A stretch of 64,000 nucleotides of DNA from Marinilabiliaceae bacterium (GTDB lineage: Bacteria > Bacteroidota > Bacteroidia > Bacteroidales > Marinilabiliaceae). This document shows positions 1 to 64,000 of the stretch, piece by piece (position 1 is the first letter of the stretch; every line of letters begins with the position of its first letter). The position numbers and the translations under genes are program-made. The notes under the pieces are model-generated. The model ran no database searches and was not told the DNA's origin. It saw only the letters and a program-made list of their open reading frames with translations. Location: NCBI GenBank assembly GCA_016933045.1, contig JAFGBR010000052.1, positions 1 through 64,000 of the forward strand, given 5' to 3'.

Positions 1-60
1 AAAGCATCGCAGCTAAAGTATCTGCTCCCGCAATTTATTGACAAAAATCTGATTGAGTAA
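1..60 (+). CDS. C-terminal tail of an upstream gene (partial)
   Basis: Frame 1 is open from the first base for 19 codons (begins KASQLKYLLP, ends DKNLIE) and stops with TAA at 58-60. The composition is ordinary for a soluble protein, but too little is present to name a family. It may simply be a chance open frame at the window edge. Confidence 0.25.
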   Translation, partial: KASQLKYLLPQFIDKNLIE

Positions 61-409
61 GGTGGGATTGGTGGGGTGGATACTTATAATTGGAGAATAT
101 TTCTTTTTTACTGTACGGTATGAAAATAAACTAAAAAGGGGAATTCGGAATATAACTACGTTAGAAAACTTTTTATTTGAGAGTAGCAAGACTATCTGGA
201 AACCTGGTTTTTCTTTCGATTTGGTCTCTGATGAATTCATCTGGCCGTTATATTGTAATAAAGATTACTTCATTACTTTAATCGAGTCACATAAATTAAA
301 AAACGATACAGCATATTCATGTATATCTACTGCTGAAAAAATTAACAATAATCCATGTGTAGTTAAAATAATACTTAAAAAGACAAGTTTTGAAACTAAT
401 ATTCCATAA
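53..409 (+). CDS. small hypothetical protein
   Basis: An open frame of 118 codons that can only start at TTG 53, overlapping the end of the preceding frame. The middle part has a protein-like composition (aromatic-rich, with WKPGFSF and FIWPLYCNKDYF), but there is no recognisable domain, signal peptide or convincing ribosome-binding site. It could be a real short gene, the remnant of a longer one, or a random frame. I do not recognise it. Confidence 0.3.
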   Translation: MSKVGLVGWILIIGEYFFFTVRYENKLKRGIRNITTLENFLFESSKTIWKPGFSFDLVSDEFIWPLYCNKDYFITLIESHKLKNDTAYSCISTAEKINNNPCVVKIILKKTSFETNIP

Positions 410-454
410 TTTGTAACATGTTCAGCAAAACTTAACAAGTGACTTTCTTTTTTG

Positions 455-462
455 TATATTTG
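455..462 (+). promoter_or_regulatory. Bacteroidota -7 promoter element, RND operon
   Basis: TATATTTG matches the Bacteroidota consensus TAnnTTTG exactly and lies 150 bp before the first RND permease gene. No clear -33 TTG is visible at the usual distance, so the call rests on the -7 box and its position. The rest of 410-611 shows no gene. Confidence 0.4.
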
Positions 463-611
463 TCTGTGCAACATACATTAATTAATGTACAAAGTTACAG
501 TAGAGTTTTGGCATCTATATATTCATAATAACTATCCCGCTTGCAAATCTATTGAGTTGTTTAATATGATAAGTAGGTAATATAAACGTAGTTGGAATTT
601 GTTGAAATGCA

Positions 612-3600
612 ATGCAAAAAAGGAAAAACATATCCCCCTTCACCATCATCACTACCTTTATAGCCCTCTCTATAATAGGCATTGCAGTCATGCCATTGCT
701 CAACCTACGCATGTATCCCGGCAGGGCAAAACCGGCTATTACGATAAGCTATTCCATGCAGGGAGCCAATGCAGTGGTTATCGATACCGAGGTTACCTCT
801 CGCTTAGAAGGGTTGTTGTCTCGGGTTACAGGGTTAAATAAATTAACCTCTCGTACTTCTACCGGAAGTGGCTGGATTAACCTTGAAATGGATAAAAACA
901 CCAATATGGACAATGTCCGATTCGAAGTATCCAGCCTTATTCGCCAGGTATATCCAACCTTACCGCTCAATGTAAGTTATCCTTATATTCGCGTTAACAG
1001 TCCCAATAATGAGGATGAGCAAGCTGAGACCCTTATAACATTTACGTTAAATGGCCCTGGAAACAACAGTACCATTGGTAATTATGCGAATGAACACATT
1101 ATACCTCTCATATCGGAACTCCCCGATATTTACAACGTAGCTGTTTATGGGGCAAATCCTCGTCGAATCAACCTTGTTTATAACACCGAGAAATTACAAA
1201 ACATTGGACTCACAGTAAATGATTTAACTAACCAAATACGTGAATATTATATAAACAACAGTTTAGGCAGGGTGTTTGAACAATCCTATACTGGATATAA
1301 AACATATATCCCCGTAGTTTTATCCGGAAAAGATGCAGATGAATTCAACATTGATGAAATCATTATTAAACACGGAGTCAGAATGTTCAAACTTTCCGAT
1401 TTAGCAACCGTGCATGAACAGGAGAGTATTCCACGTAACTATTACCGGATAAATGGGCTAAATACAATTAATATTGTTGTTCAGTCGGTGCCAAAATCGA
1501 ACCAAATGGTAGCCGCAAAACTGGTAAAAGAAAGGATAAATGAGTTACGGGAGAAATTGCCTAATGGGTACAGCATCAATATCAGTTACGATAGTTCCGT
1601 TCAACTAAAAGAGGAGCTCAATAAAATTATTCTTCGTATTGTATCCTCACTGGTCATATTGCTGTTATTTGTTCTTGTTGTGAGTCGCAGTGGGCGTTAT
1701 CTTCTTATCATTACTTTCAGTATTGTGTCAAATATCCTCATTGCCTTTATTCTTTATTACTGGCTAAAGATAGAGATTCACATGTATTCGTTAGCAGGCA
1801 TTACCATTTCGCTGGGAATACTGATTGATAACACCATTGTAATGGCTGACCATTTGCGAAATGGGCAGGGTATTAGTGTGTTTCGGGCCATATTGGCAGC
1901 TACGTTAACAACCATGGGGGCATTGATTGCCGTATTTTTTCTTGATGAGGACTTGCAACTCAAATTACTCGATTTTGCCTGGGTTATTATCATCAACCTT
2001 GGTGTATCATTGCTCATTTCTCTGTTTTTCATACCGGCATTAATCAATAAAATGCCGTTGATTAAACAGCGTACAAAAAACACAGTTAAAAGAACCCGTA
2101 TAAAGGTAAAACTAGCCGGTTATTACGGAGTTGCTATTGTTATGATGAGTCGTTTTCGTTGGGCTCTTTTACTGATTGCCATACTGGCATTTGGATTACC
2201 CATATACAAACTTCCTACATACCTAAAAGAAGAAGTTTGGTATGGTAAATTATATAATAACACAATAGGTTCTCAGTTATATAGTGAAGATATTAAGCCA
2301 ATTGTTGATGCTGTACTGGGAGGAACACTCCGCTTATTTACCGATAAAGTAACCCACAATGCATTGTCGAACAGCAACCGACGTACTGTAATTAATATTG
2401 CAGCCACCATGAATGATGGCAGCACCCTTGAGCAAACCAACCTTGTTTTCGAAAAACTCGAAAATCACCTATCGCAATACGACGAAATTGAACAGTTTGA
2501 AACACGTATTTACAGTCCGTCGTCGGCTGGCATCTCTGTCCTGTTCAAGCCCGAATATGAATTCGACGGTTTTCCATACACCTTGAAGTCCAATGTCGAA
2601 ACTAAAGTGATCGAACTGGGAAGTGCCGATTGGCAGGTAACAGGTGTTGGACGGGGATTTGATAATTCACTAAATGATGGTTATCGCAACAGCCGCATTC
2701 AATTGTATGGCTACAACCTTGAAGCATTAAAAGGGTATGCCCAGAAAGTAAAATCATATTTAGAAGAGATACCACGTGTGGAATCTAACTCCATTTTTAT
2801 AAACGGACGTTCAACATCGGGCGGTAACATCCATCGCGAGTATTTTCTCGATTTGGATGTTGACAAAATTCAACGAACCGGCATTTCAAAAGGATGGGTA
2901 CTAAATGATTTAAGGGAGCTGTCTAGTGAAGAACAGTGGGTGATGTCAACTGTTGAAAACAATAACAGAAAAAACATATTTCTATTACCTGATAAAAAGA
3001 CAGTGCCTGATTTTTGGGAGATCAACAATCGTCCGCTCACAATAGGTCATAATCGATCCACACGGTTAAGCCAATTGGGAATCTTTAAAAAAGAACGGGA
3101 GCAGGATCTGATCAATAAAGAGAACATGGAGTACACCATGGTAGTGGAATATAACTTTATTGGTAGCCATGGACAAAAATAATATATTATTGGAGCTGTT
3201 GAAAAACGGATTCAGCAAGATTTGCCTGTTGGTTATCGAATTAAGCAACAATATTATCAGGGAGGAAGCTGGAACGATCAGAAAGAAGACAGCACACAGG
3301 TCTGGATCATCCTTTTGGTTGCTGTCATCATCTTCTTTATTTGTGCAATTGTGTTTGAATCGCTTTTGCAACCGATAGCAGTATTAATGATGATCCCCCT
3401 TTCGTTTATCGGAGTCTTTTTAACCTTTTACTGGTTCGAACTGGGTTTTGACCAGGGAGGGTATGCCTCGTTGTTATTATTAAGCGGCTTAACAGTTAAT
3501 TCGGCACTTTATATATTAAATGAATTAAACAGTGTTCGTCAACGCTTTCCTCGGCTAAGTGCAATAAGGGCTTATTTAAAAGCGTTTAATAATAAAATAA

Positions 3601-3884
3601 CACCGGTAATATTAACACTCTTGTCAACAGTTTTAGGGTTAGTGCCATTTTTGTCGGGAGGAAAGAGAGAAGCCTTTTGGTTTAGCATGGCTGCTGGCAC
3701 TATTGGCGGGCTCATATTTTCGTTGCTGGCCATCATTATTATATTACCTATGTTTGTGAGAGGTGTAAAACATAAGGGTAAAAAACTAAGAAACAAGCGA
3801 ATTGGATTGAAACGAAATAAAGAGATCACTAATGAAAATATACCCAATAAAACAGAAGAGGTACTTGACTATTGTAATGAGTAG
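612..3884 (+). pseudogene. RND efflux permease 1, split by an in-frame TAA
   Basis: Inner-membrane proton-driven RND (AcrB/CusA superfamily) permease that would be about 1090 residues. The N-terminal membrane anchor (residues 12-28), porter domain, TM4 motif with its acidic residue (LGILIDNTIVM) and second transmembrane half (from about 3300) are all present. The frame is interrupted once, by TAA at 3180-3182, giving pieces 612-3182 and 3222-3884. Both pieces are in the same frame, and the codons between them (YIIGAVEKRIQQDLPVGY) read like normal RND sequence, so this is one point change, not a frameshift. The gene opens an operon with an adaptor, an outer-membrane factor and a second permease. 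Either this copy is inactive, the stop is read through, or it is a sequencing error. An ATG at 3222 could at best make a non-functional fragment. Confidence 0.8.
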
Positions 3885-4965
3885 TGTTGCTAAATTTAAA
3901 ATGTCGCATTTAAGCGGAGTCCTGTTATCAGGTTGTTTGATTTTAACATCGTGCCAGTCAGCACAGGAAAACAATTTTCAAACCGGTAAACGAGCATTTA
4001 CTGATGATGTGAATGTTGTGGTTACTTCGTTTGCGAAAAGAGAAACATTCTATAAAGAGTTTGAAAACAATGGCGCCTTAAAATCAAACCAGCGAGCTCA
4101 ATTATCGTTTGGAGAATCAGGGAAAGTGGTAAAAGTAAATGCCACAAATGGACAATTGGTTCATAAAGGTGATGTTTTGGTTCAAATTGAGGATGTGGTA
4201 CAACGCTTTAACTATGAAAAAGCCTGCCGAAACGTTGATCGTTGTAAACTATCGTTTGAAGAATCCTTAATCAACCAGGGATATACATTGAAAGATTCAG
4301 CCATTGTACCTGAAAATGTCATGAAGATGGCCTTAATCAGGTCGGGGTACCAGGATGCAATTAATGACAGATACATGGCCAATCACCGTTTGAAAGAGAC
4401 AAAGGTTATTGCACCGTTTGACGGAGTGATAGCTGATTTGGAAGCAAAGCCAGACAATGAAACGTCGCTCTATAAGTATTGCTGTACCCTAATCGACAAT
4501 AGCACTTTCGAGGTTTCATTCCCGATGCTAGAGAGCGAAATCTCGCAATTGCAACCCGGAATGAAGGTTGAAGTGATTCCTTTTGCATTTACCAATGATA
4601 CTTTGATAGGAAAACTCTCAGAGATCAATCCTAAGGTAGAAGATAATGGAATGGTGAATGTGAAAGCATTGGTCATCAACAAAAATGGGAAACTGGTAGA
4701 TGGGATGAATGTGAAGGTGATGGTGAAAAAGGAGATGGGTAAAAGTATTTGCGTACCCAAAGAAGCAGTCACACTTAGGCAGGAACGTAATGTTGTGTTT
4801 GTGGCACATAACGATACAGCCTATTGGAGATATGTAGATGTTGGTGAAACCAACTCAACATATTCGGAAATAACAAACGGTATCGGAGAAGGTGAACAGG
4901 TGGTAATAGAGGGCAATTTTAATCTGGCTCACCTTTCTCCTATCCAAGTTATTAATAGTAAATGA
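3877..4965 (+). CDS. RND periplasmic adaptor (HlyD/AcrA family) lipoprotein
   Basis: Membrane-fusion subunit that links an RND permease to the outer-membrane channel. I prefer the ATG at 3877, which overlaps the permease stop by 8 bases. It gives a lipoprotein signal peptide with lipobox LTSC near residue 28, whereas the earlier in-frame ATG at 3832 adds a hydrophilic extension. A lipoyl-like half (GQLVHKGDVLVQIED), a shortened hairpin, the second lipoyl strand (KVIAPFDGVIADL) and a beta-barrel/membrane-proximal region follow in the usual order. The length, 362 residues, is normal. It is translationally coupled to permease 1 and presumably serves both permeases in the locus. Confidence 0.87.
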   Translation: MSSVAKFKMSHLSGVLLSGCLILTSCQSAQENNFQTGKRAFTDDVNVVVTSFAKRETFYKEFENNGALKSNQRAQLSFGESGKVVKVNATNGQLVHKGDVLVQIEDVVQRFNYEKACRNVDRCKLSFEESLINQGYTLKDSAIVPENVMKMALIRSGYQDAINDRYMANHRLKETKVIAPFDGVIADLEAKPDNETSLYKYCCTLIDNSTFEVSFPMLESEISQLQPGMKVEVIPFAFTNDTLIGKLSEINPKVEDNGMVNVKALVINKNGKLVDGMNVKVMVKKEMGKSICVPKEAVTLRQERNVVFVAHNDTAYWRYVDVGETNSTYSEITNGIGEGEQVVIEGNFNLAHLSPIQVINSK

Positions 4966-4975
4966 TACGAAAATG

Positions 4976-5115
4976 CCCCCATCCTTAACCCTTTCCCCAA
5001 TAGGAAATGGAACATTTAACCGACAGATTTGCAAAATGGTAATATTTAACCAGTATGTAAATCAGCTTTCCCCCAATGGGGGAAACGGGAAAGGGGGAGA
5101 GAGAAAAATGGGGGG
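4976..5115 (+). repeat. C-rich/G-rich imperfect inverted repeat between adaptor and OMF genes
   Basis: A pyrimidine-rich stretch (from CCCCCATCC at 4976) is answered by a purine-rich complement at 5078-5115. Inside it, TTTCCCCC at 5067-5074 and GGGGGAAA at 5078-5085 form a perfect 8-bp hairpin with a 3-nt loop. It is far more G/C-rich than its neighbours and encodes nothing convincing. It resembles a MITE- or REP-like intergenic repeat, or an mRNA processing or attenuation structure inside the operon. Confidence 0.5.
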
Positions 5116-5273
5116 TTATTTGTTGGCACGTGTGCAAACTCGTGCCATGCCAGTAATAAAACAAAATGTAATATTATATACTTAAATACTTGTCATTCGT
5201 GAATAAACATTATGTTGGTGTTAGTTTGCTAATCGTACCATGCCGGGCAATTCATATTAAGGTGTTTTTTATT

Positions 5274-6737
5274 ATGCTTATTTTTTTTGTAATGCTGCAA
5301 GTTAGCGTTAAAGCCCAAAAACTAAGCCTTACAATGAATCAAGCCATTGAACTTGCCCAAAAGCAATCTTTTGAGGCATTTCGATCTAAAAATGCTTATT
5401 TGGTTAAGACACTCAGCTTTGAGTCATACAAAAAGATGCTCTACCCCAAGCTAAATATCTCATTAACACCCGGTAATTATGACCGATCCATCTCTGAATT
5501 ATGGGACTCAGAAGAAGGTAGATATAAACCATATGAGGTGCAGTGGCTCACATCGGTTGGTTCTGTTTCTTTATACAAGCCTGTTGGGGTAACAGGGGGT
5601 AACCTTTATGTCAGCTCGTCACTGAGGCGATCCATGACTTATTATGAAAACTCAGATAATGTTCTTAATTACATTTCAAATCCCATTACGATAAATTACA
5701 GTCAGGATTTTAATGCTGTCAACCAATATAAGTGGAGATCGAAACTTGAACCTTTGCAATTCGAAGAAGCTAAAAAGCAATATCTGGAAGATGCCGAGGT
5801 CACATCCATTAAAGCTATCCAGCTTTACTATTCATTTTTAGATGCTGACCTGAATTACCGAATAGCCACATTAAATAAAAACAATGCTGATACCCTCTAT
5901 CTCTTTGGCCAACGGAAACTTACAATAGGAGCTATCACCCGTGCAGAATATTTAAGACTGGAGCTGAACAAAGTAAATGCAAATATCTATTTGGAATCGC
6001 AGCTACAGAACCGACAGGATGCCCTGATAGAACTAAATAACTTTTTGGAGCTGCCTCGTGAAACGGAACTTCACTGTGCAACAAGTGACGAAATACCTCA
6101 GTTATCTATATCCTCTGCCATGGCAATTGATAAAGCTTATGAAAACAATCCAGACATGATTGCATTGGAGCAAAAAATAATAGTGGCTCAAAGGAATATA
6201 AAAAGTGCCAACTCAAATAGGCTGAGTGCCAGTTTTAATGCAAATGTGGGATTAAACCAAAATCAGGAAGAGCTGGCTTATGCGTATCGTGATCTTAGGG
6301 ACAAACAAGGGGTGTCTTTTACTTTATCCATGCCTATTATTGACTGGGGAGATAACAGAAGGAGTATTCAACAGGCCAGACTTAACAAACAGCTTGTAGA
6401 AGAAAACAACCGTAAACAAAAAGATGCTCTTGAAATTGAGGTTTTGAAAATGGTGAACGATTTTAATATTAAAAGCAAACAAGTTAAAGCTTCTGCTTTG
6501 GCCGACAGTATTTCGCGAGTTGCTTATGAAGCCGTTCAACAGCAGTTTATACTTGGAAAAGTTAATGTGGTAGAATTAAATAGCTCGTATAGCGATATGC
6601 AAAGTGCGCAGAACAAATATATCAATACGTTACGAAACTTCTGGCTGCAACTCTATTCGCTAAGAAAAGTGTGTCTTTACGATTTTGAAAGGAATGAAGA
6701 TTTGTCTTTCGATGACCAATCCATAATAATTGAATAA
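5274..6737 (+). CDS. TolC-family outer-membrane efflux factor
   Basis: Outer-membrane channel protein of the tripartite pump. From ATG 5274 the product has 487 residues and starts with a hydrophobic signal segment ending VSVKA before QKLSLT. The TolC pattern follows: a first helical repeat beginning MNQAIELAQKQ, then a second repeat around SISSAMAIDKAYENNPDMIALEQ, with strand segments such as GVSFTLSMPIIDWGDNR. Longer in-frame starts at TTG 5190 and GTG 5262 exist, and the GTG would add a short positive flank to the signal peptide, so the exact N-terminus is uncertain. It lies 26 bp before permease 2 in the same operon. Confidence 0.85.
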   Translation: MLIFFVMLQVSVKAQKLSLTMNQAIELAQKQSFEAFRSKNAYLVKTLSFESYKKMLYPKLNISLTPGNYDRSISELWDSEEGRYKPYEVQWLTSVGSVSLYKPVGVTGGNLYVSSSLRRSMTYYENSDNVLNYISNPITINYSQDFNAVNQYKWRSKLEPLQFEEAKKQYLEDAEVTSIKAIQLYYSFLDADLNYRIATLNKNNADTLYLFGQRKLTIGAITRAEYLRLELNKVNANIYLESQLQNRQDALIELNNFLELPRETELHCATSDEIPQLSISSAMAIDKAYENNPDMIALEQKIIVAQRNIKSANSNRLSASFNANVGLNQNQEELAYAYRDLRDKQGVSFTLSMPIIDWGDNRRSIQQARLNKQLVEENNRKQKDALEIEVLKMVNDFNIKSKQVKASALADSISRVAYEAVQQQFILGKVNVVELNSSYSDMQSAQNKYINTLRNFWLQLYSLRKVCLYDFERNEDLSFDDQSIIIE

Positions 6738-6762
6738 TCTTACGCCATAAAGTTACAATATA

Positions 6763-9700
6763 ATGGTTTATTTTTTACTTAAACGCCCCATAGCAGTCAT
6801 TATGACCTTTATTGCTGTCATTGTGTTGGGAATTGTTTCATCTAATCTCATACCTGTTTCCCTATTGCCCGATATTGCTATACCCGAAATAACCATGCAA
6901 ATATCGGCTCCCGAGAAATCAGTACAAGAAGTGGAGAGTTATTTTGTCCGCCCAATAAGGAGGCAGTTGTTACAGGTTGGTCATTTAAATGATATTGAAA
7001 GCACATCTGCCAATGGACATGGTTCAGTCCGCATGACTTTTAAATATGGCACTGATATTAACTATGCTTTTGTAGAGGTCAATGAGAAGATGGATGCGCT
7101 AATGGCATCTATGCCCAGAGAGTTTGAACGGCCCAGGATCATCAAAGCATCGGCTTCCGACATACCCGTGTTTTATATGTCTGTATCATTAAAAGACACC
7201 TCACTGACCGAAAAAGAACAACGTTTCATGGAGTTGAGCGAGTTTTGTGAGCAGGTCATAAAAAAACGCATCGAACAACTCCCGGAAGTAGCTATGGTGG
7301 ACATTAGCGGACTCGAATATCCCGAGATTGGTCTGCATGTTGACCTGGAGAAACTAAATACATTGGGCATTGATTACCAGTCAATACAAAGAACCTTACA
7401 GGAGAATGACTTTTCTTTGGGTAATATCAAAGTCCGAAACGGTATGTATGAGTTTAATGTCAAATATGCCTCCTTATTAAAAAATCGGAGAGATATTGAG
7501 AATTTAACCATTAAAGCCGTTAACCGGATTTTTAAATTGAGTGAGCTGGCTGTTATTGATGTTGCACCGCAATCGGGTAAAGGAATTTTTATTGATAAGT
7601 CAGGACAATCTGTTATTATGGCCGTTATCAAAAAATCGGATGCCCGTATGGAAGATTTACGCGAAGCAACTGCCTCTATGATGCAGAACCTGAAAGATGA
7701 TTATCCCAGGTTGAGATTTGAATTATCTCGTAACCAGACAGAACTGCTTGACTATTCCATCTCAAATTTGGAAAGTAGTCTTATTATAGGGGCAATACTT
7801 GCCTTTGTAATCATGTTGTTTTTCCTGAAAGATTTAAAGTCTCCTATTCTGATAGGCATCTCCATTCCAATAAGTTTATTAGTCAGTTTACTGTTTTTTT
7901 ACCTGTTTAATGTTTCTATTAATATTATCTCCCTTTCAGGACTTATTTTAGGAGTTGGGATGATGATTGATAATTCAATTATTGTCATTGATAATATCAA
8001 TCAATTGTATAGAGAACAAAAGAATAATATTTTCAAAGCCTGCTTAAAGGGCACAAATGAGGTCATACGGCCGCTTATAAGTTCTGTTCTTACAACCTGT
8101 GCGGTATTTGTGCCGCTTATTTTTTTAAGTGGTATTTCAGGGGCTCTTTTTTACGATCAGGCTATTGCCATATCCATTGGATTAGGTTCTTCATTAATTG
8201 TGTCAATAACACTCATTCCTGTTCTGTTTCGTTTGTTTTATGCAGAAGGTAAAAGGAAAAAAGAAAGAGCGAAGCAAAAAAGCAAATGGTTGGTCAAATT
8301 GCAAGTTTATTCAGGTCTGGAAGAAAGCTACACAAAAGGATATGACTGGATTTTTGCTCATCGCAAACAGTTTTTCATAGGTACAGGTATCTTATTAATC
8401 ATGGGGTTTGTCTCGTTTTCTGAAATCCGAAAAGAACGGTTCCCATCTTTTGAACAGGTCGATGCTATTTTATCGTTAGACTGGAACCGGAATATCAGCC
8501 TTGATGAAAACCGACATCGGGTTGAAGAGTTCCTGAAGACGGTTGATTCATTAACTCTCCAGGTTGCCTGCCAAATTGGTGAACAGTCATTTGTTTTAGA
8601 CGGAGAAGACCAACTGTCGGCATCTCAGGCTTCGATCTACTTTCAAGCGTCTTCTTCAGAAAGGAGAGAAATCATCCAAAACTCATTGGAACAATGGATA
8701 GGCAGAAACTACCCTGAGGCAATTTTCGAGTTTACTCCTCCTGAATCGGTTTTTGAGAAACTCTTTGTTAATAAAGAAGCTCCATTAGAAGTAAGAGTCT
8801 GGAGTAGCGGAAGGGATGCATTGCCTTCGCCCGAACAATTGCAGGAAATAAACAGGGCTGTATTAAATGAGACCGGGTTAAACACAATAAGAAAAGTCCC
8901 GTTACAGGAGTATTACAAAATAATACCTCGTTTTGACCGCATTAAACTGTATGATGTTTCGATTTCCTATTTGTCCGATATCCTGAGAAAATCTCTTAAC
9001 AGGCTTCAAATATTTACACTTCAACAAGGTCAATATACAGTACCGGTTGTTTTAACAGGAAAGCAAGAGAACATATATAATGTAATTAAACAATTAAGGA
9101 TTCATACAGCAAACAATGGCAGCGTGCCGGTTAGTGAATTGGTACAGGTTCAACGAATCGCAGGTTACAAACTAATGAAAGGCGATAAGAATGATGTTTT
9201 TGCATCCTTAGGCTATAACATTGAAGATGATCAGTTAAGCGAAGTGACTGATAAAATCAATCAGATTATTAAACAACAACCCGATTTGCATGTTAGGTAC
9301 ACCGGTCAGCTTTTTTCAAATCGCACTTTGTTTAATGAGTTGATGATTGTAATGATAGTAGCTTTATTGTTGTTGTATTTTATCCTGGCATCTCAGTTTG
9401 AATCAATACTACAGCCATTTATTGTTTTTATTGAGATACCGATTGATATAGCAGGAGCTTTATTGTTGCTGTGGGTTACCGGGAATAGCCTCAATATTAT
9501 GAGTATGATTGGGATTGTTGTTATGACAGGGATAATTATTAATGATTCCATCTTAAAAATTGATACAATAAATAGGTTAGTAAAAGCAGGATATCCAGTT
9601 GTTGATGCAATCCACACAGCAGGTCACAAGCGTTTAAAACCAATTATTATGACCAGTGCCACAACAATTCTTGCCATGATACCATTTTTGTGGGGTGATG

Positions 9701-9828
9701 ATATGGGTTCCAGATTGCAGCAACCCTTGGCATGGACTGTTATTGGAGGCATGACCATTGGAACCTTTGTGAGTTTGTATTTTGTTCCTTTGGCTTATTA
9801 TTACACTCAAAAACGTAAGGGTGAATAA
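6763..9828 (+). CDS. RND efflux permease 2 (intact)
   Basis: A complete 1021-residue RND permease. It has an N-terminal TM anchor (MVYFLLKRPIAVIMTFIAV), a porter domain, TM2-TM6 with LGVGMMIDNSIIVIDNI, a second periplasmic domain, TM8-TM12 and a short basic tail. TM10 reads GIIINDSILKIDT, so the lysine of AcrB-type pumps (K940) appears not to be conserved at that exact place. Many Bacteroidota RND proteins differ here. It shares the operon with the interrupted permease 1. The pair could have formed a heteromeric pump of the MdtBC type, or been two pumps sharing one adaptor. The substrate cannot be told from sequence. Confidence 0.88.
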   Translation: MVYFLLKRPIAVIMTFIAVIVLGIVSSNLIPVSLLPDIAIPEITMQISAPEKSVQEVESYFVRPIRRQLLQVGHLNDIESTSANGHGSVRMTFKYGTDINYAFVEVNEKMDALMASMPREFERPRIIKASASDIPVFYMSVSLKDTSLTEKEQRFMELSEFCEQVIKKRIEQLPEVAMVDISGLEYPEIGLHVDLEKLNTLGIDYQSIQRTLQENDFSLGNIKVRNGMYEFNVKYASLLKNRRDIENLTIKAVNRIFKLSELAVIDVAPQSGKGIFIDKSGQSVIMAVIKKSDARMEDLREATASMMQNLKDDYPRLRFELSRNQTELLDYSISNLESSLIIGAILAFVIMLFFLKDLKSPILIGISIPISLLVSLLFFYLFNVSINIISLSGLILGVGMMIDNSIIVIDNINQLYREQKNNIFKACLKGTNEVIRPLISSVLTTCAVFVPLIFLSGISGALFYDQAIAISIGLGSSLIVSITLIPVLFRLFYAEGKRKKERAKQKSKWLVKLQVYSGLEESYTKGYDWIFAHRKQFFIGTGILLIMGFVSFSEIRKERFPSFEQVDAILSLDWNRNISLDENRHRVEEFLKTVDSLTLQVACQIGEQSFVLDGEDQLSASQASIYFQASSSERREIIQNSLEQWIGRNYPEAIFEFTPPESVFEKLFVNKEAPLEVRVWSSGRDALPSPEQLQEINRAVLNETGLNTIRKVPLQEYYKIIPRFDRIKLYDVSISYLSDILRKSLNRLQIFTLQQGQYTVPVVLTGKQENIYNVIKQLRIHTANNGSVPVSELVQVQRIAGYKLMKGDKNDVFASLGYNIEDDQLSEVTDKINQIIKQQPDLHVRYTGQLFSNRTLFNELMIVMIVALLLLYFILASQFESILQPFIVFIEIPIDIAGALLLLWVTGNSLNIMSMIGIVVMTGIIINDSILKIDTINRLVKAGYPVVDAIHTAGHKRLKPIIMTSATTILAMIPFLWGDDMGSRLQQPLAWTVIGGMTIGTFVSLYFVPLAYYYTQKRKGE

Positions 9829-9908
9829 TATCGTTAATGGGGAGTATTATACTTAATAGTTCGTTAAACCTTATGGATAATTAACGATAGGGTATTTATG
9901 TTATAATC

Positions 9909-10070
9909 AACCTAACAACCTATCAACCTAATGATCTAACGATCTAACAACCTATTGACCTAACAATCTAACGATCTAACAACCTATTGACCTAACAACC
10001 TAACGATCTAACAACCTATTGACCTAACAAATCTAACGATCTAACAACCTATCGACCTATCAACCTATCG
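9909..10070. repeat. degenerate octanucleotide tandem repeat, about 20 units
   Basis: Twenty head-to-tail 8-bp units fitting (A/G)A(C/T)CTA(A/T)(C/T), with one unit carrying an extra base near 10030. A higher-order 32-bp period (four units: GATCTAAC, AACCTATT, GACCTAAC, AATCTAAC or variants) repeats about four times. The plus strand is A/C/T-rich with few G. It fills most of the 355-bp gap between the RND operon and the receiver/ATP-grasp gene, and the rest of the gap shows no gene. Confidence 0.9.
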
Positions 10071-10183
10071 AAACTAATTGATATAATTTTTTATCGGTTT
10101 GCTATATTTATTTTCTGCTTTGGTGCTTTTGGGGTATTAATTCTTCCAATAAATCTTTGTATTTTGTGTTTAAATAGTGTCAA

Positions 10184-13165
10184 ATGAATCATCGATTCGA
10201 CTACATACAATTAAGCCAGGTGTTTAATCATCGCCGTTCCGACAAGGATATATTTCACGAGCTGATGCCTTTTAAAGTAAAGGAGTTGCTTTTGGTTGCT
10301 ACTTATTACGACTCATATTCTATTGTTCGCGAAGGTAGGTTTTTCGACCGTATTTTTGGCGAATTTTTACAATTGAACCTTTACTCGGCACCTCGTATAA
10401 CAAGCGTATCATCGCACAATGAAGCATTGATTAAACTGGATCAGGTTACATTCGATATGATTATTATTATGGTGGGTATTGATTTGGATAAACCTATGGA
10501 GCTTGCATACGATATTTATATCCGTAACCCCGATATCCCTATTCTCTTTTTGCTTAATAATAATCGCGATTTAAGATACTTTCACGAAAACAACCCGGCT
10601 ACTAATTTTATTGAGCGTGTGTTTGTGTGGAATGGCGATTCAAGGGTGTTTCTGGCTATGATTAAGTATGTCGAAGATAAAAAAAATGTGATTGTTGATA
10701 CCGAGGTGGGCGATGTTAGGGTTATTCTCCTGGTAGAAGATTCTCAGAGGTATTATTCACGATACCTCCCTCTTTTGTATTCAATTTTGATGACACAAAC
10801 TCAGAATGTGATGGAAGAGGAAACCAACGATCATATTCATAAAATGCTAAAAGTCAGGGTTCGTCCAAAAATACTTTTGGTTAGTACTTTCGATGAGGCT
10901 GTTGAGGTAGTTGACAAGTATCTTGATAATCTTATTTGTGTAATTTCAGATGTGAAATATTTGAAAGATCGTTTGTACGACGATAATGCTGGTGTTGAAC
11001 TTATTAAATATGTTAATTCAAAGGTCTCTATCCCTTGTTTATTGCAATCAACTGATTTGGTTAATGCATATAAAGCAAGGGCTTTAGGTGCTGCTTTTGT
11101 CGATAAAAATTCCGAGAGTTTGTCGCTCGATATTCAGGAATTTGTTTATAAACATCTGGGATTTGGTGAGTTTGAGTTTTTGAATTTAGCCGGTGATATA
11201 ATAGCTAAAGCTTCAAATTTAAAAGAGTTTTTTTTGCAGATAGCTAAAGTCCCCGATGAGTCGTTAATGTTACATGCCGGTGAAAACGGTATTTCAACCT
11301 GGCTGATGGCCCGAGGCGAAATTAATCTGGCCAAACAATTACGACCATATAAAATTGAGGATTTTAAATCGCCCGATGAATTACGACAAACCATTTTGCT
11401 TTTATCCGAAAAAATGGAGCTCGATCGTATTAGGGGGGGAGTAATACAGTTCGATCCTAAATTGTTAAAGAGTAACCGGTTTATTCAACGTATTGGCATA
11501 GGATCGTTTGGGGGTAAAGGTCGTGGAATATCTTTTCTGAGTCATTTTATCGAGAGTATCGATTTTGAAAATATTATACCAGAACTGGATATTTGTATAC
11601 CTCCTACATCTATTATCGGGTCGGGCGAATATCAGCGTTTTTTAGAATATAACAATCTTATGGATCTGGTTTTTGATTTAACAAACTACGACCAAATAAA
11701 ACAGTTGTTTTTAACTTGTTCGTTGCCTCTGGATATGATGGAACAACTGAAACTATATCTCGAAGTGATGCAAAAACCTTTGGCAATTCGTTCGTCGGGA
11801 TTGTTCGAAGATTCTTTGCTCCAGCCATTCTCAGGTGTTTATAGCACATATCTGCTGCCTAATAATCATCCCGATATTGAAGTTCGGGTATCGCAGTTGT
11901 CGGAGGCGGTGCGAATGGTTTATGCGTCTATATTTAGCGAAGGTGCCCGTTCGTATTTCAATGCCGTTAATTACAAAATTGAGGAGGAGCGTATGGCTGT
12001 TATTATTCAGGAACTTGTTGGGCATAGTTTCGACGGGCTTTACTATCCAAATATTAGTGGTGTGGCTCAGTCGTTTAATTACTATCCTTTCTCATATATG
12101 CAACCCGAAGATGGTTTTGCTGTTATTGGTGTAGGACTGGGAAAATATGTTGTTGGAGGTGAAAAAGCTTTCAGGTTCTGTCCGAAATTTCCCAAGCTTG
12201 AATTAAATGCTTTACCCGACCAGATAAAGGATTCGCAAACGCATTTTTATGCACTCGATTTAAATAATACTGCTTTTATGCCCGGTGTTGATGGTGAAGA
12301 TGCAAATGTTAAGTTTATTAGTATCCGTGAAGCCGAAAATCATGGTAATTTGAAACATTGCGCTGTGGTATACGATTTTTGCACCGATCGTCTTGTTTCT
12401 GATTTTTCGGTGCGTGGTCCTCGTGTGGTTAATTTTGCCAACCTGCTTAAATATGATTTTTTACCTATAGCTGATGCGTTGCATTTGTTGTTGCGTTTCT
12501 TAAGGGAAGCAATGGGAACTCCCGTTGAAATTGAGTTCTCTATTGATCTTACTTGCTCAGACAATTATAAACCAAGGTTGTATTTATTGCAGGTGAAGCC
12601 GTTAATCAGGTGCGAACAATTTTCAAATGTATCGTTCGATGAGGTGGTTGATGAATTGCTGATTTTAAAATCGTTGAAGGGCATGGGAAATGGTCGTATT
12701 GATACAATTTACGATGTGATATTTATGGATCTTGACCGTTTTGATAAAACTAAAACGCAAGTTATGGCCGATGAAATTGCCTATTTAAATGAAAAAATGA
12801 AATGTGAAAACCGTGAATATATACTTATTGGTCCCGGACGATGGGGAACTCGCGACAGGTTTACCGGTATTCCGGTTTTGTGGGCTAATATTTCAAATGC
12901 AAAAGTAATTGTTGAGATGGGGTTGGAAGGTTTTCCTTTGGAGGCCAGTTTAGGATCGCATTTTTTTCATAATGTAACATCAATGAATATTGGTTATTTT
13001 TCGGTTCATCATAAATCAGAAAATGATTTTGTTAATATGGATTGTCTGAACGATCAGGAAATTATTGAGGAAACAACCTATTTTAAGCATATTCGCTTTA
13101 TTGAGCCGTTAGTGGTTTTAATGGACGGAAAGGAGCAGAAGGCTGTGGTGATGAGATCGTTGTAG
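10184..13165 (+). CDS. receiver + PEP-synthase-type ATP-grasp (PPDK N-domain) protein
   Basis: A 993-residue cytoplasmic protein. Residues about 30-165 look like a degenerate receiver fold. Residues about 178-320 form a second receiver that keeps the acidic pair (E185-D186), the phospho-acceptor aspartate (D256 in CVISDVKY) and the conserved lysine (K308). From about residue 440 there is a pyruvate phosphate dikinase/PEP synthase nucleotide-binding domain (GGKGRGISFL, then IRSSGLFEDS) ending at LYLLQVKPL, followed by a C-terminal region with GPGRWGTRDRF. The phosphohistidine swivel domain and the PEP-binding barrel of true PEP synthase are absent. A plain label of PEP synthase would therefore be misleading. 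It is probably an ATP-dependent phosphotransfer or regulatory enzyme of unknown substrate. Confidence 0.75.
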   Translation: MNHRFDYIQLSQVFNHRRSDKDIFHELMPFKVKELLLVATYYDSYSIVREGRFFDRIFGEFLQLNLYSAPRITSVSSHNEALIKLDQVTFDMIIIMVGIDLDKPMELAYDIYIRNPDIPILFLLNNNRDLRYFHENNPATNFIERVFVWNGDSRVFLAMIKYVEDKKNVIVDTEVGDVRVILLVEDSQRYYSRYLPLLYSILMTQTQNVMEEETNDHIHKMLKVRVRPKILLVSTFDEAVEVVDKYLDNLICVISDVKYLKDRLYDDNAGVELIKYVNSKVSIPCLLQSTDLVNAYKARALGAAFVDKNSESLSLDIQEFVYKHLGFGEFEFLNLAGDIIAKASNLKEFFLQIAKVPDESLMLHAGENGISTWLMARGEINLAKQLRPYKIEDFKSPDELRQTILLLSEKMELDRIRGGVIQFDPKLLKSNRFIQRIGIGSFGGKGRGISFLSHFIESIDFENIIPELDICIPPTSIIGSGEYQRFLEYNNLMDLVFDLTNYDQIKQLFLTCSLPLDMMEQLKLYLEVMQKPLAIRSSGLFEDSLLQPFSGVYSTYLLPNNHPDIEVRVSQLSEAVRMVYASIFSEGARSYFNAVNYKIEEERMAVIIQELVGHSFDGLYYPNISGVAQSFNYYPFSYMQPEDGFAVIGVGLGKYVVGGEKAFRFCPKFPKLELNALPDQIKDSQTHFYALDLNNTAFMPGVDGEDANVKFISIREAENHGNLKHCAVVYDFCTDRLVSDFSVRGPRVVNFANLLKYDFLPIADALHLLLRFLREAMGTPVEIEFSIDLTCSDNYKPRLYLLQVKPLIRCEQFSNVSFDEVVDELLILKSLKGMGNGRIDTIYDVIFMDLDRFDKTKTQVMADEIAYLNEKMKCENREYILIGPGRWGTRDRFTGIPVLWANISNAKVIVEMGLEGFPLEASLGSHFFHNVTSMNIGYFSVHHKSENDFVNMDCLNDQEIIEETTYFKHIRFIEPLVVLMDGKEQKAVVMRSL

Positions 13166-13180
13166 TGTTATCAAAAAACA

Positions 13181-13215
13181 AGAGGCTTCTCTTGCTTTAC
13201 AGCATAGAAGCCTCT
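13181..13215. terminator. bidirectional hairpin terminator
   Basis: AGAGGCTTCT at 13181-13190 pairs perfectly with AGAAGCCTCT at 13206-13215. It lies in the 73-bp gap between the convergent receiver/ATP-grasp gene and fabD. An A-run precedes it and a short T-run follows, so it can serve both strands. Confidence 0.75.
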
Positions 13216-13238
13216 TTGGTGTTTGTAACCGACAAATA

Positions 13239-14126
13239 CTAAGCTAATTGGCTAATGCTTTCAGTTTCAACCTGGCGGTCAACTTTTTTAATTAAGCCGT
13301 TTAATACTTTACCAGGTCCAAGTTCTGTAAACGATGTAGCTCCATCGCTCAGCATGTTTTGAACTGTTTGTGTCCATTTTACTGGAGCAGTTAATTGAGC
13401 TACCAAATTCTTTTTAATTTCTGCCGGATCTGTAAAAGGGGTAGCACTTACATTTTGATATACCGGACAAATTGGAGCTGTGATATTAGTTGCTTCAATA
13501 GCTTCTGCTAATTCGGCACGCGCCGGCTCCATAAGTGGGGAGTGAAACGCCCCGCCAACAGGTAATTTAAGAGCTCTTTTCGCTCCTTTTTCGGTAAGTA
13601 ACTCACAAGCTTTGTCAACTCCGGCAATTGATCCTGAGATAACTAATTGGCCAGGGCAGTTATAATTGGCAGCAACCACAACTTCGTTTATGGAATTGCA
13701 AACTTCTTCCACAATAGCATCATCTAAACCTACAATTGCCGCCATTGTAGAAGGTTCTGCTTCGCATGCTTTTTGCATGGCTATAGCTCGTTGTGAAACA
13801 AGCTTTAAGCCGTCTTCGAAACTCATCGCTCCGGCTGCTACTAAAGCCGAAAATTCGCCTAACGAGTGCCCGGCTGTCATTTCTGGGTTGAAATTTTCGC
13901 CCAAAACCTTTGCTAATATTACTGAATGTAAAAATATGGCCGGCTGGGTAACTTTTGTTTGTTTTAAGTCTTCATCTGTTCCTTCAAACATTAGGTCGGT
14001 AATACGAAACCCTAAAATATCATTTGCTTTTTCAAACAATTCTTTTGCCATTGCTGAATTATCATACAAATCTTTACCCATTCCAACAAATTGGGCTCCT
14101 TGTCCTGGAAATACGTATGCTTTCAT
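13239..14126 (-). CDS. fabD: malonyl-CoA:ACP transacylase
   Basis: Transfers malonyl from CoA to acyl carrier protein at the start of each fatty-acid elongation cycle. The 295-residue product is family length. It opens with the oxyanion loop FPGQGAQ, has the nucleophile elbow GHSLGE, and the catalytic histidine in GGAFHSPLM. The C-terminal ELGPGKVLNGLIKK is typical. It stands alone here, away from other fab genes, facing the preceding gene across a shared terminator. A consensus promoter box lies about 120 bp upstream. Confidence 0.95.
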   Translation of the reverse strand: MKAYVFPGQGAQFVGMGKDLYDNSAMAKELFEKANDILGFRITDLMFEGTDEDLKQTKVTQPAIFLHSVILAKVLGENFNPEMTAGHSLGEFSALVAAGAMSFEDGLKLVSQRAIAMQKACEAEPSTMAAIVGLDDAIVEEVCNSINEVVVAANYNCPGQLVISGSIAGVDKACELLTEKGAKRALKLPVGGAFHSPLMEPARAELAEAIEATNITAPICPVYQNVSATPFTDPAEIKKNLVAQLTAPVKWTQTVQNMLSDGATSFTELGPGKVLNGLIKKVDRQVETESISQLA

Positions 14127-14455
14127 CCGTAAATAAGTTATAAATATGATCGGATGGAACTCGCATGATGAATTTTCATCCGTGTTTATGATTAGCGAAT
14201 CATGCTCGTTTAATGTGCAATTGTATTTTTATTTTTTTTTGTCTGCAAATATATCGATAATTTAAAATAATGTGCAATTATTGTTGTTTCACCATATTTT
14301 CGTTAAATGATGTTTTGTGTTTTAAATTCTAATAATTTGTTGTAATAGGATAATTGTGAATATTATTTACCTTCGCAATGGGTTATTTAGCATCTTAAAT
14401 GAGATTAATAATTTTGTCATCTGTAATGTGAGATGATTATAAAATAATAACATTT
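14127..14455. other. divergent intergenic region upstream of fabD and an OM protein gene
   Basis: A 329-bp AT-rich gap without a gene. It holds the fabD promoter box and a 10-bp direct repeat TTTCATCCGT (14121-14130 and 14174-14183), whose second copy also pairs with CGGATG at 14151-14156. The fabD leader could therefore fold. No strong promoter match was found for the rightward gene. Confidence 0.4.
14246..14253 (-). promoter_or_regulatory. Bacteroidota -7 promoter element for fabD
   Basis: On the minus strand this reads TATATTTG, an exact TAnnTTTG match followed by GC, about 120 nt before the fabD ATG. The -33 element is not obvious. Confidence 0.45.
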
Positions 14456-15034
14456 ATGCGGTTTTTATTTGTTACAATTGGTTTTTTATGTTTTTGTTTG
14501 TTGAGCCTTTCTGCACAGAATAAATTCAGTAGATTTTATGAGTTTGGTGTTAAAGGTTCGGGATATATTGTTGATACCTATGTGGTCGATTCTGCTTTGG
14601 CAGTGCCTATGAATGGATCTAATTTTGGTATTCGACTAGTTTATGTTGAAAAAAAATATGCGGGTGTTTTTTTTGAAATGACTTATAATACCGTTAATTA
14701 TAATAAAGATGGGTTAAATGTGTCGTATAAATATTTGCATTTCCCACTGTTTACTCATTTTTATTTTCCCATGGGCGATTTTAGTGCTTCCATCGATCTC
14801 GGACCTTACGGTATGGCTTTGCTCGAAAAGAATAAGCCGTTGGTATTGGAAAATGATTTTTTATATGGCATTGGTGGTGGTGTTGGTGTGAGTTATTCTC
14901 TTAAAAATGTTGTTATTGGAGTCGATGCTCGTTACTATTTTAATATGCCTTCGAATAGCCGTGATGATGATAATTTTCGTAGTAAATGGTTTGAGGTGAG
15001 TGTGAATTTAGGTTTTCGTCATTTGTTAAAATAA
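14456..15034 (+). CDS. small outer-membrane beta-barrel (PorT-like) protein
   Basis: A 192-residue exported protein. The signal peptide is MRFLFVTIGFLCFCLLSLSA, cleaved before QNKFS. The mature part alternates glycine/aromatic strands (FGIRLVYVEKKYAGVFFEM, YLHFPLFTHFYFPMGDF) and ends with a strand closing SVNLGFRHLLK. This is the pattern of an 8-10 strand outer-membrane barrel of the PorT/opacity type common in Bacteroidota. Function unknown. It stands between divergent fabD and the ribosomal operon promoters. Confidence 0.7.
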   Translation: MRFLFVTIGFLCFCLLSLSAQNKFSRFYEFGVKGSGYIVDTYVVDSALAVPMNGSNFGIRLVYVEKKYAGVFFEMTYNTVNYNKDGLNVSYKYLHFPLFTHFYFPMGDFSASIDLGPYGMALLEKNKPLVLENDFLYGIGGGVGVSYSLKNVVIGVDARYYFNMPSNSRDDDNFRSKWFEVSVNLGFRHLLK

Positions 15035-15120
15035 AAATTTTTGTCTGCATTTTTTTTGTATTATAATTTGTGCCATAGATTTTTAATTCTTCATTTTTTT
15101 TAAAATATAATCCTATTAAG

Positions 15121-15152
15121 TTGCTTTTTTCATTTGAAAATTAGTACTTTTG
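15121..15152 (+). promoter_or_regulatory. promoter P1 of the rpsL operon
   Basis: TTG at 15121-15123, a 21-bp spacer, then TACTTTTG at 15145-15152. This matches the Bacteroidota -33/-7 arrangement and lies 120 bp before rpsL. Confidence 0.6.
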
Positions 15153-15216
15153 CAGCGCTTTTTGTCTAAATGGGTGAAAATTATTGAAAATCAGTATTTT
15201 TTTAATTTAAAAAGCA

Positions 15217-15224
15217 TATCTTTG
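15217..15224 (+). promoter_or_regulatory. promoter P2 (-7 box) of the rpsL operon
   Basis: TATCTTTG is an exact TAnnTTTG match 48 bp before the rpsL ATG and is followed by GCAGCC, much as P1 is followed by GCAGC. The two boxes in tandem suggest two start sites for this highly expressed operon. Confidence 0.55.
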
Positions 15225-15271
15225 CAGCCCGTTTGAATAAATGAGAAAAATGTATTAAACAAAATTTTAAT

Positions 15272-15652
15272 ATGCCAACAATTCATCAGTTAGTAAAAAA
15301 TGGACGTAAGAAGCTGGAGGATAAGAGTAAATCTCCAGCACTGAATTCATGCCCACAAAGGAGGGGTGTGTGTGTGAGGGTTTATACAACAACTCCAAAA
15401 AAGCCTAATTCAGCAATGCGTAAAGTGGCAAGGGTACGTTTAACTAACGGAAAAGAAGTTAATGCTTATATTCCGGGAGAAGGACACAACTTGCAAGAGC
15501 ACTCTATAGTGTTAGTTCGCGGTGGAAGGGTTAAAGATCTTCCGGGTGTGCGTTATCACTTAGTACGTGGTGCTTTAGATGCATCTGGAGTTGAAGGTCG
15601 TAGCCAGCGTCGTTCAAAGTACGGAACAAAACGTCCTAAGGCCAAGAAGTAA
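15272..15652 (+). CDS. rpsL: 30S ribosomal protein S12
   Basis: Decoding-centre protein of the small subunit. The 126 residues are full length. The loop [12 protein letters not shown] carries the lysine whose change gives streptomycin resistance elsewhere, and here it has the sensitive-type sequence. The second conserved loop reads [12 protein letters not shown] and the tail is lysine-rich. First gene of the long ribosomal run, with two promoter boxes in front and a 120-bp spacer to rpsG. Confidence 0.98.
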
Positions 15653-15772
15653 TAATGTTTGACTGAGAGTTTGTTTATTGGTTTGTTAAACTGGGTTGAG
15701 TAAATAACTCAAAGGAGTTGCTGAAGACACATAATTGACAACCAATATTAAAACTGATAAACAAGAAAAGAA

Positions 15773-16249
15773 ATGAGAAAGGCAAAACCAAAGAAGAGGA
15801 TCATTTTACCTGATCCAAGATTTAATGACGTATTGGTAACTCAATTCGTTAACAATTTAATGTACGATGGGAAAAAATCTATTGCTTATGGTATCTTTTA
15901 CTCAGCAATGGATCGCGTTGCTCCTAAAGCAGAACAAGAAGGTAAGTCAGTTGTTGATTACTGGAAAAAAGCCATCGAAAATATTACTCCTTCCGTTGAA
16001 GTAAAAAGTCGCCGCGTTGGTGGTGCTACATTCCAGGTTCCTACCGAAATCCGCCCCGATAGAAAAGTTTCTTTGAGTATGAAAAATATGATTCTTTTCT
16101 CTAGAAAAAGAAGCGGTAAATCTATGTCAGATAAATTAGCGGCTGAAATTATTGCTGCTTACAACATGGAAGGTGGAGCTTTTAAGAAGAAAGAAGATAT
16201 GCACAAAATGGCAGATGCTAACCGTGCTTTTGCTCACTTCAGATTTTAA
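15773..16249 (+). CDS. rpsG: 30S ribosomal protein S7
   Basis: Primary assembly protein of the 30S head. The 158-residue product has the typical opening MRKAKPKKR, the 16S-binding [12 protein letters not shown] segment, [17 protein letters not shown] and the C-terminal [15 protein letters not shown]. It lies between rpsL and fusA in the str operon. The 120-bp spacer in front could hold an autoregulatory site, but none is provable from sequence alone. Confidence 0.98.
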
Positions 16250-16271
16250 TTTTTAAGGAGATAAAGTAATC

Positions 16272-18383
16272 ATGAGTAAGGAAGATTTGAAGAAGACCAG
16301 AAATATTGGTATCATGGCTCACATTGATGCCGGTAAAACAACTACTACTGAACGTATATTGTTTTATACAGGTATTACACATAAAATTGGTGAGGTTCAC
16401 GATGGTGCCGCTACTATGGACTGGATGGAGCAGGAGCAGGAACGAGGTATTACAATTACTTCGGCTGCTGTTACTACTAGCTGGATGTACGAAGGTGTTG
16501 AGCATAAAATTAATATTATTGATACCCCGGGTCACGTTGATTTTACTGTTGAAGTAGAACGTTCATTGCGTGTTCTTGATGGTGCTGTTGCTCTTTTTTG
16601 TGCTGTTGGTGGGGTAGAACCTCAATCTGAAACTGTTTGGCGTCAGGCCAATAAATATAATGTTCCACGTATTGGGTTTGTTAACAAAATGGATCGTTCA
16701 GGTGCTAACTTTTTTGATGTAGTTCGCCAGGTTCGTGAAATGTTAGGTGCAAACCCTGTTCCTTTGCAAGTTCCTATTGGAGCAGAGGAGACTTTTCGTG
16801 GTGTAATCGATTTAATTGAAAATAAGGCTGTTGTTTGGTACGATGATGAAAATCTTGGATCTCGATACGAGTTGCAGGATATTCCCGAAGATATGAAGGC
16901 CGAAGCTGAGGAGTGGAGAGGTAAACTTGTTGAAGCTGTTGCCGAACACGATGATGAGTTAATGGAAAAATATTTCGATGACCCTGATTCTATCACTCGT
17001 GATCAATTGATTGCTGTTATTCGTAAAGCTACTATTGCACAAACCATTACTCCTATGATGTGTGGTTCGTCATTTAAAAATAAAGGTGTTCAAAGGTTAT
17101 TAGATGCCGTTATTCAATATCTGCCTAGTCCTACTGATGTCGGCGTTATTGAAGGTATTAATCCTAAAACCGATGAGCCTGTTAGCTATGAAATGGATGA
17201 AACTCAGCCACTTGCTGCTTTAGCATTTAAAATTGCAACTGACCCATTTGTAGGACGTTTAGCATTTATTCGTGTTTATTCTGGTAAAATTGATGCGGGT
17301 TCTTACGTTTTAAATACTCGTTCGGATAAAAAAGAACGTATCGCACGTTTATACCAAATGAAATCTAATAAGCAAATGCCTCGCGAAATTATTGCTGCTG
17401 GTGATATTGGCGCTGCTGTTGGGTTTAAAGATATTCGTACCGGTGATACTCTTTGCGATGAAAAACATCCTATTGTTTTAGAATCTATGGATTTCCCAGA
17501 GCCTGTTATTGGTATTGCTGTGGAGCCATTAAGTCAAAAAGATATTGATAAATTAGGTGTTGCTTTAGGTAAATTAGCTGAAGAAGATCCTACTTTTAGA
17601 GTTAAAACTGATGAAGAATCAGGTCAAACTGTAATTAGCGGTATGGGTGAGCTACACCTTGAAATAATTATTGACCGCTTGAAACGTGAGTTTAAAGTAG
17701 AATGTAATCAAGGTCGTCCTCAGGTTAACTATAAAGAAGCTATTACCGGACTTGTTGAGCATCGTGAGGTGTTTAAAAAGCAGAGTGGTGGTCGTGGTAA
17801 ATTTGCTGATATTCAATTCCGTTTATCACCTGTTGATGCCGAAGCTACTGGATTGCAATTTGTAAACGAAATTAAAGGTGGTAACATTCCAAAAGAATAT
17901 ATCCCATCAGTTGAAAAAGGTTTCAAAGAAGCTATGAAAAACGGTGTTCTTGCCGGTTTTGAAGTGGAAAATTTGAAAGTTGTATTGTTTGATGGTTCGT
18001 TTCACCCTGTCGATTCAGATTCATTATCGTTCGAAATTTGTGCACGTCAGGCATTCCGCGAAGCTTGTAAAAAAGCTAAACCTATTCTTCTTGAGCCAAT
18101 TATGCGTGTTGAAGTTGTTACTCCTGAAGAATACATGGGAGATATTATTGGTGACTTTAATAAGCGTCGTGGTCAGGTCGAAGGTATGGAATCTAAAGCC
18201 GGGGCTCGTGTAGTTAAAGCTAAGGTGCCTTTGGCTGAAATGTTTGGATATGTTACGGCATTACGTACAATTTCATCTGGTCGTGCAACTTCATCTATGG
18301 AGTTCTTAATGTACCAGGAAGTACCTAAGACAATAGCGTCTGAAGTATTAAAGGAGAATAAAGGAAAAGTAGAATTATTATAA
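16272..18383 (+). CDS. fusA: translation elongation factor G
   Basis: GTPase that drives translocation. The 703-residue product is full length. G1 is AHIDAGKT, the switch regions follow, G3 is DTPGH and G4 is NKMD. Domains II-V follow, with [14 protein letters not shown] in domain III and [15 protein letters not shown] in domain V. A clear AGGAG lies 15 bp before the ATG, which is notable because Bacteroidota often lack Shine-Dalgarno sequences. The gene is followed directly by rpsJ with no tuf gene, as is usual in this phylum. Confidence 0.98.
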
Positions 18384-18399
18384 GAACTAGTTCTCAATT

Positions 18400-18705
18400 A
18401 TGAGCCAAAAAATTCGTATTAAACTGAAAAGTTACGATCATAATTTAGTTGACAAGTCAGCTGAAAAGATCGTGAAAACAGTGAAGACAACTGGTGCAGT
18501 AGTTAGTGGCCCTATTCCACTTCCTACTCATAAAAGAGTTTTTACTGTGTTGCGCTCCACTTTCGTTAACAAGAAATCAAGGGAGCAGTTCCAATTATCG
18601 TCTTACAAGCGTTTGATTGATATTTACAGTTCAACTGCAAAAACAATTGATGCTTTGATGAAATTAGAACTTCCTAGTGGAGTAGAAGTAGAAATTAAAG
18701 TGTGA
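18400..18705 (+). CDS. rpsJ: 30S ribosomal protein S10
   Basis: 30S head protein, which in other bacteria also forms the NusB-NusE antitermination pair. The 101-residue product has [19 protein letters not shown] and the conserved [17 protein letters not shown]. It starts 16 bp after fusA and begins the S10 gene set. Confidence 0.97.
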
Positions 18706-18723
18706 TAATCTAAATTAGAAACA

Positions 18724-19344
18724 ATGCCAGGATTAATTGGAAAAAAAATCGGAATGACTTCCGTTTTCAGTGCCGATGGTAAAAATATACCATGCACTGT
18801 TATCGAAGCTGGTCCTTGCATCGTTACCCAAGTTAAAACTGTGGATAACGATGGGTATGAGGCTGTACAGCTGGCGTTTGATGACAAAAAAGAGAAGAAC
18901 ACATCAAATCCTTTAGTGGGGCACTTCAAAAAAGCCGGTACTACACCTAAGGTTAAAATTGTCGAATTCGATGAGTTTGAACAAGAGTTTAACTTAGGTG
19001 ATGTTGTTACTGTTGACGGTATATTTGAAGAAAACATCTTTGTTGACATTACCGGTATTTCAAAAGGTAAAGGTTTTCAAGGTGTTGTAAAACGTCACGG
19101 TTTTGGTGGTGTTGGTGATTCAACGCACGGTCAGCACAACCGTTTAAGGGCTCCTGGATCTGTTGGTGCTTCTTCATATCCTTCCAGGGTATTTAAAGGC
19201 ATGCGTATGGCAGGTCGTACCGGAGGTGATCAAGTGAAAGTTGAAAACCTGAGAGTGTTAAAAGTAATTCCTGAGAACAACCTTTTAATTGTGAAAGGAT
19301 CTGTTCCTGGAGCAAAAGGTTCATATCTAATTATTGAGAAGTAA
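18724..19344 (+). CDS. rplC: 50S ribosomal protein L3
   Basis: Early assembly protein near the peptidyl-transferase centre. Full length at 206 residues. It starts [15 protein letters not shown] and has the long loop [20 protein letters not shown] that reaches the active centre. Its stop overlaps the rplD start by one base (TAATG), indicating coupled translation. Confidence 0.97.
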
Positions 19345-19973
19345 TGGAACTGAACGTAGTCAATATACAAGGAAAAGAGACCGGTAGAAAAGTTGAATTG
19401 CCTGATTCAATTTTTGGTATTGAACCAAACGATCACGCTATCTACTTAGATGTTAAACAGTATCTGGCAAATCAGCGTCAAGGTACTCATAAATCTAAAG
19501 AGAGAGCAGAGGTTGCCGGAAGTACTCGTAAAATTAAAAAGCAAAAAGGTACCGGCGGTGCACGTGCCGGTAGTTTGAAATCTCCAGTTTTCCGTGGAGG
19601 AGGTCGTGTTTTTGGTCCTCGACCAAGAAACTACTCTTTTAAGCTAAATCAGAAATTAAAACAGTTAGCTCGGAAATCAGCTCTAACATACAAAGCTCAG
19701 AATAATGCGATTGTTGTTGTTGAAGATTTTTCATTTGAAGCTCCAAAAACAAAAGAGTTTGCAGCTATAAAGAAAAACTTAAACATCGAAACATCTAAGT
19801 CTTTATTGGTGACTAAAGATGTTAATTCAAACGTTTATCTTTCATCAAGAAATTTAGTTAAGTCTGAGGTTGTATCTGTTAATGAACTAAATACTTATAG
19901 TATTCTTAATGCAAATACTCTTGTGTTAAGTGAAAGTTCTGTAAGTGAATTGGGTAATATTTTAAATGCTTAA
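19344..19973 (+). CDS. rplD: 50S ribosomal protein L4
   Basis: Lines the exit-tunnel constriction and represses its own operon in enterobacteria. The 209-residue product keeps the tunnel loop [20 protein letters not shown] and [13 protein letters not shown]. Start overlaps rplC by one base. Confidence 0.97.
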
Positions 19974-19985
19974 GGAGATAGTTGT

Positions 19986-20276
19986 ATGAAAATTATTATT
20001 AAACCTATAGTCACCGAAAAGCAAACAGCACATTCTGAAAAATTAAACCGTTATGGTTTTATGGTTGCAAAAACTGCAAACAAACTTCAGATTAAAAAAG
20101 CTGTTGAGGATCTCTATAATGTGACAGTAGAATCAGTTAATACAATAATAACTCCAGGCAAAAATAAAACCAGGTTTACTAAAAGTGGTATTATTGAAGG
20201 TCGCGTATATGCTGCAAAAAAAGCATTAGTGACATTGAAAGACGGAGATACTATTGATTTTTATAGCAATATATAA
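19986..20276 (+). CDS. rplW: 50S ribosomal protein L23
   Basis: Tunnel-exit protein that docks SRP and trigger factor. 96 residues, opening [13 protein letters not shown], with [14 protein letters not shown] in the extended loop. An AAGGAGAT lies just before the start, 12 bp after rplD. Confidence 0.96.
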
Positions 20277-20281
20277 TTGAG

Positions 20282-21106
20282 ATGGCAGTAAGAAAACTAA
20301 AGCCCACAACGCCGGGGCAGAGACACAAAATTATTGGTGCATTTGATTCGATTACCTCAGGTACACCAGAAAAGTCTTTATTGGAGCCTCTTAAAAAGAG
20401 TGGTGGTCGAAACCATTCTGGAAAAATGACCATGCGTTATTTAGGAGGCGGTCATAAAAAGAAATACAGGGTGATCGATTTTAAGCGTAACAAAGATGGT
20501 GTTGAAGCAGTTGTTGAATCTATTCAGTACGATCCTAATCGTAGCTCTAGAATCGCATTGCTTGTTTACGCAGATGGTGAAAAAAGGTACATTCTTGCTC
20601 CTAATGGGTTGCAGGTTGGGCAAAAAATCGCTTCTGGTTCAGGTGTAGCCCCTGAATTAGGAAATGCACTTCCTTTGAGTGAGATTCCTCTAGGTTCCAT
20701 TATTCACAATATTGAAATGCGTCCCGGACAGGGCGGTATAATGGCACGTAGTGCAGGTACTTTTGCTCAGTTAGCTGCTCGTGATGGTAAATATGCCGTT
20801 ATTAAATTACCTTCTGGTGAAACTCGTATGATCTTAACTACTTGCCGTGCCACTTTAGGTGCTGTTGGTAATTCCGATCATGGTTTGGAGAAATCAGGTA
20901 AAGCTGGTCGTTCACGTTGGTTGGGTCGCCGTCCACGAGTTCGTGGTGTGGTAATGAACCCAGTCGATCACCCAATGGGTGGTGGTGAAGGACGTTCTTC
21001 AGGAGGTCATCCACGTTCACGTAAAGGCTTGTTAGCTAAAGGGTACAAAACACGTGCTCCTAAAAAAGCTTCAAGCAAGTACATTTTAGAGAAACGTAAA
21101 AAGTAA
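20282..21106 (+). CDS. rplB: 50S ribosomal protein L2
   Basis: Large-subunit core protein needed for subunit association and peptidyl-transferase structure. 274 residues, starting [13 protein letters not shown], with [19 protein letters not shown] and the conserved C-terminal [17 protein letters not shown] containing the functionally important histidine. It follows rplW after 5 bp. Confidence 0.98.
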
Positions 21107-21125
21107 ACGGTTAATTTAAACATTT

Positions 21126-21392
21126 ATGAGTAGATCGTTAAAAAAAGGCCCTTACATCAATTTTAAGCTTGAGAAAAAAGTTCTAGCATTGAACGAATCA
21201 GGCAAAAAAAATGTAGTTAAAACCTGGGCTAGGGCGTCTATGATTTCGCCTGATTTTGTAGGACATACCATAGCTGTTCACAATGGAAATAAGTTTATTC
21301 CTGTTTATGTAACAGAAAATATGGTAGGTCATAAGCTGGGTGAGTTTGCTCCAACACGTAATTTCCGTGGGCACGGAGGAAACAAGAAATAA
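21126..21392 (+). CDS. rpsS: 30S ribosomal protein S19
   Basis: 30S head protein that pairs with S13. 88 residues, [16 protein letters not shown] at the start and [15 protein letters not shown] at the end, both hallmark segments. Between rplB and rplV. Confidence 0.97.
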
Positions 21393-21432
21393 TTAACCTG
21401 GCAATCGTTAATATTTTATTAAAGAAGTAAAA

Positions 21433-21840
21433 ATGGGTGCAAGAAAAAGAATAGCTGCCGAAAAAGCAAAAGAGGTGCGTAAGAGCATAGCATTTGCGTC
21501 CCTTCGGAATGTACCAACTTCTCCTCGAAAAATGCGTTTAGTCGCTGATATGATTAGAGGTAAAGAAGTTAACCAGGCACTTGATATGTTGAAGTTCTCT
21601 ACGAAAGAAGCTTCACAACGTGTTGAAAAATTACTGTTGTCGGCTATCGCAAACTGGAAAGAGAAAAACGAAAATGTTCGTATCGAAGATGCAAACTTGT
21701 ATGTTAAAACAGTTTTTGTTGACTCGGGACGAATACTAAAACGATTGAGACCTGCTCCTCAGGGACGTGCTCATCGTATCCGTAAAAGATCGAACCATGT
21801 GACGATTCAGGTTGATAGCAAAGTGTCAAACGAAAATTAA
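21433..21840 (+). CDS. rplV: 50S ribosomal protein L22
   Basis: Exit-tunnel protein with the long beta-hairpin. 135 residues. [18 protein letters not shown] is the conserved N-terminal block, and [20 protein letters not shown] is the tunnel hairpin where macrolide-resistance changes occur. A basic N-terminal extension ([17 protein letters not shown]) is typical of Bacteroidota. Confidence 0.96.
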
Positions 21841-21850
21841 TAAATGCTAA

Positions 21851-22552
21851 ATGGGACAAAAAGCAAATCCGATAAGTAACAGGTTAGGTATAATCCGTGG
21901 TTGGGATTCTAACTGGTTTGGCGGAAAAAATTATGGTGATAAAATTTTAGAAGACACCAAAATCCGTAAGTATTTGAACGCTCGTTTGGCAAAAGCAAGT
22001 TTATCTCGAATTGTCATTGAGCGTACATTAAAATTAGTTACCATTACTGTTTACACTGCTCGTCCAGGTATTATTATTGGAAAAGGCGGTCAGGAAGTGG
22101 ATAAACTAAAAGAAGAGTTGAAAAAGATTACTGATAAGGAAGTTCAAATCAATATTTTTGAGGTGAAACGCCCTGAACTAGATGCTTTAATCGTGGGTAA
22201 TAATATTGCTCGTCAACTTGAAGGTCGTATCGCTTACCGACGTGCAATTAAAATGGCTATTGCTTCTACAATGCGAATGGGAGCAGAAGGAATTAAAATA
22301 CAAATTTCAGGTCGTTTGAATGGCGCCGAGATGGCTCGTAGTGAAATGTATAAAGAAGGTCGTACACCTCTTCATACCTTCCGTGCTGATATCGATTTCG
22401 CACAATCTGTAGCATTAACCAAAATGGGATTGCTTGGAATTAAAGTGTGGATTTGTAAAGGAGAAGTTTACGGTAAACGTGATTTATCTCCAAACATTGG
22501 TGCGCCAACAAAAGAACCACGAAAGAGTAGTGGTCGTAAGAGAAGAAAGTAA
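21851..22552 (+). CDS. rpsC: 30S ribosomal protein S3
   Basis: 30S protein at the mRNA entry site. 233 residues: [14 protein letters not shown] opening, a KH domain with the GXXG loop in [16 protein letters not shown], and the C-terminal domain with [18 protein letters not shown]. Ten bp after rplV. Confidence 0.97.
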
Positions 22553-22583
22553 TCATCTGTAAACCGTAAACGAATTAGGAAAG

Positions 22584-23015
22584 ATGTTACAACCAAAAAA
22601 AGTAAAGTATAGAAGAAGGCAGAAAGGAAGGATGAAAGGAACTGCTCAAAGAGGGCATGAATTAGCTTTCGGTTCTTTCGGGATTAAGTCCTTACAAAGT
22701 AAATGGATCACCGGACGTCAGATTGAAGCTGCTCGTATAGCTGTAACAAGATACATGCAACGTCAAGGTCAAATTTGGATCAGAATTTTCCCTGATAAAC
22801 CTATTACTAAGAAACCTGCAGAGGTTCGTATGGGTAAGGGAAAAGGTAGTCCGGAAGGATTCGTAGCCCCTGTAACTCCAGGACGTATTATTATTGAATG
22901 TGATGGAGTTCCTTTTGATATTGCAAAAGAAGCTTTGCGTTTGGCAGCTCAAAAACTGCCTGTTACAACAAAGTTTGTAGTGAGAAGAGATTATGTTGAA
23001 TCTTCAAATGCTTAA
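22584..23015 (+). CDS. rplP: 50S ribosomal protein L16
   Basis: Binds near the A site and 5S rRNA. 143 residues: [19 protein letters not shown], then [22 protein letters not shown]. The operon context between rpsC and rpmC confirms it. Confidence 0.97.
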
Positions 23016-23017
23016 GA

Positions 23018-23212
23018 ATGAAAATAGCAGAGATTAAAGAGATGACAAATAAAGAGATTGAGGAAAGAATCGAAACAGAGAAATCATTACTTTCTGAATT
23101 AGAACTCAATCATGTTGTTTCTCCATTGGAAAACCCAATGAAGATCAGACATACTCGTCGTAATATTGCGCGTTTATTGACTGTATTAAGTCAGAAACAG
23201 GTTAACGAATAA
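23018..23212 (+). CDS. rpmC: 50S ribosomal protein L29
   Basis: Small helical tunnel-exit protein that contacts SRP and trigger factor. 64 residues, [17 protein letters not shown] at the start, [15 protein letters not shown] at the end. Two bp after rplP. Confidence 0.95.
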
Positions 23213-23226
23213 AAAATTTCATTGAC

Positions 23227-23484
23227 ATGGAAACCAGAAACCTCAGAAAAGAGCGTATAGGTGTTGTCGTAAGCAGCAAAATGGACAAGTCAGTTGTTGT
23301 TGCTGTTGAAATTAGGGAAAAACACCCTATGTATGGTAAGTTTGTGAAGAAAACCAAAAAGTTTCACGCGCACGACGAAACCAACACCTGCAATGAAGGG
23401 GATACCATTAAAATAATGGAAACGCGCCCCTTAAGTAAAACAAAGCGTTGGAGATTAGTTGAAATCATTGAAAGAGCTAAGTAA
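23227..23484 (+). CDS. rpsQ: 30S ribosomal protein S17
   Basis: Early-binding 30S protein. 85 residues with [36 protein letters not shown] and the terminal [18 protein letters not shown], an OB-fold pattern. Two bp before rplN. Confidence 0.96.
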
Positions 23485-23486
23485 TC

Positions 23487-23852
23487 ATGATACAGCAAGA
23501 ATCTAGACTAAGTGTAGCTGATAATAGCGGAGCGAAAGAAGTACTTTGCATCAGAGTTTTAGGTGGAACAGGAAAACGCTACGCTCGTGTTGGCGACCGT
23601 ATAGTTATAACAGTAAAAAGTGCTCTGCCTTCAAGTGATATGAAAAAAGGTACCGTTTCTAAGGCAGTTGTAGTGCGTACCAAAAAAGAGACCAGACGTG
23701 CTGATGGTTCATATATCCGTTTTGACGACAATGCTTGTGTATTGTTGAACAATGCCGGTGAAATGAGAGGAACTCGTATTTTTGGGCCTGTGGCTCGCGA
23801 GTTACGTGACGGATACATGAAAATTGTATCATTAGCACCTGAGGTACTTTAA
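23487..23852 (+). CDS. rplN: 50S ribosomal protein L14
   Basis: Intersubunit bridge protein. 121 residues, opening [19 protein letters not shown], with [19 protein letters not shown] near the end. Starts the spc gene set. Confidence 0.97.
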
Positions 23853-23870
23853 TTTTTAAAGATTCTAGAA

Positions 23871-24191
23871 ATGGGAAAATTGCATATTAAAAAAGGCGAC
23901 ATTGTAATTGTCAATGCCGGCGAATTCAAAGGACAGTCAGGTAAAGTCCTCGAAGTAATTCCCGATAAGATGCGTGCTATTGTTGAAGGTGTAAATATGA
24001 TTAGTAAACATACTAAACCTAATGCTGAGCACCCTCAGGGTGGAATTATTAAGAAAGAAGCTCCTGTTCATATTTCTAATTTGAACCTTAAGGATCCTTC
24101 TTCTGGCAAAGCTACTCGTATTGGCCGTCGTATGAATGACAAAAACAAATTGGTTCGTTATTCTAAAAAATCAGGGGAGGAAATCAAGTAA
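23871..24191 (+). CDS. rplX: 50S ribosomal protein L24
   Basis: Assembly initiator of the large subunit. 106 residues with the KOW motif [19 protein letters not shown] and the [15 protein letters not shown] block. The stop overlaps the rplE start by one base. Confidence 0.96.
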
Positions 24192-24748
24192 TGAGTTACA
24201 CGCCAGCATTAAAAAATCAGTACAAGGAGCAAGTTGTTCCTGTACTTATGAAAGAGTTTGGATACGATAGCATAATGCAGGTTCCAAAACTTGAGAAGAT
24301 TGTTATTAACCAAGGTATTGGTGGTGCAGTTGCTGATAAAAAACTTATTGATGTGGCTATTAACGAGCTTACAACAATAACTGGTCAGAAAGCTGTTTCT
24401 ACAGTATCGAAAAAAGATATCTCTAACTTTAAGTTACGTCGTAAAATGCCTATTGGAGTACGTGTTACTTTAAGAAAAGATAAGATGTATGAATTTCTTG
24501 AAAGACTTGTACGCGTTGCATTACCTCGTATTCGTGACTTCAAAGGAATTAACAGCAAACTTGACGGAAGAGGTAATTATACTTTGGGTATTGAGGAACA
24601 AATCATTTTTCCTGAAATAAATATTGATGGAATTAGCAAAATTATGGGTATGAATATTACCTTTGTGACCTCTGGAAAAACCGATGAGGAAGCATTTGCA
24701 TTGCTTAGGGAATTTGGTTTGCCATTTAAAAACTTAAAAAAGAACTAG
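24191..24748 (+). CDS. rplE: 50S ribosomal protein L5
   Basis: Binds 5S rRNA and contacts P-site tRNA. 185 residues: [15 protein letters not shown], then [21 protein letters not shown] and [18 protein letters not shown]. Its start overlaps rplX by one base. Confidence 0.97.
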
Positions 24749-24752
24749 TTAT

Positions 24753-25022
24753 ATGGCTAAGGAATCAATGAAGGCTCGCGAAGTTAAAAGAGCCAAACTG
24801 GTAGCCAAATTTGCTGAAAAAAGGGCACAGCTTAAAGCAGAAGGTGATTATGTTGGGTTGCAAAAATTACCTAAAAACGCATCTCCGGTTCGAATGCACA
24901 ACCGTTGTAAATTAACCGGCCGTCCAAAAGGATATATGCGTCAATTTGGTTTAAGCAGGATTCAATTCAGAGAAATGGCTTCAGCTGGGTTGATACCAGG
25001 TGTTAAAAAAGCAAGTTGGTAG
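24753..25022 (+). CDS. rpsN: 30S ribosomal protein S14 (zinc-free type)
   Basis: 30S head protein. The 89-residue length, and a middle part without the paired CxxC zinc ligands, mark the long zinc-independent form (one cysteine in [13 protein letters not shown]). It ends [17 protein letters not shown]. Four bp after rplE. Confidence 0.96.
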
Positions 25023-25088
25023 AAATTTTAATTATTCTAAGTATAAATATTGTTTCGAGAGATCGGAATCAATTTAAACTTATTTAAC

Positions 25089-25484
25089 ATGACAGATCCA
25101 ATAGGAGATTTCCTGACACGTATCAGGAATGCCATTATGGCACGACACAAAGTTGTCGAAATACCTGCTTCAAATGTTAAGAAAGAGATGACTAAAATCC
25201 TTTATGATAAAGGATATATTTTAAATTACAAGTTCATCGATGACAATAAGCAGGGCATTATTAAAATTGCATTGAAGTATGATGCCGAATCGAAGGCTCC
25301 TGCAATTAAAAGCTTAACCCGCGTGAGTACACCAGGTTTAAGAAAATATGCTGGGTATAAAAATTTACCACGAGTTTTAAATGGTTTAGGTGTAGCTATA
25401 TTATCAACATCGAGAGGTGTAATGACAGATAAGGAAGCTAAAGGCCAACAGGTTGGTGGTGAAGTATTGTGTTACGTTTATTAA
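25089..25484 (+). CDS. rpsH: 30S ribosomal protein S8
   Basis: Binds the central 16S domain and, in enterobacteria, represses spc translation. The ATG at 25089 gives the usual start [15 protein letters not shown] and 131 residues. A TTG at 25050 would add 13 residues not seen in the family. C-terminal [20 protein letters not shown]-type block present (with LSTSRG). Confidence 0.96.
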
Positions 25485-25501
25485 TAATAGGAGGATAAGA
25501 A

Positions 25502-26053
25502 ATGTCAAGGATAGGAAATTCGCCCATTAGTTTACCCTCTGGTGTAACCGTAACTTTAAAAGAAAATGTTGTAACTGTTAAAGGTACAAAAGGAGAGCTT
25601 CACCAAGCTATTAATCCAGAGATGAGTGTGAAAGTTGAAGATGGTGTTCTTACTGTAGCACGCCCTTCGGATGAAAAATCTTATAAAGCAATGCATGGTT
25701 TAACACGTGCTTTGATTAATAATATGGTTGTTGGTGTTTCGGAAGGTTATAAAAAGGAGCTTGAGCTGGTTGGTGTAGGTTACCGTGCTCAGAATACCGG
25801 ACAAATTCTGGAGTTATCATTAGGATATTCTCACCCTATACATATTCAATTGCCCAATGAAATTAAAGTTGAGGCAGTTACTGATAGGAAAAGTAATCCA
25901 ATTATTACGTTGGAATGTATCGATAAGCAGTTATTAGGTCAGGTATGTGCGAAAATTCGCTCGTTACGTAAACCAGAACCTTATAAAGGTAAAGGTATTC
26001 GTTTTAAAGGTGAGGTTATTCGCAGAAAAGCTGGTAAATCTGCTAAAGTTTAA
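25502..26053 (+). CDS. rplF: 50S ribosomal protein L6
   Basis: Lies near the factor-binding site. 183 residues in the usual two similar domains: MSRIGNSPISLPSGV opening and RKPEPYKGKGIRF near the end. A strong AGGAGG lies 9 bp before the ATG, one of the best Shine-Dalgarno sequences in the window. Confidence 0.97.
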   Translation: MSRIGNSPISLPSGVTVTLKENVVTVKGTKGELHQAINPEMSVKVEDGVLTVARPSDEKSYKAMHGLTRALINNMVVGVSEGYKKELELVGVGYRAQNTGQILELSLGYSHPIHIQLPNEIKVEAVTDRKSNPIITLECIDKQLLGQVCAKIRSLRKPEPYKGKGIRFKGEVIRRKAGKSAKV

Positions 26054-26071
26054 TGTATTAAAATTGGAATT

Positions 26072-26428
26072 ATGGCTTTTTCTAAAATAGAACGCAGATT
26101 AAAAATTAAAAGGCGCATTCGTAAGATTATTAAGGGTGTTGCTGAAAAACCAAGAATGTCAGTTTTCAGAAGTAATAAACAAATTTCAGTACAATTAATT
26201 GATGATGTAACAGGTAAAACAATTGTTGCTGCATCATCTTTATGTAAAGAAATTACTGCCGCTTCTGGTACTAAGAGCGATAAAGCTGCTTTAGTAGGAA
26301 AATTAGTCGCTGAGAAGGCTCAAAGCGTAGGTGTTTCTACAGTGGTTTTTGACAGGAATGGTTATTTATATCATGGTAGAGTTAAACAATTGGCCGATGC
26401 TGCAAGAGAAGCAGGGCTTAAATTCTAA
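26072..26428 (+). CDS. rplR: 50S ribosomal protein L18
   Basis: 5S rRNA-binding protein. 118 residues, with basic N-terminus [32 protein letters not shown] and the terminal [18 protein letters not shown]. One-base overlap with rpsE. Confidence 0.97.
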
Positions 26429-26952
26429 TGGCTATGGCAGGACAAAGTAAGAAAGTAAAATCAAATAATGACCTTGAGCTTAAGGATCGATTGGTTGCAA
26501 TCAATCGTGTTACTAAAGTAACTAAAGGTGGTAGAACGTTTAGCTTTTCAGCCATTGTAGTAGTTGGTAACGAAAACGGAATCGTTGGATGGGGCCTTGG
26601 TAAGGCTGGTGAAGTTACAGCAGCTATTGCAAAAGGCGTTGAAGCTGCAAAAAAGAACCTGATTAAAGTTCCTGTATTTAAAGGAACCATTCCTCACGAA
26701 CAATTAGCTCATTTTGGTGGTGCTAGTGTTTTTATTAAACCTGCTTCTACTGGTACCGGAGTGAAAGCTGGTGGTGCGATGCGTGCAGTACTTGAAAGTG
26801 TTGGAGTGCATGATGTATTAGCAAAATCTAAAGGTTCTGCAAATCCTCATAACCTTGTTAAAGCTACAATTTTAGCTCTTGGTGAAATGAGAGATCCTGC
26901 AACAGTTGCAAAGCATCGTGGTGTTTCTGTAGATAAAGTGTTTAACGGATAA
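26428..26952 (+). CDS. rpsE: 30S ribosomal protein S5
   Basis: Fidelity protein at the mRNA channel. 174 residues: a dsRBD-like N-domain with [20 protein letters not shown] and [17 protein letters not shown], and a second domain with [19 protein letters not shown]. Starts within the last base of rplR. Confidence 0.97.
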
Positions 26953-26962
26953 GATTGATACT

Positions 26963-27139
26963 ATGGCTAAAATAAAAATCACTCAGATTAAAAGTAGAAT
27001 CGGTGCCACAAAAACACAAAAGGCAACTTTAGATTCTTTAGGTCTTTCAAAAATCCGTCAAACAGTTGAACACGAAGACCGCCCTGAAATTATCGGGATG
27101 GTTCGTAAAGTGGAACACTTAGTGTCGGTTGAGAAATAA
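26963..27139 (+). CDS. rpmD: 50S ribosomal protein L30
   Basis: A 58-residue gene read directly from the sequence: it begins MAKIKITQIKSRIGATK and ends GMVRKVEHLVSVEK. The pattern KxxITQIKSxIGxxxxQ...TLxSLGLxKIxQTVEH is diagnostic for L30. It sits 10 bp after rpsE and 32 bp before rplO, the normal place in spc. Confidence 0.95.
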   Translation: MAKIKITQIKSRIGATKTQKATLDSLGLSKIRQTVEHEDRPEIIGMVRKVEHLVSVEK

Positions 27140-27171
27140 ATTGTGATTAACGCATTATTAGAATTAATACA

Positions 27172-27618
27172 ATGGAATTAAATAATTTAACACCTGCAAA
27201 AGGTTCCGTAAAATCTGAAAAGAGAATCGGACGTGGACAGGGATCCGGACACGGTGGTACTTCTACACGTGGTCATAAAGGAGCAAAGTCCCGTTCGGGT
27301 TATTCTAAAAAAATTGGATTTGAAGGAGGGCAGATGCCATTGCAGAGAAGGGTTCCAAAATTTGGATTTAAAAATATTAACCGTAAAGATTATAAAGCAA
27401 TTAATATTGATGTGCTTCAAAATTTAGCAGAATCAAAAGGAGTATCAGCTATTGATCCTCAGGTTCTTCGTGAAGTAGGTTTGATTGCTAAAAATGATCG
27501 GGTTAAAATATTAGGCAATGGTGCCCTGACTGTGAAATTGGATGTTAAAGCTCATGCTTTTTCAAAATCCGCTCAGGCTGCCATTGAAGCAGTTAGTGGA
27601 ACCGTTGAAAAACTGTAA
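27172..27618 (+). CDS. rplO: 50S ribosomal protein L15
   Basis: Late assembly protein. 148 residues: MELNNLTPAKGSVKSEKR, then the glycine/arginine-rich GRGQGSGHGGTSTRGHKGAK and GFEGGQMPLQRRVPKFGF. Four bp before secY, so SecY synthesis is coupled to ribosome production. Confidence 0.97.
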   Translation: MELNNLTPAKGSVKSEKRIGRGQGSGHGGTSTRGHKGAKSRSGYSKKIGFEGGQMPLQRRVPKFGFKNINRKDYKAINIDVLQNLAESKGVSAIDPQVLREVGLIAKNDRVKILGNGALTVKLDVKAHAFSKSAQAAIEAVSGTVEKL

Positions 27619-27622
27619 TTGA

Positions 27623-28972
27623 ATGAAACTAATCGAAACTATTCGGAACATTTGGAAAATTGAGGATCTTAAGTCCAGGATTTTAACAACATTAGGATTT
27701 CTTCTGGTGTACAGACTAGGTTCTTTTGTTGTATTGCCGGGTATTGATCCCACTAAACTTGAACAATTAAAAACTCAAACCCAACAGGGAGTTATGGGGT
27801 TATTGGATATGTTTTCAGGAGGTGCATTCTCTAATGCATCTGTTGTAGCATTAGGAATTATGCCATATATCTCAGCTTCTATTGTTGTTCAACTTCTTGG
27901 AATTGCAGTGCCTTATTTTCAAAGGTTGCAACGAGAAGGTGAAAGTGGTCATCGGAAAATAAACCAGATTACACGTTATTTAACGGTTGTAATTCTTATT
28001 TTCCAAGGGTTTGCATATATGACTAATTTAAGTGCTCAGGTTCCGCCAGAAGCTTTTGCTGTAGGTTTAAATAATACTTTCTTTAAAATTACATCTATAG
28101 TTATTTTAGCTGCTGGTTCTATGTTTGTTATGTGGCTTGGTGAGAGAATAACTGATAAAGGAATTGGAAATGGTATATCATTAATAATAATGATTGGTAT
28201 CATTGCCCGTTTACCTCATTCCGCTGTTGCCGAGTTCGTGTCGAGAGTCGGTAGTGAAACAGCAAACGGTGGACCTGTAATGCTATTAATAGAAGTTGTG
28301 ATACTCTTCTTTGTTTTTGCCGGAACTATTTTGTTAGTTCAGGGTACAAGAAGAATACCTGTGCAGTATGCCAAACGAATTGTTGGAAATAAACAATACG
28401 GTGGAGTTCGTCAGTATATTCCTTTAAAAGTAAATGCTGCAGGTGTTATGCCTATAATATTTGCACAGGCTATCATGTTTATTCCTATTACCATTGCAGG
28501 CTTTATTGAAGAAGATAGCGGATCAAGTCTTGCAGCAATTTTTACATTTACAGGTTTCTGGTATAATTTTACATTTGCTTTGTTGATTATTGCATTTACA
28601 TATTTTTATACTGCAATAACAATTAATCCTACCCAAATGGCTGAGGATATGAAGCGAAATGGCGGATTTATTCCGGGAGTTAAACCAGGAAAGAAAACAG
28701 TAGAGTTTATCGATTCAATTATGTCGAAAATTACTTTGCCTGGATCTGTGTTTTTAGCACTTGTTGCAATATTACCTACATTTGCCATGATGGCTGGTGT
28801 TGATAATTCATTTGCTCAATTTTATGGTGGAACATCTTTGTTGATTTTAGTTGGTGTAGTATTAGATACTCTACAACAAATAGAAAGTCATCTATTGATG
28901 AGACATTATGATGGATTAATGAAAACTGGACGTATTAAAGGACGTACCGGTGGAGGTCCAGCTGTATATTAA
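27623..28972 (+). CDS. secY: preprotein translocase subunit SecY
   Basis: Channel-forming subunit of the SecYEG translocon in the inner membrane. 449 residues with about ten TM segments. The plug region GLLDMFSGGAFSNASVVALGIMPYIS is recognisable from residue about 54, then LQREGESGHRKINQITRY, and the C-terminal loop MKRNGGFIPGVKPG precedes TM9. Usual spc location. Confidence 0.97.
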   Translation: MKLIETIRNIWKIEDLKSRILTTLGFLLVYRLGSFVVLPGIDPTKLEQLKTQTQQGVMGLLDMFSGGAFSNASVVALGIMPYISASIVVQLLGIAVPYFQRLQREGESGHRKINQITRYLTVVILIFQGFAYMTNLSAQVPPEAFAVGLNNTFFKITSIVILAAGSMFVMWLGERITDKGIGNGISLIIMIGIIARLPHSAVAEFVSRVGSETANGGPVMLLIEVVILFFVFAGTILLVQGTRRIPVQYAKRIVGNKQYGGVRQYIPLKVNAAGVMPIIFAQAIMFIPITIAGFIEEDSGSSLAAIFTFTGFWYNFTFALLIIAFTYFYTAITINPTQMAEDMKRNGGFIPGVKPGKKTVEFIDSIMSKITLPGSVFLALVAILPTFAMMAGVDNSFAQFYGGTSLLILVGVVLDTLQQIESHLLMRHYDGLMKTGRIKGRTGGGPAVY

Positions 28973-28993
28973 TTGTTGCAGAATTAAACTTTA

Positions 28994-29779
28994 ATGATCT
29001 ATCTAAAGACTGACGAAGAGATTGAGTTGTTACGTTTGAGTAATACTTTAGTAGCCAAAACACTTGCAGAGGTTGCTAAAAACATTAAGCCAGGCGTAAC
29101 AACATTAAAATTGGATAAGATAGCTGAAAAATATATCAGAGATGAAGGAGGTATTCCGGGGTTTCTGAATTACCAAGGTTATCCTAATACATTATGTACT
29201 TCTGTTAACGAACAGGTTGTGCATGGCATTCCAGGTAAATACGAACTTCGCGATGGAGATATAATATCTGTTGATTGTGGCGTGTTATTGAATGGTTTCT
29301 ATGGTGATTCTGCTTATACATTTAAAGTAGGAGATGTTAAACCAGAGATAATAGATCTTTTGAATGCTACAAAACATTCATTGTATTTGGGTATTGATAA
29401 GGCAATAGCAGGTAATCGTTTGGGAGATATTGGGTTTGCTATACAAGAGTATACCGAGTCTAAAGGCTATTCTGTGGTTCGTGAAATGGTAGGGCATGGA
29501 ATTGGTAAAGAATTGCATGAAGCACCTGAAGTACCTAATTATGGTAGAGCAGGAAATGGCATTCAACTAAAGGAGGGAATGGTTATTGCAATTGAGCCAA
29601 TGATAAATCTGGGAAAAAGAAATATTGTACAGGAATCAGATGGATGGACAATAAGAACTAGCGATAAGATGGTGTCTGCTCATTTTGAACACACAATAGT
29701 AATTAGAAAAAGTAAGGCTGAAATATTATCTAGTTTTGATTTTGTTGAAGAAGTATTATCTTTGCAGTCTGAAAAATAA
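28994..29779 (+). CDS. map: type I methionine aminopeptidase
   Basis: Removes the N-terminal methionine from nascent proteins. 261 residues. The five metal ligands are visible: D in ISVDCGV, D in FYGDSAY, H in MVGHGIGKELHE, E in AIEPMI and E in HFEHTIVI. It lies between secY and infA as in many bacteria, 21 bp after secY. Confidence 0.96.
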   Translation: MIYLKTDEEIELLRLSNTLVAKTLAEVAKNIKPGVTTLKLDKIAEKYIRDEGGIPGFLNYQGYPNTLCTSVNEQVVHGIPGKYELRDGDIISVDCGVLLNGFYGDSAYTFKVGDVKPEIIDLLNATKHSLYLGIDKAIAGNRLGDIGFAIQEYTESKGYSVVREMVGHGIGKELHEAPEVPNYGRAGNGIQLKEGMVIAIEPMINLGKRNIVQESDGWTIRTSDKMVSAHFEHTIVIRKSKAEILSSFDFVEEVLSLQSEK

Positions 29780-29793
29780 AAGGTTAGGAAAAA

Positions 29794-30012
29794 ATGCCAA
29801 AACAATCTTCGATAGAACAAGATGGAACTATAATCGAGGCTCTTTCTAATGCAATGTTTAGAGTTGAATTAGAAAATGGTCATGTGATTACTGCTCATAT
29901 TTCGGGTAAAATGAGAATGCATTATATAAAAATTCTACCCGGAGACAGAGTTAAGGTGGAAATGTCACCTTATGATTTAACAAAAGGAAGAATAAGCTAC
30001 AGGTATAAATAA
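29794..30012 (+). CDS. infA: translation initiation factor IF-1
   Basis: S1-like OB-fold protein that binds the 30S A site. 72 residues: [21 protein letters not shown] and [22 protein letters not shown]. Fourteen bp after map. Confidence 0.97.
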
Positions 30013-30026
30013 TAAACTGTTGTAAG

Positions 30027-30143
30027 ATGAAAGTAAGAGCATCTATTAAAAAAAGAAGTGCCGAATGCAAAATTGTAAGACGTAAAGGGCGCTTGTATGT
30101 GATTAATAAAAAAAATCCTAAGTTTAAACAACGTCAAGGTTAA
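30027..30143 (+). CDS. rpmJ: 50S ribosomal protein L36
   Basis: A 38-residue gene read from the sequence: [19 protein letters not shown], then [19 protein letters not shown]. It fits L36. The classic zinc-ligand pattern C...C...C...H is reduced to a single cysteine here, so this is the zinc-independent form. It lies between infA and rpsM as expected. Confidence 0.95.
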
Positions 30144-30155
30144 AGATTATAAATT

Positions 30156-30533
30156 ATGGCAAGAATTGTCGGAGTTGATTTACCAGTCAACAAAAGAGGC
30201 GAAATTGCTTTGACTTATATTTACGGTATAGGTCGTAGCAACGCTAATTCAATATTAGAAAAGGCAGGTGTCGACTGTAATGTAAAAGTTAAAGACTGGA
30301 CTGATGAAAACATTAGTTCTATTCGCGAAATTATTGGTAGTGAATTTAAAGTCGAAGGAGAATTACGGTCAGAGGTACAATTAAACATTAAGCGATTAAT
30401 GGACATTGGTTGTTACCGCGGAATACGTCACCGTCTTGGATTACCTGTTCGTGGTCAGTCCACAAAGAACAATGCGAGAACCAGAAAAGGTAGAAAGAAA
30501 ACTGTTGCTAACAAGAAAAAAGCTACTAAATAA
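30156..30533 (+). CDS. rpsM: 30S ribosomal protein S13
   Basis: 30S head protein that contacts P-site tRNA. 125 residues: [21 protein letters not shown], then [20 protein letters not shown] and a lysine-rich tail. Begins the alpha gene set. Confidence 0.97.
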
Positions 30534-30543
30534 TAATTGAGAT

Positions 30544-30933
30544 ATGGCAAAAAAACCTGTAAGTCAGAAAAAAAGAGTAGTTAAGGTCGACGCATTAGGA
30601 CAGGCTCATATTCATTCATCATTCAATAACATTATTATTTCTTTGTGTAATACTAATGGTCAAGTAATTTCATGGTCAAGTGCTGGAAAAATGGGATTTA
30701 AGGGTTCTAAAAAGAACACACCTTATGCTGCCCAAACAGCAGCAGCCGACTGTGCAAAAGTTGCTTTTGATTTAGGTCTTCGCAAGGTGAAGGTATATGT
30801 TAAAGGTCCGGGAAATGGTCGCGAATCCGCGATTCGTTCCATTCATGGAGCTGGTATTGAAGTAACAGAAATTGTAGATGTTACTCCATTGCCACATAAT
30901 GGATGCCGCCCTCCAAAACGAAGAAGAGTTTAA
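30544..30933 (+). CDS. rpsK: 30S ribosomal protein S11
   Basis: Platform protein of the 30S subunit. 129 residues: [38 protein letters not shown] and the C-terminal [18 protein letters not shown]. Followed by an unusually long 135-bp spacer before rpsD. Confidence 0.97.
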
Positions 30934-31068
30934 TTACTAGTTATTAACCATAAGTTTTAGGTTTTGAACGTTGAATTATGAATGATTATAAATATAACCT
31001 CTCTATAATCGCGCGGCTTTCATAGTCTTAATTCGAAATCAAAAATTTGAAATCAGAAATTTAGAAGA
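30934..31068 (+). other. 135-bp spacer between rpsK and rpsD
   Basis: Neighbouring genes in this operon are mostly 2-40 bp apart. This spacer is AT-rich apart from a short GC patch (CGCGCGG near 31010) and ends with an imperfect 14-15-bp tandem pair, GAAATCAAAAATTT then GAAATCAGAAATTT, just before the rpsD ATG. S4 regulates the alpha operon in other bacteria, so a leader-type control site here is possible, but nothing proves it. Confidence 0.5.
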
Positions 31069-31674
31069 ATGGCTAGATATATTGGTCCAAAAACAAAAAT
31101 CGCCCGTAAATTCGGAGAGTCCATTTATGGACCGGATAAATATTTCGAAAAGAAAAATTATCCTCCTGGGCAACATGGTGTAAACCGTCGTAGAAAAACA
31201 AGTGAATACGGAATGCAGCTTAAAGAAAAGCAAAAAGCAAAATATACTTATGGTGTATTAGAGCGTCAATTCCGTAATTTATTTGAAAAGGCATCACGTA
31301 GTAAAGGTATTACTGGTGAGGAACTTTTAGGATTACTTGAAAGCAGACTAGATAATGTAGTTTATCGTTTAGGAATTGCTCCTTCACGAGCAGCTGCACG
31401 TCAGTTAGTTTCTCACTGTCACATTACTGTTGATGGCAGTGTTGTGAATATTCCTTCTTATTCTCTTAAAGGAGGTCAGATTATTGGAGTTCGTGAAAAA
31501 TCTAAATCCCTTGAGATAATTGTTGATTCACTTGCCAGTTCAAGTGCAAACAAATATTCATGGTTGGAATGGGACAAAGATTTAAGAATAGGTAAATTTT
31601 TAAATGTACCGGTAAGATCTGAAATACCTGAGAATATCAAAGAACAGTTGATCGTTGAATTGTACTCTAAATAA
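31069..31674 (+). CDS. rpsD: 30S ribosomal protein S4
   Basis: Primary 16S-binding assembly protein. 201 residues: [37 protein letters not shown], and the S4 RNA-binding domain [20 protein letters not shown]. Nine bp before rpoA. Confidence 0.97.
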
Positions 31675-31683
31675 TTAATTCTT

Positions 31684-32676
31684 ATGGCAATATTAGCATT
31701 CCAAAAACCCGACAAAGTAATTTTGCTGGAAGCAGATGACAAATTTGGTCGTTTCGAATTTCGTCCGCTGGAACCAGGATATGGTATCACCGTTGGAAAT
31801 GCCTTAAGAAGAATTTTGTTGTCCTCGTTAGAAGGGTATGCAATTACTACTATCAAGATCGAAGGTGTTGAACATGAATTTAGTAGTATCCCCGGCGTTA
31901 TTGATGACGTAACAGATATTATTCTTAGCCTGAAACAAACTCGTTTAAAACGTATTAATGATGAAATTGATCAGGAAAAGGTAACTATTAATATCAGTGG
32001 TTCAGATGCTTTTAAAGCAGGTGATATTGATAATTTTATGACTGGTTTTAAAGTGTTAAATCCCGAGTTGGTTATTGCCAGGATGAATCCTGAAGCTAGC
32101 TTAAATATTACACTTACAATTCAAAAAGGTCGTGGTTATATTCCTTCTGAAGAAAATCGTCCGTTTGACGAAGAGATAGGTGTAATAGCAATTGATTCAA
32201 TTTTTACTCCAATTAGAAATGTAAAATATTCGGTTGAAAATTACCGTGTTGAGCAAAAAACTGATTATGAAAAATTGATCATTGAAATATCTACTGATGG
32301 GTCAATTCATCCTAAAGATGCATTAAAAGAAGCAGCCAAAATTCTTATTTATCATTTCATGTTATTCTCTGATGAAAAAATAACATTGGATTCAGACGAG
32401 AAATTTGGAAATGAAGAGTTTGATGAAGAAGTGCTTCATATGCGTCAATTGCTGAAAACCAAATTAGTAGACATGGATTTGTCTGTTCGTGCATTAAATT
32501 GTTTAAAAGCAGCTGATGTTGAAACTTTAGGTGAACTTGTAACATTTAATCGTAATGATCTATTGAAATTTAGAAATTTTGGTAAAAAATCATTAACTGA
32601 ATTAGATGATCTTTTGCAAAACATGAACTTAAGTTTTGGCATGGATACTGGTAAGTATAAATTAGATAAGGAATAA
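31684..32676 (+). CDS. rpoA: RNA polymerase alpha subunit
   Basis: Core polymerase assembly subunit. 330 residues. The N-terminal dimerisation domain includes [23 protein letters not shown] (residues about 22-44). The C-terminal DNA/activator-binding domain has [20 protein letters not shown] and [14 protein letters not shown]. Between rpsD and rplQ as usual. Confidence 0.98.
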
Positions 32677-32681
32677 AGGAG

Positions 32682-33236
32682 ATGAGACATAGAAAAAAAA
32701 TAAATCACTTGGGTCGTACCAGTGCACATAGAAAGGCGATGTTAGCCAATATGGCTTCTTCACTAATTGTGCACAAACGAATTAAAACGACTGTTGCTAA
32801 AGCTAAAGCACTACGAGTGTATGTTGAGCCTTTAATTACAAAAACTAAAAACTTAACTTCTGTTGAGGATAAAACAAATGCTCAACGTTTGGTTTTTAGT
32901 TATCTTCAGGATAAAGTTGCGGTGAAAGAACTTTTTGAGGATGTTGCTTCAAAAGTTGCTGATCGTCCGGGAGGATACACACGTATTCTTAAAGTAGGTA
33001 ATCGTATTGGCGATGCCGCTGAGATGTGTTTCATCGAATTGGTTGACTATAACGAAAATATGTTAGGTGGTGGTAAAGCATCCGACGACAAAAAGAAAAC
33101 TCGTCGTAGAAGAGCCGCAACTGCTAAAAAAGTTGAAGCCACTCCTGTAGCTGAAATAAAATCTGAAGAGAGTGTTGATGCTAAAGAGGTGAATAATCAA
33201 ACTAGCGAAGAAGCAAAGGCAGATGATAAAGAATAA
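32682..33236 (+). CDS. rplQ: 50S ribosomal protein L17 with acidic/basic C-terminal extension
   Basis: The core (residues 1-115) is standard: [21 protein letters not shown], then [20 protein letters not shown]. The 184-residue length exceeds the roughly 120 of other bacteria. The extra part begins [16 protein letters not shown] and continues as a low-complexity acidic tail, a feature often seen in Bacteroidota. Last gene of the ribosomal run, with a terminator four bp later. Confidence 0.96.
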
Positions 33237-33239
33237 GAA

Positions 33240-33264
33240 GGAAAATCGTTTGATTTTTCTTTTT
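33240..33264 (+). terminator. terminator after rplQ
   Basis: GGAAAATC pairs with GATTTTTC (one G-T) across a GTTT loop and is followed by TTTTTG. It lies directly after the rplQ stop and ends the ribosomal transcription unit. Confidence 0.65.
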
Positions 33265-33285
33265 GCTCTTTTATTTAAATTGAAT

Positions 33286-33316
33286 TTTGAAGGGGGTAAA
33301 GAGCTTTGTATCTTTA
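33286..33316 (+). promoter_or_regulatory. eno promoter
   Basis: TTTG ending at 33289, a 19-bp spacer, and TATCTTTA at 33309-33316, one base from TAnnTTTG. It lies 53 bp before the eno ATG and after the rplQ terminator, so eno is likely transcribed on its own. Confidence 0.55.
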
Positions 33317-33353
33317 TTCCCTTTTATTGTTTAAATTATTCGTAATAACATAA

Positions 33354-34673
<1,320 letters not shown>

Positions 34674-34690
34674 AGTTTTTTATTTAATAT

Positions 34691-34722
34691 AAAAAGGGTT
34701 CCATTACAGGAACCCTTTTTTA
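34691..34722 (+). terminator. terminator after eno
   Basis: AAAAAGGGTTCC (34691-34702) and GGAACCCTTTTT (34709-34720) form a perfect 12-bp stem with a 6-nt loop, continuing into a T-run. Confidence 0.85.
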
Positions 34723-34827
34723 TTATGTAATTATTGTATTTTTCTTTACCAATAGAACAAACGATGTTTTATAATGTTACTAATATTAAATTAATAATGT
34801 AATATATAAATTAATATTAATAATTAT

Positions 34828-36141
34828 ATGGATTATATAAAGCAACGATTAATCGAAGTGGGACGCCCCCAGGCTGAATTAGTGAGAGATTTGATAAAAA
34901 ATCACGGCGACATGGTAATACAGGATGTATCAATTGAACAAGTTCTTTCGGGAATGAAAGGAGTAGTTTCATTATTAACATGTACATCAAAATTAGATCC
35001 TCAAGAAGGCATACGTTTTCGTGGTTATTCAATTCCAGAATTGAGGGATAAATTGCCTAAAATGAAAAAGGATGGAGAACCGCTTCCCGAAGGGTTGTTT
35101 TATTTAATGCTGCTAGGTGAACTTCCTTCGAAAGATGATGTTGTTTTTATTGGAAAACAATGGTCCGAAAGATCCCAAGGAATTCCAAGACATGTTTTTG
35201 ATGTTATTAATGCCTTACCATTGGATGCTCATCCGATGATTCAATTTAATACTGCAATTTTAGCAATGTCTACTCAATCGCATTTTAGGAAGGCATATAT
35301 GAGTGGAATGGATAAAAAAGACTATTGGGATCCAATGTATGAAGGTGTAATGGATTTAATAAGTCGCTTGCCAATTATTGCTGCGTATATTTACCGTAGG
35401 GTATTTCATAAGGGAAAATACATTGATTCTGATCCGTCTCTCGATTGGGCTGGTAATCTTGCTCATATGATGGGGTTTGATTCGGAAGAGGTAAAGAGAC
35501 TTTTAAGACTTTATATGGTTATTCATGCCGATCATGAAGGAGGTAATGTGTCAGCTCATGCTACTCATCTGGTTGGCTCTGCATTGTCGAATCCGTACTA
35601 TAGTTTTTCTGCCGGTATGAATGGATTGGCAGGCCCTTTACATGGAATGGCCAATCAGGAAGTAATAATGTGGATTAATGATATGTTAAAAGAGCTTGGT
35701 ACAGATGATCCAACGGAAGATCAAATAAGACAGTATACCATTGATACATTAAAAGCAGGACGTGTAGTGCCCGGCTATGGACATGCTGTATTGCGAAAAA
35801 CAGATCCAAGATTTACCGTTCAGCTTGATTTCGGTAATAAATATCTTCCCGACTCAAACCTAGTTAAAGTAGTTAATAAAATATTCAATGTGGTTCCCGA
35901 AATTTTGGAGAATACAGGTAAGGTAAAAAATCCATGGCCTAATGTAGATGCTATATCGGGTGCATTATTATCGAGTGTGGGAATACGTGAATATCCGGTT
36001 TATACTATGTTGTTTGGCGTGTCAAGAGCTTTAGGGGTATTAACTCAATTAATATGGGATAGGATTTACGGTTTACCAATTGAAAGACCAAAATCGCAAA
36101 ATTTAGATTGGTTTTTAAATAAGACAGGAATGAAAAAGTGA
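34828..36141 (+). CDS. gltA: citrate synthase, mitochondrial-like type
   Basis: Condenses oxaloacetate and acetyl-CoA. The 437 residues resemble mitochondrial citrate synthase much more than the usual bacterial GltA. Shared segments include LDPQEGIRFRGYSIPEL, PLPEGLFYLMLLGELP, the histidine-containing GPLHGMANQEVI, VVPGYGHAVLRKTDPRF (second catalytic histidine), WPNVDAISGALL (catalytic aspartate) and the ending TMLFGVSRALGVLTQLIWDR...ERPKS. All three catalytic residues are present. The position normally histidine after the aspartate (VDAHSG) is isoleucine here. No TCA neighbours are adjacent. Confidence 0.93.
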   Translation: MDYIKQRLIEVGRPQAELVRDLIKNHGDMVIQDVSIEQVLSGMKGVVSLLTCTSKLDPQEGIRFRGYSIPELRDKLPKMKKDGEPLPEGLFYLMLLGELPSKDDVVFIGKQWSERSQGIPRHVFDVINALPLDAHPMIQFNTAILAMSTQSHFRKAYMSGMDKKDYWDPMYEGVMDLISRLPIIAAYIYRRVFHKGKYIDSDPSLDWAGNLAHMMGFDSEEVKRLLRLYMVIHADHEGGNVSAHATHLVGSALSNPYYSFSAGMNGLAGPLHGMANQEVIMWINDMLKELGTDDPTEDQIRQYTIDTLKAGRVVPGYGHAVLRKTDPRFTVQLDFGNKYLPDSNLVKVVNKIFNVVPEILENTGKVKNPWPNVDAISGALLSSVGIREYPVYTMLFGVSRALGVLTQLIWDRIYGLPIERPKSQNLDWFLNKTGMKK

Positions 36142-36256
36142 ACATTTGCATTTTTATTACGTAGAGGGTGATTTGAGTTTGTTTTTTTAGTGAATGGATT
36201 CATCTTCTTGATGCATTTTTGCTAATTTAGGAGTTGATTTTTCTTAATTTCGAATA

Positions 36257-39200
36257 ATGCTTAATTACCCAAATAAAATATTTATCTTTTTTATAATTGT
36301 TTTTGTGTTTATTGGAATCTCAATAAATGCACAAACACTTTTTTCTAATGAAAAAAACATTACTGTTTATGATGGTCTTTCGAATAATCAAATAACAGTA
36401 ATATTTCAGGATAGCCGTGGATATATTTGGTTTGGAACTGAAGATGGGTTGAATAGGTATGATGGTTACAGGATGGTTGTGTTTAGACATGAACCTCTCG
36501 ATAGTACTTCAATTTCAGGAAATCTGATTCAGTCTATTAACGAAACACCTGATGGTAGAATATGGGTTGGCACCCGAAATAATGGTTTAAATGTTTGGGA
36601 TCGTAATAAAGATTCCTTTATCAGATACATAAATAATCCGAACGATCCTTTTTCGTTACCCGAAAACGAAGTTTGTGGTATAATGATTACTAAATATGGA
36701 CGAGTGTGGATTAAAACAAGAATATTTCTATCTCTTTTTGACCCCGAAAAAAAAACATTTTCATCATATGGCCATTATACAAATATTTTTAAACCGGGGC
36801 GACATTTTAAATATCCTTTGATTGAAGGATCAAGTGGAATTATTTGGGTTGGTACTAAAGATGGTTTAAATAAGTTTGACCTTAATGACAGAATATTTTC
36901 TCGTCAATTAGATGTTGTTCAAAATTTAGATATTGGACAGGATATGATTACTGATATGATTCATTTTAATGATTCATTGTTGCTTGTTAGTACCCCTTTA
37001 AATGTGAAGTTCTTTAATTCAAAAGATTGCACATATACTTCAATAAGTGATATTGTTAATGTAAAAAATACTAATGTTTTGCATAAAGGTAAGGATGGAA
37101 AGATATGGTTAGGTACAAAAGATGGCTTATCGGTTCTTTATCGCGATGAACTTGATTTATTAAATAATAACCAATTGAAGTATATCTCTACAGATATTAT
37201 TGATGATGAAGTGACATCAATAATGGAGGATAGAAGTCGAATTCTATGGGTTGGAACCAAGCATAAGGGAGTTTATGTTTTCAATCAAAACCCTTCAAAG
37301 TTTTTATCAATATCCCGAAAAGACCAGTCTGTTGCTTTGAATTCATATAATATTACAAGTTTATTACTCGATGATGATAATAGATTATGGTTGGGAACAT
37401 CAGATGACGGAGTATATATTATAAATCGAAAAACAGGAGAAAGTGAACATTTTTCATTGTTAACAGACGATTTAAAAGGGGCTTTTATAGATGATGCCGT
37501 TTTTTCGATTTATGCTGATAATGACTCTACAATATGGTTTGGCACAAACCATGGGGTGTTTCAATATAATTCGCAGATTAATAAAATTGAAGAGTTTGAT
37601 TATTGCGGAAATAAAGAGTTTGAAACACTATTGAAAGATAATGTTATTAGAACAATTGCCGAAGATGACCTTAATAATTTATGGTTTGGGACAAAATTTG
37701 GTTTATATAAATACAATCGATCATCTATTGAGAGTTTTTTTTGTGATGCAAAAGATTCGTTGAGTTTATGCGATGATGATGTGTATTCATTAATTAATGA
37801 TAAAGATGGGTGGTTGTGGATTGGTACAAAAAAAGGAATCAATATTTACAAACCTTCTGAAGGATATTTTACAAGATTAAAAAATTCAAGTTTAGATCCT
37901 TTTTTACTGAGTAATGATTATGTATTGTCTATTGCAGATGATTTAAACGGAAATATTTGGATTGGAACAAGAACCGGACTTACTTTTTTTGATAAAAAAA
38001 CTCAAAAGACTAAAAATTATTTGAAAAAAGATGGGTTAGATAATGATGTTATTAATGGCGTATTAACCGATAAATTGGGTCGGGTTTGGGTTAGTACCAA
38101 TAAAGGTATTTCTCTTATTGGAGTGAATGGAAGTATTTTGAATTTTAGTATTGATGATGGTTTAGCCGGGTATGTATTTAATAGTGGTGCAACATATAAA
38201 AGTAAAGAAGGGGAACTGTTTTTTGGTGGATTTGATGGAGTAAGTTATTTATATCCGGGATTAATAGAGCTAAATCTTGAGCAGCCGAATGTAATTGTTT
38301 CATCTATTACAGTTTATAATAAGGGAGAAGTTGTTGAGAGTTGGACAGGTGAGGTGAATGAAATTTCCTATAAGTATCAAAAAAATAGTTCTATTAATAT
38401 TGAATATAGTGGTTTAGAATATACTCAATCATCGAAAAACAGATATCAGGTTTTTTTAGAGGGATTTGATGATAATTGGCGCCCAGTTACATATAAAACA
38501 AATATTGTTTTTTCTAATTTACCTCCGGGTAATTATAAATTATTAATAAAAGGGTCTAACAACGATTATGTTTGGAATAATAAACCCTGTGAAATAAAAA
38601 TAGAGATCAATCCTCCATTATGGCAATCGAATTATGCCTACGCTTTTTATATTATTGCTTTTATTTTTTTATTGCAGGCTGTTATTAACTTTCGAATTCG
38701 ATATTATAGAAAAGCATATCAGTCATTAAAGGAGAAAGCTGTTGACAAAAAGAAAATTGAAGCGCAAAAAGAGGCTCTTTTCAAAATAAATAAAAGTTTA
38801 ACAGATAGTATAAATTACGCAAAACGCATACAAGAGGGAATGTTACCATCAGATCATCTTGTGAAAAGTTTTATTTCTGAATCGTTTATTTATTTTCGAC
38901 CAAAAGATATTGTTAGTGGTGATTTTTATTATATGTATAAGAAATATAACAAGCTTTTTGTTGCTGCTGTAGATTGTACCGGACATGGAGTGCCAGGCGC
39001 ATTTATGTCTATTATTGGAAATGATTTATTTAGGAATACTATAGAAATTCAAGGAATTGAACATCCGGATGAGATATTAAACAGTATTAACCGACAGTTG
39101 CTCGAAATATTTAAAAAAGATATTTTAGGAACTAAAGGAGCTCAGTATGAAGTAAATGATGGTATGGATTTATCATTGGTTGTTATTGATTTTGATAATA

Positions 39201-39562
39201 AGCTAATTGAGTTTGCTGGAGCTAATAATGACCTTTACTTAGTTCGTGATAATGAAATTGTGAGTTATGTTGGAGATCGTTATCCTGTTGGATATAACGA
39301 TCCTAGAGATTTATTTACAAAACAGGATATTTCATTTAAACCTAATGATATTATTTATTTGTTTTCGGATGGGTATGTTGATCAATTTGGAGGTCCTGAA
39401 GGGAAAAAGTTTAAATATCGCCGGTTTAGACATTTGATATTAAATATTCATAAGTTACCGTTTGAAGATCAAAAGGCAATTCTTCACCAAAAAATGGAAG
39501 AGTGGATGGGTGATCAACATGAACAAATTGATGATATATTATTAATTGGTTTGAAGTTGTAA
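36257..39562 (+). CDS. Reg_prop/Y_Y_Y sensor with C-terminal SpoIIE-type phosphatase
   Basis: A 1101-residue membrane signalling protein. The signal peptide is residues 1-25 (ends ISINAQ). A large periplasmic part follows, with many two-component-regulator propeller repeats (IWFGTEDGLNRYDG, IWVGTRNNGLNVWD, IWLGTKDGLSVL and so on). A Y_Y_Y domain (about 670-790, NRYQVFLEGFDDNW) precedes one TM helix near residue 800 and a short coiled coil. The C-terminal PP2C/SpoIIE phosphatase contains RPKDIVSGDFY, VDCTGHGVPGAFMS and LFSDGYVDQFGG, with metal-binding aspartates. It lacks the histidine kinase that usually follows Reg_prop/Y_Y_Y sensors, so output should be dephosphorylation of a serine/threonine phosphoprotein such as an anti-sigma antagonist. 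Confidence 0.88.
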   Translation: MLNYPNKIFIFFIIVFVFIGISINAQTLFSNEKNITVYDGLSNNQITVIFQDSRGYIWFGTEDGLNRYDGYRMVVFRHEPLDSTSISGNLIQSINETPDGRIWVGTRNNGLNVWDRNKDSFIRYINNPNDPFSLPENEVCGIMITKYGRVWIKTRIFLSLFDPEKKTFSSYGHYTNIFKPGRHFKYPLIEGSSGIIWVGTKDGLNKFDLNDRIFSRQLDVVQNLDIGQDMITDMIHFNDSLLLVSTPLNVKFFNSKDCTYTSISDIVNVKNTNVLHKGKDGKIWLGTKDGLSVLYRDELDLLNNNQLKYISTDIIDDEVTSIMEDRSRILWVGTKHKGVYVFNQNPSKFLSISRKDQSVALNSYNITSLLLDDDNRLWLGTSDDGVYIINRKTGESEHFSLLTDDLKGAFIDDAVFSIYADNDSTIWFGTNHGVFQYNSQINKIEEFDYCGNKEFETLLKDNVIRTIAEDDLNNLWFGTKFGLYKYNRSSIESFFCDAKDSLSLCDDDVYSLINDKDGWLWIGTKKGINIYKPSEGYFTRLKNSSLDPFLLSNDYVLSIADDLNGNIWIGTRTGLTFFDKKTQKTKNYLKKDGLDNDVINGVLTDKLGRVWVSTNKGISLIGVNGSILNFSIDDGLAGYVFNSGATYKSKEGELFFGGFDGVSYLYPGLIELNLEQPNVIVSSITVYNKGEVVESWTGEVNEISYKYQKNSSINIEYSGLEYTQSSKNRYQVFLEGFDDNWRPVTYKTNIVFSNLPPGNYKLLIKGSNNDYVWNNKPCEIKIEINPPLWQSNYAYAFYIIAFIFLLQAVINFRIRYYRKAYQSLKEKAVDKKKIEAQKEALFKINKSLTDSINYAKRIQEGMLPSDHLVKSFISESFIYFRPKDIVSGDFYYMYKKYNKLFVAAVDCTGHGVPGAFMSIIGNDLFRNTIEIQGIEHPDEILNSINRQLLEIFKKDILGTKGAQYEVNDGMDLSLVVIDFDNKLIEFAGANNDLYLVRDNEIVSYVGDRYPVGYNDPRDLFTKQDISFKPNDIIYLFSDGYVDQFGGPEGKKFKYRRFRHLILNIHKLPFEDQKAILHQKMEEWMGDQHEQIDDILLIGLKL

Positions 39563-39609
39563 CGATATTGTATATTGGCGTTTACAAATTTGTCAAACAA
39601 TTCAATGTG

Positions 39610-41352
39610 TTAACTTAAATGTTGTTTAATTTTCGTAATTAAATCTTCAGGTTGAAAAGGTTTACTTATGTAATCATCCATGCCCGAAGCAATGCATTTT
39701 TCTTTGTCTTCGGGAAAAGCGTTTGCTGTAACCGCAATAATTGGGGTGTGAGTATTAGTGCTTCTTTCAATTTCTCTTATTTTTTGGGTTGCTTTAAACC
39801 CATCCATTATTGGCATTTGTACATCCATTAAAATTAAATCGTACTTAGCTTTTCCAAATTTATCTAAAGCTTCTTTCCCATTAAAAGCAACCTCAATTTT
39901 ATTTACTTCATTTTTAATGTATAAAATAATAATTTGTTGGTTACTAAAGTTATCTTCAACTAATAAAACATTAGCATTTTTAATATCTACTTTGTGTTTG
40001 AAAGTTCCTTCTGTTGTTCTTTTTGTTTTTTCCTGTATGTTTAAAATTGATTGGCTTTTATTACTTTCTTTAAATGATAATGTAAATTCAAAAGTAGTGG
40101 AGTCGGTGCCTGGAATTATGCTCAATGTGTTGCCATCAGCTTCAATTAAACGCTGAGTGATGTTTAAGTCTAGTAGATTTACATATTTAGATGTGTTTAA
40201 TCGAATAATATCCTGATTATATAACGATTCTCGCGAAGCGTGTTCGCGCGATAATGGTAGAGGATGATTGCTGGTTATTTTGAAAAGGAGATCTATCTTG
40301 CCCGGCATTGTTTCTTTTCGTGTAACATCAATGCTTATGGTTGTTGCTTCGTCTTTGTTTTGCTTAATAATGCTGTTAAAAACATTTAGTAATATTTGTT
40401 TAATTTTTATACTGCTTCCAATAACATGTGTTGGTATATCAGCCGAAAGTGATAAACTGAACCGTTTGTTATTTTGTTTGTCTTGAAATAAACGTAATGT
40501 GTTGTTAATTATTGCGTAAAGATTGAAATTAATGGTCTCTTCGGGTATTTGATTTATGTTTGGTTTTGATGCACTAACTAAACTGTTTACAACATTTACA
40601 AGGTTATTGGCCGATGCATGAATAGTGTTTATGTAATCGCGCTGGTCATCAGTTAATTCAGTTCGTTCTAAAATGTCAATAATACCTGTAATATTACTTA
40701 ACGGAGTTCTGATTTGATGTGATAATTGAGAAATATGTTCTTCTTGTGTTTTGTTAATGTTTTGTGAATCGAGCATTATTTTTTCCTTATTCATTATTAC
40801 TTCAGTTGAAATAAAATGTAAGGTGTATGAAATGAAAATTGATACAGAGTACAACGATATAAGTATTGTTGTGGTTTCAATATTATTATTTTTCGAAAAT
40901 GGAATAATTGTTGTAAGAAAGAAAAAATGAGATAAAATAATACCCATTAGTAATAAAGAGTATAAAATACCGTTTCGTTTACCGTATATTGGAATAGAAA
41001 AATATGGGAAAAGTAGTGTCCATAAAATGCCAAGATTGGTATTGCCTCCAAATATAATAAAAAATGAAAAAGTTAAAAATGCAACAATTAGTAATACTTC
41101 GCGGTATTTAAACTCTTGAGGTTTACGTGCTAAAAACAGATAATTAATTAAGAAAAAAAGACTTAGAATAAGTAAAGGGCCGGCGTATAAAATCTCTTCA
41201 TTCAAAAGAGAAAATACACCTTCAATAAAAACAATTAAAAAGAGAATAAAATTGAACAGGTTAGCAAGTAATATTCTATTTTTTTCTTCCAATTCAAGTT
41301 TTTCGTCTTGTTCAAATATAAATAATGATATTAGTCTGTTTAAGAATCTCAT
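39610..41352 (-). CDS. hybrid histidine kinase with degenerate ATPase domain
   Basis: 580 residues. An N-terminal block of about six TM helices (residues 25-182) precedes a HisKA domain with H212 in SHQIRTP, a region of HATPase length (about 280-428) and a receiver (460-580) with D510 in LILMDVQMP. The receiver looks intact. The ATPase part keeps the N-box asparagines only loosely (LLNVFNSIIK) and shows no DxGxG or GxGxG box where expected: the G1 region reads SNHPLPLSREH and the G2 region VNLLDLNIT. The residue after the histidine is Q instead of the usual acidic one. It is probably a kinase-poor or phosphatase/scaffold protein. It is convergent with the SpoIIE-phosphatase gene. Confidence 0.82.
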   Translation of the reverse strand: MRFLNRLISLFIFEQDEKLELEEKNRILLANLFNFILFLIVFIEGVFSLLNEEILYAGPLLILSLFFLINYLFLARKPQEFKYREVLLIVAFLTFSFFIIFGGNTNLGILWTLLFPYFSIPIYGKRNGILYSLLLMGIILSHFFFLTTIIPFSKNNNIETTTILISLYSVSIFISYTLHFISTEVIMNKEKIMLDSQNINKTQEEHISQLSHQIRTPLSNITGIIDILERTELTDDQRDYINTIHASANNLVNVVNSLVSASKPNINQIPEETINFNLYAIINNTLRLFQDKQNNKRFSLSLSADIPTHVIGSSIKIKQILLNVFNSIIKQNKDEATTISIDVTRKETMPGKIDLLFKITSNHPLPLSREHASRESLYNQDIIRLNTSKYVNLLDLNITQRLIEADGNTLSIIPGTDSTTFEFTLSFKESNKSQSILNIQEKTKRTTEGTFKHKVDIKNANVLLVEDNFSNQQIIILYIKNEVNKIEVAFNGKEALDKFGKAKYDLILMDVQMPIMDGFKATQKIREIERSTNTHTPIIAVTANAFPEDKEKCIASGMDDYISKPFQPEDLITKIKQHLS

Positions 41353-41591
41353 TAGTATCTTTTTAATTATGTGAATCGGTTGTTTTGTTTAAAAAAATAT
41401 TTTAAAGTTTAGGTTAAAGATGATAATTTTATTTTGGTTAATAAATAGTTATTAGGTGAATGGTTTTATATATAAAGTTAATATTGATTTGGATTGAATT
41501 TAGCTTTTTTCTGTAAAATCTTATAACCATTTTAATAAAATTTAGTTTAAGGTAAAAAAAAACATAGTTGTAATAAAAAAAATATATAGTT

Positions 41592-42440
41592 ATGAGAAAT
41601 TTTTTTGTATTAGTAATAGTTGGTTTGATAAGCCAAATTATTTATGCACAAGATCATGTGCCTACTCAGCAAGAATTTGATTCGTTTTTTAAGACTCGTA
41701 CATTAGTTGTAATGGATCCGAACCCAATGAGTGATTTTAACTTTAAAATTAAAGAGGTCATGAATAAGGTTTGGGATTTGACTGAATTTGATTTTATATC
41801 GTATAAAGAGTTTGAGGATAAGAGAAAGGATCCCAGTTATTCGTTTTTATTAACTACGGTAGTAACTTTTGATAGTGATAAAACTAAGGCTCGATATAAT
41901 TTTTTAAGTTTATTATTGGGGCAAAATGTTTATGATGTTGGCGATTTACCTGATTTATGTTCTATTCCATTGTCGTATTTGAGAGTTGAAGATGATAGTT
42001 ATGCATATAAAATGGAGGCTTTTGTTCGTTTTATTCAGGATCATGTTAAGCTGGTTAAAAATAATTCAAGTTTATTAAAGAAGAATCCCCTTACTTACTA
42101 TAATAAAAATATATCTAGTTTAAAAGGAAAAACATTGTATTTAGTTAGTGATGATTTAGCTACTGAGATTAATTCGATTGCTAAAATTAAAAAGGTATAT
42201 CCATATAACTTTAAAATAGTAACAAAAGAAGAAGTAACAAAAGTTATTGAGAGTAAAGACTCAAATGCTGTTTTTCTGCATAAAGTAGGGCCTGAAGGTA
42301 CAAAATACAATGCCAGATGTTATAAAGTTGTTGTTGGAGCTGCTGATTCTAAATTTTATTATTTTGATTATCACATGATTTCGAAGAAAAACAGGGATGC
42401 ATTGTTGTTAAGTGACTTAAAAAAAATGGGATCGAAATAA
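41592..42440 (+). CDS. exported hypothetical protein
   Basis: 282 residues with signal peptide MRNFFVLVIVGLISQIIYAQ and no lipobox. The mature part is mixed alpha/beta with two similar-looking halves (TLVVMDPNPMSDFNFKIKEVM early, KTLYLVSDDLATEINSIAKI later). I recognise no family. It is placed between the divergent hybrid kinase and ettA, and could be a periplasmic partner of the neighbouring sensors. That idea is inference only. Confidence 0.7.
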   Translation: MRNFFVLVIVGLISQIIYAQDHVPTQQEFDSFFKTRTLVVMDPNPMSDFNFKIKEVMNKVWDLTEFDFISYKEFEDKRKDPSYSFLLTTVVTFDSDKTKARYNFLSLLLGQNVYDVGDLPDLCSIPLSYLRVEDDSYAYKMEAFVRFIQDHVKLVKNNSSLLKKNPLTYYNKNISSLKGKTLYLVSDDLATEINSIAKIKKVYPYNFKIVTKEEVTKVIESKDSNAVFLHKVGPEGTKYNARCYKVVVGAADSKFYYFDYHMISKKNRDALLLSDLKKMGSK

Positions 42441-42459
42441 TTAGTTTCAAACGAAAGTG

Positions 42460-42467
42460 TACTTTTG
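42460..42467 (+). promoter_or_regulatory. -7 promoter element of ettA
   Basis: TACTTTTG, exact TAnnTTTG match, 34 bp before the ettA ATG in the short gap after the exported hypothetical gene. Confidence 0.5.
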
Positions 42468-42500
42468 TTGCACTAAATTTATTTATTTGTAATAAAAAGT

Positions 42501-44186
42501 ATGTCTGACGATAAGAAAATAATTTTTAGCATGGTTGGGGTGAGCAAGAGCTTTACACCCCAAAAGAAAGTATTGAATAATATTTATTTGTCGTTTTTTT
42601 ATGGCGCCAAAATTGGAATAATTGGGTTAAATGGTTCTGGAAAATCAACGCTTTTAAAAATTATTGCAGGAATAGAAAAGAATTTTGAAGGACAGGTGGT
42701 TTTTTCACCAGGTTATTCAGTAGGTTATCTGGAGCAGGATCCGAAAATGGATGATAATCTTACAGTACGACAGGTGGTTGAAGAAGGAGTTAAAGAAGTT
42801 GTATCGGTATTAAAGGCCTACGAAGAGGTTAACTTAAAATTTGGTGATCCTGAAGTTCTTGAAGATCCTGATAAGATGCAGGCGTTGATGGATGAACAAG
42901 CTGATTTACAGGAGAAAATTGATCAGTATGATGCCTGGAATCTTGATACAAAGCTTGAAATTGCAATGGATGCTTTGCGATGTCCACCTGAAGAACAAAA
43001 AATTGGAAGTCTGTCGGGTGGTGAAAAGAGACGGGTTGCATTGTGCCGCTTGCTTTTGCAACAACCTGATATTTTGCTTTTAGATGAGCCTACAAACCAT
43101 CTCGATGCCGAATCGGTTCAGTGGTTGGAAATGCATTTAAGAGATTATCCGGGTACTGTTATAGGGATTACTCACGATCGTTATTTTTTAGATAATGTAG
43201 CCGGATGGATATTAGAACTCGACAGGGGAGAGGGTATACCATGGAAAGGAAATTATTCGTCGTGGCTCGATCAAAAAACAAAAAGATTATCTCAGGAAGA
43301 GAAACAGGCTTCGAAACGGCGTAAAACGCTTGAGCGTGAGTTGGAATGGGTTCGTATGGCTCCAAAGGCTCGTCATGCAAAATCAAAGGCTCGTTTGGCA
43401 GCTTACGAGAGTTTGATTGATGAAGATGTAAAGGCAAAAGAAGAAAAACTGGAACTATTTATTCCAAATGGACCTCGTTTAGGTGATAAGGTTATTGAAG
43501 CATCATCTGTTGCAAAAGGGTATGGCGATAGGTTGTTGTTTGAAAATCTTCAGTTTCAGTTGCCTAAAAATGGTATAGTAGGTGTTATTGGTCCTAATGG
43601 TGCTGGAAAAACAACATTGTTTAGAATGATAATGGGTCTTGAAAATGCTGATTCAGGAATATTTGATGTTGGTCCTACTGTAAAAATAGGATATGTTGAT
43701 CAGTCGCATACAGCTATCGATCTAAATAAGAGTGTATACGCAGTTGTTTCAGGAGGGCATGATACAATTCGTATGGGAGGAAGAGAAATAAATGCTCGTG
43801 CCTATTTAGCCCGTTTTAATTTTACAGGGGGCGATCAGGAGAAAAAATGTGGTGTATTGTCGGGGGGAGAACGTAATAGATTACATTTGGCAATGACATT
43901 AAAAGAAGAAGCTAATGTTTTATTACTTGATGAACCAACAAACGATATTGATATAAACACCCTTAGGGCATTGGAAGAAGGCTTGGAAGATTTTGCAGGA
44001 TGTGCAGTTATCATATCTCACGATCGTTGGTTTTTAGATCGTGTTGCAACTCATATTTTAGCTTTCGAAGGTGATTCTGTTGTTTATTATTTTGATGGAG
44101 CTTATTCGGAGTATGAGGAGAATAAGAAACGTCGCTTGGGTGATGTTACTCCGCATCGAATAAAATATAAAAAGCTTATTAAATAA
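42501..44186 (+). CDS. ettA: ABC-F translational throttle ATPase EttA
   Basis: Soluble ABC-F protein that binds the ribosomal E site and gates the first elongation steps according to energy state. 561 residues with two ATPase cassettes. The first has Walker A GLNGSGKST, signature LSGGEKRRVAL and Walker B LLLDEPTNHLD. A linker of the EttA kind follows (WVRMAPKARHAKSKARL). The second has GPNGAGKTT, LSGGERNRLHL and LLLDEPTNDID. No membrane segments. It ends just before a shared terminator facing the cyclase gene. Confidence 0.95.
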   Translation: MSDDKKIIFSMVGVSKSFTPQKKVLNNIYLSFFYGAKIGIIGLNGSGKSTLLKIIAGIEKNFEGQVVFSPGYSVGYLEQDPKMDDNLTVRQVVEEGVKEVVSVLKAYEEVNLKFGDPEVLEDPDKMQALMDEQADLQEKIDQYDAWNLDTKLEIAMDALRCPPEEQKIGSLSGGEKRRVALCRLLLQQPDILLLDEPTNHLDAESVQWLEMHLRDYPGTVIGITHDRYFLDNVAGWILELDRGEGIPWKGNYSSWLDQKTKRLSQEEKQASKRRKTLERELEWVRMAPKARHAKSKARLAAYESLIDEDVKAKEEKLELFIPNGPRLGDKVIEASSVAKGYGDRLLFENLQFQLPKNGIVGVIGPNGAGKTTLFRMIMGLENADSGIFDVGPTVKIGYVDQSHTAIDLNKSVYAVVSGGHDTIRMGGREINARAYLARFNFTGGDQEKKCGVLSGGERNRLHLAMTLKEEANVLLLDEPTNDIDINTLRALEEGLEDFAGCAVIISHDRWFLDRVATHILAFEGDSVVYYFDGAYSEYEENKKRRLGDVTPHRIKYKKLIK

Positions 44187-44188
44187 AA

Positions 44189-44214
44189 AAAACCCTCATT
44201 AAGAGGGTTTTTTT
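44189..44214. terminator. bidirectional terminator between ettA and the cyclase gene
   Basis: AAAACCCTC (ending 44197) pairs with GAGGGTTTT (from 44203) across a 5-nt loop, with A- and T-runs on both sides. The genes converge here, and the hairpin overlaps the last codons of the minus-strand gene. Confidence 0.75.
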
Positions 44215-45328
44215 ATGGGAATAATACTTTTTTTAATGGATGTTCTTTAAAGGAATCATAAACTAAATCATCAACTATTGGGGTGTGTAAAAAATACATC
44301 TTCTGAACTCCTTTTCCTTTAACTTTAATAGGTAAGCGTTCAATTGTTTTGAAAGATTTTTGTATTTGTTGGTTTGTGTCGTACGATAGGTTAATTTGCA
44401 TTGGTTCAGAGTTTTGTTGCATTCGTGCAGCAGTATTTATGGTGTCGCCAAAAATATCGAAATGATAATAGTTTTTACCAATAAGCCCACCAAATATATC
44501 GCCTGAATTAATACCGATTCTGATTTCCCATTTTTGACTACTAATGGAATTTCGATAATTAATGTAATTTCTCATGTCAATAGCTGCCGATGCTAGTTTA
44601 ACAGCATGATCTTCGTTTCCATCACCCATTCCACATGCCGAAAGATAGGCATCGCCAATGGTTTTTATTTTAATGCAGTTATGGAACGACATAATATCGT
44701 CGAAAGCAGGAAAGATATCATTCAGCTCATCGAACATTTTTTTTGGCGACATTAGGTTGGTATTTGATGTGAAATCGACTAGATCGGCAAATAAAATTGA
44801 AACATTCTTATAACGTTTGGGTTTTGAAAAACCATGATGTAATATTTCGTTAGCTAAATTATCGGGCAGATACCCTCTAAGTATGTTTTCGGTACGTTGA
44901 CGTTCCTGGTTTAGTAATACTGATTGTTCTTTAAGTTTATTATATGTGCTAGATAAAGTAAGAACCGATCGAACTCTTGCAATTAATTCAATTCCGTCAA
45001 TAGGTTTCCTGATATAATCAATTGCTCCTGCTTCTAAAGCAAGTTTGATGTTTTCAGATTCAGAAAAACCTGAAGAAATGATTATTGGGATATCCTTAGT
45101 TGATTCGTTTTTTTTAATTTTAATTAAAGCATCAAAGCCCGACATTTCTGGCATCTCCCAATCCATAATAATTAAATCGGGTTTGTGTGTTTGCGCCATT
45201 CTACAGGCTTCTTTACCATTTGAAGCTTTAAGTATTGTAAAATTTTCATTGAGGTCATCAAGTAATGAAGCAACCAATTCAATGATTATCCGCATGTCAT
45301 CAACTATCAGAATTTTTATCTGATTCAT
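44213..45328 (-). CDS. response regulator with class III adenylate cyclase output
   Basis: 371 residues. The receiver (5-122) keeps D10-D11, phospho-acceptor D56 (IIMDWEMP) and K108 (IRKP). A signalling helix (about 125-155) leads into a class III cyclase domain. Its metal aspartates are D182 (LFADLVDFT) and D226 (KTIGDAY). Adenine-specifying residues are K222 and D291 (FDIFGD), and transition-state residues N298 and R302 (NTAARM). All catalytic positions of an adenylate rather than guanylate cyclase are present, so phosphorylation should control cAMP synthesis. No cognate kinase is fused. The nearby hybrid kinase and phosphatase are candidates only by proximity. Confidence 0.9.
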   Translation of the reverse strand: MNQIKILIVDDMRIIIELVASLLDDLNENFTILKASNGKEACRMAQTHKPDLIIMDWEMPEMSGFDALIKIKKNESTKDIPIIISSGFSESENIKLALEAGAIDYIRKPIDGIELIARVRSVLTLSSTYNKLKEQSVLLNQERQRTENILRGYLPDNLANEILHHGFSKPKRYKNVSILFADLVDFTSNTNLMSPKKMFDELNDIFPAFDDIMSFHNCIKIKTIGDAYLSACGMGDGNEDHAVKLASAAIDMRNYINYRNSISSQKWEIRIGINSGDIFGGLIGKNYYHFDIFGDTINTAARMQQNSEPMQINLSYDTNQQIQKSFKTIERLPIKVKGKGVQKMYFLHTPIVDDLVYDSFKEHPLKKVLFP

Positions 45329-45458
45329 CTATTTTAATTCTATCTTTAAAAGATGTTAAAATTATAATAATCTTAAACGTAAATTTACCAGTAATGTTAT
45401 GTTTTTTACATAAATGATTTGGTTAAATGTATAAATTTTTTTTAATAAAGGTGTAGAT

Positions 45459-45929
45459 ATGAAAATAATTGATTTTGAACTTTTAAATAGCTTAAGTTTA
45501 AAAGCCAAGGGAAGTACTCGACTTAGAAAAAATTTAAATTTTCATAATTCGGATGATGATTTGCTTCAGCGTATGTTAAATGCATTTGAACCTTATAGTT
45601 ATGTACAGCCTCACAGGCATTTGAAACCGGCCAAAAGAGAGGTTTTTTTAATTTTAAGAGGCAAGTTGCTTGTTGTTGTGTTTGATGATACTGGAGGTGT
45701 TAAAAAATATACTGTTTTAGATCCGATAAAGGGGGTTTTTGCAGTTGAGATACCTGTTGGCCAGTGGCATTTTGTGACATCATTGGAGACAGGAACTGTT
45801 GTGTATGAAATTAAGGATGGACCTTATTGTGCTGTTGATGATAAAGAATTTGCAAATTGGGCTCCAGGAGAAAATGATATTGAAGCGGCTAGATTATATT
45901 TGAAACAGTTATTAGAACTGATAAATTGA
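45459..45929 (+). CDS. WbuC-type cupin metalloprotein
   Basis: 156 residues with a single cupin barrel. Possible metal ligands are in VQPHRHLKPAKREVFLILRG (two histidines, then a glutamate) and the second cupin motif PVGQWHFV. The pattern fits the WbuC family, named from O-antigen clusters, whose reaction is unsettled. Here it lies alone upstream of hisS, with no sugar genes nearby. Confidence 0.75.
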   Translation: MKIIDFELLNSLSLKAKGSTRLRKNLNFHNSDDDLLQRMLNAFEPYSYVQPHRHLKPAKREVFLILRGKLLVVVFDDTGGVKKYTVLDPIKGVFAVEIPVGQWHFVTSLETGTVVYEIKDGPYCAVDDKEFANWAPGENDIEAARLYLKQLLELIN

Positions 45930-45979
45930 AAAATTTGGTAAAGATTGTTACAATGCCACAGAATTATGTTTCAATTTTT

Positions 45980-45987
45980 TAAATTTG
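45980..45987 (+). promoter_or_regulatory. -7 promoter element of hisS
   Basis: TAAATTTG followed by CGG, an exact TAnnTTTG match 30 bp before the hisS ATG. Confidence 0.45.
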
Positions 45988-46016
45988 CGGCTTAAAATAA
46001 TACAAAAAGTAATTTA

Positions 46017-47378
46017 ATGGCACAAAAACCATCAATTCCAAAGGGTACTCGAGATTTTTTACCGCACGAAATGGTTAATCGTAATTATATTTTTGATACA
46101 GTAAGGAAGGTGTTTCAGAAATATGGTTATTTGCCAATTGAAACCCCTGCTATGGAAAATTTATCAACTTTATTAGGCAAATATGGAGATGAGGGTGATA
46201 AATTACTTTTTAAAATATTGAATTCAGGTGATTATTTGAGAGATGTAAATGATGATGTATTGACTTCTCGCGATTCATTTAAGCTTATGTCGGAAATAAG
46301 TGAAAAGGGTTTGCGTTATGATTTAACTGTGCCTTTTGCACGTTTTGTTGTTCAGCATCAGAATGAGATAGTATTGCCATTTAAACGTTATCAAATTCAA
46401 CCAGTATGGCGTGCTGATAGGCCTCAAAAGGGTCGTTATCGTGAATTTTTTCAGTGCGATGTAGATGTGGTTGGAAGTAATTCGTTACTTAACGAGGTGG
46501 AGTTGATTCAGATTGTAGATGAGGTTTATAAGCAATTGAATATTAGAGTTGTTTTGAAATTTAATAATCGAAAAATATTATCGGGTATTGCCGAAATAAT
46601 TGGAGTGCCTGATAAAATTGTTGATATAACAGTTGCAATTGATAAGCTCGATAAAATTGGAATTGAAAAGGTTAATGAAGAGTTGGAGTTGAAAGGTATA
46701 TCAAAAGAGAAGATAGGAAAATTGCAACCTATCATCTTACTGTCAGGCTCAAATAGTGATAAGATTGAACAGTTAAAACAAATTTTGGCTCAATCAATAA
46801 TAGGGTTGAGAGGTATTGAGGAGATATCGGCAATAATTTTAGCACTGAAATCTTTGGATATAGTAATTGATGTTGAATTGGATTTGACATTGGCCAGAGG
46901 TTTAAATTATTATACAGGGGCTATTTTTGAGGTGAAGGCTAAAGATGTTGAAATAGGAAGTATTACCGGAGGGGGAAGATATGATGATTTAACTGGAGTA
47001 TTTGGATTAAAAGATGTATCGGGCGTTGGAATTTCGTTTGGGGCTGACAGAATATATGATGTAATGAATCAGCTTAATTTGTTTCCGTTACAATCGGAAG
47101 CCACAACAAAGGTGTTATTTGCTAATTTTGGAGAGAAGGAGGCATTTTACTGTTTAAAAATTATGAAAGAGATGCGGAACTGTGGAATAAATGTTGAATT
47201 ATATCCTGATTCGGTAAAAATGAAGAAGCAAATGAATTATGCTGATAAAAAGGGGATTCCTTTTGTAGTTATGATTGGAGAAAATGAAATGATTGAGTCT
47301 AAAATATCTGTAAAAAACATGATTACAGGAGAGCAAAAGCTGGTTTGTTTTGATGAGTTTATTGATTTGGTAAAATAA
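46017..47378 (+). CDS. hisS: histidyl-tRNA synthetase
   Basis: Class II synthetase charging tRNA-His. 453 residues. Motif 1 is in the N-terminal block ([12 protein letters not shown]). Motif 2 is [20 protein letters not shown], a form shared with eukaryotic and archaeal HisRS rather than the E. coli type. The histidine-binding motif reads [15 protein letters not shown], motif 3 is [12 protein letters not shown], and an anticodon-binding domain ends the protein. Confidence 0.96.
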
Positions 47379-47470
47379 AAAAACATAACAATCGGATGTT
47401 TTTTGCTAATTGGTGTTAAGTATTATTTTTTGCAATTGTGTATGATTGTTCCAGTAATGAAAAATTAGCT

Positions 47471-47478
47471 TACTTTTG
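47471..47478 (+). promoter_or_regulatory. -7 promoter element of ychF
   Basis: TACTTTTG followed by CAG, 29 bp before the ychF ATG. An upstream TTG lies about 22 bp away. Confidence 0.5.
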
Positions 47479-47506
47479 CAGAAATTTTTGAAAAAAAAGA
47501 GAGAAT

Positions 47507-48607
47507 ATGGCATTACAGTGTGGAATAGTAGGCTTGCCTAATGTTGGAAAATCAACTTTGTTTAATTGTTTGTCGAATGCGCGAGCTCAATCGGCAAATT
47601 TTCCTTTTTGTACTATTGAGCCTAATGTAGGTGTTATTACAGTACCTGATGAAAGATTGGTAAAACTTGAAAAATTAGTTAATCCTCAACGTGTAGTGCC
47701 AACAACAGTAGAAATAGTTGATATTGCAGGGTTGGTTAAAGGTGCAAGTAAAGGTGAAGGATTAGGAAATAAGTTTTTGGCAAATATTAGAGAAACAGAT
47801 GCTATTATTCATGTGTTGAGATGTTTTGAAGATGATAATATTACGCATGTTGATGGTTCAATTGATCCAGTTAGAGATAAGGAGATAATTGATTTTGAAC
47901 TTCAGATAAAAGATTTAGAAACAGTTGACAGCCGTATTGCTAAAACCGAAAAGATAGCAAAAACAGCAAAGGATCCTGATGCTAAAAAGCTTTATGAGGT
48001 GTTAGTGCGGTATAAAGAGGCATTGGAAAGTGGTAAGGCTGCGCGTACAGTTGAATTGACAGACGCAGAAGAGAAAGTTTCAAAGGATCTGTTCTTGTTA
48101 ACAAACAAGCCTGTTATGTATGTTTGTAATGTCGATGAGGGGTCTGTTGTTTCAGGTAATAAGTATGTAGAAGCAGTTCGTGAAGCAATAAAAGATGAGA
48201 ATGCCGGGCTTTTGATAATAGCTGCTCAAACAGAATCAGAAATTGCAGAATTGGAAACATACGAAGAAAGACAAATGTTTCTTGAAGATTTGGGTTTGAA
48301 AGAATCAGGAGTTGTTAAGTTGATTCGATCGGCCTATCATTTGCTTGAGTTGCAAACGTATTTTACATGTGGTGTTAAAGAAGTTAGGGCATGGACATTT
48401 CATAAAGGAGCAGTAGCTCCACAAGCTGCTGGAGTTATTCATAGTGATTTTGAGAAGGGTTTTATCCGTGCTGAGGTTATCAAATATGATGATTTTATTA
48501 AGTATGGTTCGGAACAGGCTTGTAAAGAAGCCGGAAAACTTAGTGTTGAAGGTAAAGAGTATGTGGTTAATGATGGCGATATTATGCACTTTAGATTTAA
48601 TGTGTAG
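47507..48607 (+). CDS. ychF: redox-regulated ATPase/GTPase YchF (OLA1 family)
   Basis: Obg-superfamily P-loop protein that hydrolyses ATP and associates with ribosomes. 366 residues: G1 GLPNVGKST, switch II DIAGLVKGASKGEGLGNKFL, the YchF-specific NVDE at the G4 position in place of NKxD, and a C-terminal TGS domain (TFHKGAVAPQAAGVIHSDFEKGF). Confidence 0.96.
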   Translation: MALQCGIVGLPNVGKSTLFNCLSNARAQSANFPFCTIEPNVGVITVPDERLVKLEKLVNPQRVVPTTVEIVDIAGLVKGASKGEGLGNKFLANIRETDAIIHVLRCFEDDNITHVDGSIDPVRDKEIIDFELQIKDLETVDSRIAKTEKIAKTAKDPDAKKLYEVLVRYKEALESGKAARTVELTDAEEKVSKDLFLLTNKPVMYVCNVDEGSVVSGNKYVEAVREAIKDENAGLLIIAAQTESEIAELETYEERQMFLEDLGLKESGVVKLIRSAYHLLELQTYFTCGVKEVRAWTFHKGAVAPQAAGVIHSDFEKGFIRAEVIKYDDFIKYGSEQACKEAGKLSVEGKEYVVNDGDIMHFRFNV

Positions 48608-48905
48608 TTGAAGCTGTATTAAGATTTTGTTAAGTAGTTGACTTTGTTTGATTGCTATTGTTTTTGTAGAAAAAAATGATGAGTGCGTTGTAATAATATT
48701 GTTTTTTTTGTAAGCTAAAGGTTAATAGTTTGTTATGATTTTTGTTTTTGTTGTTTTGATTAACATTTTTATAGTTATTTGTAATAATTTCATGACCTGA
48801 TGTAAATAGTGTTAATATTCTGTTAAAAACTGTTAAGCCTATTGGGGGGCTTTTTTCATTAACCTATTTTTGTTTTTAAATAAAAGTATTGAATGCTTTC
48901 AATAA
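48608..48905. other. intergenic region with terminator-like hairpin and promoter
   Basis: About 300 bp without a gene after ychF. Near its end, AAGCC (48835-48839) and GGCTT (48848-48852) form a short hairpin followed by T-residues. A -33/-7 promoter pair for the next small gene follows directly. Confidence 0.4.
48842..48872 (+). promoter_or_regulatory. promoter of the small membrane-protein gene
   Basis: TTG at 48842-48844, a 20-bp spacer, and TATTTTTG at 48865-48872, exact TAnnTTTG, 33 bp before ATG 48906. This makes a transcribed small gene more credible. Confidence 0.5.
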
Positions 48906-49055
48906 ATGAAAAAGTTAAAAATGGAAAAAGGTAATGTTCAGAATATTACTGTGAAGTTAAAACGGAAAATATTCATGTATTTTGTAATTGAGGTTTTTTT
49001 GGTTATTCTATTGTTAGGTTTTATTTTCTTTTTAATATCATTTGTATTTAATTAA
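48906..49055 (+). CDS. 49-residue single-pass membrane protein
   Basis: Read directly from the sequence: a basic head (MKKLKMEKGNVQNITVKLKR) and one strongly hydrophobic helix (residues about 22-47, with VFLVILLLGFIFFLISFV), ending FN. Positive-inside topology would put the head in the cytoplasm. It is preceded by a good promoter and followed within 10 bp by the convergent DUF gene. No family recognised. It could be a small stress, toxin or regulatory membrane peptide. Confidence 0.45.
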   Translation: MKKLKMEKGNVQNITVKLKRKIFMYFVIEVFLVILLLGFIFFLISFVFN

Positions 49056-49063
49056 ACTTTGTG

Positions 49064-49459
49064 TTATTGGTTATCCATAAATAAAGTGAATTTTTTTATA
49101 GCTATAGTTTTATAGTCAATTTTTGTTGTTAGTATCCATACTCCTTCCATCTGTTTAAAGGGTTCCCAAACAGTATCTCCTAAAAAGAAAGTGTAGTCAT
49201 TAGAGTTAATAAAAATTGTACCTTCAAAAGAAGGTAAAGATTTTCCATTGTTATCTTTCATAGGAGGATGATCTATGCAGTAATTTAGTGTTTTACCTTT
49301 AGCTCCTTTTATTTTTAAAACATAACCAAATTCAACGCCAGGTTTAATAGAAATATTTGTAGTTATGTCAATTAGTTTTGGTATCTCTTTTGAAATATGA
49401 TTCCAACTGGAATAAATGCCATAGCTATATAAATCACATTGTATTTTTTTTCGTGCCAT
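49064..49459 (-). CDS. small conserved-type protein of unknown function (DUF3859-like)
   Basis: 131 residues without signal peptide, mainly beta (DITTNISIKPGVEFGYVLKI, GVWILTTKIDYKTIAIKKFTLF). The overall pattern, a Bacteroidota protein of this length with KPGVEFGY near the start and a WxF/xTTK end, reminds me of DUF3859, but I cannot confirm it. It starts 3 bp after the stop of the TPR gene on the same strand, so the two are co-transcribed. Confidence 0.6.
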   Translation of the reverse strand: MARKKIQCDLYSYGIYSSWNHISKEIPKLIDITTNISIKPGVEFGYVLKIKGAKGKTLNYCIDHPPMKDNNGKSLPSFEGTIFINSNDYTFFLGDTVWEPFKQMEGVWILTTKIDYKTIAIKKFTLFMDNQ

Positions 49460-49462
49460 TAA

Positions 49463-51676
49463 TTATTGATCGAGCAAATATCTTAACTGATCGAGCAGTA
49501 TTGGTATATCATCAGTGTTTAAATTATATTTAATAAGATATTTTGAGTCCTGATGAAAAATTGAACAAAATTCCTCTATTGACAATTCTCTGTTTCCAAG
49601 GCTTTTTAAATAATAATGTAATGCTTCTTTTCTAAGTCCTTTGCATAATTGAACGTGACCGATGTAAATCAGGTCGTGATTATTTTGGTCCGAGATAAGT
49701 AGTTTTTGGTAATATTTTTCGGCCTGATCGAGTTTGCCTAGGACAAAAGAACACCATCCAATAGGTCTCCATACTTTTGTGTTTGAAGGGTCGGCATATT
49801 CGACTTTGAAGTAGTATTTAAGAGCTTCTTCGTAGTTTTCAATATCTAAATAACAGCTGCCAATAGATGCTTGAATTTGTAAGTTATCAGGGTCAAGTTT
49901 AGCAACATGTAGGTAGAATTCGAGAGCTTTGTTTTGTTTATTGAGTTTTTTGTAACAGAAGGCAATTTTTTTTAAGGTCCATCTGTTGTCGGGTTTAAGG
50001 ATATCTGCTTTTTTATAAAGATTAAGTGCTTCTTTAAAGTATCCCATTTGTTGGTAGCAATAAGCCATTTTTTGAGTTACTTCAATGTTGTCGGGATGAG
50101 TTGTTGAAAGTTGTTTGAAGACATCTAAGGCTTCGTTCATGTAATTTTTATTAAATAAGAATTCTCCAATTTGACGAATTGGTTCTGAGTTGCTGTAGAG
50201 TTGCTTAAAGAACCAGTTGTTGTAAAAATCGAGTTTCCAGTTAAAGATATCTTCAAATTGTCTGCTAGATGGATGAACTTTAAAAAAACGATATAAATCT
50301 TGTATGTATTGGTTCGAAATAACTAGTTTCTTTTTTGATGGGTCAATTGAGAACTGATCTTTTTGTATCTCACCCATTTGTTCAATTTCTGCTTTAAACA
50401 TTTGCCCCATCATATTTCGTTGGAACGAAGGCATGTGAGGAATACTAAGCATGAGTGAGTATTTGTCGGAGTTACAAAGAAAGCCTGAATCGGATATGTT
50501 GTCAATAAGGTCGTTATTTACAAATAGTTTTCCACTTTCGTTAATGGCTTCTTTAATGCTTGGATGATTTATGTAAAAAGGCATAAACCAGTTTGTAAAC
50601 TGATTGAAAAAGGGGAAGTGTTTAAGCATTTGAAAAGTTGAAAGAAATACATCTGCACCTTCCATTTGCAATTTCGATATCTCTTCGAGCTTATTCATTA
50701 ATTCGGGCGTTTCAGAAAAGAAATCCTTCCATTCAGGGTTTTTATCTTCCTGGAAACCAGATGTTAAATTGTCGAGATCAAGTTTTTCGTGTATGTTGGG
50801 GTGTAATTTTGTTACTTCGGGAATAATTTCATTGGTTAGTTTTTTAGATATTTTTTCGGTTTCTTTTGTTCTTATTAGTTGAATAATAATTGTTTGCAGA
50901 ATGTTCAAATGGTCTTTTTTATCTTTTAATAGTTTTAATCGTTGTTCAATTTCGGGATATAGAGATAGTCGTTTATCATATTTAAATAATGAAATAATTA
51001 AGGCTGTGGCTGCTTTCATTTGAATGTTTGGTTCGTCAGTGTTATCAGCAAGTTCAAATAAAAGTAACAGGTATCTCAGATTCCAGCATCGCAAGAGATT
51101 TAACATGATTGCACTGACAAACAGCGATTTTGAATGCCAGGGGATTTCTTTGTTGGAGAAAATAGTTTGTATAAGTTTATAAATCTCAATATTATCTTCT
51201 TCGTTAAGCCAAATTAGGTTAAAAATTTTAATTTCGATATCGATAAAAGTTTTCGATATCGACTCTTGATTTGCCACAAGCGATTTTAGCTTAATATCTT
51301 CGCACTGATTAATAAATGATGATATTATGGTTTTATCGAGTCGGTTTTTTTGTGTTGTTAATGAACGTATTGTTTCGTATGTGTATTCACCGGAATATTT
51401 TATTAATAATAGCTCGATGGATTTGTCGGAAAGTTGATAAATATTAGCTAAAAGATGGTTGAATATTTGATGTCTGTTTGGATCATTATTACTTTCAGAT
51501 GCATAATGTAATATGCTTTTGTATGACATTTCGAGGTTGTAATGCGAATCAATTAAATCGCTGTTTTGTAGTTCCTTAATATTTAGCGATAGTAAATGAA
51601 ATGCATCTTTTATTCTTTTCTCTTCAAGTGCTTTAATTACCTGTGTTTTTAGTTTTTTTATTTCTGATGGTTCCAT
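49463..51676 (-). CDS. tetratricopeptide-repeat protein
   Basis: 737 residues, no signal peptide or TM. The first 480 residues are helical without a clear family. From about 520 to 680 there are at least five consecutive TPR units (for example MAYCYQQMGYFKEALNLYKKA and ASIGSCYLDIENYEEALKYY), each with the usual G/A/Y spacing. Presumably a cytoplasmic scaffold, partnered with the small downstream protein. Partner unknown. Confidence 0.78.
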   Translation of the reverse strand: MEPSEIKKLKTQVIKALEEKRIKDAFHLLSLNIKELQNSDLIDSHYNLEMSYKSILHYASESNNDPNRHQIFNHLLANIYQLSDKSIELLLIKYSGEYTYETIRSLTTQKNRLDKTIISSFINQCEDIKLKSLVANQESISKTFIDIEIKIFNLIWLNEEDNIEIYKLIQTIFSNKEIPWHSKSLFVSAIMLNLLRCWNLRYLLLLFELADNTDEPNIQMKAATALIISLFKYDKRLSLYPEIEQRLKLLKDKKDHLNILQTIIIQLIRTKETEKISKKLTNEIIPEVTKLHPNIHEKLDLDNLTSGFQEDKNPEWKDFFSETPELMNKLEEISKLQMEGADVFLSTFQMLKHFPFFNQFTNWFMPFYINHPSIKEAINESGKLFVNNDLIDNISDSGFLCNSDKYSLMLSIPHMPSFQRNMMGQMFKAEIEQMGEIQKDQFSIDPSKKKLVISNQYIQDLYRFFKVHPSSRQFEDIFNWKLDFYNNWFFKQLYSNSEPIRQIGEFLFNKNYMNEALDVFKQLSTTHPDNIEVTQKMAYCYQQMGYFKEALNLYKKADILKPDNRWTLKKIAFCYKKLNKQNKALEFYLHVAKLDPDNLQIQASIGSCYLDIENYEEALKYYFKVEYADPSNTKVWRPIGWCSFVLGKLDQAEKYYQKLLISDQNNHDLIYIGHVQLCKGLRKEALHYYLKSLGNRELSIEEFCSIFHQDSKYLIKYNLNTDDIPILLDQLRYLLDQ

Positions 51677-51724
51677 TATGGAAATATAAAAATTGGTTTT
51701 TATTTTTATAATGTTTTATAAAAT

Positions 51725-52822
51725 TTATTCTTCGTCAATTAAAAAAGGTTCATGAAATAAAATAAATCGTTTATAATATGATATAATTATGGTTGATAAA
51801 GGTAAAGCTAAAAGTAAACCTATAAAACCCAAAAGGCTGCCCCATACAGATAGCGAAAGTAAAATAATTGCAGGATTTAATCCATAAGCTTTGCCCATTA
51901 TTTTGGGGGTTAGTATAACATCTTGAATTATTTGTACAATTGAAATTACCAATAAAACTAAAAAGGCTTCATGCCAAAATGAATTACCCGAATCAAGAGC
52001 CTTTAGTAATGCTAGTAATAAGGCAGGTATTAATCCAACTAATTGAAGATATGGTACCAGGTTTAATAGGCCTATAAATAATCCTAAAAAAATAGCAAGT
52101 GGTAATCCAATAATTGAAAATCCTATTGACATTAATATTCCAACAATAAATGCAATTAACCCTTGCATTCTGAAATATGTATTCATGCCATTTTTTACAT
52201 CATCAATAATTCCGATGGTTAATTTACGATATTTGTCGGGAACAAATTGAGGCCATTTGGCATCTATATTTTCAAAGTCGAAAAGTAAAAATATTACATA
52301 TAATACTACTATTAAAACACCACCAACCGCTGATGCAACTTCCATTGAACCTGAAATGAAAGAGCGAAAATGCATCATGCTTTTCTGAATCAGTATAGAA
52401 ATGTTTTTTGGATTGAAATATTCTTGTACCTGATGTTGTTCAATAAATTCTTTTAAATATAAATCCAAATCTCCGGGTAGCATATTTTTATATCCGGCAA
52501 CCTGAACATAAGCTTTAATCAGGTGTGCCATTCGAACCATTTCATTTATAAAAAGAGGGATTAGCCAGGTAGATATTACGGAAATAACTCCACCTAGCAA
52601 AATGAAGGTGGCGATAACGGCGAATATTCGCTTTTTCAAATATAATTTATGTTGGAAGAAGCGAACCAACGGATCTATAAGGTATACAATGAATAATGCA
52701 ACAAAAAAAGGGACTAAGACAGGACTTAAATAGCGTACCAGGTACAATATTCCAACTATTGTAATTGTACTTATTACAAGACGTACTACCCGGTCGAGAG
52801 TATAAGGCTGATGTTTCGTCAT
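51725..52822 (-). CDS. AI-2E/PerM-family membrane permease
   Basis: 365 residues with about eight TM helices. Family features are the N-terminal pair of helices ending FFVALFIVYLIDPLVRFFQ, a middle amphipathic region, then GLPLAIFLGLFIGLLNLVPYLQ and the final block PKIMGKAYGLNPAIILLSLSVWGSLLGFIGLLLALPL. Members export diverse small molecules, and the AI-2 name should not be read as a substrate assignment. Confidence 0.88.
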   Translation of the reverse strand: MTKHQPYTLDRVVRLVISTITIVGILYLVRYLSPVLVPFFVALFIVYLIDPLVRFFQHKLYLKKRIFAVIATFILLGGVISVISTWLIPLFINEMVRMAHLIKAYVQVAGYKNMLPGDLDLYLKEFIEQHQVQEYFNPKNISILIQKSMMHFRSFISGSMEVASAVGGVLIVVLYVIFLLFDFENIDAKWPQFVPDKYRKLTIGIIDDVKNGMNTYFRMQGLIAFIVGILMSIGFSIIGLPLAIFLGLFIGLLNLVPYLQLVGLIPALLLALLKALDSGNSFWHEAFLVLLVISIVQIIQDVILTPKIMGKAYGLNPAIILLSLSVWGSLLGFIGLLLALPLSTIIISYYKRFILFHEPFLIDEE

Positions 52823-53292
52823 TGTGAGCTATTGTTTATTAATGTAGTTTATTTTAGTATATTATTTGAAAAGATAAGATGATGTTTAGATATTTGACAG
52901 TTTTATTAGGTTTAACAGATGGTAATACGATATTTAAAATGTTTTAATATTCTTATCCATTCATGTTTTTTGTTTAATGTATTATTGTTTTTATTAAGCA
53001 ATATTGATTTATTTATTTAAAATTAAAAAAAAAATGCGAATGCTTATGCGATAATAAAAACTTTACTTATTGGTAATAAGTTGTTAGTAACTAATGCCAA
53101 TAATAAAGCAAATTTTAGATGAAATATAATTTATTTGCTTTTTATACGTTTAATCGTTAAATTATGTAAATAACTGTTGTAAAACAATAAAAAAGTCCTT
53201 GAAATAAGTATTGTGATTTAGTAATTTGGATTAGATTATTGGTTAGTGATTTATAGACTATGAATAAATGTAATTGACAATAAAATATTTAG
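52823..53292. other. divergent intergenic region, very AT-rich
   Basis: 470 bp between divergent genes with no convincing open frame, strong hairpin or exact promoter consensus. It must hold promoters for both sides, but I could not single them out among the A/T runs. Confidence 0.4.
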
Positions 53293-54732
53293 ATGGGTAA
53301 GGGTGTTGTTATATTATTTTTTTTATTTGTTATAATCTGGTTTGGTTGTGAACGGGATTATTCATTTCGAGGAGGATCTGAAGGTGTATGGTATTCAAAT
53401 GATACAATTACATTCGATACGGTTTTTAGTTCAATAGGATCGGCAACAAAAAATTTACGTTTATATAATTTTTATAATGATGATTTAACTATTGACAGGA
53501 TTGGTTTAGCAGGAGGAGATAATTCGAAATTTCGTATTAATATTAATGGCATTTCACAATCAGAGGTTTTTGATGTAAGGATAAGGAGTAATGATAGCAT
53601 TTTTGTATTTGTTGAAGTAACAATTGATCCTGCCGGTGTAAATATACCATTTGTTGTTCGTGATTCGCTTGTTGTTGAAACTCAATATTCGACACAATAT
53701 GTTCAATTGGTTGCTTATGGTCAGGATGTGATAATTTTAGATTCGGAAATTTTAAATACTCAAACATTTACAAACGAAAAGCCATATTTAATTTATAACT
53801 ATGTTGTAATTGATACATTTCAACAATTAAGAATAGAAGCAGGAGCCAGGTTACATTTTCATAATGATGCAAGTATGCTTGTTTTTGGTAGTTTAATTGC
53901 CGAAGGAACTGTTGATGATCCTATTATTTTTGAAGGAGATCGTTTAGAGGAGTTTTATGATGATATTCCTGGTCAGTGGGGATTTATTCATTTTTTTCCG
54001 GGAAGTAAAAATAATATAATAAATCATTCAATTATTAGAAATGGAATTATGGGCGTTAGAGCTGATTCAATTGGCTTGGGAGATGATGCTCCAATGATTA
54101 TATCTAATTCCCGTTTTGAACATATATCGTCAATAGGGTTATTGGCTGAAAATTCAAGGATTAAAGTTATTAATTCTTTGTTTGCTGATTGTGCGGCTCA
54201 TTCAGTAGCTTTAACATGCGGTGGTGATTATGAGTTTTACCATTGTACAATAGCTCGTATGTATACAGTTGGATTTCGGAGTAATACTTCGGCTTTACTT
54301 ATAAATAATTATTATACCGATAGTAATAAGCATGAATATATAGTGCCTCTTTCGAAAGTGTTGTTTGGTAATTGTATAATATATGGAACCGATTATTCGT
54401 CGATTGAAATTGATTTAAAAGAGTTAATAGATGACAGTACTGTATCTTCTTCTAATTATTATTTCGATCATTGTTTGATAAAAACTGGGTATGATTTCGA
54501 TATTTCTGATAAAACTCATTTTAATGCAATTATTGAAAATGAAGAACCAGGTTTTATGAAGTGGGATGTGGGAGAATGGATATATGATGTGAGGTTAGAT
54601 ACCTTGTCTATTGTAAAAGATGCCGGAAGTATTGATTATGCTAATATTGTGCCTGTTGATGCATCGGGTATTGATCGATTAAAAGACAAAGCTCCTGATT
54701 TGGGTATGTATGAACGTGTTGAATTTGAATAG
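53293..54732 (+). CDS. beta-helix lipoprotein
   Basis: 479 residues. The signal peptide has lipobox WFGC (cysteine near residue 19), so it is a surface or periplasmic lipoprotein. An N-terminal beta-sandwich (about 35-150) with repeated strands is followed by a right-handed parallel beta-helix (about 190-420; GQWGFIHFFPGSKNNIINHS, then NGIMGVRADS and similar turns), and a short C-terminal tail (APDLGMYE) that recurs in Bacteroidota parallel-beta-helix proteins. It abuts the nuclease gene (TAG then ATG without spacer), suggesting they act together outside the cytoplasm. Confidence 0.7.
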   Translation: MGKGVVILFFLFVIIWFGCERDYSFRGGSEGVWYSNDTITFDTVFSSIGSATKNLRLYNFYNDDLTIDRIGLAGGDNSKFRININGISQSEVFDVRIRSNDSIFVFVEVTIDPAGVNIPFVVRDSLVVETQYSTQYVQLVAYGQDVIILDSEILNTQTFTNEKPYLIYNYVVIDTFQQLRIEAGARLHFHNDASMLVFGSLIAEGTVDDPIIFEGDRLEEFYDDIPGQWGFIHFFPGSKNNIINHSIIRNGIMGVRADSIGLGDDAPMIISNSRFEHISSIGLLAENSRIKVINSLFADCAAHSVALTCGGDYEFYHCTIARMYTVGFRSNTSALLINNYYTDSNKHEYIVPLSKVLFGNCIIYGTDYSSIEIDLKELIDDSTVSSSNYYFDHCLIKTGYDFDISDKTHFNAIIENEEPGFMKWDVGEWIYDVRLDTLSIVKDAGSIDYANIVPVDASGIDRLKDKAPDLGMYERVEFE

Positions 54733-55725
54733 ATGCGTTTTAAAAGGGTGTTTTTATTTATTTTGTTAATGTTGTTTGGTGTGTTTGTGTATTCTCAACA
54801 TCAAATATCTGTTATGTTTTATAATTTGGAGAATTGTTTTGATTGTTTTGACGATTCTCTTAATACAGGCGATGATCAATATCTCCCCGATGGTCGGTTA
54901 AGATGGACTTTTAATAGATACAAGCATAAATTAAATAATTTATCAAAGGTAATTTTGTCGGGTAATAAATGGGAACCTCCAGCCTTGATTGGTGTGTGTG
55001 AGGTTGAAAATAAAACAGTGTTGAATCATTTAATATACTGGACTGGGCTTAAAAATTTGGAGTACAGGTATGTTCATTTTCAATCGCCCGATAAAAGGGG
55101 AATAGATGTAGCATTATTGTATAGAAAAGATATGTTTAGGCCGTTAGTTTCATTGCCTGTAAATGTTGATTTAGGTTTTGGACGATCAACACGTGATATA
55201 CTTATGGTAAAAGGTATTTTAAGTTCGACTGATACTGTTGTGGTGTTTGTAAATCATTGGCCTTCGAGGTATGGAGGATTAGAGAAGTCGGCACCTAAAC
55301 GATTAATTGCATCTAAAACACTTATTGAAGTTGTTGATTCTATAAGAGAAGCATCTCCAAATATGCCTATGATATTAATGGGTGATTTTAATGATAGTCC
55401 GGAAGATTTTAGTATTAAGAATATTGAAAAAAAGTGTTTTTTTAATGCAACATCATTGCTTGAAAACAATATAATAGGAACAAATAAGTATCGTTATAAG
55501 TGGGAAGTAATTGACCAGATATTATTATCAAACAGTTATATAGAAAAAATTAAGAATAAAAATGAAAAAATACAATTTAAAATTGTTGATTTTGATTTTT
55601 TATTGGAACCTGATATTACATTTTTGGGAGTAAAGCCTTTTCGTACATACCAAGGTCCAAAATATAAGGGAGGCTTTAGTGATCACCTCCCTGTTATGTT
55701 TATAATAAAAAATACGAATGAATGA
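54733..55725 (+). CDS. exported endonuclease/exonuclease/phosphatase-family protein
   Basis: 330 residues with signal peptide MRFKRVFLFILLMLFGVFVYSQ. EEP-fold motifs are in order: MFYNLENCFD (asparagine), GVCEVEN (metal glutamate), FVNHWPSRYGG (catalytic histidine), MGDFNDSP (aspartate/asparagine pair) and GFSDHLPVMF (terminal SDH). This set fits an extracytoplasmic nuclease, though phosphatase activity is possible. It directly follows the lipoprotein gene, and its stop codon directly abuts the stop of convergent ribBA. Confidence 0.87.
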   Translation: MRFKRVFLFILLMLFGVFVYSQHQISVMFYNLENCFDCFDDSLNTGDDQYLPDGRLRWTFNRYKHKLNNLSKVILSGNKWEPPALIGVCEVENKTVLNHLIYWTGLKNLEYRYVHFQSPDKRGIDVALLYRKDMFRPLVSLPVNVDLGFGRSTRDILMVKGILSSTDTVVVFVNHWPSRYGGLEKSAPKRLIASKTLIEVVDSIREASPNMPMILMGDFNDSPEDFSIKNIEKKCFFNATSLLENNIIGTNKYRYKWEVIDQILLSNSYIEKIKNKNEKIQFKIVDFDFLLEPDITFLGVKPFRTYQGPKYKGGFSDHLPVMFIIKNTNE

Positions 55726-56961
55726 TTATTCCGGTTTATACTTGAAATATTTTAAATTATGCCCCATTTTTTCGTGTTTTGTTTTCATATAAAATTCATT
55801 GTATTCATTGGGCGTTATTTCTATTGAAATATTTTCGGTTATTTTAAGTCCATATCCCTCTAGTCCAATTCTCTTAACAGGATTATTTGTTATTAGTTTC
55901 ATTTTGCAAACTCCAAGTTCACGTAATATTTGTGCTCCAACACCATAATCGCGTTCATCGGCTTCAAACCCAAGTTCTACATTGGCATCAACGGTGTCAA
56001 GTCCTTCTTCCTGAAGTTTATAAGCTTTAATTTTATTCATTAGGCCAATTCCACGTCCCTCTTGATTCATGTATACAATTACACCTTTTCCTTCTTTTTC
56101 AATCATTTCCATGGCTTTGTGTAATTGTTCCCCGCATTCGCATCGTTTTGATCCGAATATGTCGCCGGTAATGCACGAAGAGTGAACCCTAACTAAAATA
56201 GATTCATCTTTGTTCCATGTTCCTTTTATTAATGCAACATGTTCTAATCCATTAGATTTTTGTTTGAAAGGAATAAAGTGAAAATTTCCGTAATTGGTTG
56301 GTAAGTTAACTTCTACGCCTTTAATAATAAGGCTTTCGTTTTTAAGACGATATGCAATAAGATCTTTAATAGAAACAATTTTCAGATTATGGCGTTGAGC
56401 AATTTTAATTAATTGAGATAAACGAGCCATAGTTCCGTCTTCGTTCATTATTTCAACTAAAACACCAGCCGGCTTAAGACCTGCTAAGCGAGCTAAATCA
56501 ATGGCGGCTTCGGTGTGGCCGGCTCTTCGTAATACGCCACGGGCTTTAGCCATAAGAGGGAATATATGCCCTGGTCGGCCTAGTTCTTCGGGCGATGTAT
56601 TTTGATCACAAAGTGCTAAAATGGTTTTAGCCCTATCTTGAGCCGATATTCCGGTAGAGCAGCCGTGTCCGAGTAAATCAACAGAAACGGTGAACGGGGT
56701 TGCATTACTGGATGTGTTTTTGCCAACCATTAATTCAAGTTCTAGTTCATTGCATCGCTCTTCTGTAATTGAAACGCAAATTAAACCACGCCCTTCAGTT
56801 GCCATAAAGTTTACCTTTTCGGGGGTAATCAGTTCGGCGGCAACAATAAAATCTCCTTCGTTTTCACGATCTTCATCATCAACAACAATAATGAATTCTC
56901 CATTTTTTATGGCATCAATAGCTTCTTCTATGGAGTTTAACCTGAATTCTTCGCTGGTCAT
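55726..56961 (-). CDS. ribBA: bifunctional DHBP synthase / GTP cyclohydrolase II
   Basis: Supplies both first precursors of riboflavin. 411 residues. The N-terminal RibB half (1-205) has [16 protein letters not shown] and the substrate-binding [15 protein letters not shown]. The C-terminal RibA half has zinc ligands in [19 protein letters not shown], catalytic [13 protein letters not shown], and [12 protein letters not shown]. Both active sites look complete. Last gene of a leftward set (START-like, lptF/G, ribBA), with its own promoter. No FMN riboswitch is visible upstream. Confidence 0.96.
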
Positions 56962-56988
56962 TTGTTTGTGATATTTAAATTAAGAGAA

Positions 56989-57018
56989 CAAAATTAATTA
57001 TTTTACCCCCTAATCAAA
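56989..57018 (-). promoter_or_regulatory. ribBA promoter
   Basis: On the minus strand, TTTG (57018-57015), an 18-bp spacer and TAATTTTG (56996-56989), a good -33/-7 pair 28 bp before the ribBA ATG. Confidence 0.5.
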
Positions 57019-57037
57019 ACAGAAAAGAAAATGATTA

Positions 57038-58531
57038 TTATTTCGTTTTATTTGTTGTTTTGTTTTTCTTTTTAAAAATCTTATTTATTAGTATGTAATA
57101 AGCGTCGGTGTTTAAAAGTGACGAGTCATTGGTTGATTTATAAGTAAGGAAAACGCCAATAAAAAACAGTATGAAAGATGATAACCACATTCCCTGATAG
57201 GTAATCCACAAGCCTTCACGTGCCAATTTTTCACCCATTGTGTTAATTATATAATAAAAAATAAAGAAGAGAATTGAGATGACAACCGGTAGCCCTAATC
57301 CTCCTTTTCGTATTATTGAACCTAATGGTGCTCCGATAAAGAAGAATACAACACATGCAAATGCTAAAGTGAATTTTCTGTGTTTTTCCATTTCGTGTCT
57401 TATGGCTTGAGAATCTTCTTTAGAAATAAAACGTGAGTTGTCTTCTATTAACTGCTTCATTTCACGGGCATTTCGTATTGCAGTTTCGTATATTATACGT
57501 TTTTGTTTTAGTGGAAACTGACTGAAAATTGAATCGCTGTTTTTGATAGTAGCACTATCAATGTTGTCATAATCAGCCTTTTGTTTGTCTTTAGCCGGCC
57601 GGTGTGTTGTTTGAAAATAACTTCTTTTTACTCGTTTATTCAAATCGGACGATAATTTTTCCTGTATTTTACGAATTGAATCTATGTCGTTGTTTAGTTG
57701 AGTTAGGTTTTTCATTCGGTCGCGCCCTTTATGAATACTTTCATCACTTTGAGCTATACCAAACCCCTCTAATTGGAAGTATGATGTTTGTTTATTGAAT
57801 TTATCAGTTCTGAATTTTAATATATCTGTATTGTTATTATGTCTTTTTTTAGTTTGTGAAAAGTTAACATCTGCTTTTTCGTCGTATTTAATTCCGTTAT
57901 ATAAAGTTAATTTCATAAATTTTTTATCTTGAGTAATCTGTAAACGCCCCGAGTCGGCAATAGTAATATTGCTGTTTTTATCTCTTCTGTCGGAATGATC
58001 ATATATCATTACTCCTTCTAACAAGTCGTTTTTTCTGTTTTTCTTGTCAATTTTTATACTAAAGTTCGACAGTCCATTGTAAAATATACGTTCTTTAATT
58101 TCTAATTCGGGTTTAGTCATCTTAACATTTGTCATTAATGTAGCCAATTTAAGATTTGCAACAGGAAGTACATCATTTGAGAAACGAAATGCCAGATATG
58201 AAATAATAAGAATTATTATTATTAAAGGTGCCATGATTTTAGGAAGAGAAATGCCAGCTGATTTTAAAGCTGTGAGTTCATAGTTTTCACCTAAATTACC
58301 AAAGGTCATTAGTGATGCCAGTAAAACAGCAAGAGGCAGTGCCATTGGTATGACACCAAGTGATGCGTAAATTAGTAATTTGGTTAGTATGATCCAGTCT
58401 AAGCCTTTTCCTACTAAATCATCTACATATTTCCATAGAAACTGCATTACCAAGATGAACAGTGATATGAAAAATGTGGCTGTTAATGGACCAAAAAAAC
58501 TTTTAATTATAAATGTGTGAAGTTTCTTCAT
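57038..58531 (-). CDS. LptF/LptG-family LPS-export permease
   Basis: Inner-membrane partner of LptB in lipopolysaccharide export to the cell surface. 497 residues: three TM helices at the N-terminus (12-33, 55-80 and about 100-120), a large periplasmic part (130-385) and three TM helices at the C-terminus (FTLAFACVVFFFIGAPLGSIIRKGGLG first). The long charged insert around 270-340 is bigger than in E. coli. A single gene is present here, whereas Proteobacteria have an lptF-lptG pair. A second paralogue would lie elsewhere. Confidence 0.88.
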   Translation of the reverse strand: MKKLHTFIIKSFFGPLTATFFISLFILVMQFLWKYVDDLVGKGLDWIILTKLLIYASLGVIPMALPLAVLLASLMTFGNLGENYELTALKSAGISLPKIMAPLIIIILIISYLAFRFSNDVLPVANLKLATLMTNVKMTKPELEIKERIFYNGLSNFSIKIDKKNRKNDLLEGVMIYDHSDRRDKNSNITIADSGRLQITQDKKFMKLTLYNGIKYDEKADVNFSQTKKRHNNNTDILKFRTDKFNKQTSYFQLEGFGIAQSDESIHKGRDRMKNLTQLNNDIDSIRKIQEKLSSDLNKRVKRSYFQTTHRPAKDKQKADYDNIDSATIKNSDSIFSQFPLKQKRIIYETAIRNAREMKQLIEDNSRFISKEDSQAIRHEMEKHRKFTLAFACVVFFFIGAPLGSIIRKGGLGLPVVISILFFIFYYIINTMGEKLAREGLWITYQGMWLSSFILFFIGVFLTYKSTNDSSLLNTDAYYILINKIFKKKNKTTNKTK

Positions 58532-58648
58532 TTTTCAGATAAATAGCTTTAAGGGTACAAATAAAGGTGAAAAAAATCAATACCAGTGTTTTTTAAAACA
58601 AAAATCCAGCCAAAAAGACTGGATTTGAAATTATTTAAAAAAACTAAA

Positions 58649-59038
58649 TTAATGCGAACCTAAACCGTGTTTTAATATTTCAATTTGTTGGTTCCATAAT
58701 TCCATGCTGTCGTTTTTGTCTTCTTCATCAACAAAATCAATAACAACAAGGGCTGTGTCGCCGGTTAATTCATCAATCTCAATTCTAAATTCAAAATAGG
58801 TATCTTCATCTGAGTCATCAACCCAGTGAAATCGAACAACTTTATTTTCTTTTTTCATAAGCATTTCTGCTTGTTGTTCTGAGTTGTCCCAAATAAACTT
58901 GAAAATTTTACCTTCCAGATTAACATCATCGGCAAACCATTCTGATAAACCACTAGGTGTGCTTAATCGATTGAATAGTATTGAAGGCGATGTTTGCATT
59001 ATGTATTCCAGTTCTATTTTTACTTTATTGTTTGACAT
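58649..59038 (-). CDS. START-like (SRPBCC/AHSA1) domain protein
   Basis: 129 residues. It resembles small Bacteroidota START-like proteins: an opening MSNNKVKIELEYIMQTSPSI, then FNRLSTPSGLSEWFADDV as in AHSA1 proteins, and the final helix ELWNQQIEILKHGLGSH. A hydrophobic-ligand or protein-interaction role is expected. First gene before lptF/G on this strand. Confidence 0.8.
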   Translation of the reverse strand: MSNNKVKIELEYIMQTSPSILFNRLSTPSGLSEWFADDVNLEGKIFKFIWDNSEQQAEMLMKKENKVVRFHWVDDSDEDTYFEFRIEIDELTGDTALVVIDFVDEEDKNDSMELWNQQIEILKHGLGSH

Positions 59039-59200
59039 GTTTTGTTTGTAAATTATTTTCGTGTTACAATATAATAGATTTATGTTATAAAATAAAATTA
59101 TCTCATTTTACTCGTTGTTAATTATTGCATTGGTTTTTATTGTGTTGATTATTAGCTTGTTGTGCTGTTGTGATTTTTTTTGTTTATTTTTTCTTTATAA

Positions 59201-59235
59201 TTTGCTGCAAGATTAGATATTTTCTTATACATTTG
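59201..59235 (+). promoter_or_regulatory. tRNA-Met promoter
   Basis: TTTG at 59201-59204 and TACATTTG at 59228-59235, exact TAnnTTTG with a 23-bp spacer, 21 bp before the tRNA. Confidence 0.5.
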
Positions 59236-59256
59236 CAACCGCAAAAACAGAATTAT

Positions 59257-59330
59257 GGCGAGGTAGCTCAGCTGGTTAGAGCGCATGATTCATAATCATG
59301 AGGTCGGCGGTTCAAGCCCGCCTCTCGCTA
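59257..59330 (+). tRNA. tRNA-Met (CAT), elongator type
   Basis: 74 nt folding into a full cloverleaf. The acceptor is GGCGAGG against TCTCGCT (two G-T pairs), the D arm GCTC/GAGC, and the anticodon stem CATGA/TCATG with loop TTCATAA (anticodon CAT). The T arm is GGCGG-TTCAAGC-CCGCC and the discriminator A. No encoded CCA. It lacks the three G-C pairs in the anticodon stem and the unpaired 1-72 of initiator tRNA. It looks like elongator Met. tRNA-Ile2 (lysidine-modified CAT) cannot be fully excluded. Confidence 0.9.
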
Positions 59331-59332
59331 CT

Positions 59333-59366
59333 AAAAAGGGAAGAATATTATATTCTTCCCTTTTTA
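59333..59366 (+). terminator. terminator after tRNA-Met
   Basis: A perfect 15-bp stem (59333-59347 with 59351-59365) around a 3-nt loop, A-run before and T-run after. It starts two bases after the tRNA end. Confidence 0.9.
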
Positions 59367-59439
59367 TTTAAATCAATTTAATGTTTTAAGTTTGGCTGAA
59401 CAAAATGTAAACATTAAAATTGGAATAGTGAGGTTAAAC

Positions 59440-59468
59440 AAAAAAAGAGATCAGTTTCCCGATCTCTC
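59440..59468 (-). terminator. minus-strand terminator next to a tRNA fragment
   Basis: On the minus strand AGAGATC (59461-59467 region) and GATCTCT enclose an 8-nt loop and are followed by a T7 run. It lies about 13 bp past the 3-prime end of the tRNA-like fragment at 59481-59504, as a normal tRNA terminator would. Confidence 0.6.
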
Positions 59469-59480
59469 TCTTCAAATTTT

Positions 59481-59504
59481 GTGACTCAGCTGGGGCTCGA
59501 ACCC
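59481..59504 (-). other. tRNA 3-prime fragment, putative attachment site
   Basis: The minus strand reads GGGTTCGAGC, CCCAG, then CTGAGTC and AC. This equals tRNA positions from the 3-prime half of the T stem through the TTCGAGC loop to a 7-nt acceptor strand and discriminator. Upstream of it the T stem fails (T-G and A-A) and no anticodon arm follows. A 3-prime tRNA end with a terminator but no 5-prime part is the usual left-over of site-specific integration. The parent tRNA would have acceptor GACTCAG, possibly tRNA-Lys. The element would extend rightward from here. Confidence 0.55.
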
Positions 59505-59721
59505 TACGCTGTAAATTTTTGACTATTATCAATATATAAAATAAACGATTTGTTTACTCCCGATTTACTCACCTTTGAATTGATTGAATATGAATGAGTT
59601 TGGTGTCCTTCGACAAGAACAAATATACAGAAAAATTTTGGCGAAGTAAACCAAATGGCACCAAAATGTATGGGTAAAAAGCATAGGAATATGATGAGAG
59701 TTGGAGTTGCTCTGGTGGATG
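59505..59721. other. gene-free inner flank of the putative element
   Basis: No convincing open frame or RNA. Two 8-9-bp near-repeats (GTTTACTC and ATTTACTC near 59556-59572) could be recombinase arm sites, but that is a guess. Confidence 0.3.
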
Positions 59722-59922
59722 TTAATTCAGGTATTTGACAATGATCTCTTTTGAGATGCCAGTGTACTTAGAAAACTCATCGGTGGTAATGAACTGATGA
59801 TCTTCTTTGCCAAGCTCCTCTTTGATCCTTTTTAATAAACGCTGACCTGATTTCTCACTTTTACCTGTTATTCGCTGTACATCTTTTGGATAAATGCATA
59901 CACGACTCATTTTTAGTTCCAT
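59722..59922 (-). CDS. small helix-turn-helix-like protein of a mobile element
   Basis: 66 residues, or 62 from the second methionine (MSRVCIYPKDVQ). Helical throughout. The block YPKDVQRITGKSEKSGQRLLKRI and a second block with TDEFSKYTGISKE each look like a helix-turn-helix half, as in excisionase or MerR-like proteins. It lies in the accessory region near the putative att site. Directionality factor or regulator are both possible. Confidence 0.65.
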   Translation of the reverse strand: MELKMSRVCIYPKDVQRITGKSEKSGQRLLKRIKEELGKEDHQFITTDEFSKYTGISKEIIVKYLN

Positions 59923-60110
59923 AGTACCTCATCTATACTTTTAAACTACTTATGACTCTTTTTTAATATACCTCTAAAGTAACAATTATAAGGTTGAATT
60001 TAAAGACAAGATTATTCAAATGATACATAAAAGGACTAACAGGACACCTTTGTTTGCAATAAGTTAGATATACTCTCTATTTTGCTGAGATTAACTAAAA
60101 ATAGTGAGTT

Positions 60111-60866
60111 ATGGCAAGACAAAAGGGTATTATTAAACTGGAGGGTCGCATCGGCGATCTATCGTTTTACAAAAATGGAGGCGACTACCTGGCTCGTTCC
60201 AAAGGAGGAGTTGATGGTGACCGAATTAAAAATGATCCGGCATTTGCGCGGACACGTGAGAATGGATCTGAATTTGGAAGAGCCGGAAAGGCCAGCAAAC
60301 TGCTGAGATCGGCCTTAAAAGCTCCCATTTCTGTGGCATCGGACAAACAGGTTGCAAGCCGTTTGACGACTGCGTTACTGAAAGTAATCCAGGCGGATAC
60401 AACCAATGCACGTGGTGAAAGAACTGTTGTGGCCGGTGATTTGAATCTGCTTAAAGGATTCGAATTTAACAATGAAGCCGGACTGGAAGAGATTGTAAAA
60501 GCTCCTTACACTGTTGGGTATGATCGTGCAACCGGCGAAGTAGCCATTGCAATCGAGTTCACGAATCCGTCACTTGAGCTAAACCAGGTTGAAGGTGCTA
60601 CCCAGGCTCGTTTCACTGCCGGAATTGCATCGGTTGATTTCGAAAATAAGGAGTTTGATGTAGATGTGTTGCAAAGTGATGCTGTTGATCTGTCATCTGT
60701 AGCGGCAGCAACAATTAATGTTGCCCCGGGTATATCTGCCAATAGTGCGCTTCCTGTAATCATTGTGCTGGGTGTGGAGTATTACCAGACTGTTAATGGA
60801 CAACTTTACCTCATCAATAACAAAGAGAGTAGAGCTTTATCTGTTATCAATGTTGATTTACCTTAA
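60111..60866 (+). CDS. MARQKG-type conserved protein of Bacteroidota elements
   Basis: 251 residues without signal peptide or TM. The N-terminal 60 residues (MARQKGIIKLEGRIGDLSFY, GDYLARSKGGVDGDRI, DPAFARTRENGSEFGRAG) form a block I recognise from many hypothetical proteins in Bacteroidota, often in variable regions. The remainder (about 100-251) looks like an all-beta domain. The function is unknown to me. GC content is higher than in the neighbouring AT-rich stretches. The next gene, a small membrane protein, starts 29 bp later, so they likely form a unit. Confidence 0.75.
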   Translation: MARQKGIIKLEGRIGDLSFYKNGGDYLARSKGGVDGDRIKNDPAFARTRENGSEFGRAGKASKLLRSALKAPISVASDKQVASRLTTALLKVIQADTTNARGERTVVAGDLNLLKGFEFNNEAGLEEIVKAPYTVGYDRATGEVAIAIEFTNPSLELNQVEGATQARFTAGIASVDFENKEFDVDVLQSDAVDLSSVAAATINVAPGISANSALPVIIVLGVEYYQTVNGQLYLINNKESRALSVINVDLP

Positions 60867-60895
60867 TTGGGTTTTCGATTCTAACTGATTAAAAA

Positions 60896-61078
60896 ATGGA
60901 ACAGTTTCATCACGATGGAAGAGTTGGATTTATAGGAGGCTTTTTAACAACGTTTATTAAAAGTTTCTGCCTGGCGGATGTGTTTGAAACTGTTCTTTAT
61001 GCTGTGATCGGAACGGTAGTCAGTTTCTTTGTGTCGATGTTGCTGCGGTATCTGTTTGGCAGATTGAACGGGAAATAG
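60896..61078 (+). CDS. 60-residue small membrane protein
   Basis: One or two TM segments: a moderately hydrophobic stretch RVGFIGGFLTTFIKSFCLADVF and a clear helix TVLYAVIGTVVSFFVSMLLRYLF with a basic tail. It follows the MARQKG gene closely and ends before a good terminator. It could be holin-like or a membrane anchor for its neighbour. No family assigned. Confidence 0.6.
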   Translation: MEQFHHDGRVGFIGGFLTTFIKSFCLADVFETVLYAVIGTVVSFFVSMLLRYLFGRLNGK

Positions 61079-61103
61079 GTTTTTGGTTGGTTTTGATTGT
61101 TTT

Positions 61104-61138
61104 AAAGGTCCTTGTAATTTGATTGCAGGGACTTTTTT
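61104..61138 (+). terminator. terminator after the small membrane protein
   Basis: AAAGGTCCTTG (61104-61114) pairs over 11 bp, with two G-T pairs, with CAGGGACTTTT (61126-61136). The loop is 11 nt and a T-run follows. Confidence 0.65.
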
Positions 61139-61181
61139 GTTTCTTGTAGCTAAACGGTCCTTGCGAATTGTCGCCTCCTTT

Positions 61182-61199
61182 ATTGTCTGAATAGACAAT
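61182..61199. repeat. 7-bp inverted repeat, operator-like
   Basis: ATTGTCT and AGACAAT separated by GAAT, in the gap between the terminator and the transposase relic. It could be an operator or part of a lost insertion-sequence end. Weak evidence. Confidence 0.3.
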
Positions 61200-61232
61200 A
61201 GAATTCTTAATAAAACTACCTCAGAACCTAGA

Positions 61233-61901
61233 ATGCTTTATGTCCTAATAATAGAAGCCAGGATTGATATGAAAGTTGATAAGTTTAGAGCTGATGGAGG
61301 ATCATATAAGCTATCTATTTTGCAAGTGATTAATAAGTATGCAAACAAGTTCTATATACGGGCAAACATGAACCAGTCTTTAGAAGAAGCCATCTCTCAA
61401 ATAAAAGAATGGAAAAAGATAGAATTAGATGAACATACTATATATCGTGGTTCCATTGACTTTTCTCCTTTCCAAAAAATTGCTAAACGAAACAAGCAGG
61501 AAGATTTGGTAAAACCATATAGACTGGTCGTTTTAAAAGAGCCAAGAGATGATGGGTAGTTAAATATTTTTACCGGGGAGGCATGCAACTATAAAGCTAT
61601 ACTGACCAATGATTATGAATTAACCGATGACGAAGTAGTGTTCTTCTACAATCAAAGAGGTGTAATAGAAAGGGAATTTGATGTGTTAAAAAACGATTTT
61701 GGATGGAACAACATGCCCTTTTCAAAGCTTGAGCAAAATACTGTTTTTCTTATGTTTAGTGCAATATGTCGTAATATATATCACCATATTATCAATAGCT
61801 TCTCCAAACGTTATGACTTTTTAAAACCTCATTATAGAATTAAAAAATTCATTTTTAGGTTTATTTGCATTCCCGCTAAATGGATAACTGGAGGCAGATA
61901 G
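61233..61901 (+). pseudogene. IS1380-family transposase remnant with in-frame TAG
   Basis: The central and C-terminal half of a DDE transposase. It has KVDKFRADGGSYKLSILQVI, a predicted beta-strand region, then FYNQRGVIEREFDVLKNDFGW and FSKLEQNTVFLMFSAICRN, which fit the IS1380 Y-(2)-R-x3-E type region. The N-terminal third is missing. The reading frame is broken once by TAG at 61557-61559. Codons on both sides (REPRDDG-like, then LNIFTGEACNYK) are in the same frame, so one substitution explains it. No clear terminal inverted repeats. An inactive relic. Confidence 0.8.
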
Positions 61902-62160
61902 CGTAAATTGAGGGTATTTGGTAATATAGCATTTAAAACATAGTTAGTCAGGCTATTCCTTTTGTAAAAAACTTATTGAATACAAAATAATAGCGGTGGC
62001 TAAATGGAGAACGAATACCCTTTTCTGATAAGAAAAAGGTATTTCGTAAATTATATTCCAGTTAACCACTTATATTCATACAAGAAAGTAATTCAAAATA
62101 TATCATAAACAGTATTGGAAAGTGAAAATCAGATTCATATCCTATCTTATTTTTAAACAT
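61902..62160. other. gene-free AT-rich stretch after the transposase relic
   Basis: No open frame or structured element is convincing here. It may contain the degraded right end of the insertion sequence. GC is very low (about 22 percent in the 62041-62100 line). Confidence 0.35.
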
Positions 62161-62560
62161 GCGGATTTTAGGTGCAAATCCGCGCCAGCGACAAATAAAG
62201 TGGAATGAAGTGAGGGCTTTTGACTGCCGGAAAGCGTAAGGCTGTTAGAGAGACGAAACGCAGAGTAGTTGAATTAACGGCTGAGCGTGTGTGGGTGCAA
62301 AAAGCATGACAGCCCCGAAGCCGACGGCGACCAGCAGGCGAGCCTAACATGGGCAGCCGGTGGATTGCTAAGTGCCAAACGAAATGAAGCCTATGGAACG
62401 TAAGGGCGTTGAGCGCAGCGAAGCCCTGAAGTGGAATATGGGCGAAATGAGAGAGGCTTTTAGCAAGACAAGGAAGGCTGCCATGATGAAGAAGGAAAGA
62501 GCTGCAAGAGGCATGACAGGCTGCGAAGTGCAAAGTAGCACCCGAAGGGATTGAATGCTT
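62161..62560 (+). ncRNA. GC-rich noncoding block, candidate structured RNA or dispersed repeat
   Basis: It starts with a perfect 8-bp hairpin: GCGGATTT (62161-62168), loop, AAATCCGC (62176-62183). The GC content then jumps (my counts per 60-base line: 48, 65 and 52 percent for 62221-62400) against about 22 percent just before. Many short complementary segments are visible (GGGC...GCCC around 62404-62427, GACAGCCCC near CGGCTGAGC, GGCAGCC...GTGCC). The open frames on both strands are low-complexity and unlike proteins. It may be a large noncoding RNA or a multi-copy element. I cannot name a known family. The strand is a guess. Confidence 0.45.
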
Positions 62561-62644
62561 AATCGTTGCCTTATAAACAAATAATAGAAAAGGTTGTGCA
62601 TGAAAGGCCTGGCAGGACTATTGCCGACTGACTGATGAAGAATG

Positions 62645-62787
62645 CCTTTCTTCCTTCAGCTGAAGAAAGGAACCAAAGAAAGCCGCCACTGATTGAAAAT
62701 TCCTAAAAATCAACTAACCAGACTAAAATCTACGAACTCGCTATCTCAAACAGCGCAGATTTCTTTACGTCTGCTTAATCGATTTTC
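62645..62787 (-). repeat. dispersed intergenic repeat, copy A
   Basis: Begins with hairpin CCTTTCTTC (62645-62653)/GAAGAAAGG (62662-62670), continues through ATTCCTAAAAAT, AACTCGCTATCTCAAACAGCGCAGA and ends TTTCTTAACAGAATT at the stop of the holin-like gene. It aligns with copy B at 63447-63605. It lies just after the stop codon of a minus-strand gene, and its last bases supply the final codons. Confidence 0.65.
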
Positions 62788-63354
62788 TTAACAGAATTTT
62801 TTAAAGGTGGTAGGATTGAAAAGTGATTTATTTTTATCGGAACTGCTTTTGCTGGAACCGAAGTAGTATGAGAGGACCATGCTGAACCCTGCAACCAGGG
62901 CTCCGAAAAGCTGATTGATGGGACCATTGGCTGTCATTGAATTAGGGCCAAGGATCATTAGGATGATGAGGCTAAAAAAAACAAGGACTACGATTGCAGC
63001 CAAAGTATTCATGAGCCAATCGCTTTTGCCAAGTGATTGAGCCATGACGATTTCACGTTTACGGGCATTTTCTTTATCGGAGAGAATGACTTTGGTTTCT
63101 TCGAGTTGTTGCTGGATATTTTGTAAGGCCAGCTTTTCGAGTACTACAGAGTGGGTGAGTTCGAGTTCTTTTAGACGGATTAGTAACTCGGGATTTCTGT
63201 TGATTTCTCTTTCCAGTTCTTCGGGTGTGTTGGTGTTAATGCCAGTGATTGTTTTTACCAGGTCGATAACTTTATTGGCAGTATCGCCGGTAATGAGGTT
63301 TGCGATTAGTGGCAGACCTTTTTTAATGAGTGTTTCTTTGATTTTGTTTGACAT
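62788..63354 (-). CDS. holin-like membrane protein (3TM holin type)
   Basis: 188 residues: a helical N-terminal half with coiled-coil character (residues 42-98, EELEREINRNPELLIRLKELEL), then SLGKSDWLMNTLAAIVVLVFF and two to three TM helices, and a charged tail (SSKSSSDKNK). The KSDWLMNT...PxxxR-like layout recalls the GTA/phage 3TM holin family. No endolysin is next to it in the window. It probably belongs to a phage-derived element. Confidence 0.65.
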   Translation of the reverse strand: MSNKIKETLIKKGLPLIANLITGDTANKVIDLVKTITGINTNTPEELEREINRNPELLIRLKELELTHSVVLEKLALQNIQQQLEETKVILSDKENARKREIVMAQSLGKSDWLMNTLAAIVVLVFFSLIILMILGPNSMTANGPINQLFGALVAGFSMVLSYYFGSSKSSSDKNKSLFNPTTFKKFC

Positions 63355-63664
63355 TGTGAAAGGTTTATAGGGTTAATTTTTTATCGCTTGATTAATGGAT
63401 TATATATGATTAATGTCTTATATGTCCTCAAGTCGGACAGGCTTTCCCTTTTCTCCTCCAGCAGAGAAAAGGAAACAAAAGATGCAACCGCTACAGAAGA
63501 ATCCCTAAAAATGTTAACAGTCGTCTAAATCTAGCGAAACTCACTGCACTCAGACAGCGCTGGCTTCTTAACAATGACTGTCCCCACTTTTTTAACGGAA
63601 TTCTTCTTAATGCGGAGGATTACACATTTGAGGTTCTTTACTATCCAATAGTAGAATTAAATGG
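63355..63664. other. intergenic region holding repeat copy B
   Basis: About 310 bp without a gene. The middle part is repeat copy B. The remainder is AT-rich and featureless. Confidence 0.5.
63447..63605 (-). repeat. dispersed intergenic repeat, copy B
   Basis: Begins with hairpin CCTTTTCTC (63447-63455)/GAGAAAAGG (63464-63472), then ATCCCTAAAAAT, AACTCACTGCACTCAGACAGCGCTGG, and ends TTTTTTAACGGAATT. Compared with copy A the stem differs at two positions on each side with pairing restored, and the loop is 8 nt in both. Confidence 0.65.
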
Positions 63665-64000
63665 TTATTTTCTTTTGTTGTTAGCCTCGTTCGGAAATGA
63701 AATAACATTAACCATTTCACGGAGGCGGCTTCTGATTCGTGGACCGTATTGTTTCTCAATCTCTGATGCGTTGAGATTGGTTGTGATGATGGTTTTTAAT
63801 CCATCAGAAATAAAAAGGTCGTAGCGCGAAAGGATGATCTCGGCAACGACATTACATTGATCTCTGAAGTGTTTCAGGCTTTGCTCCGCTCCCATGTCAT
63901 CGAAACATATCTGGATAGGTATCTTTTTACCAGGAGTAAAAATGAAGCTCTTTTTGCTGTATTGGTGAATGACTTCAAAGCCTTTCTTCTGAAACTCAAA
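63665..64000 (-). CDS. DnaC/IstB-like AAA+ ATPase (partial)
   Basis: The C-terminal 111 residues are inside the window, and the frame is open to the right edge. The Walker B-type segment IQICFDDMGAEQ, sensor-1 region LKTIITTNLNASEIEKQYGPRIRSRL with an arginine finger, and ending REMVNVISF match helicase-loader (DnaC/IstB/DnaI) ATPases. Such proteins occur in phage replication modules and transposons. No transposase is adjacent, so a replication role is preferred. The methionine at 63895 is internal, not the start. Confidence 0.72.
   Translation of the reverse strand, partial: FEFQKKGFEVIHQYSKKSFIFTPGKKIPIQICFDDMGAEQSLKHFRDQCNVVAEIILSRYDLFISDGLKTIITTNLNASEIEKQYGPRIRSRLREMVNVISFPNEANNKRK

Follow-up and report, generated by a model that had tools for sequence, protein, structure and literature searches.

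A GC-rich island in an integrative element at tRNA-Lys

An integrative element of 9 kb, situated at tRNA-Lys and marked by two 30-bp repeats with a tyrosine integrase beside the second, holds the GC-rich island examined here, in keeping with the earlier note, which had placed the island in a mobile region. The integrative element begins inside the window, by which we mean the whole 64-kb stretch of DNA that was analysed, and runs from 59475 to position 68525 of contig C81. It is phage-satellite-like in size and contains the integrase, an HTH_17 protein, replication-type genes (recognised by eye), a protein that we call MARQ, and an RNA-like element. The features of the locus, with the evidence used to place them, are as follows.

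59475–59504, strand not assigned: left att repeat, a copy of the tRNA-Lys 3′ end at contig C81 68496–68525 (outside the window)
60111–60866, + strand: MARQ (name coined here), a 251-aa protein and recurring upstream neighbour of the family
61638–61901, + strand: transposase remnant, C-terminal piece, DDE_Tnp_1, between MARQ and the RNA-like element
62161–62295, + strand: 5′ end of the GC-rich island with an 8-bp hairpin, without significant similarity to the family's 5′ or middle domains
62296–62656, + strand: 3′ part of the structured family, consisting of 3′ core and 3′ domain (blastn, alignments A1 and A2, covariance model R1)
62319–62366, + strand: 3′ core (AGCC..GCGACCAGCAGGCGAGCCTAACATGGGCAGCCGG), whose GCAGGCGAGC pairs with the 5′ core in full-length members (alignments)
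62352–62482, + strand: long stem GGCAGCC / GGCTGCC plus an inner variable stem (A2 helix counts)
62468–62657, + strand: 3′ domain, with a CAGGC / GCCTG helix, the ACCCGAAGGG hairpin, an inner stem and the 3′ end TTTCTTCCT (A2 helices, R1)
62788–63354, − strand: 188-aa protein of the integrative element, matching phrog_1544

MARQ matched no Pfam or PHROG family. Its N-terminus is conserved, and its C-terminal part is predicted to form a beta-sandwich (mean pLDDT 73), a model that had only generic Ig/fibronectin-like structural matches. Inspection by eye alone suggests a membrane or holin-like character for the 188-aa protein. A DnaC-like ATPase (by eye; 63665 to C81 position 64316, − strand) seems to be split over two frames compared to its longer relatives at loci L032 and L039, possibly by a frameshift.

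Base composition changes abruptly at 62161, as had been reported, with a GC fraction of 0.280 at 61761–62160 rising to 0.525 at 62161–62560. The perfect 8-bp hairpin described as opening the island is present at 62161–62183 (GCGGATTT / AAATCCGC), and on the + strand of 62161–62560, where purine-rich motifs had been pointed out, G and A are in strong excess; the motif GAAGCCGACGGCGACC lies within the most conserved block of the family. The proposed extent of the island holds in part: 62296–62656 is homologous to the family, but 62161–62295, including the hairpin, had no significant relative in blastn, 5′-domain profile and pairwise searches. The folding energy of the window copy (z −1.76, with 4 of 100 shuffles equally good) is weak evidence by itself, and the copy is taken to exceed chance because of homology and covariation.

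The suggestion that the island might be a multi-copy repeat of the phylum applies to some relatives, which have several copies, but not to this genome, where the element is single-copy: the island sequence gave one blastn match in its own 3.9-Mb assembly (95% complete, 82 contigs), and a pattern search allowing up to 3 mismatches also gave one. A separate repeat (CTTCCTTCAGCTGAAGAAAGGAACCAAAGAAAGCCGCC...) at 62645–62815 and 63427–63492 begins where the structured element ends; the stretch at 62645–62815 has one match in the genome and is multi-copy in several related genomes.

Homologues, covariation and the 5′ half

A blastn search of 100 genomes, including that of the window, gave matches in 24; among the 99 others, 17 matched the element itself (some over short stretches) and 6 matched only the downstream repeat at 62645–62700. 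The best relative, L003, aligned with 62298–62656 over 362 columns at 74.6% identity (E 5.7e-58). Scanning one genome per species for 84,980 species with a 3′-core pattern returned 54 loci, 50 of which matched the family profiles (the 5′ profile in the case of L034, and for the other 49 the 3′ profile with E no higher than 1e-3), with about half of the 50 having themselves been profile rows and with L053 and L084 matching weakly. The remaining loci, L042, L050, L066 and L079, matched neither profile and were rejected as members; L050 stayed in the context and upstream-neighbour tables used below, and the other three were left out of them. Loci from blastn that duplicated pattern loci were also left out of the context tables. 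By title, 49 of the 50 profile-matching loci belong to Bacteroidota. The exception, L080, lies on a contig labelled Micrarchaeota, which is probably misbinned Bacteroidota sequence. L053 and L084, on contig NVXV01000004.1, are 3′-core matches ~1.1 kb apart on the same strand, assuming a common start of the fetched stretches.

Covariance model R1, built from 22 rows of the 3′ domain, matched 16 of 393 genomes of the order and 5 of 395 genomes of the phylum, the window's genome being included in both sets, and matched several times in some genomes (six in G287, five in G240, and three each in G006 and G138). R1 also matched the window at 62468–62657 (E 8.5e-33), a match that is not independent evidence because the window is among the 22 rows. 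Plasmids and phages gave no match to two blastn queries. In viral contigs, some of the three 3′-core patterns were without any match; the 3′-core search yielded 14 loci, two of which matched the profile weakly (E 0.001 and 0.005), and the 5′ core was found with a clear 5′-domain match in one contig (L144, from IMG/VR; E 4.6e-18). We found no description of this structured family in the literature searched, a comparison outside which lie the 3161 candidates in the supplementary tables of PMC8040213.

The 14 full-length members measure 507–683 nt and share a fold of 16 helices, with a closing stem (P1) that brings the ends together, a helix linking the two conserved cores, and a large multi-helix 3′ domain. 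Covariation was counted on structures predicted by RNAalifold from the same alignments, several rows of which are close relatives, and both of these circumstances favour the result: in A6 (the 14 full-length rows, 115 pairs), 92.3% of cells were paired compared to 78.9% after shuffling, and two-sided changes occurred at 65 of the 115 pairs compared to 35.8 in shuffles, with none of 500 shuffles reaching the observed value in any measure; in A2 (26 rows of the 3′ part, 70 pairs), 89.2% of cells were paired compared to 73.1%, two-sided changes occurred at 49 of the 70 pairs compared to 33.5, and none of 500 shuffles reached any of five measures. When the structures were slid along their alignments, only 33–45% (A6) and 31–44% (A2) of cells were paired. 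The first counts dropped 25 of the 70 A2 pairs (45 kept) and 6 of the 115 A6 pairs (109 kept), and repeat counts with no pair dropped agreed with them for both alignments. The homologue search and covariance analysis by which the earlier note had proposed to check its reading came out in its favour, with 50 profile-matching loci and two-sided changes above all 500 shuffles in both A2 and A6.

P1 pairs columns 2–12 of A6 with columns 739–749, with two-sided changes at 7 of 10 pairs. Measured without a predicted structure in 29 loci and with all 3′ anchors treated alike, the two ends of a locus were complementary over a mean of 7.9 bp, compared to 4.2 bp when partners were exchanged between loci (no more than 5.34 bp in 500 shuffles); L045, at a contig end and without a 3′ anchor, was dropped. 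An earlier form of the test picked each 3′ anchor by its stem, which favours the result, and had the same mean and the same conclusion. With the anchors used, P1 spanned at least 5 bp in 21 of the 29 loci and at most 3 bp in the other 8, all of them from Carboxylicivirga. The L080 member has an 11-bp closing stem and, by eye, recombinase-like tandem genes.

The helix between the cores joins GAGCCGCCTGC of the 5′ core to GCAGGCGAGC of the 3′ core by 17 pairs, of which 11 never vary in A6 and 2 show two-sided changes; mostly invariant, this helix therefore rests little on covariation. In A2, a local hairpin without two-sided changes is predicted within the 3′ core and competes with this helix. 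At the 45 selected A2 pairs, G·U occurred 42 times compared to 13 for A·C, and in helices 1–5 these counts were 18 and 0, an excess at paired columns that identifies the + strand as the folded strand. The fold of full-length L063 had a z of −8.5 (20 shuffles), and the unpaired positions of the element are purine-rich. TAnnTTTG, the Bacteroidota promoter consensus, occurred upstream of the conserved 5′ end in 5 of 30 cases compared to ~10% in mononucleotide shuffles and was not clearly enriched.

Stops occur in nearly all of the six frames across the 26 A2 rows, and a protein-coding gene or protein origin was rejected because no open frame is conserved, which agrees with the earlier note's view that the frames look like accidental translations. 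Absent covariation and a conserved protein frame, which that note had named as grounds against a structured RNA, were both looked for, and neither was found. An origin as a chance GC-rich stretch, a decayed gene for a protein or a functionless simple multi-copy repeat would accord with a window copy that folds only slightly better than shuffles and with the adjoining repeat at ~62645, which is multi-copy in some relatives, but such origins are at odds with conservation across Bacteroidota with compensatory changes, with stops in nearly all frames and with the single copy of the element in this genome. Covariation refutes such origins for the family, if not for the window copy, and we consider this group of explanations very improbable.

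An Rfam scan, also proposed in the earlier note, returned no family at its cut-offs. With Rfam 15, cmscan of the 64-kb window at the gathering score gave only a tRNA, and a looser scan of 61500–63000 (E up to 5) gave only four sub-threshold matches, all to other families. Five loci (L048, L073, L067, L058 and L074) scanned at E up to 0.5 gave, besides a tRNA, three sub-threshold matches, all to other families, with one of these matches (mir-998, in L058) lying opposite the element; nine further loci gave none at the gathering score. A group I or group II intron, another known ribozyme, or a relic of one could account for a large, GC-rich, structured and mobile sequence. Rfam also includes group II models, and a group II match was rejected, as no Rfam match at the cut-offs was found in the window and 14 other loci or in the looser scan of 61500–63000; nor did inspection by eye reveal a reverse transcriptase in the frames of L003–L005. 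These sources are extremely improbable. GOLLD, ROOL and OLE have Rfam profiles according to PMC12286853, and membership in any of them was rejected in the same window and 14 loci; Rfam's models thus give no match for the GOLLD/ROOL kind of RNA that had been raised for the island.

In the window copy, the counted pairs of the long stem are intact (7/7, 2/2 and 11/11) and helices 1, 2, 3, 5 and 6 of the A2 count are fully paired; helices 7 and 8 have only 2/4 and 6/13 pairs as aligned in A2. Of 52 loci, a set that includes the window and L050, 39 have the 5′ core (GCGAGTGGAGC) at most 800 nt upstream, and several of the 13 loci without it start near a contig end. In the window, this 11-mer was not found, the 5′-domain profile had no match at E up to 100, and searches for a diverged 5′ domain gave a best match of E 0.32 and a best pairwise z of 3.1 among the loci compared, which are not significant; a search upstream found no partner strand for the copy's 3′ closing strand. 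The window copy is the 3′ half only, with the 5′ domain and the closing-stem partner missing, and therefore cannot form the whole structure. The copy is probably a decaying remnant left by an IS-related truncation, of which the transposase remnant at 61638–61901 is a possible cause, and it may itself be dead. The idea of a large structured RNA is thus supported for the family, which covaries strongly and is without a conserved frame, but not for the window copy as a whole, of which only the 3′ half is present.

Neighbours of the relatives

Among the 34 loci with at least 2.5 kb of upstream sequence (the window and L041 included, L050 left out and close relatives counted separately), 25 carry DUF6266, MARQ, DUF6943 or an Rhs-type end in the upstream sequence available, as scored without a random-position control by four neighbour profiles built from these loci's own genes; the other 63 kb of the window had no further match to these profiles. 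In 11 genomes chosen for holding the element, DUF6266 gave 27 matches. The six best (E 7e-86 or better) coincide with the six genes next to the element, and the remaining 21 had E 2e-37 or worse. The DUF6266 structure model was poor (pLDDT 56). We found no literature on DUF6266, and that on DUF6943 and DUF5675 consisted of phage papers.

In many loci, the 5′ end of the element is separated by a few hundred bases from the start of a divergent gene of the DUF6266, DUF6943 or toxin-cassette kind. This arrangement and the ranking of the DUF6266 genes would fit a cis-acting regulatory leader or an antisense RNA for the divergent neighbour. However, the neighbour varies among DUF6266, MARQ on the other strand, DUF6943, Rhs or other toxin ends and none at all, a usual leader is much smaller than this structure, and no divergent gene of the DUF6266, DUF6943 or toxin-cassette type was recognised in the window; we regard a role in controlling the neighbour as rather unlikely.

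Mobile settings recur to differing degrees. The viral contig L144 carries the 5′ domain at its end, near DUF6266, holin-family and endolysin-family proteins and an integrase. Among 17 other loci of 17–20 kb, some of which hold little upstream sequence, a relative of the window's integrase is present in 2, and a typed tRNA lies within ~5.2 kb upstream of the core in 4 (L089, L091, L092 and L095); L088 has a tRNA call of undetermined type.

Cassette arrays provide a further setting. G287 has 8 similar units in a stretch of 80 kb, every one on the same strand, with blocks that are ~90–98% identical, and each unit lies antisense beside a toxin-type C-terminal cassette; the one cassette examined has ~78 bp of the main gene's core at its start. 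Six of the 8 units are followed by two recombinase-type genes, and the other 2 by a primase-type gene without them. The block in common with the first copy ends at the 3′ end of the element in 5 of the 7 other copies. Pfam placed two proteins of the first unit in the phage-integrase family and also recognised a CHC2/Toprim primase-like protein and a helix-turn-helix protein there. Of two copies in G006, the second has an Rhs-type cassette on either side; Pfam gave no Rhs match for these two cassettes, and the NCBIfam Rhs core domain was present in all five sequences tested (both G006 cassettes and frames near L071, L085 and L040). Loci L135–L139 (G287:C1 170000–249999 and 290000–305000) form an array of repeating ~10-kb units with the element between units; a unit comprises a toxin-type C-terminal end and an immunity-type gene (both by eye), an HTH regulator, a CHC2-type primase and two tyrosine recombinases, as identified by Pfam in one unit.

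Because of these cassette arrays, the main rival to an RNA is a folded single-stranded DNA site for tyrosine recombinases, resembling integron attC, or another kind of cassette boundary. The single strand of the G287 units, their place beside toxin-type cassettes, the recombinase-type genes and the conserved block ending at the element's 3′ end all fit such a site, as do recombinase-like pairs just downstream in 6 further loci (by eye, one with a phmmer match), closing stems that resemble inverted ends, and the recurring position at recombinases and cassette junctions. Nevertheless, the recombinase cluster is found in only 7 of 52 context loci, an element of ~0.5–0.7 kb with 16 helices is far above the size of attC, and its stems vary in sequence while keeping their pairing, unlike recombinase-bound ends. 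The folded strand is also purine-rich and uses G·U as RNAs do, although G·T is tolerated in DNA as well. On this balance, we think a DNA site unlikely.

Interpretation and comparison with known systems

That the element is structured and acts as the + strand is established by covariation, strand asymmetry and lack of coding; its size, its setting and its purine-rich unpaired positions favour RNA. We hold it highly likely that the sequence belongs to a structured RNA family of which the window copy is truncated. As an explanation of the whole, a 5′-truncated copy of a large structured noncoding family that occurs in Bacteroidota (in the collections searched) and in mobile or variable islands is the best available and a likely one. 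Such an element would be transcribed and act as RNA, in trans most likely, as a large self-folding RNA belonging to its mobile element, and by analogy it might be expressed upon induction of the mobile element, as suggested for GOLLD and ROOL. Among possible roles, a GOLLD/ROOL-like one as a mobile-element RNA is the most likely, a tentative proposal drawn from the same analogy. More speculative still is the idea that these sequences represent a third, unrelated giant mobile-element RNA family besides GOLLD and ROOL, associated with phage-lysis-type elements and with arrays of orphan polymorphic-toxin cassettes, which might form an RNA particle or, as a folded strand, aid cassette exchange.

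We know of no giant mobile-element RNA family in Bacteroidota, and of few RNAs of comparable size and structure in bacteria. With its ends defined, its secondary structure complete and its hosts named, Draconibacterium orientale being one with a full-length member, the Bacteroidota family is a testable object, and its link to lysis-type islands and toxin-cassette arrays makes the role of such RNAs for mobile elements directly approachable.

Integron attC sites are folded recombination sites several times smaller than the members of this family. Like attC, the element is a folded structure at cassette junctions with one orientation within an array (G287); in contrast to attC, it has many covarying helices as well as its greater size, and a recombinase-type neighbour in only the minority of context loci given above. 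OLE, as described in PMC9723947, resembles the family in its length of ~600 nt, intricate structure and highly conserved nucleotides, but published accounts place OLE in Gram-positive hosts, in a membrane ribonucleoprotein, and its Rfam model had no match here. The functions of GOLLD, ROOL and OLE are described as poorly understood in PMC12286853, which reports GOLLD and ROOL as prophage- and phage-encoded, often near tRNA islands and of unknown function, with GOLLD raised during lysis. Besides lacking a match to the GOLLD model, the family differs from GOLLD in the length of its members (507–683 nt compared to more than 800 nt for many GOLLD RNAs) and has its hosts in Bacteroidota; from ROOL it differs in lacking a match to that model. 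The recurring neighbours of the family are DUF6266, MARQ and toxin cassettes. The likeness to RNAs of the GOLLD/ROOL kind lies in the large covarying secondary structure of the family, of which the window copy keeps only the 3′ half. A mobile setting is seen in the window, with att repeats and an integrase at tRNA-Lys, and in the viral contig L144; across the family it is partial.
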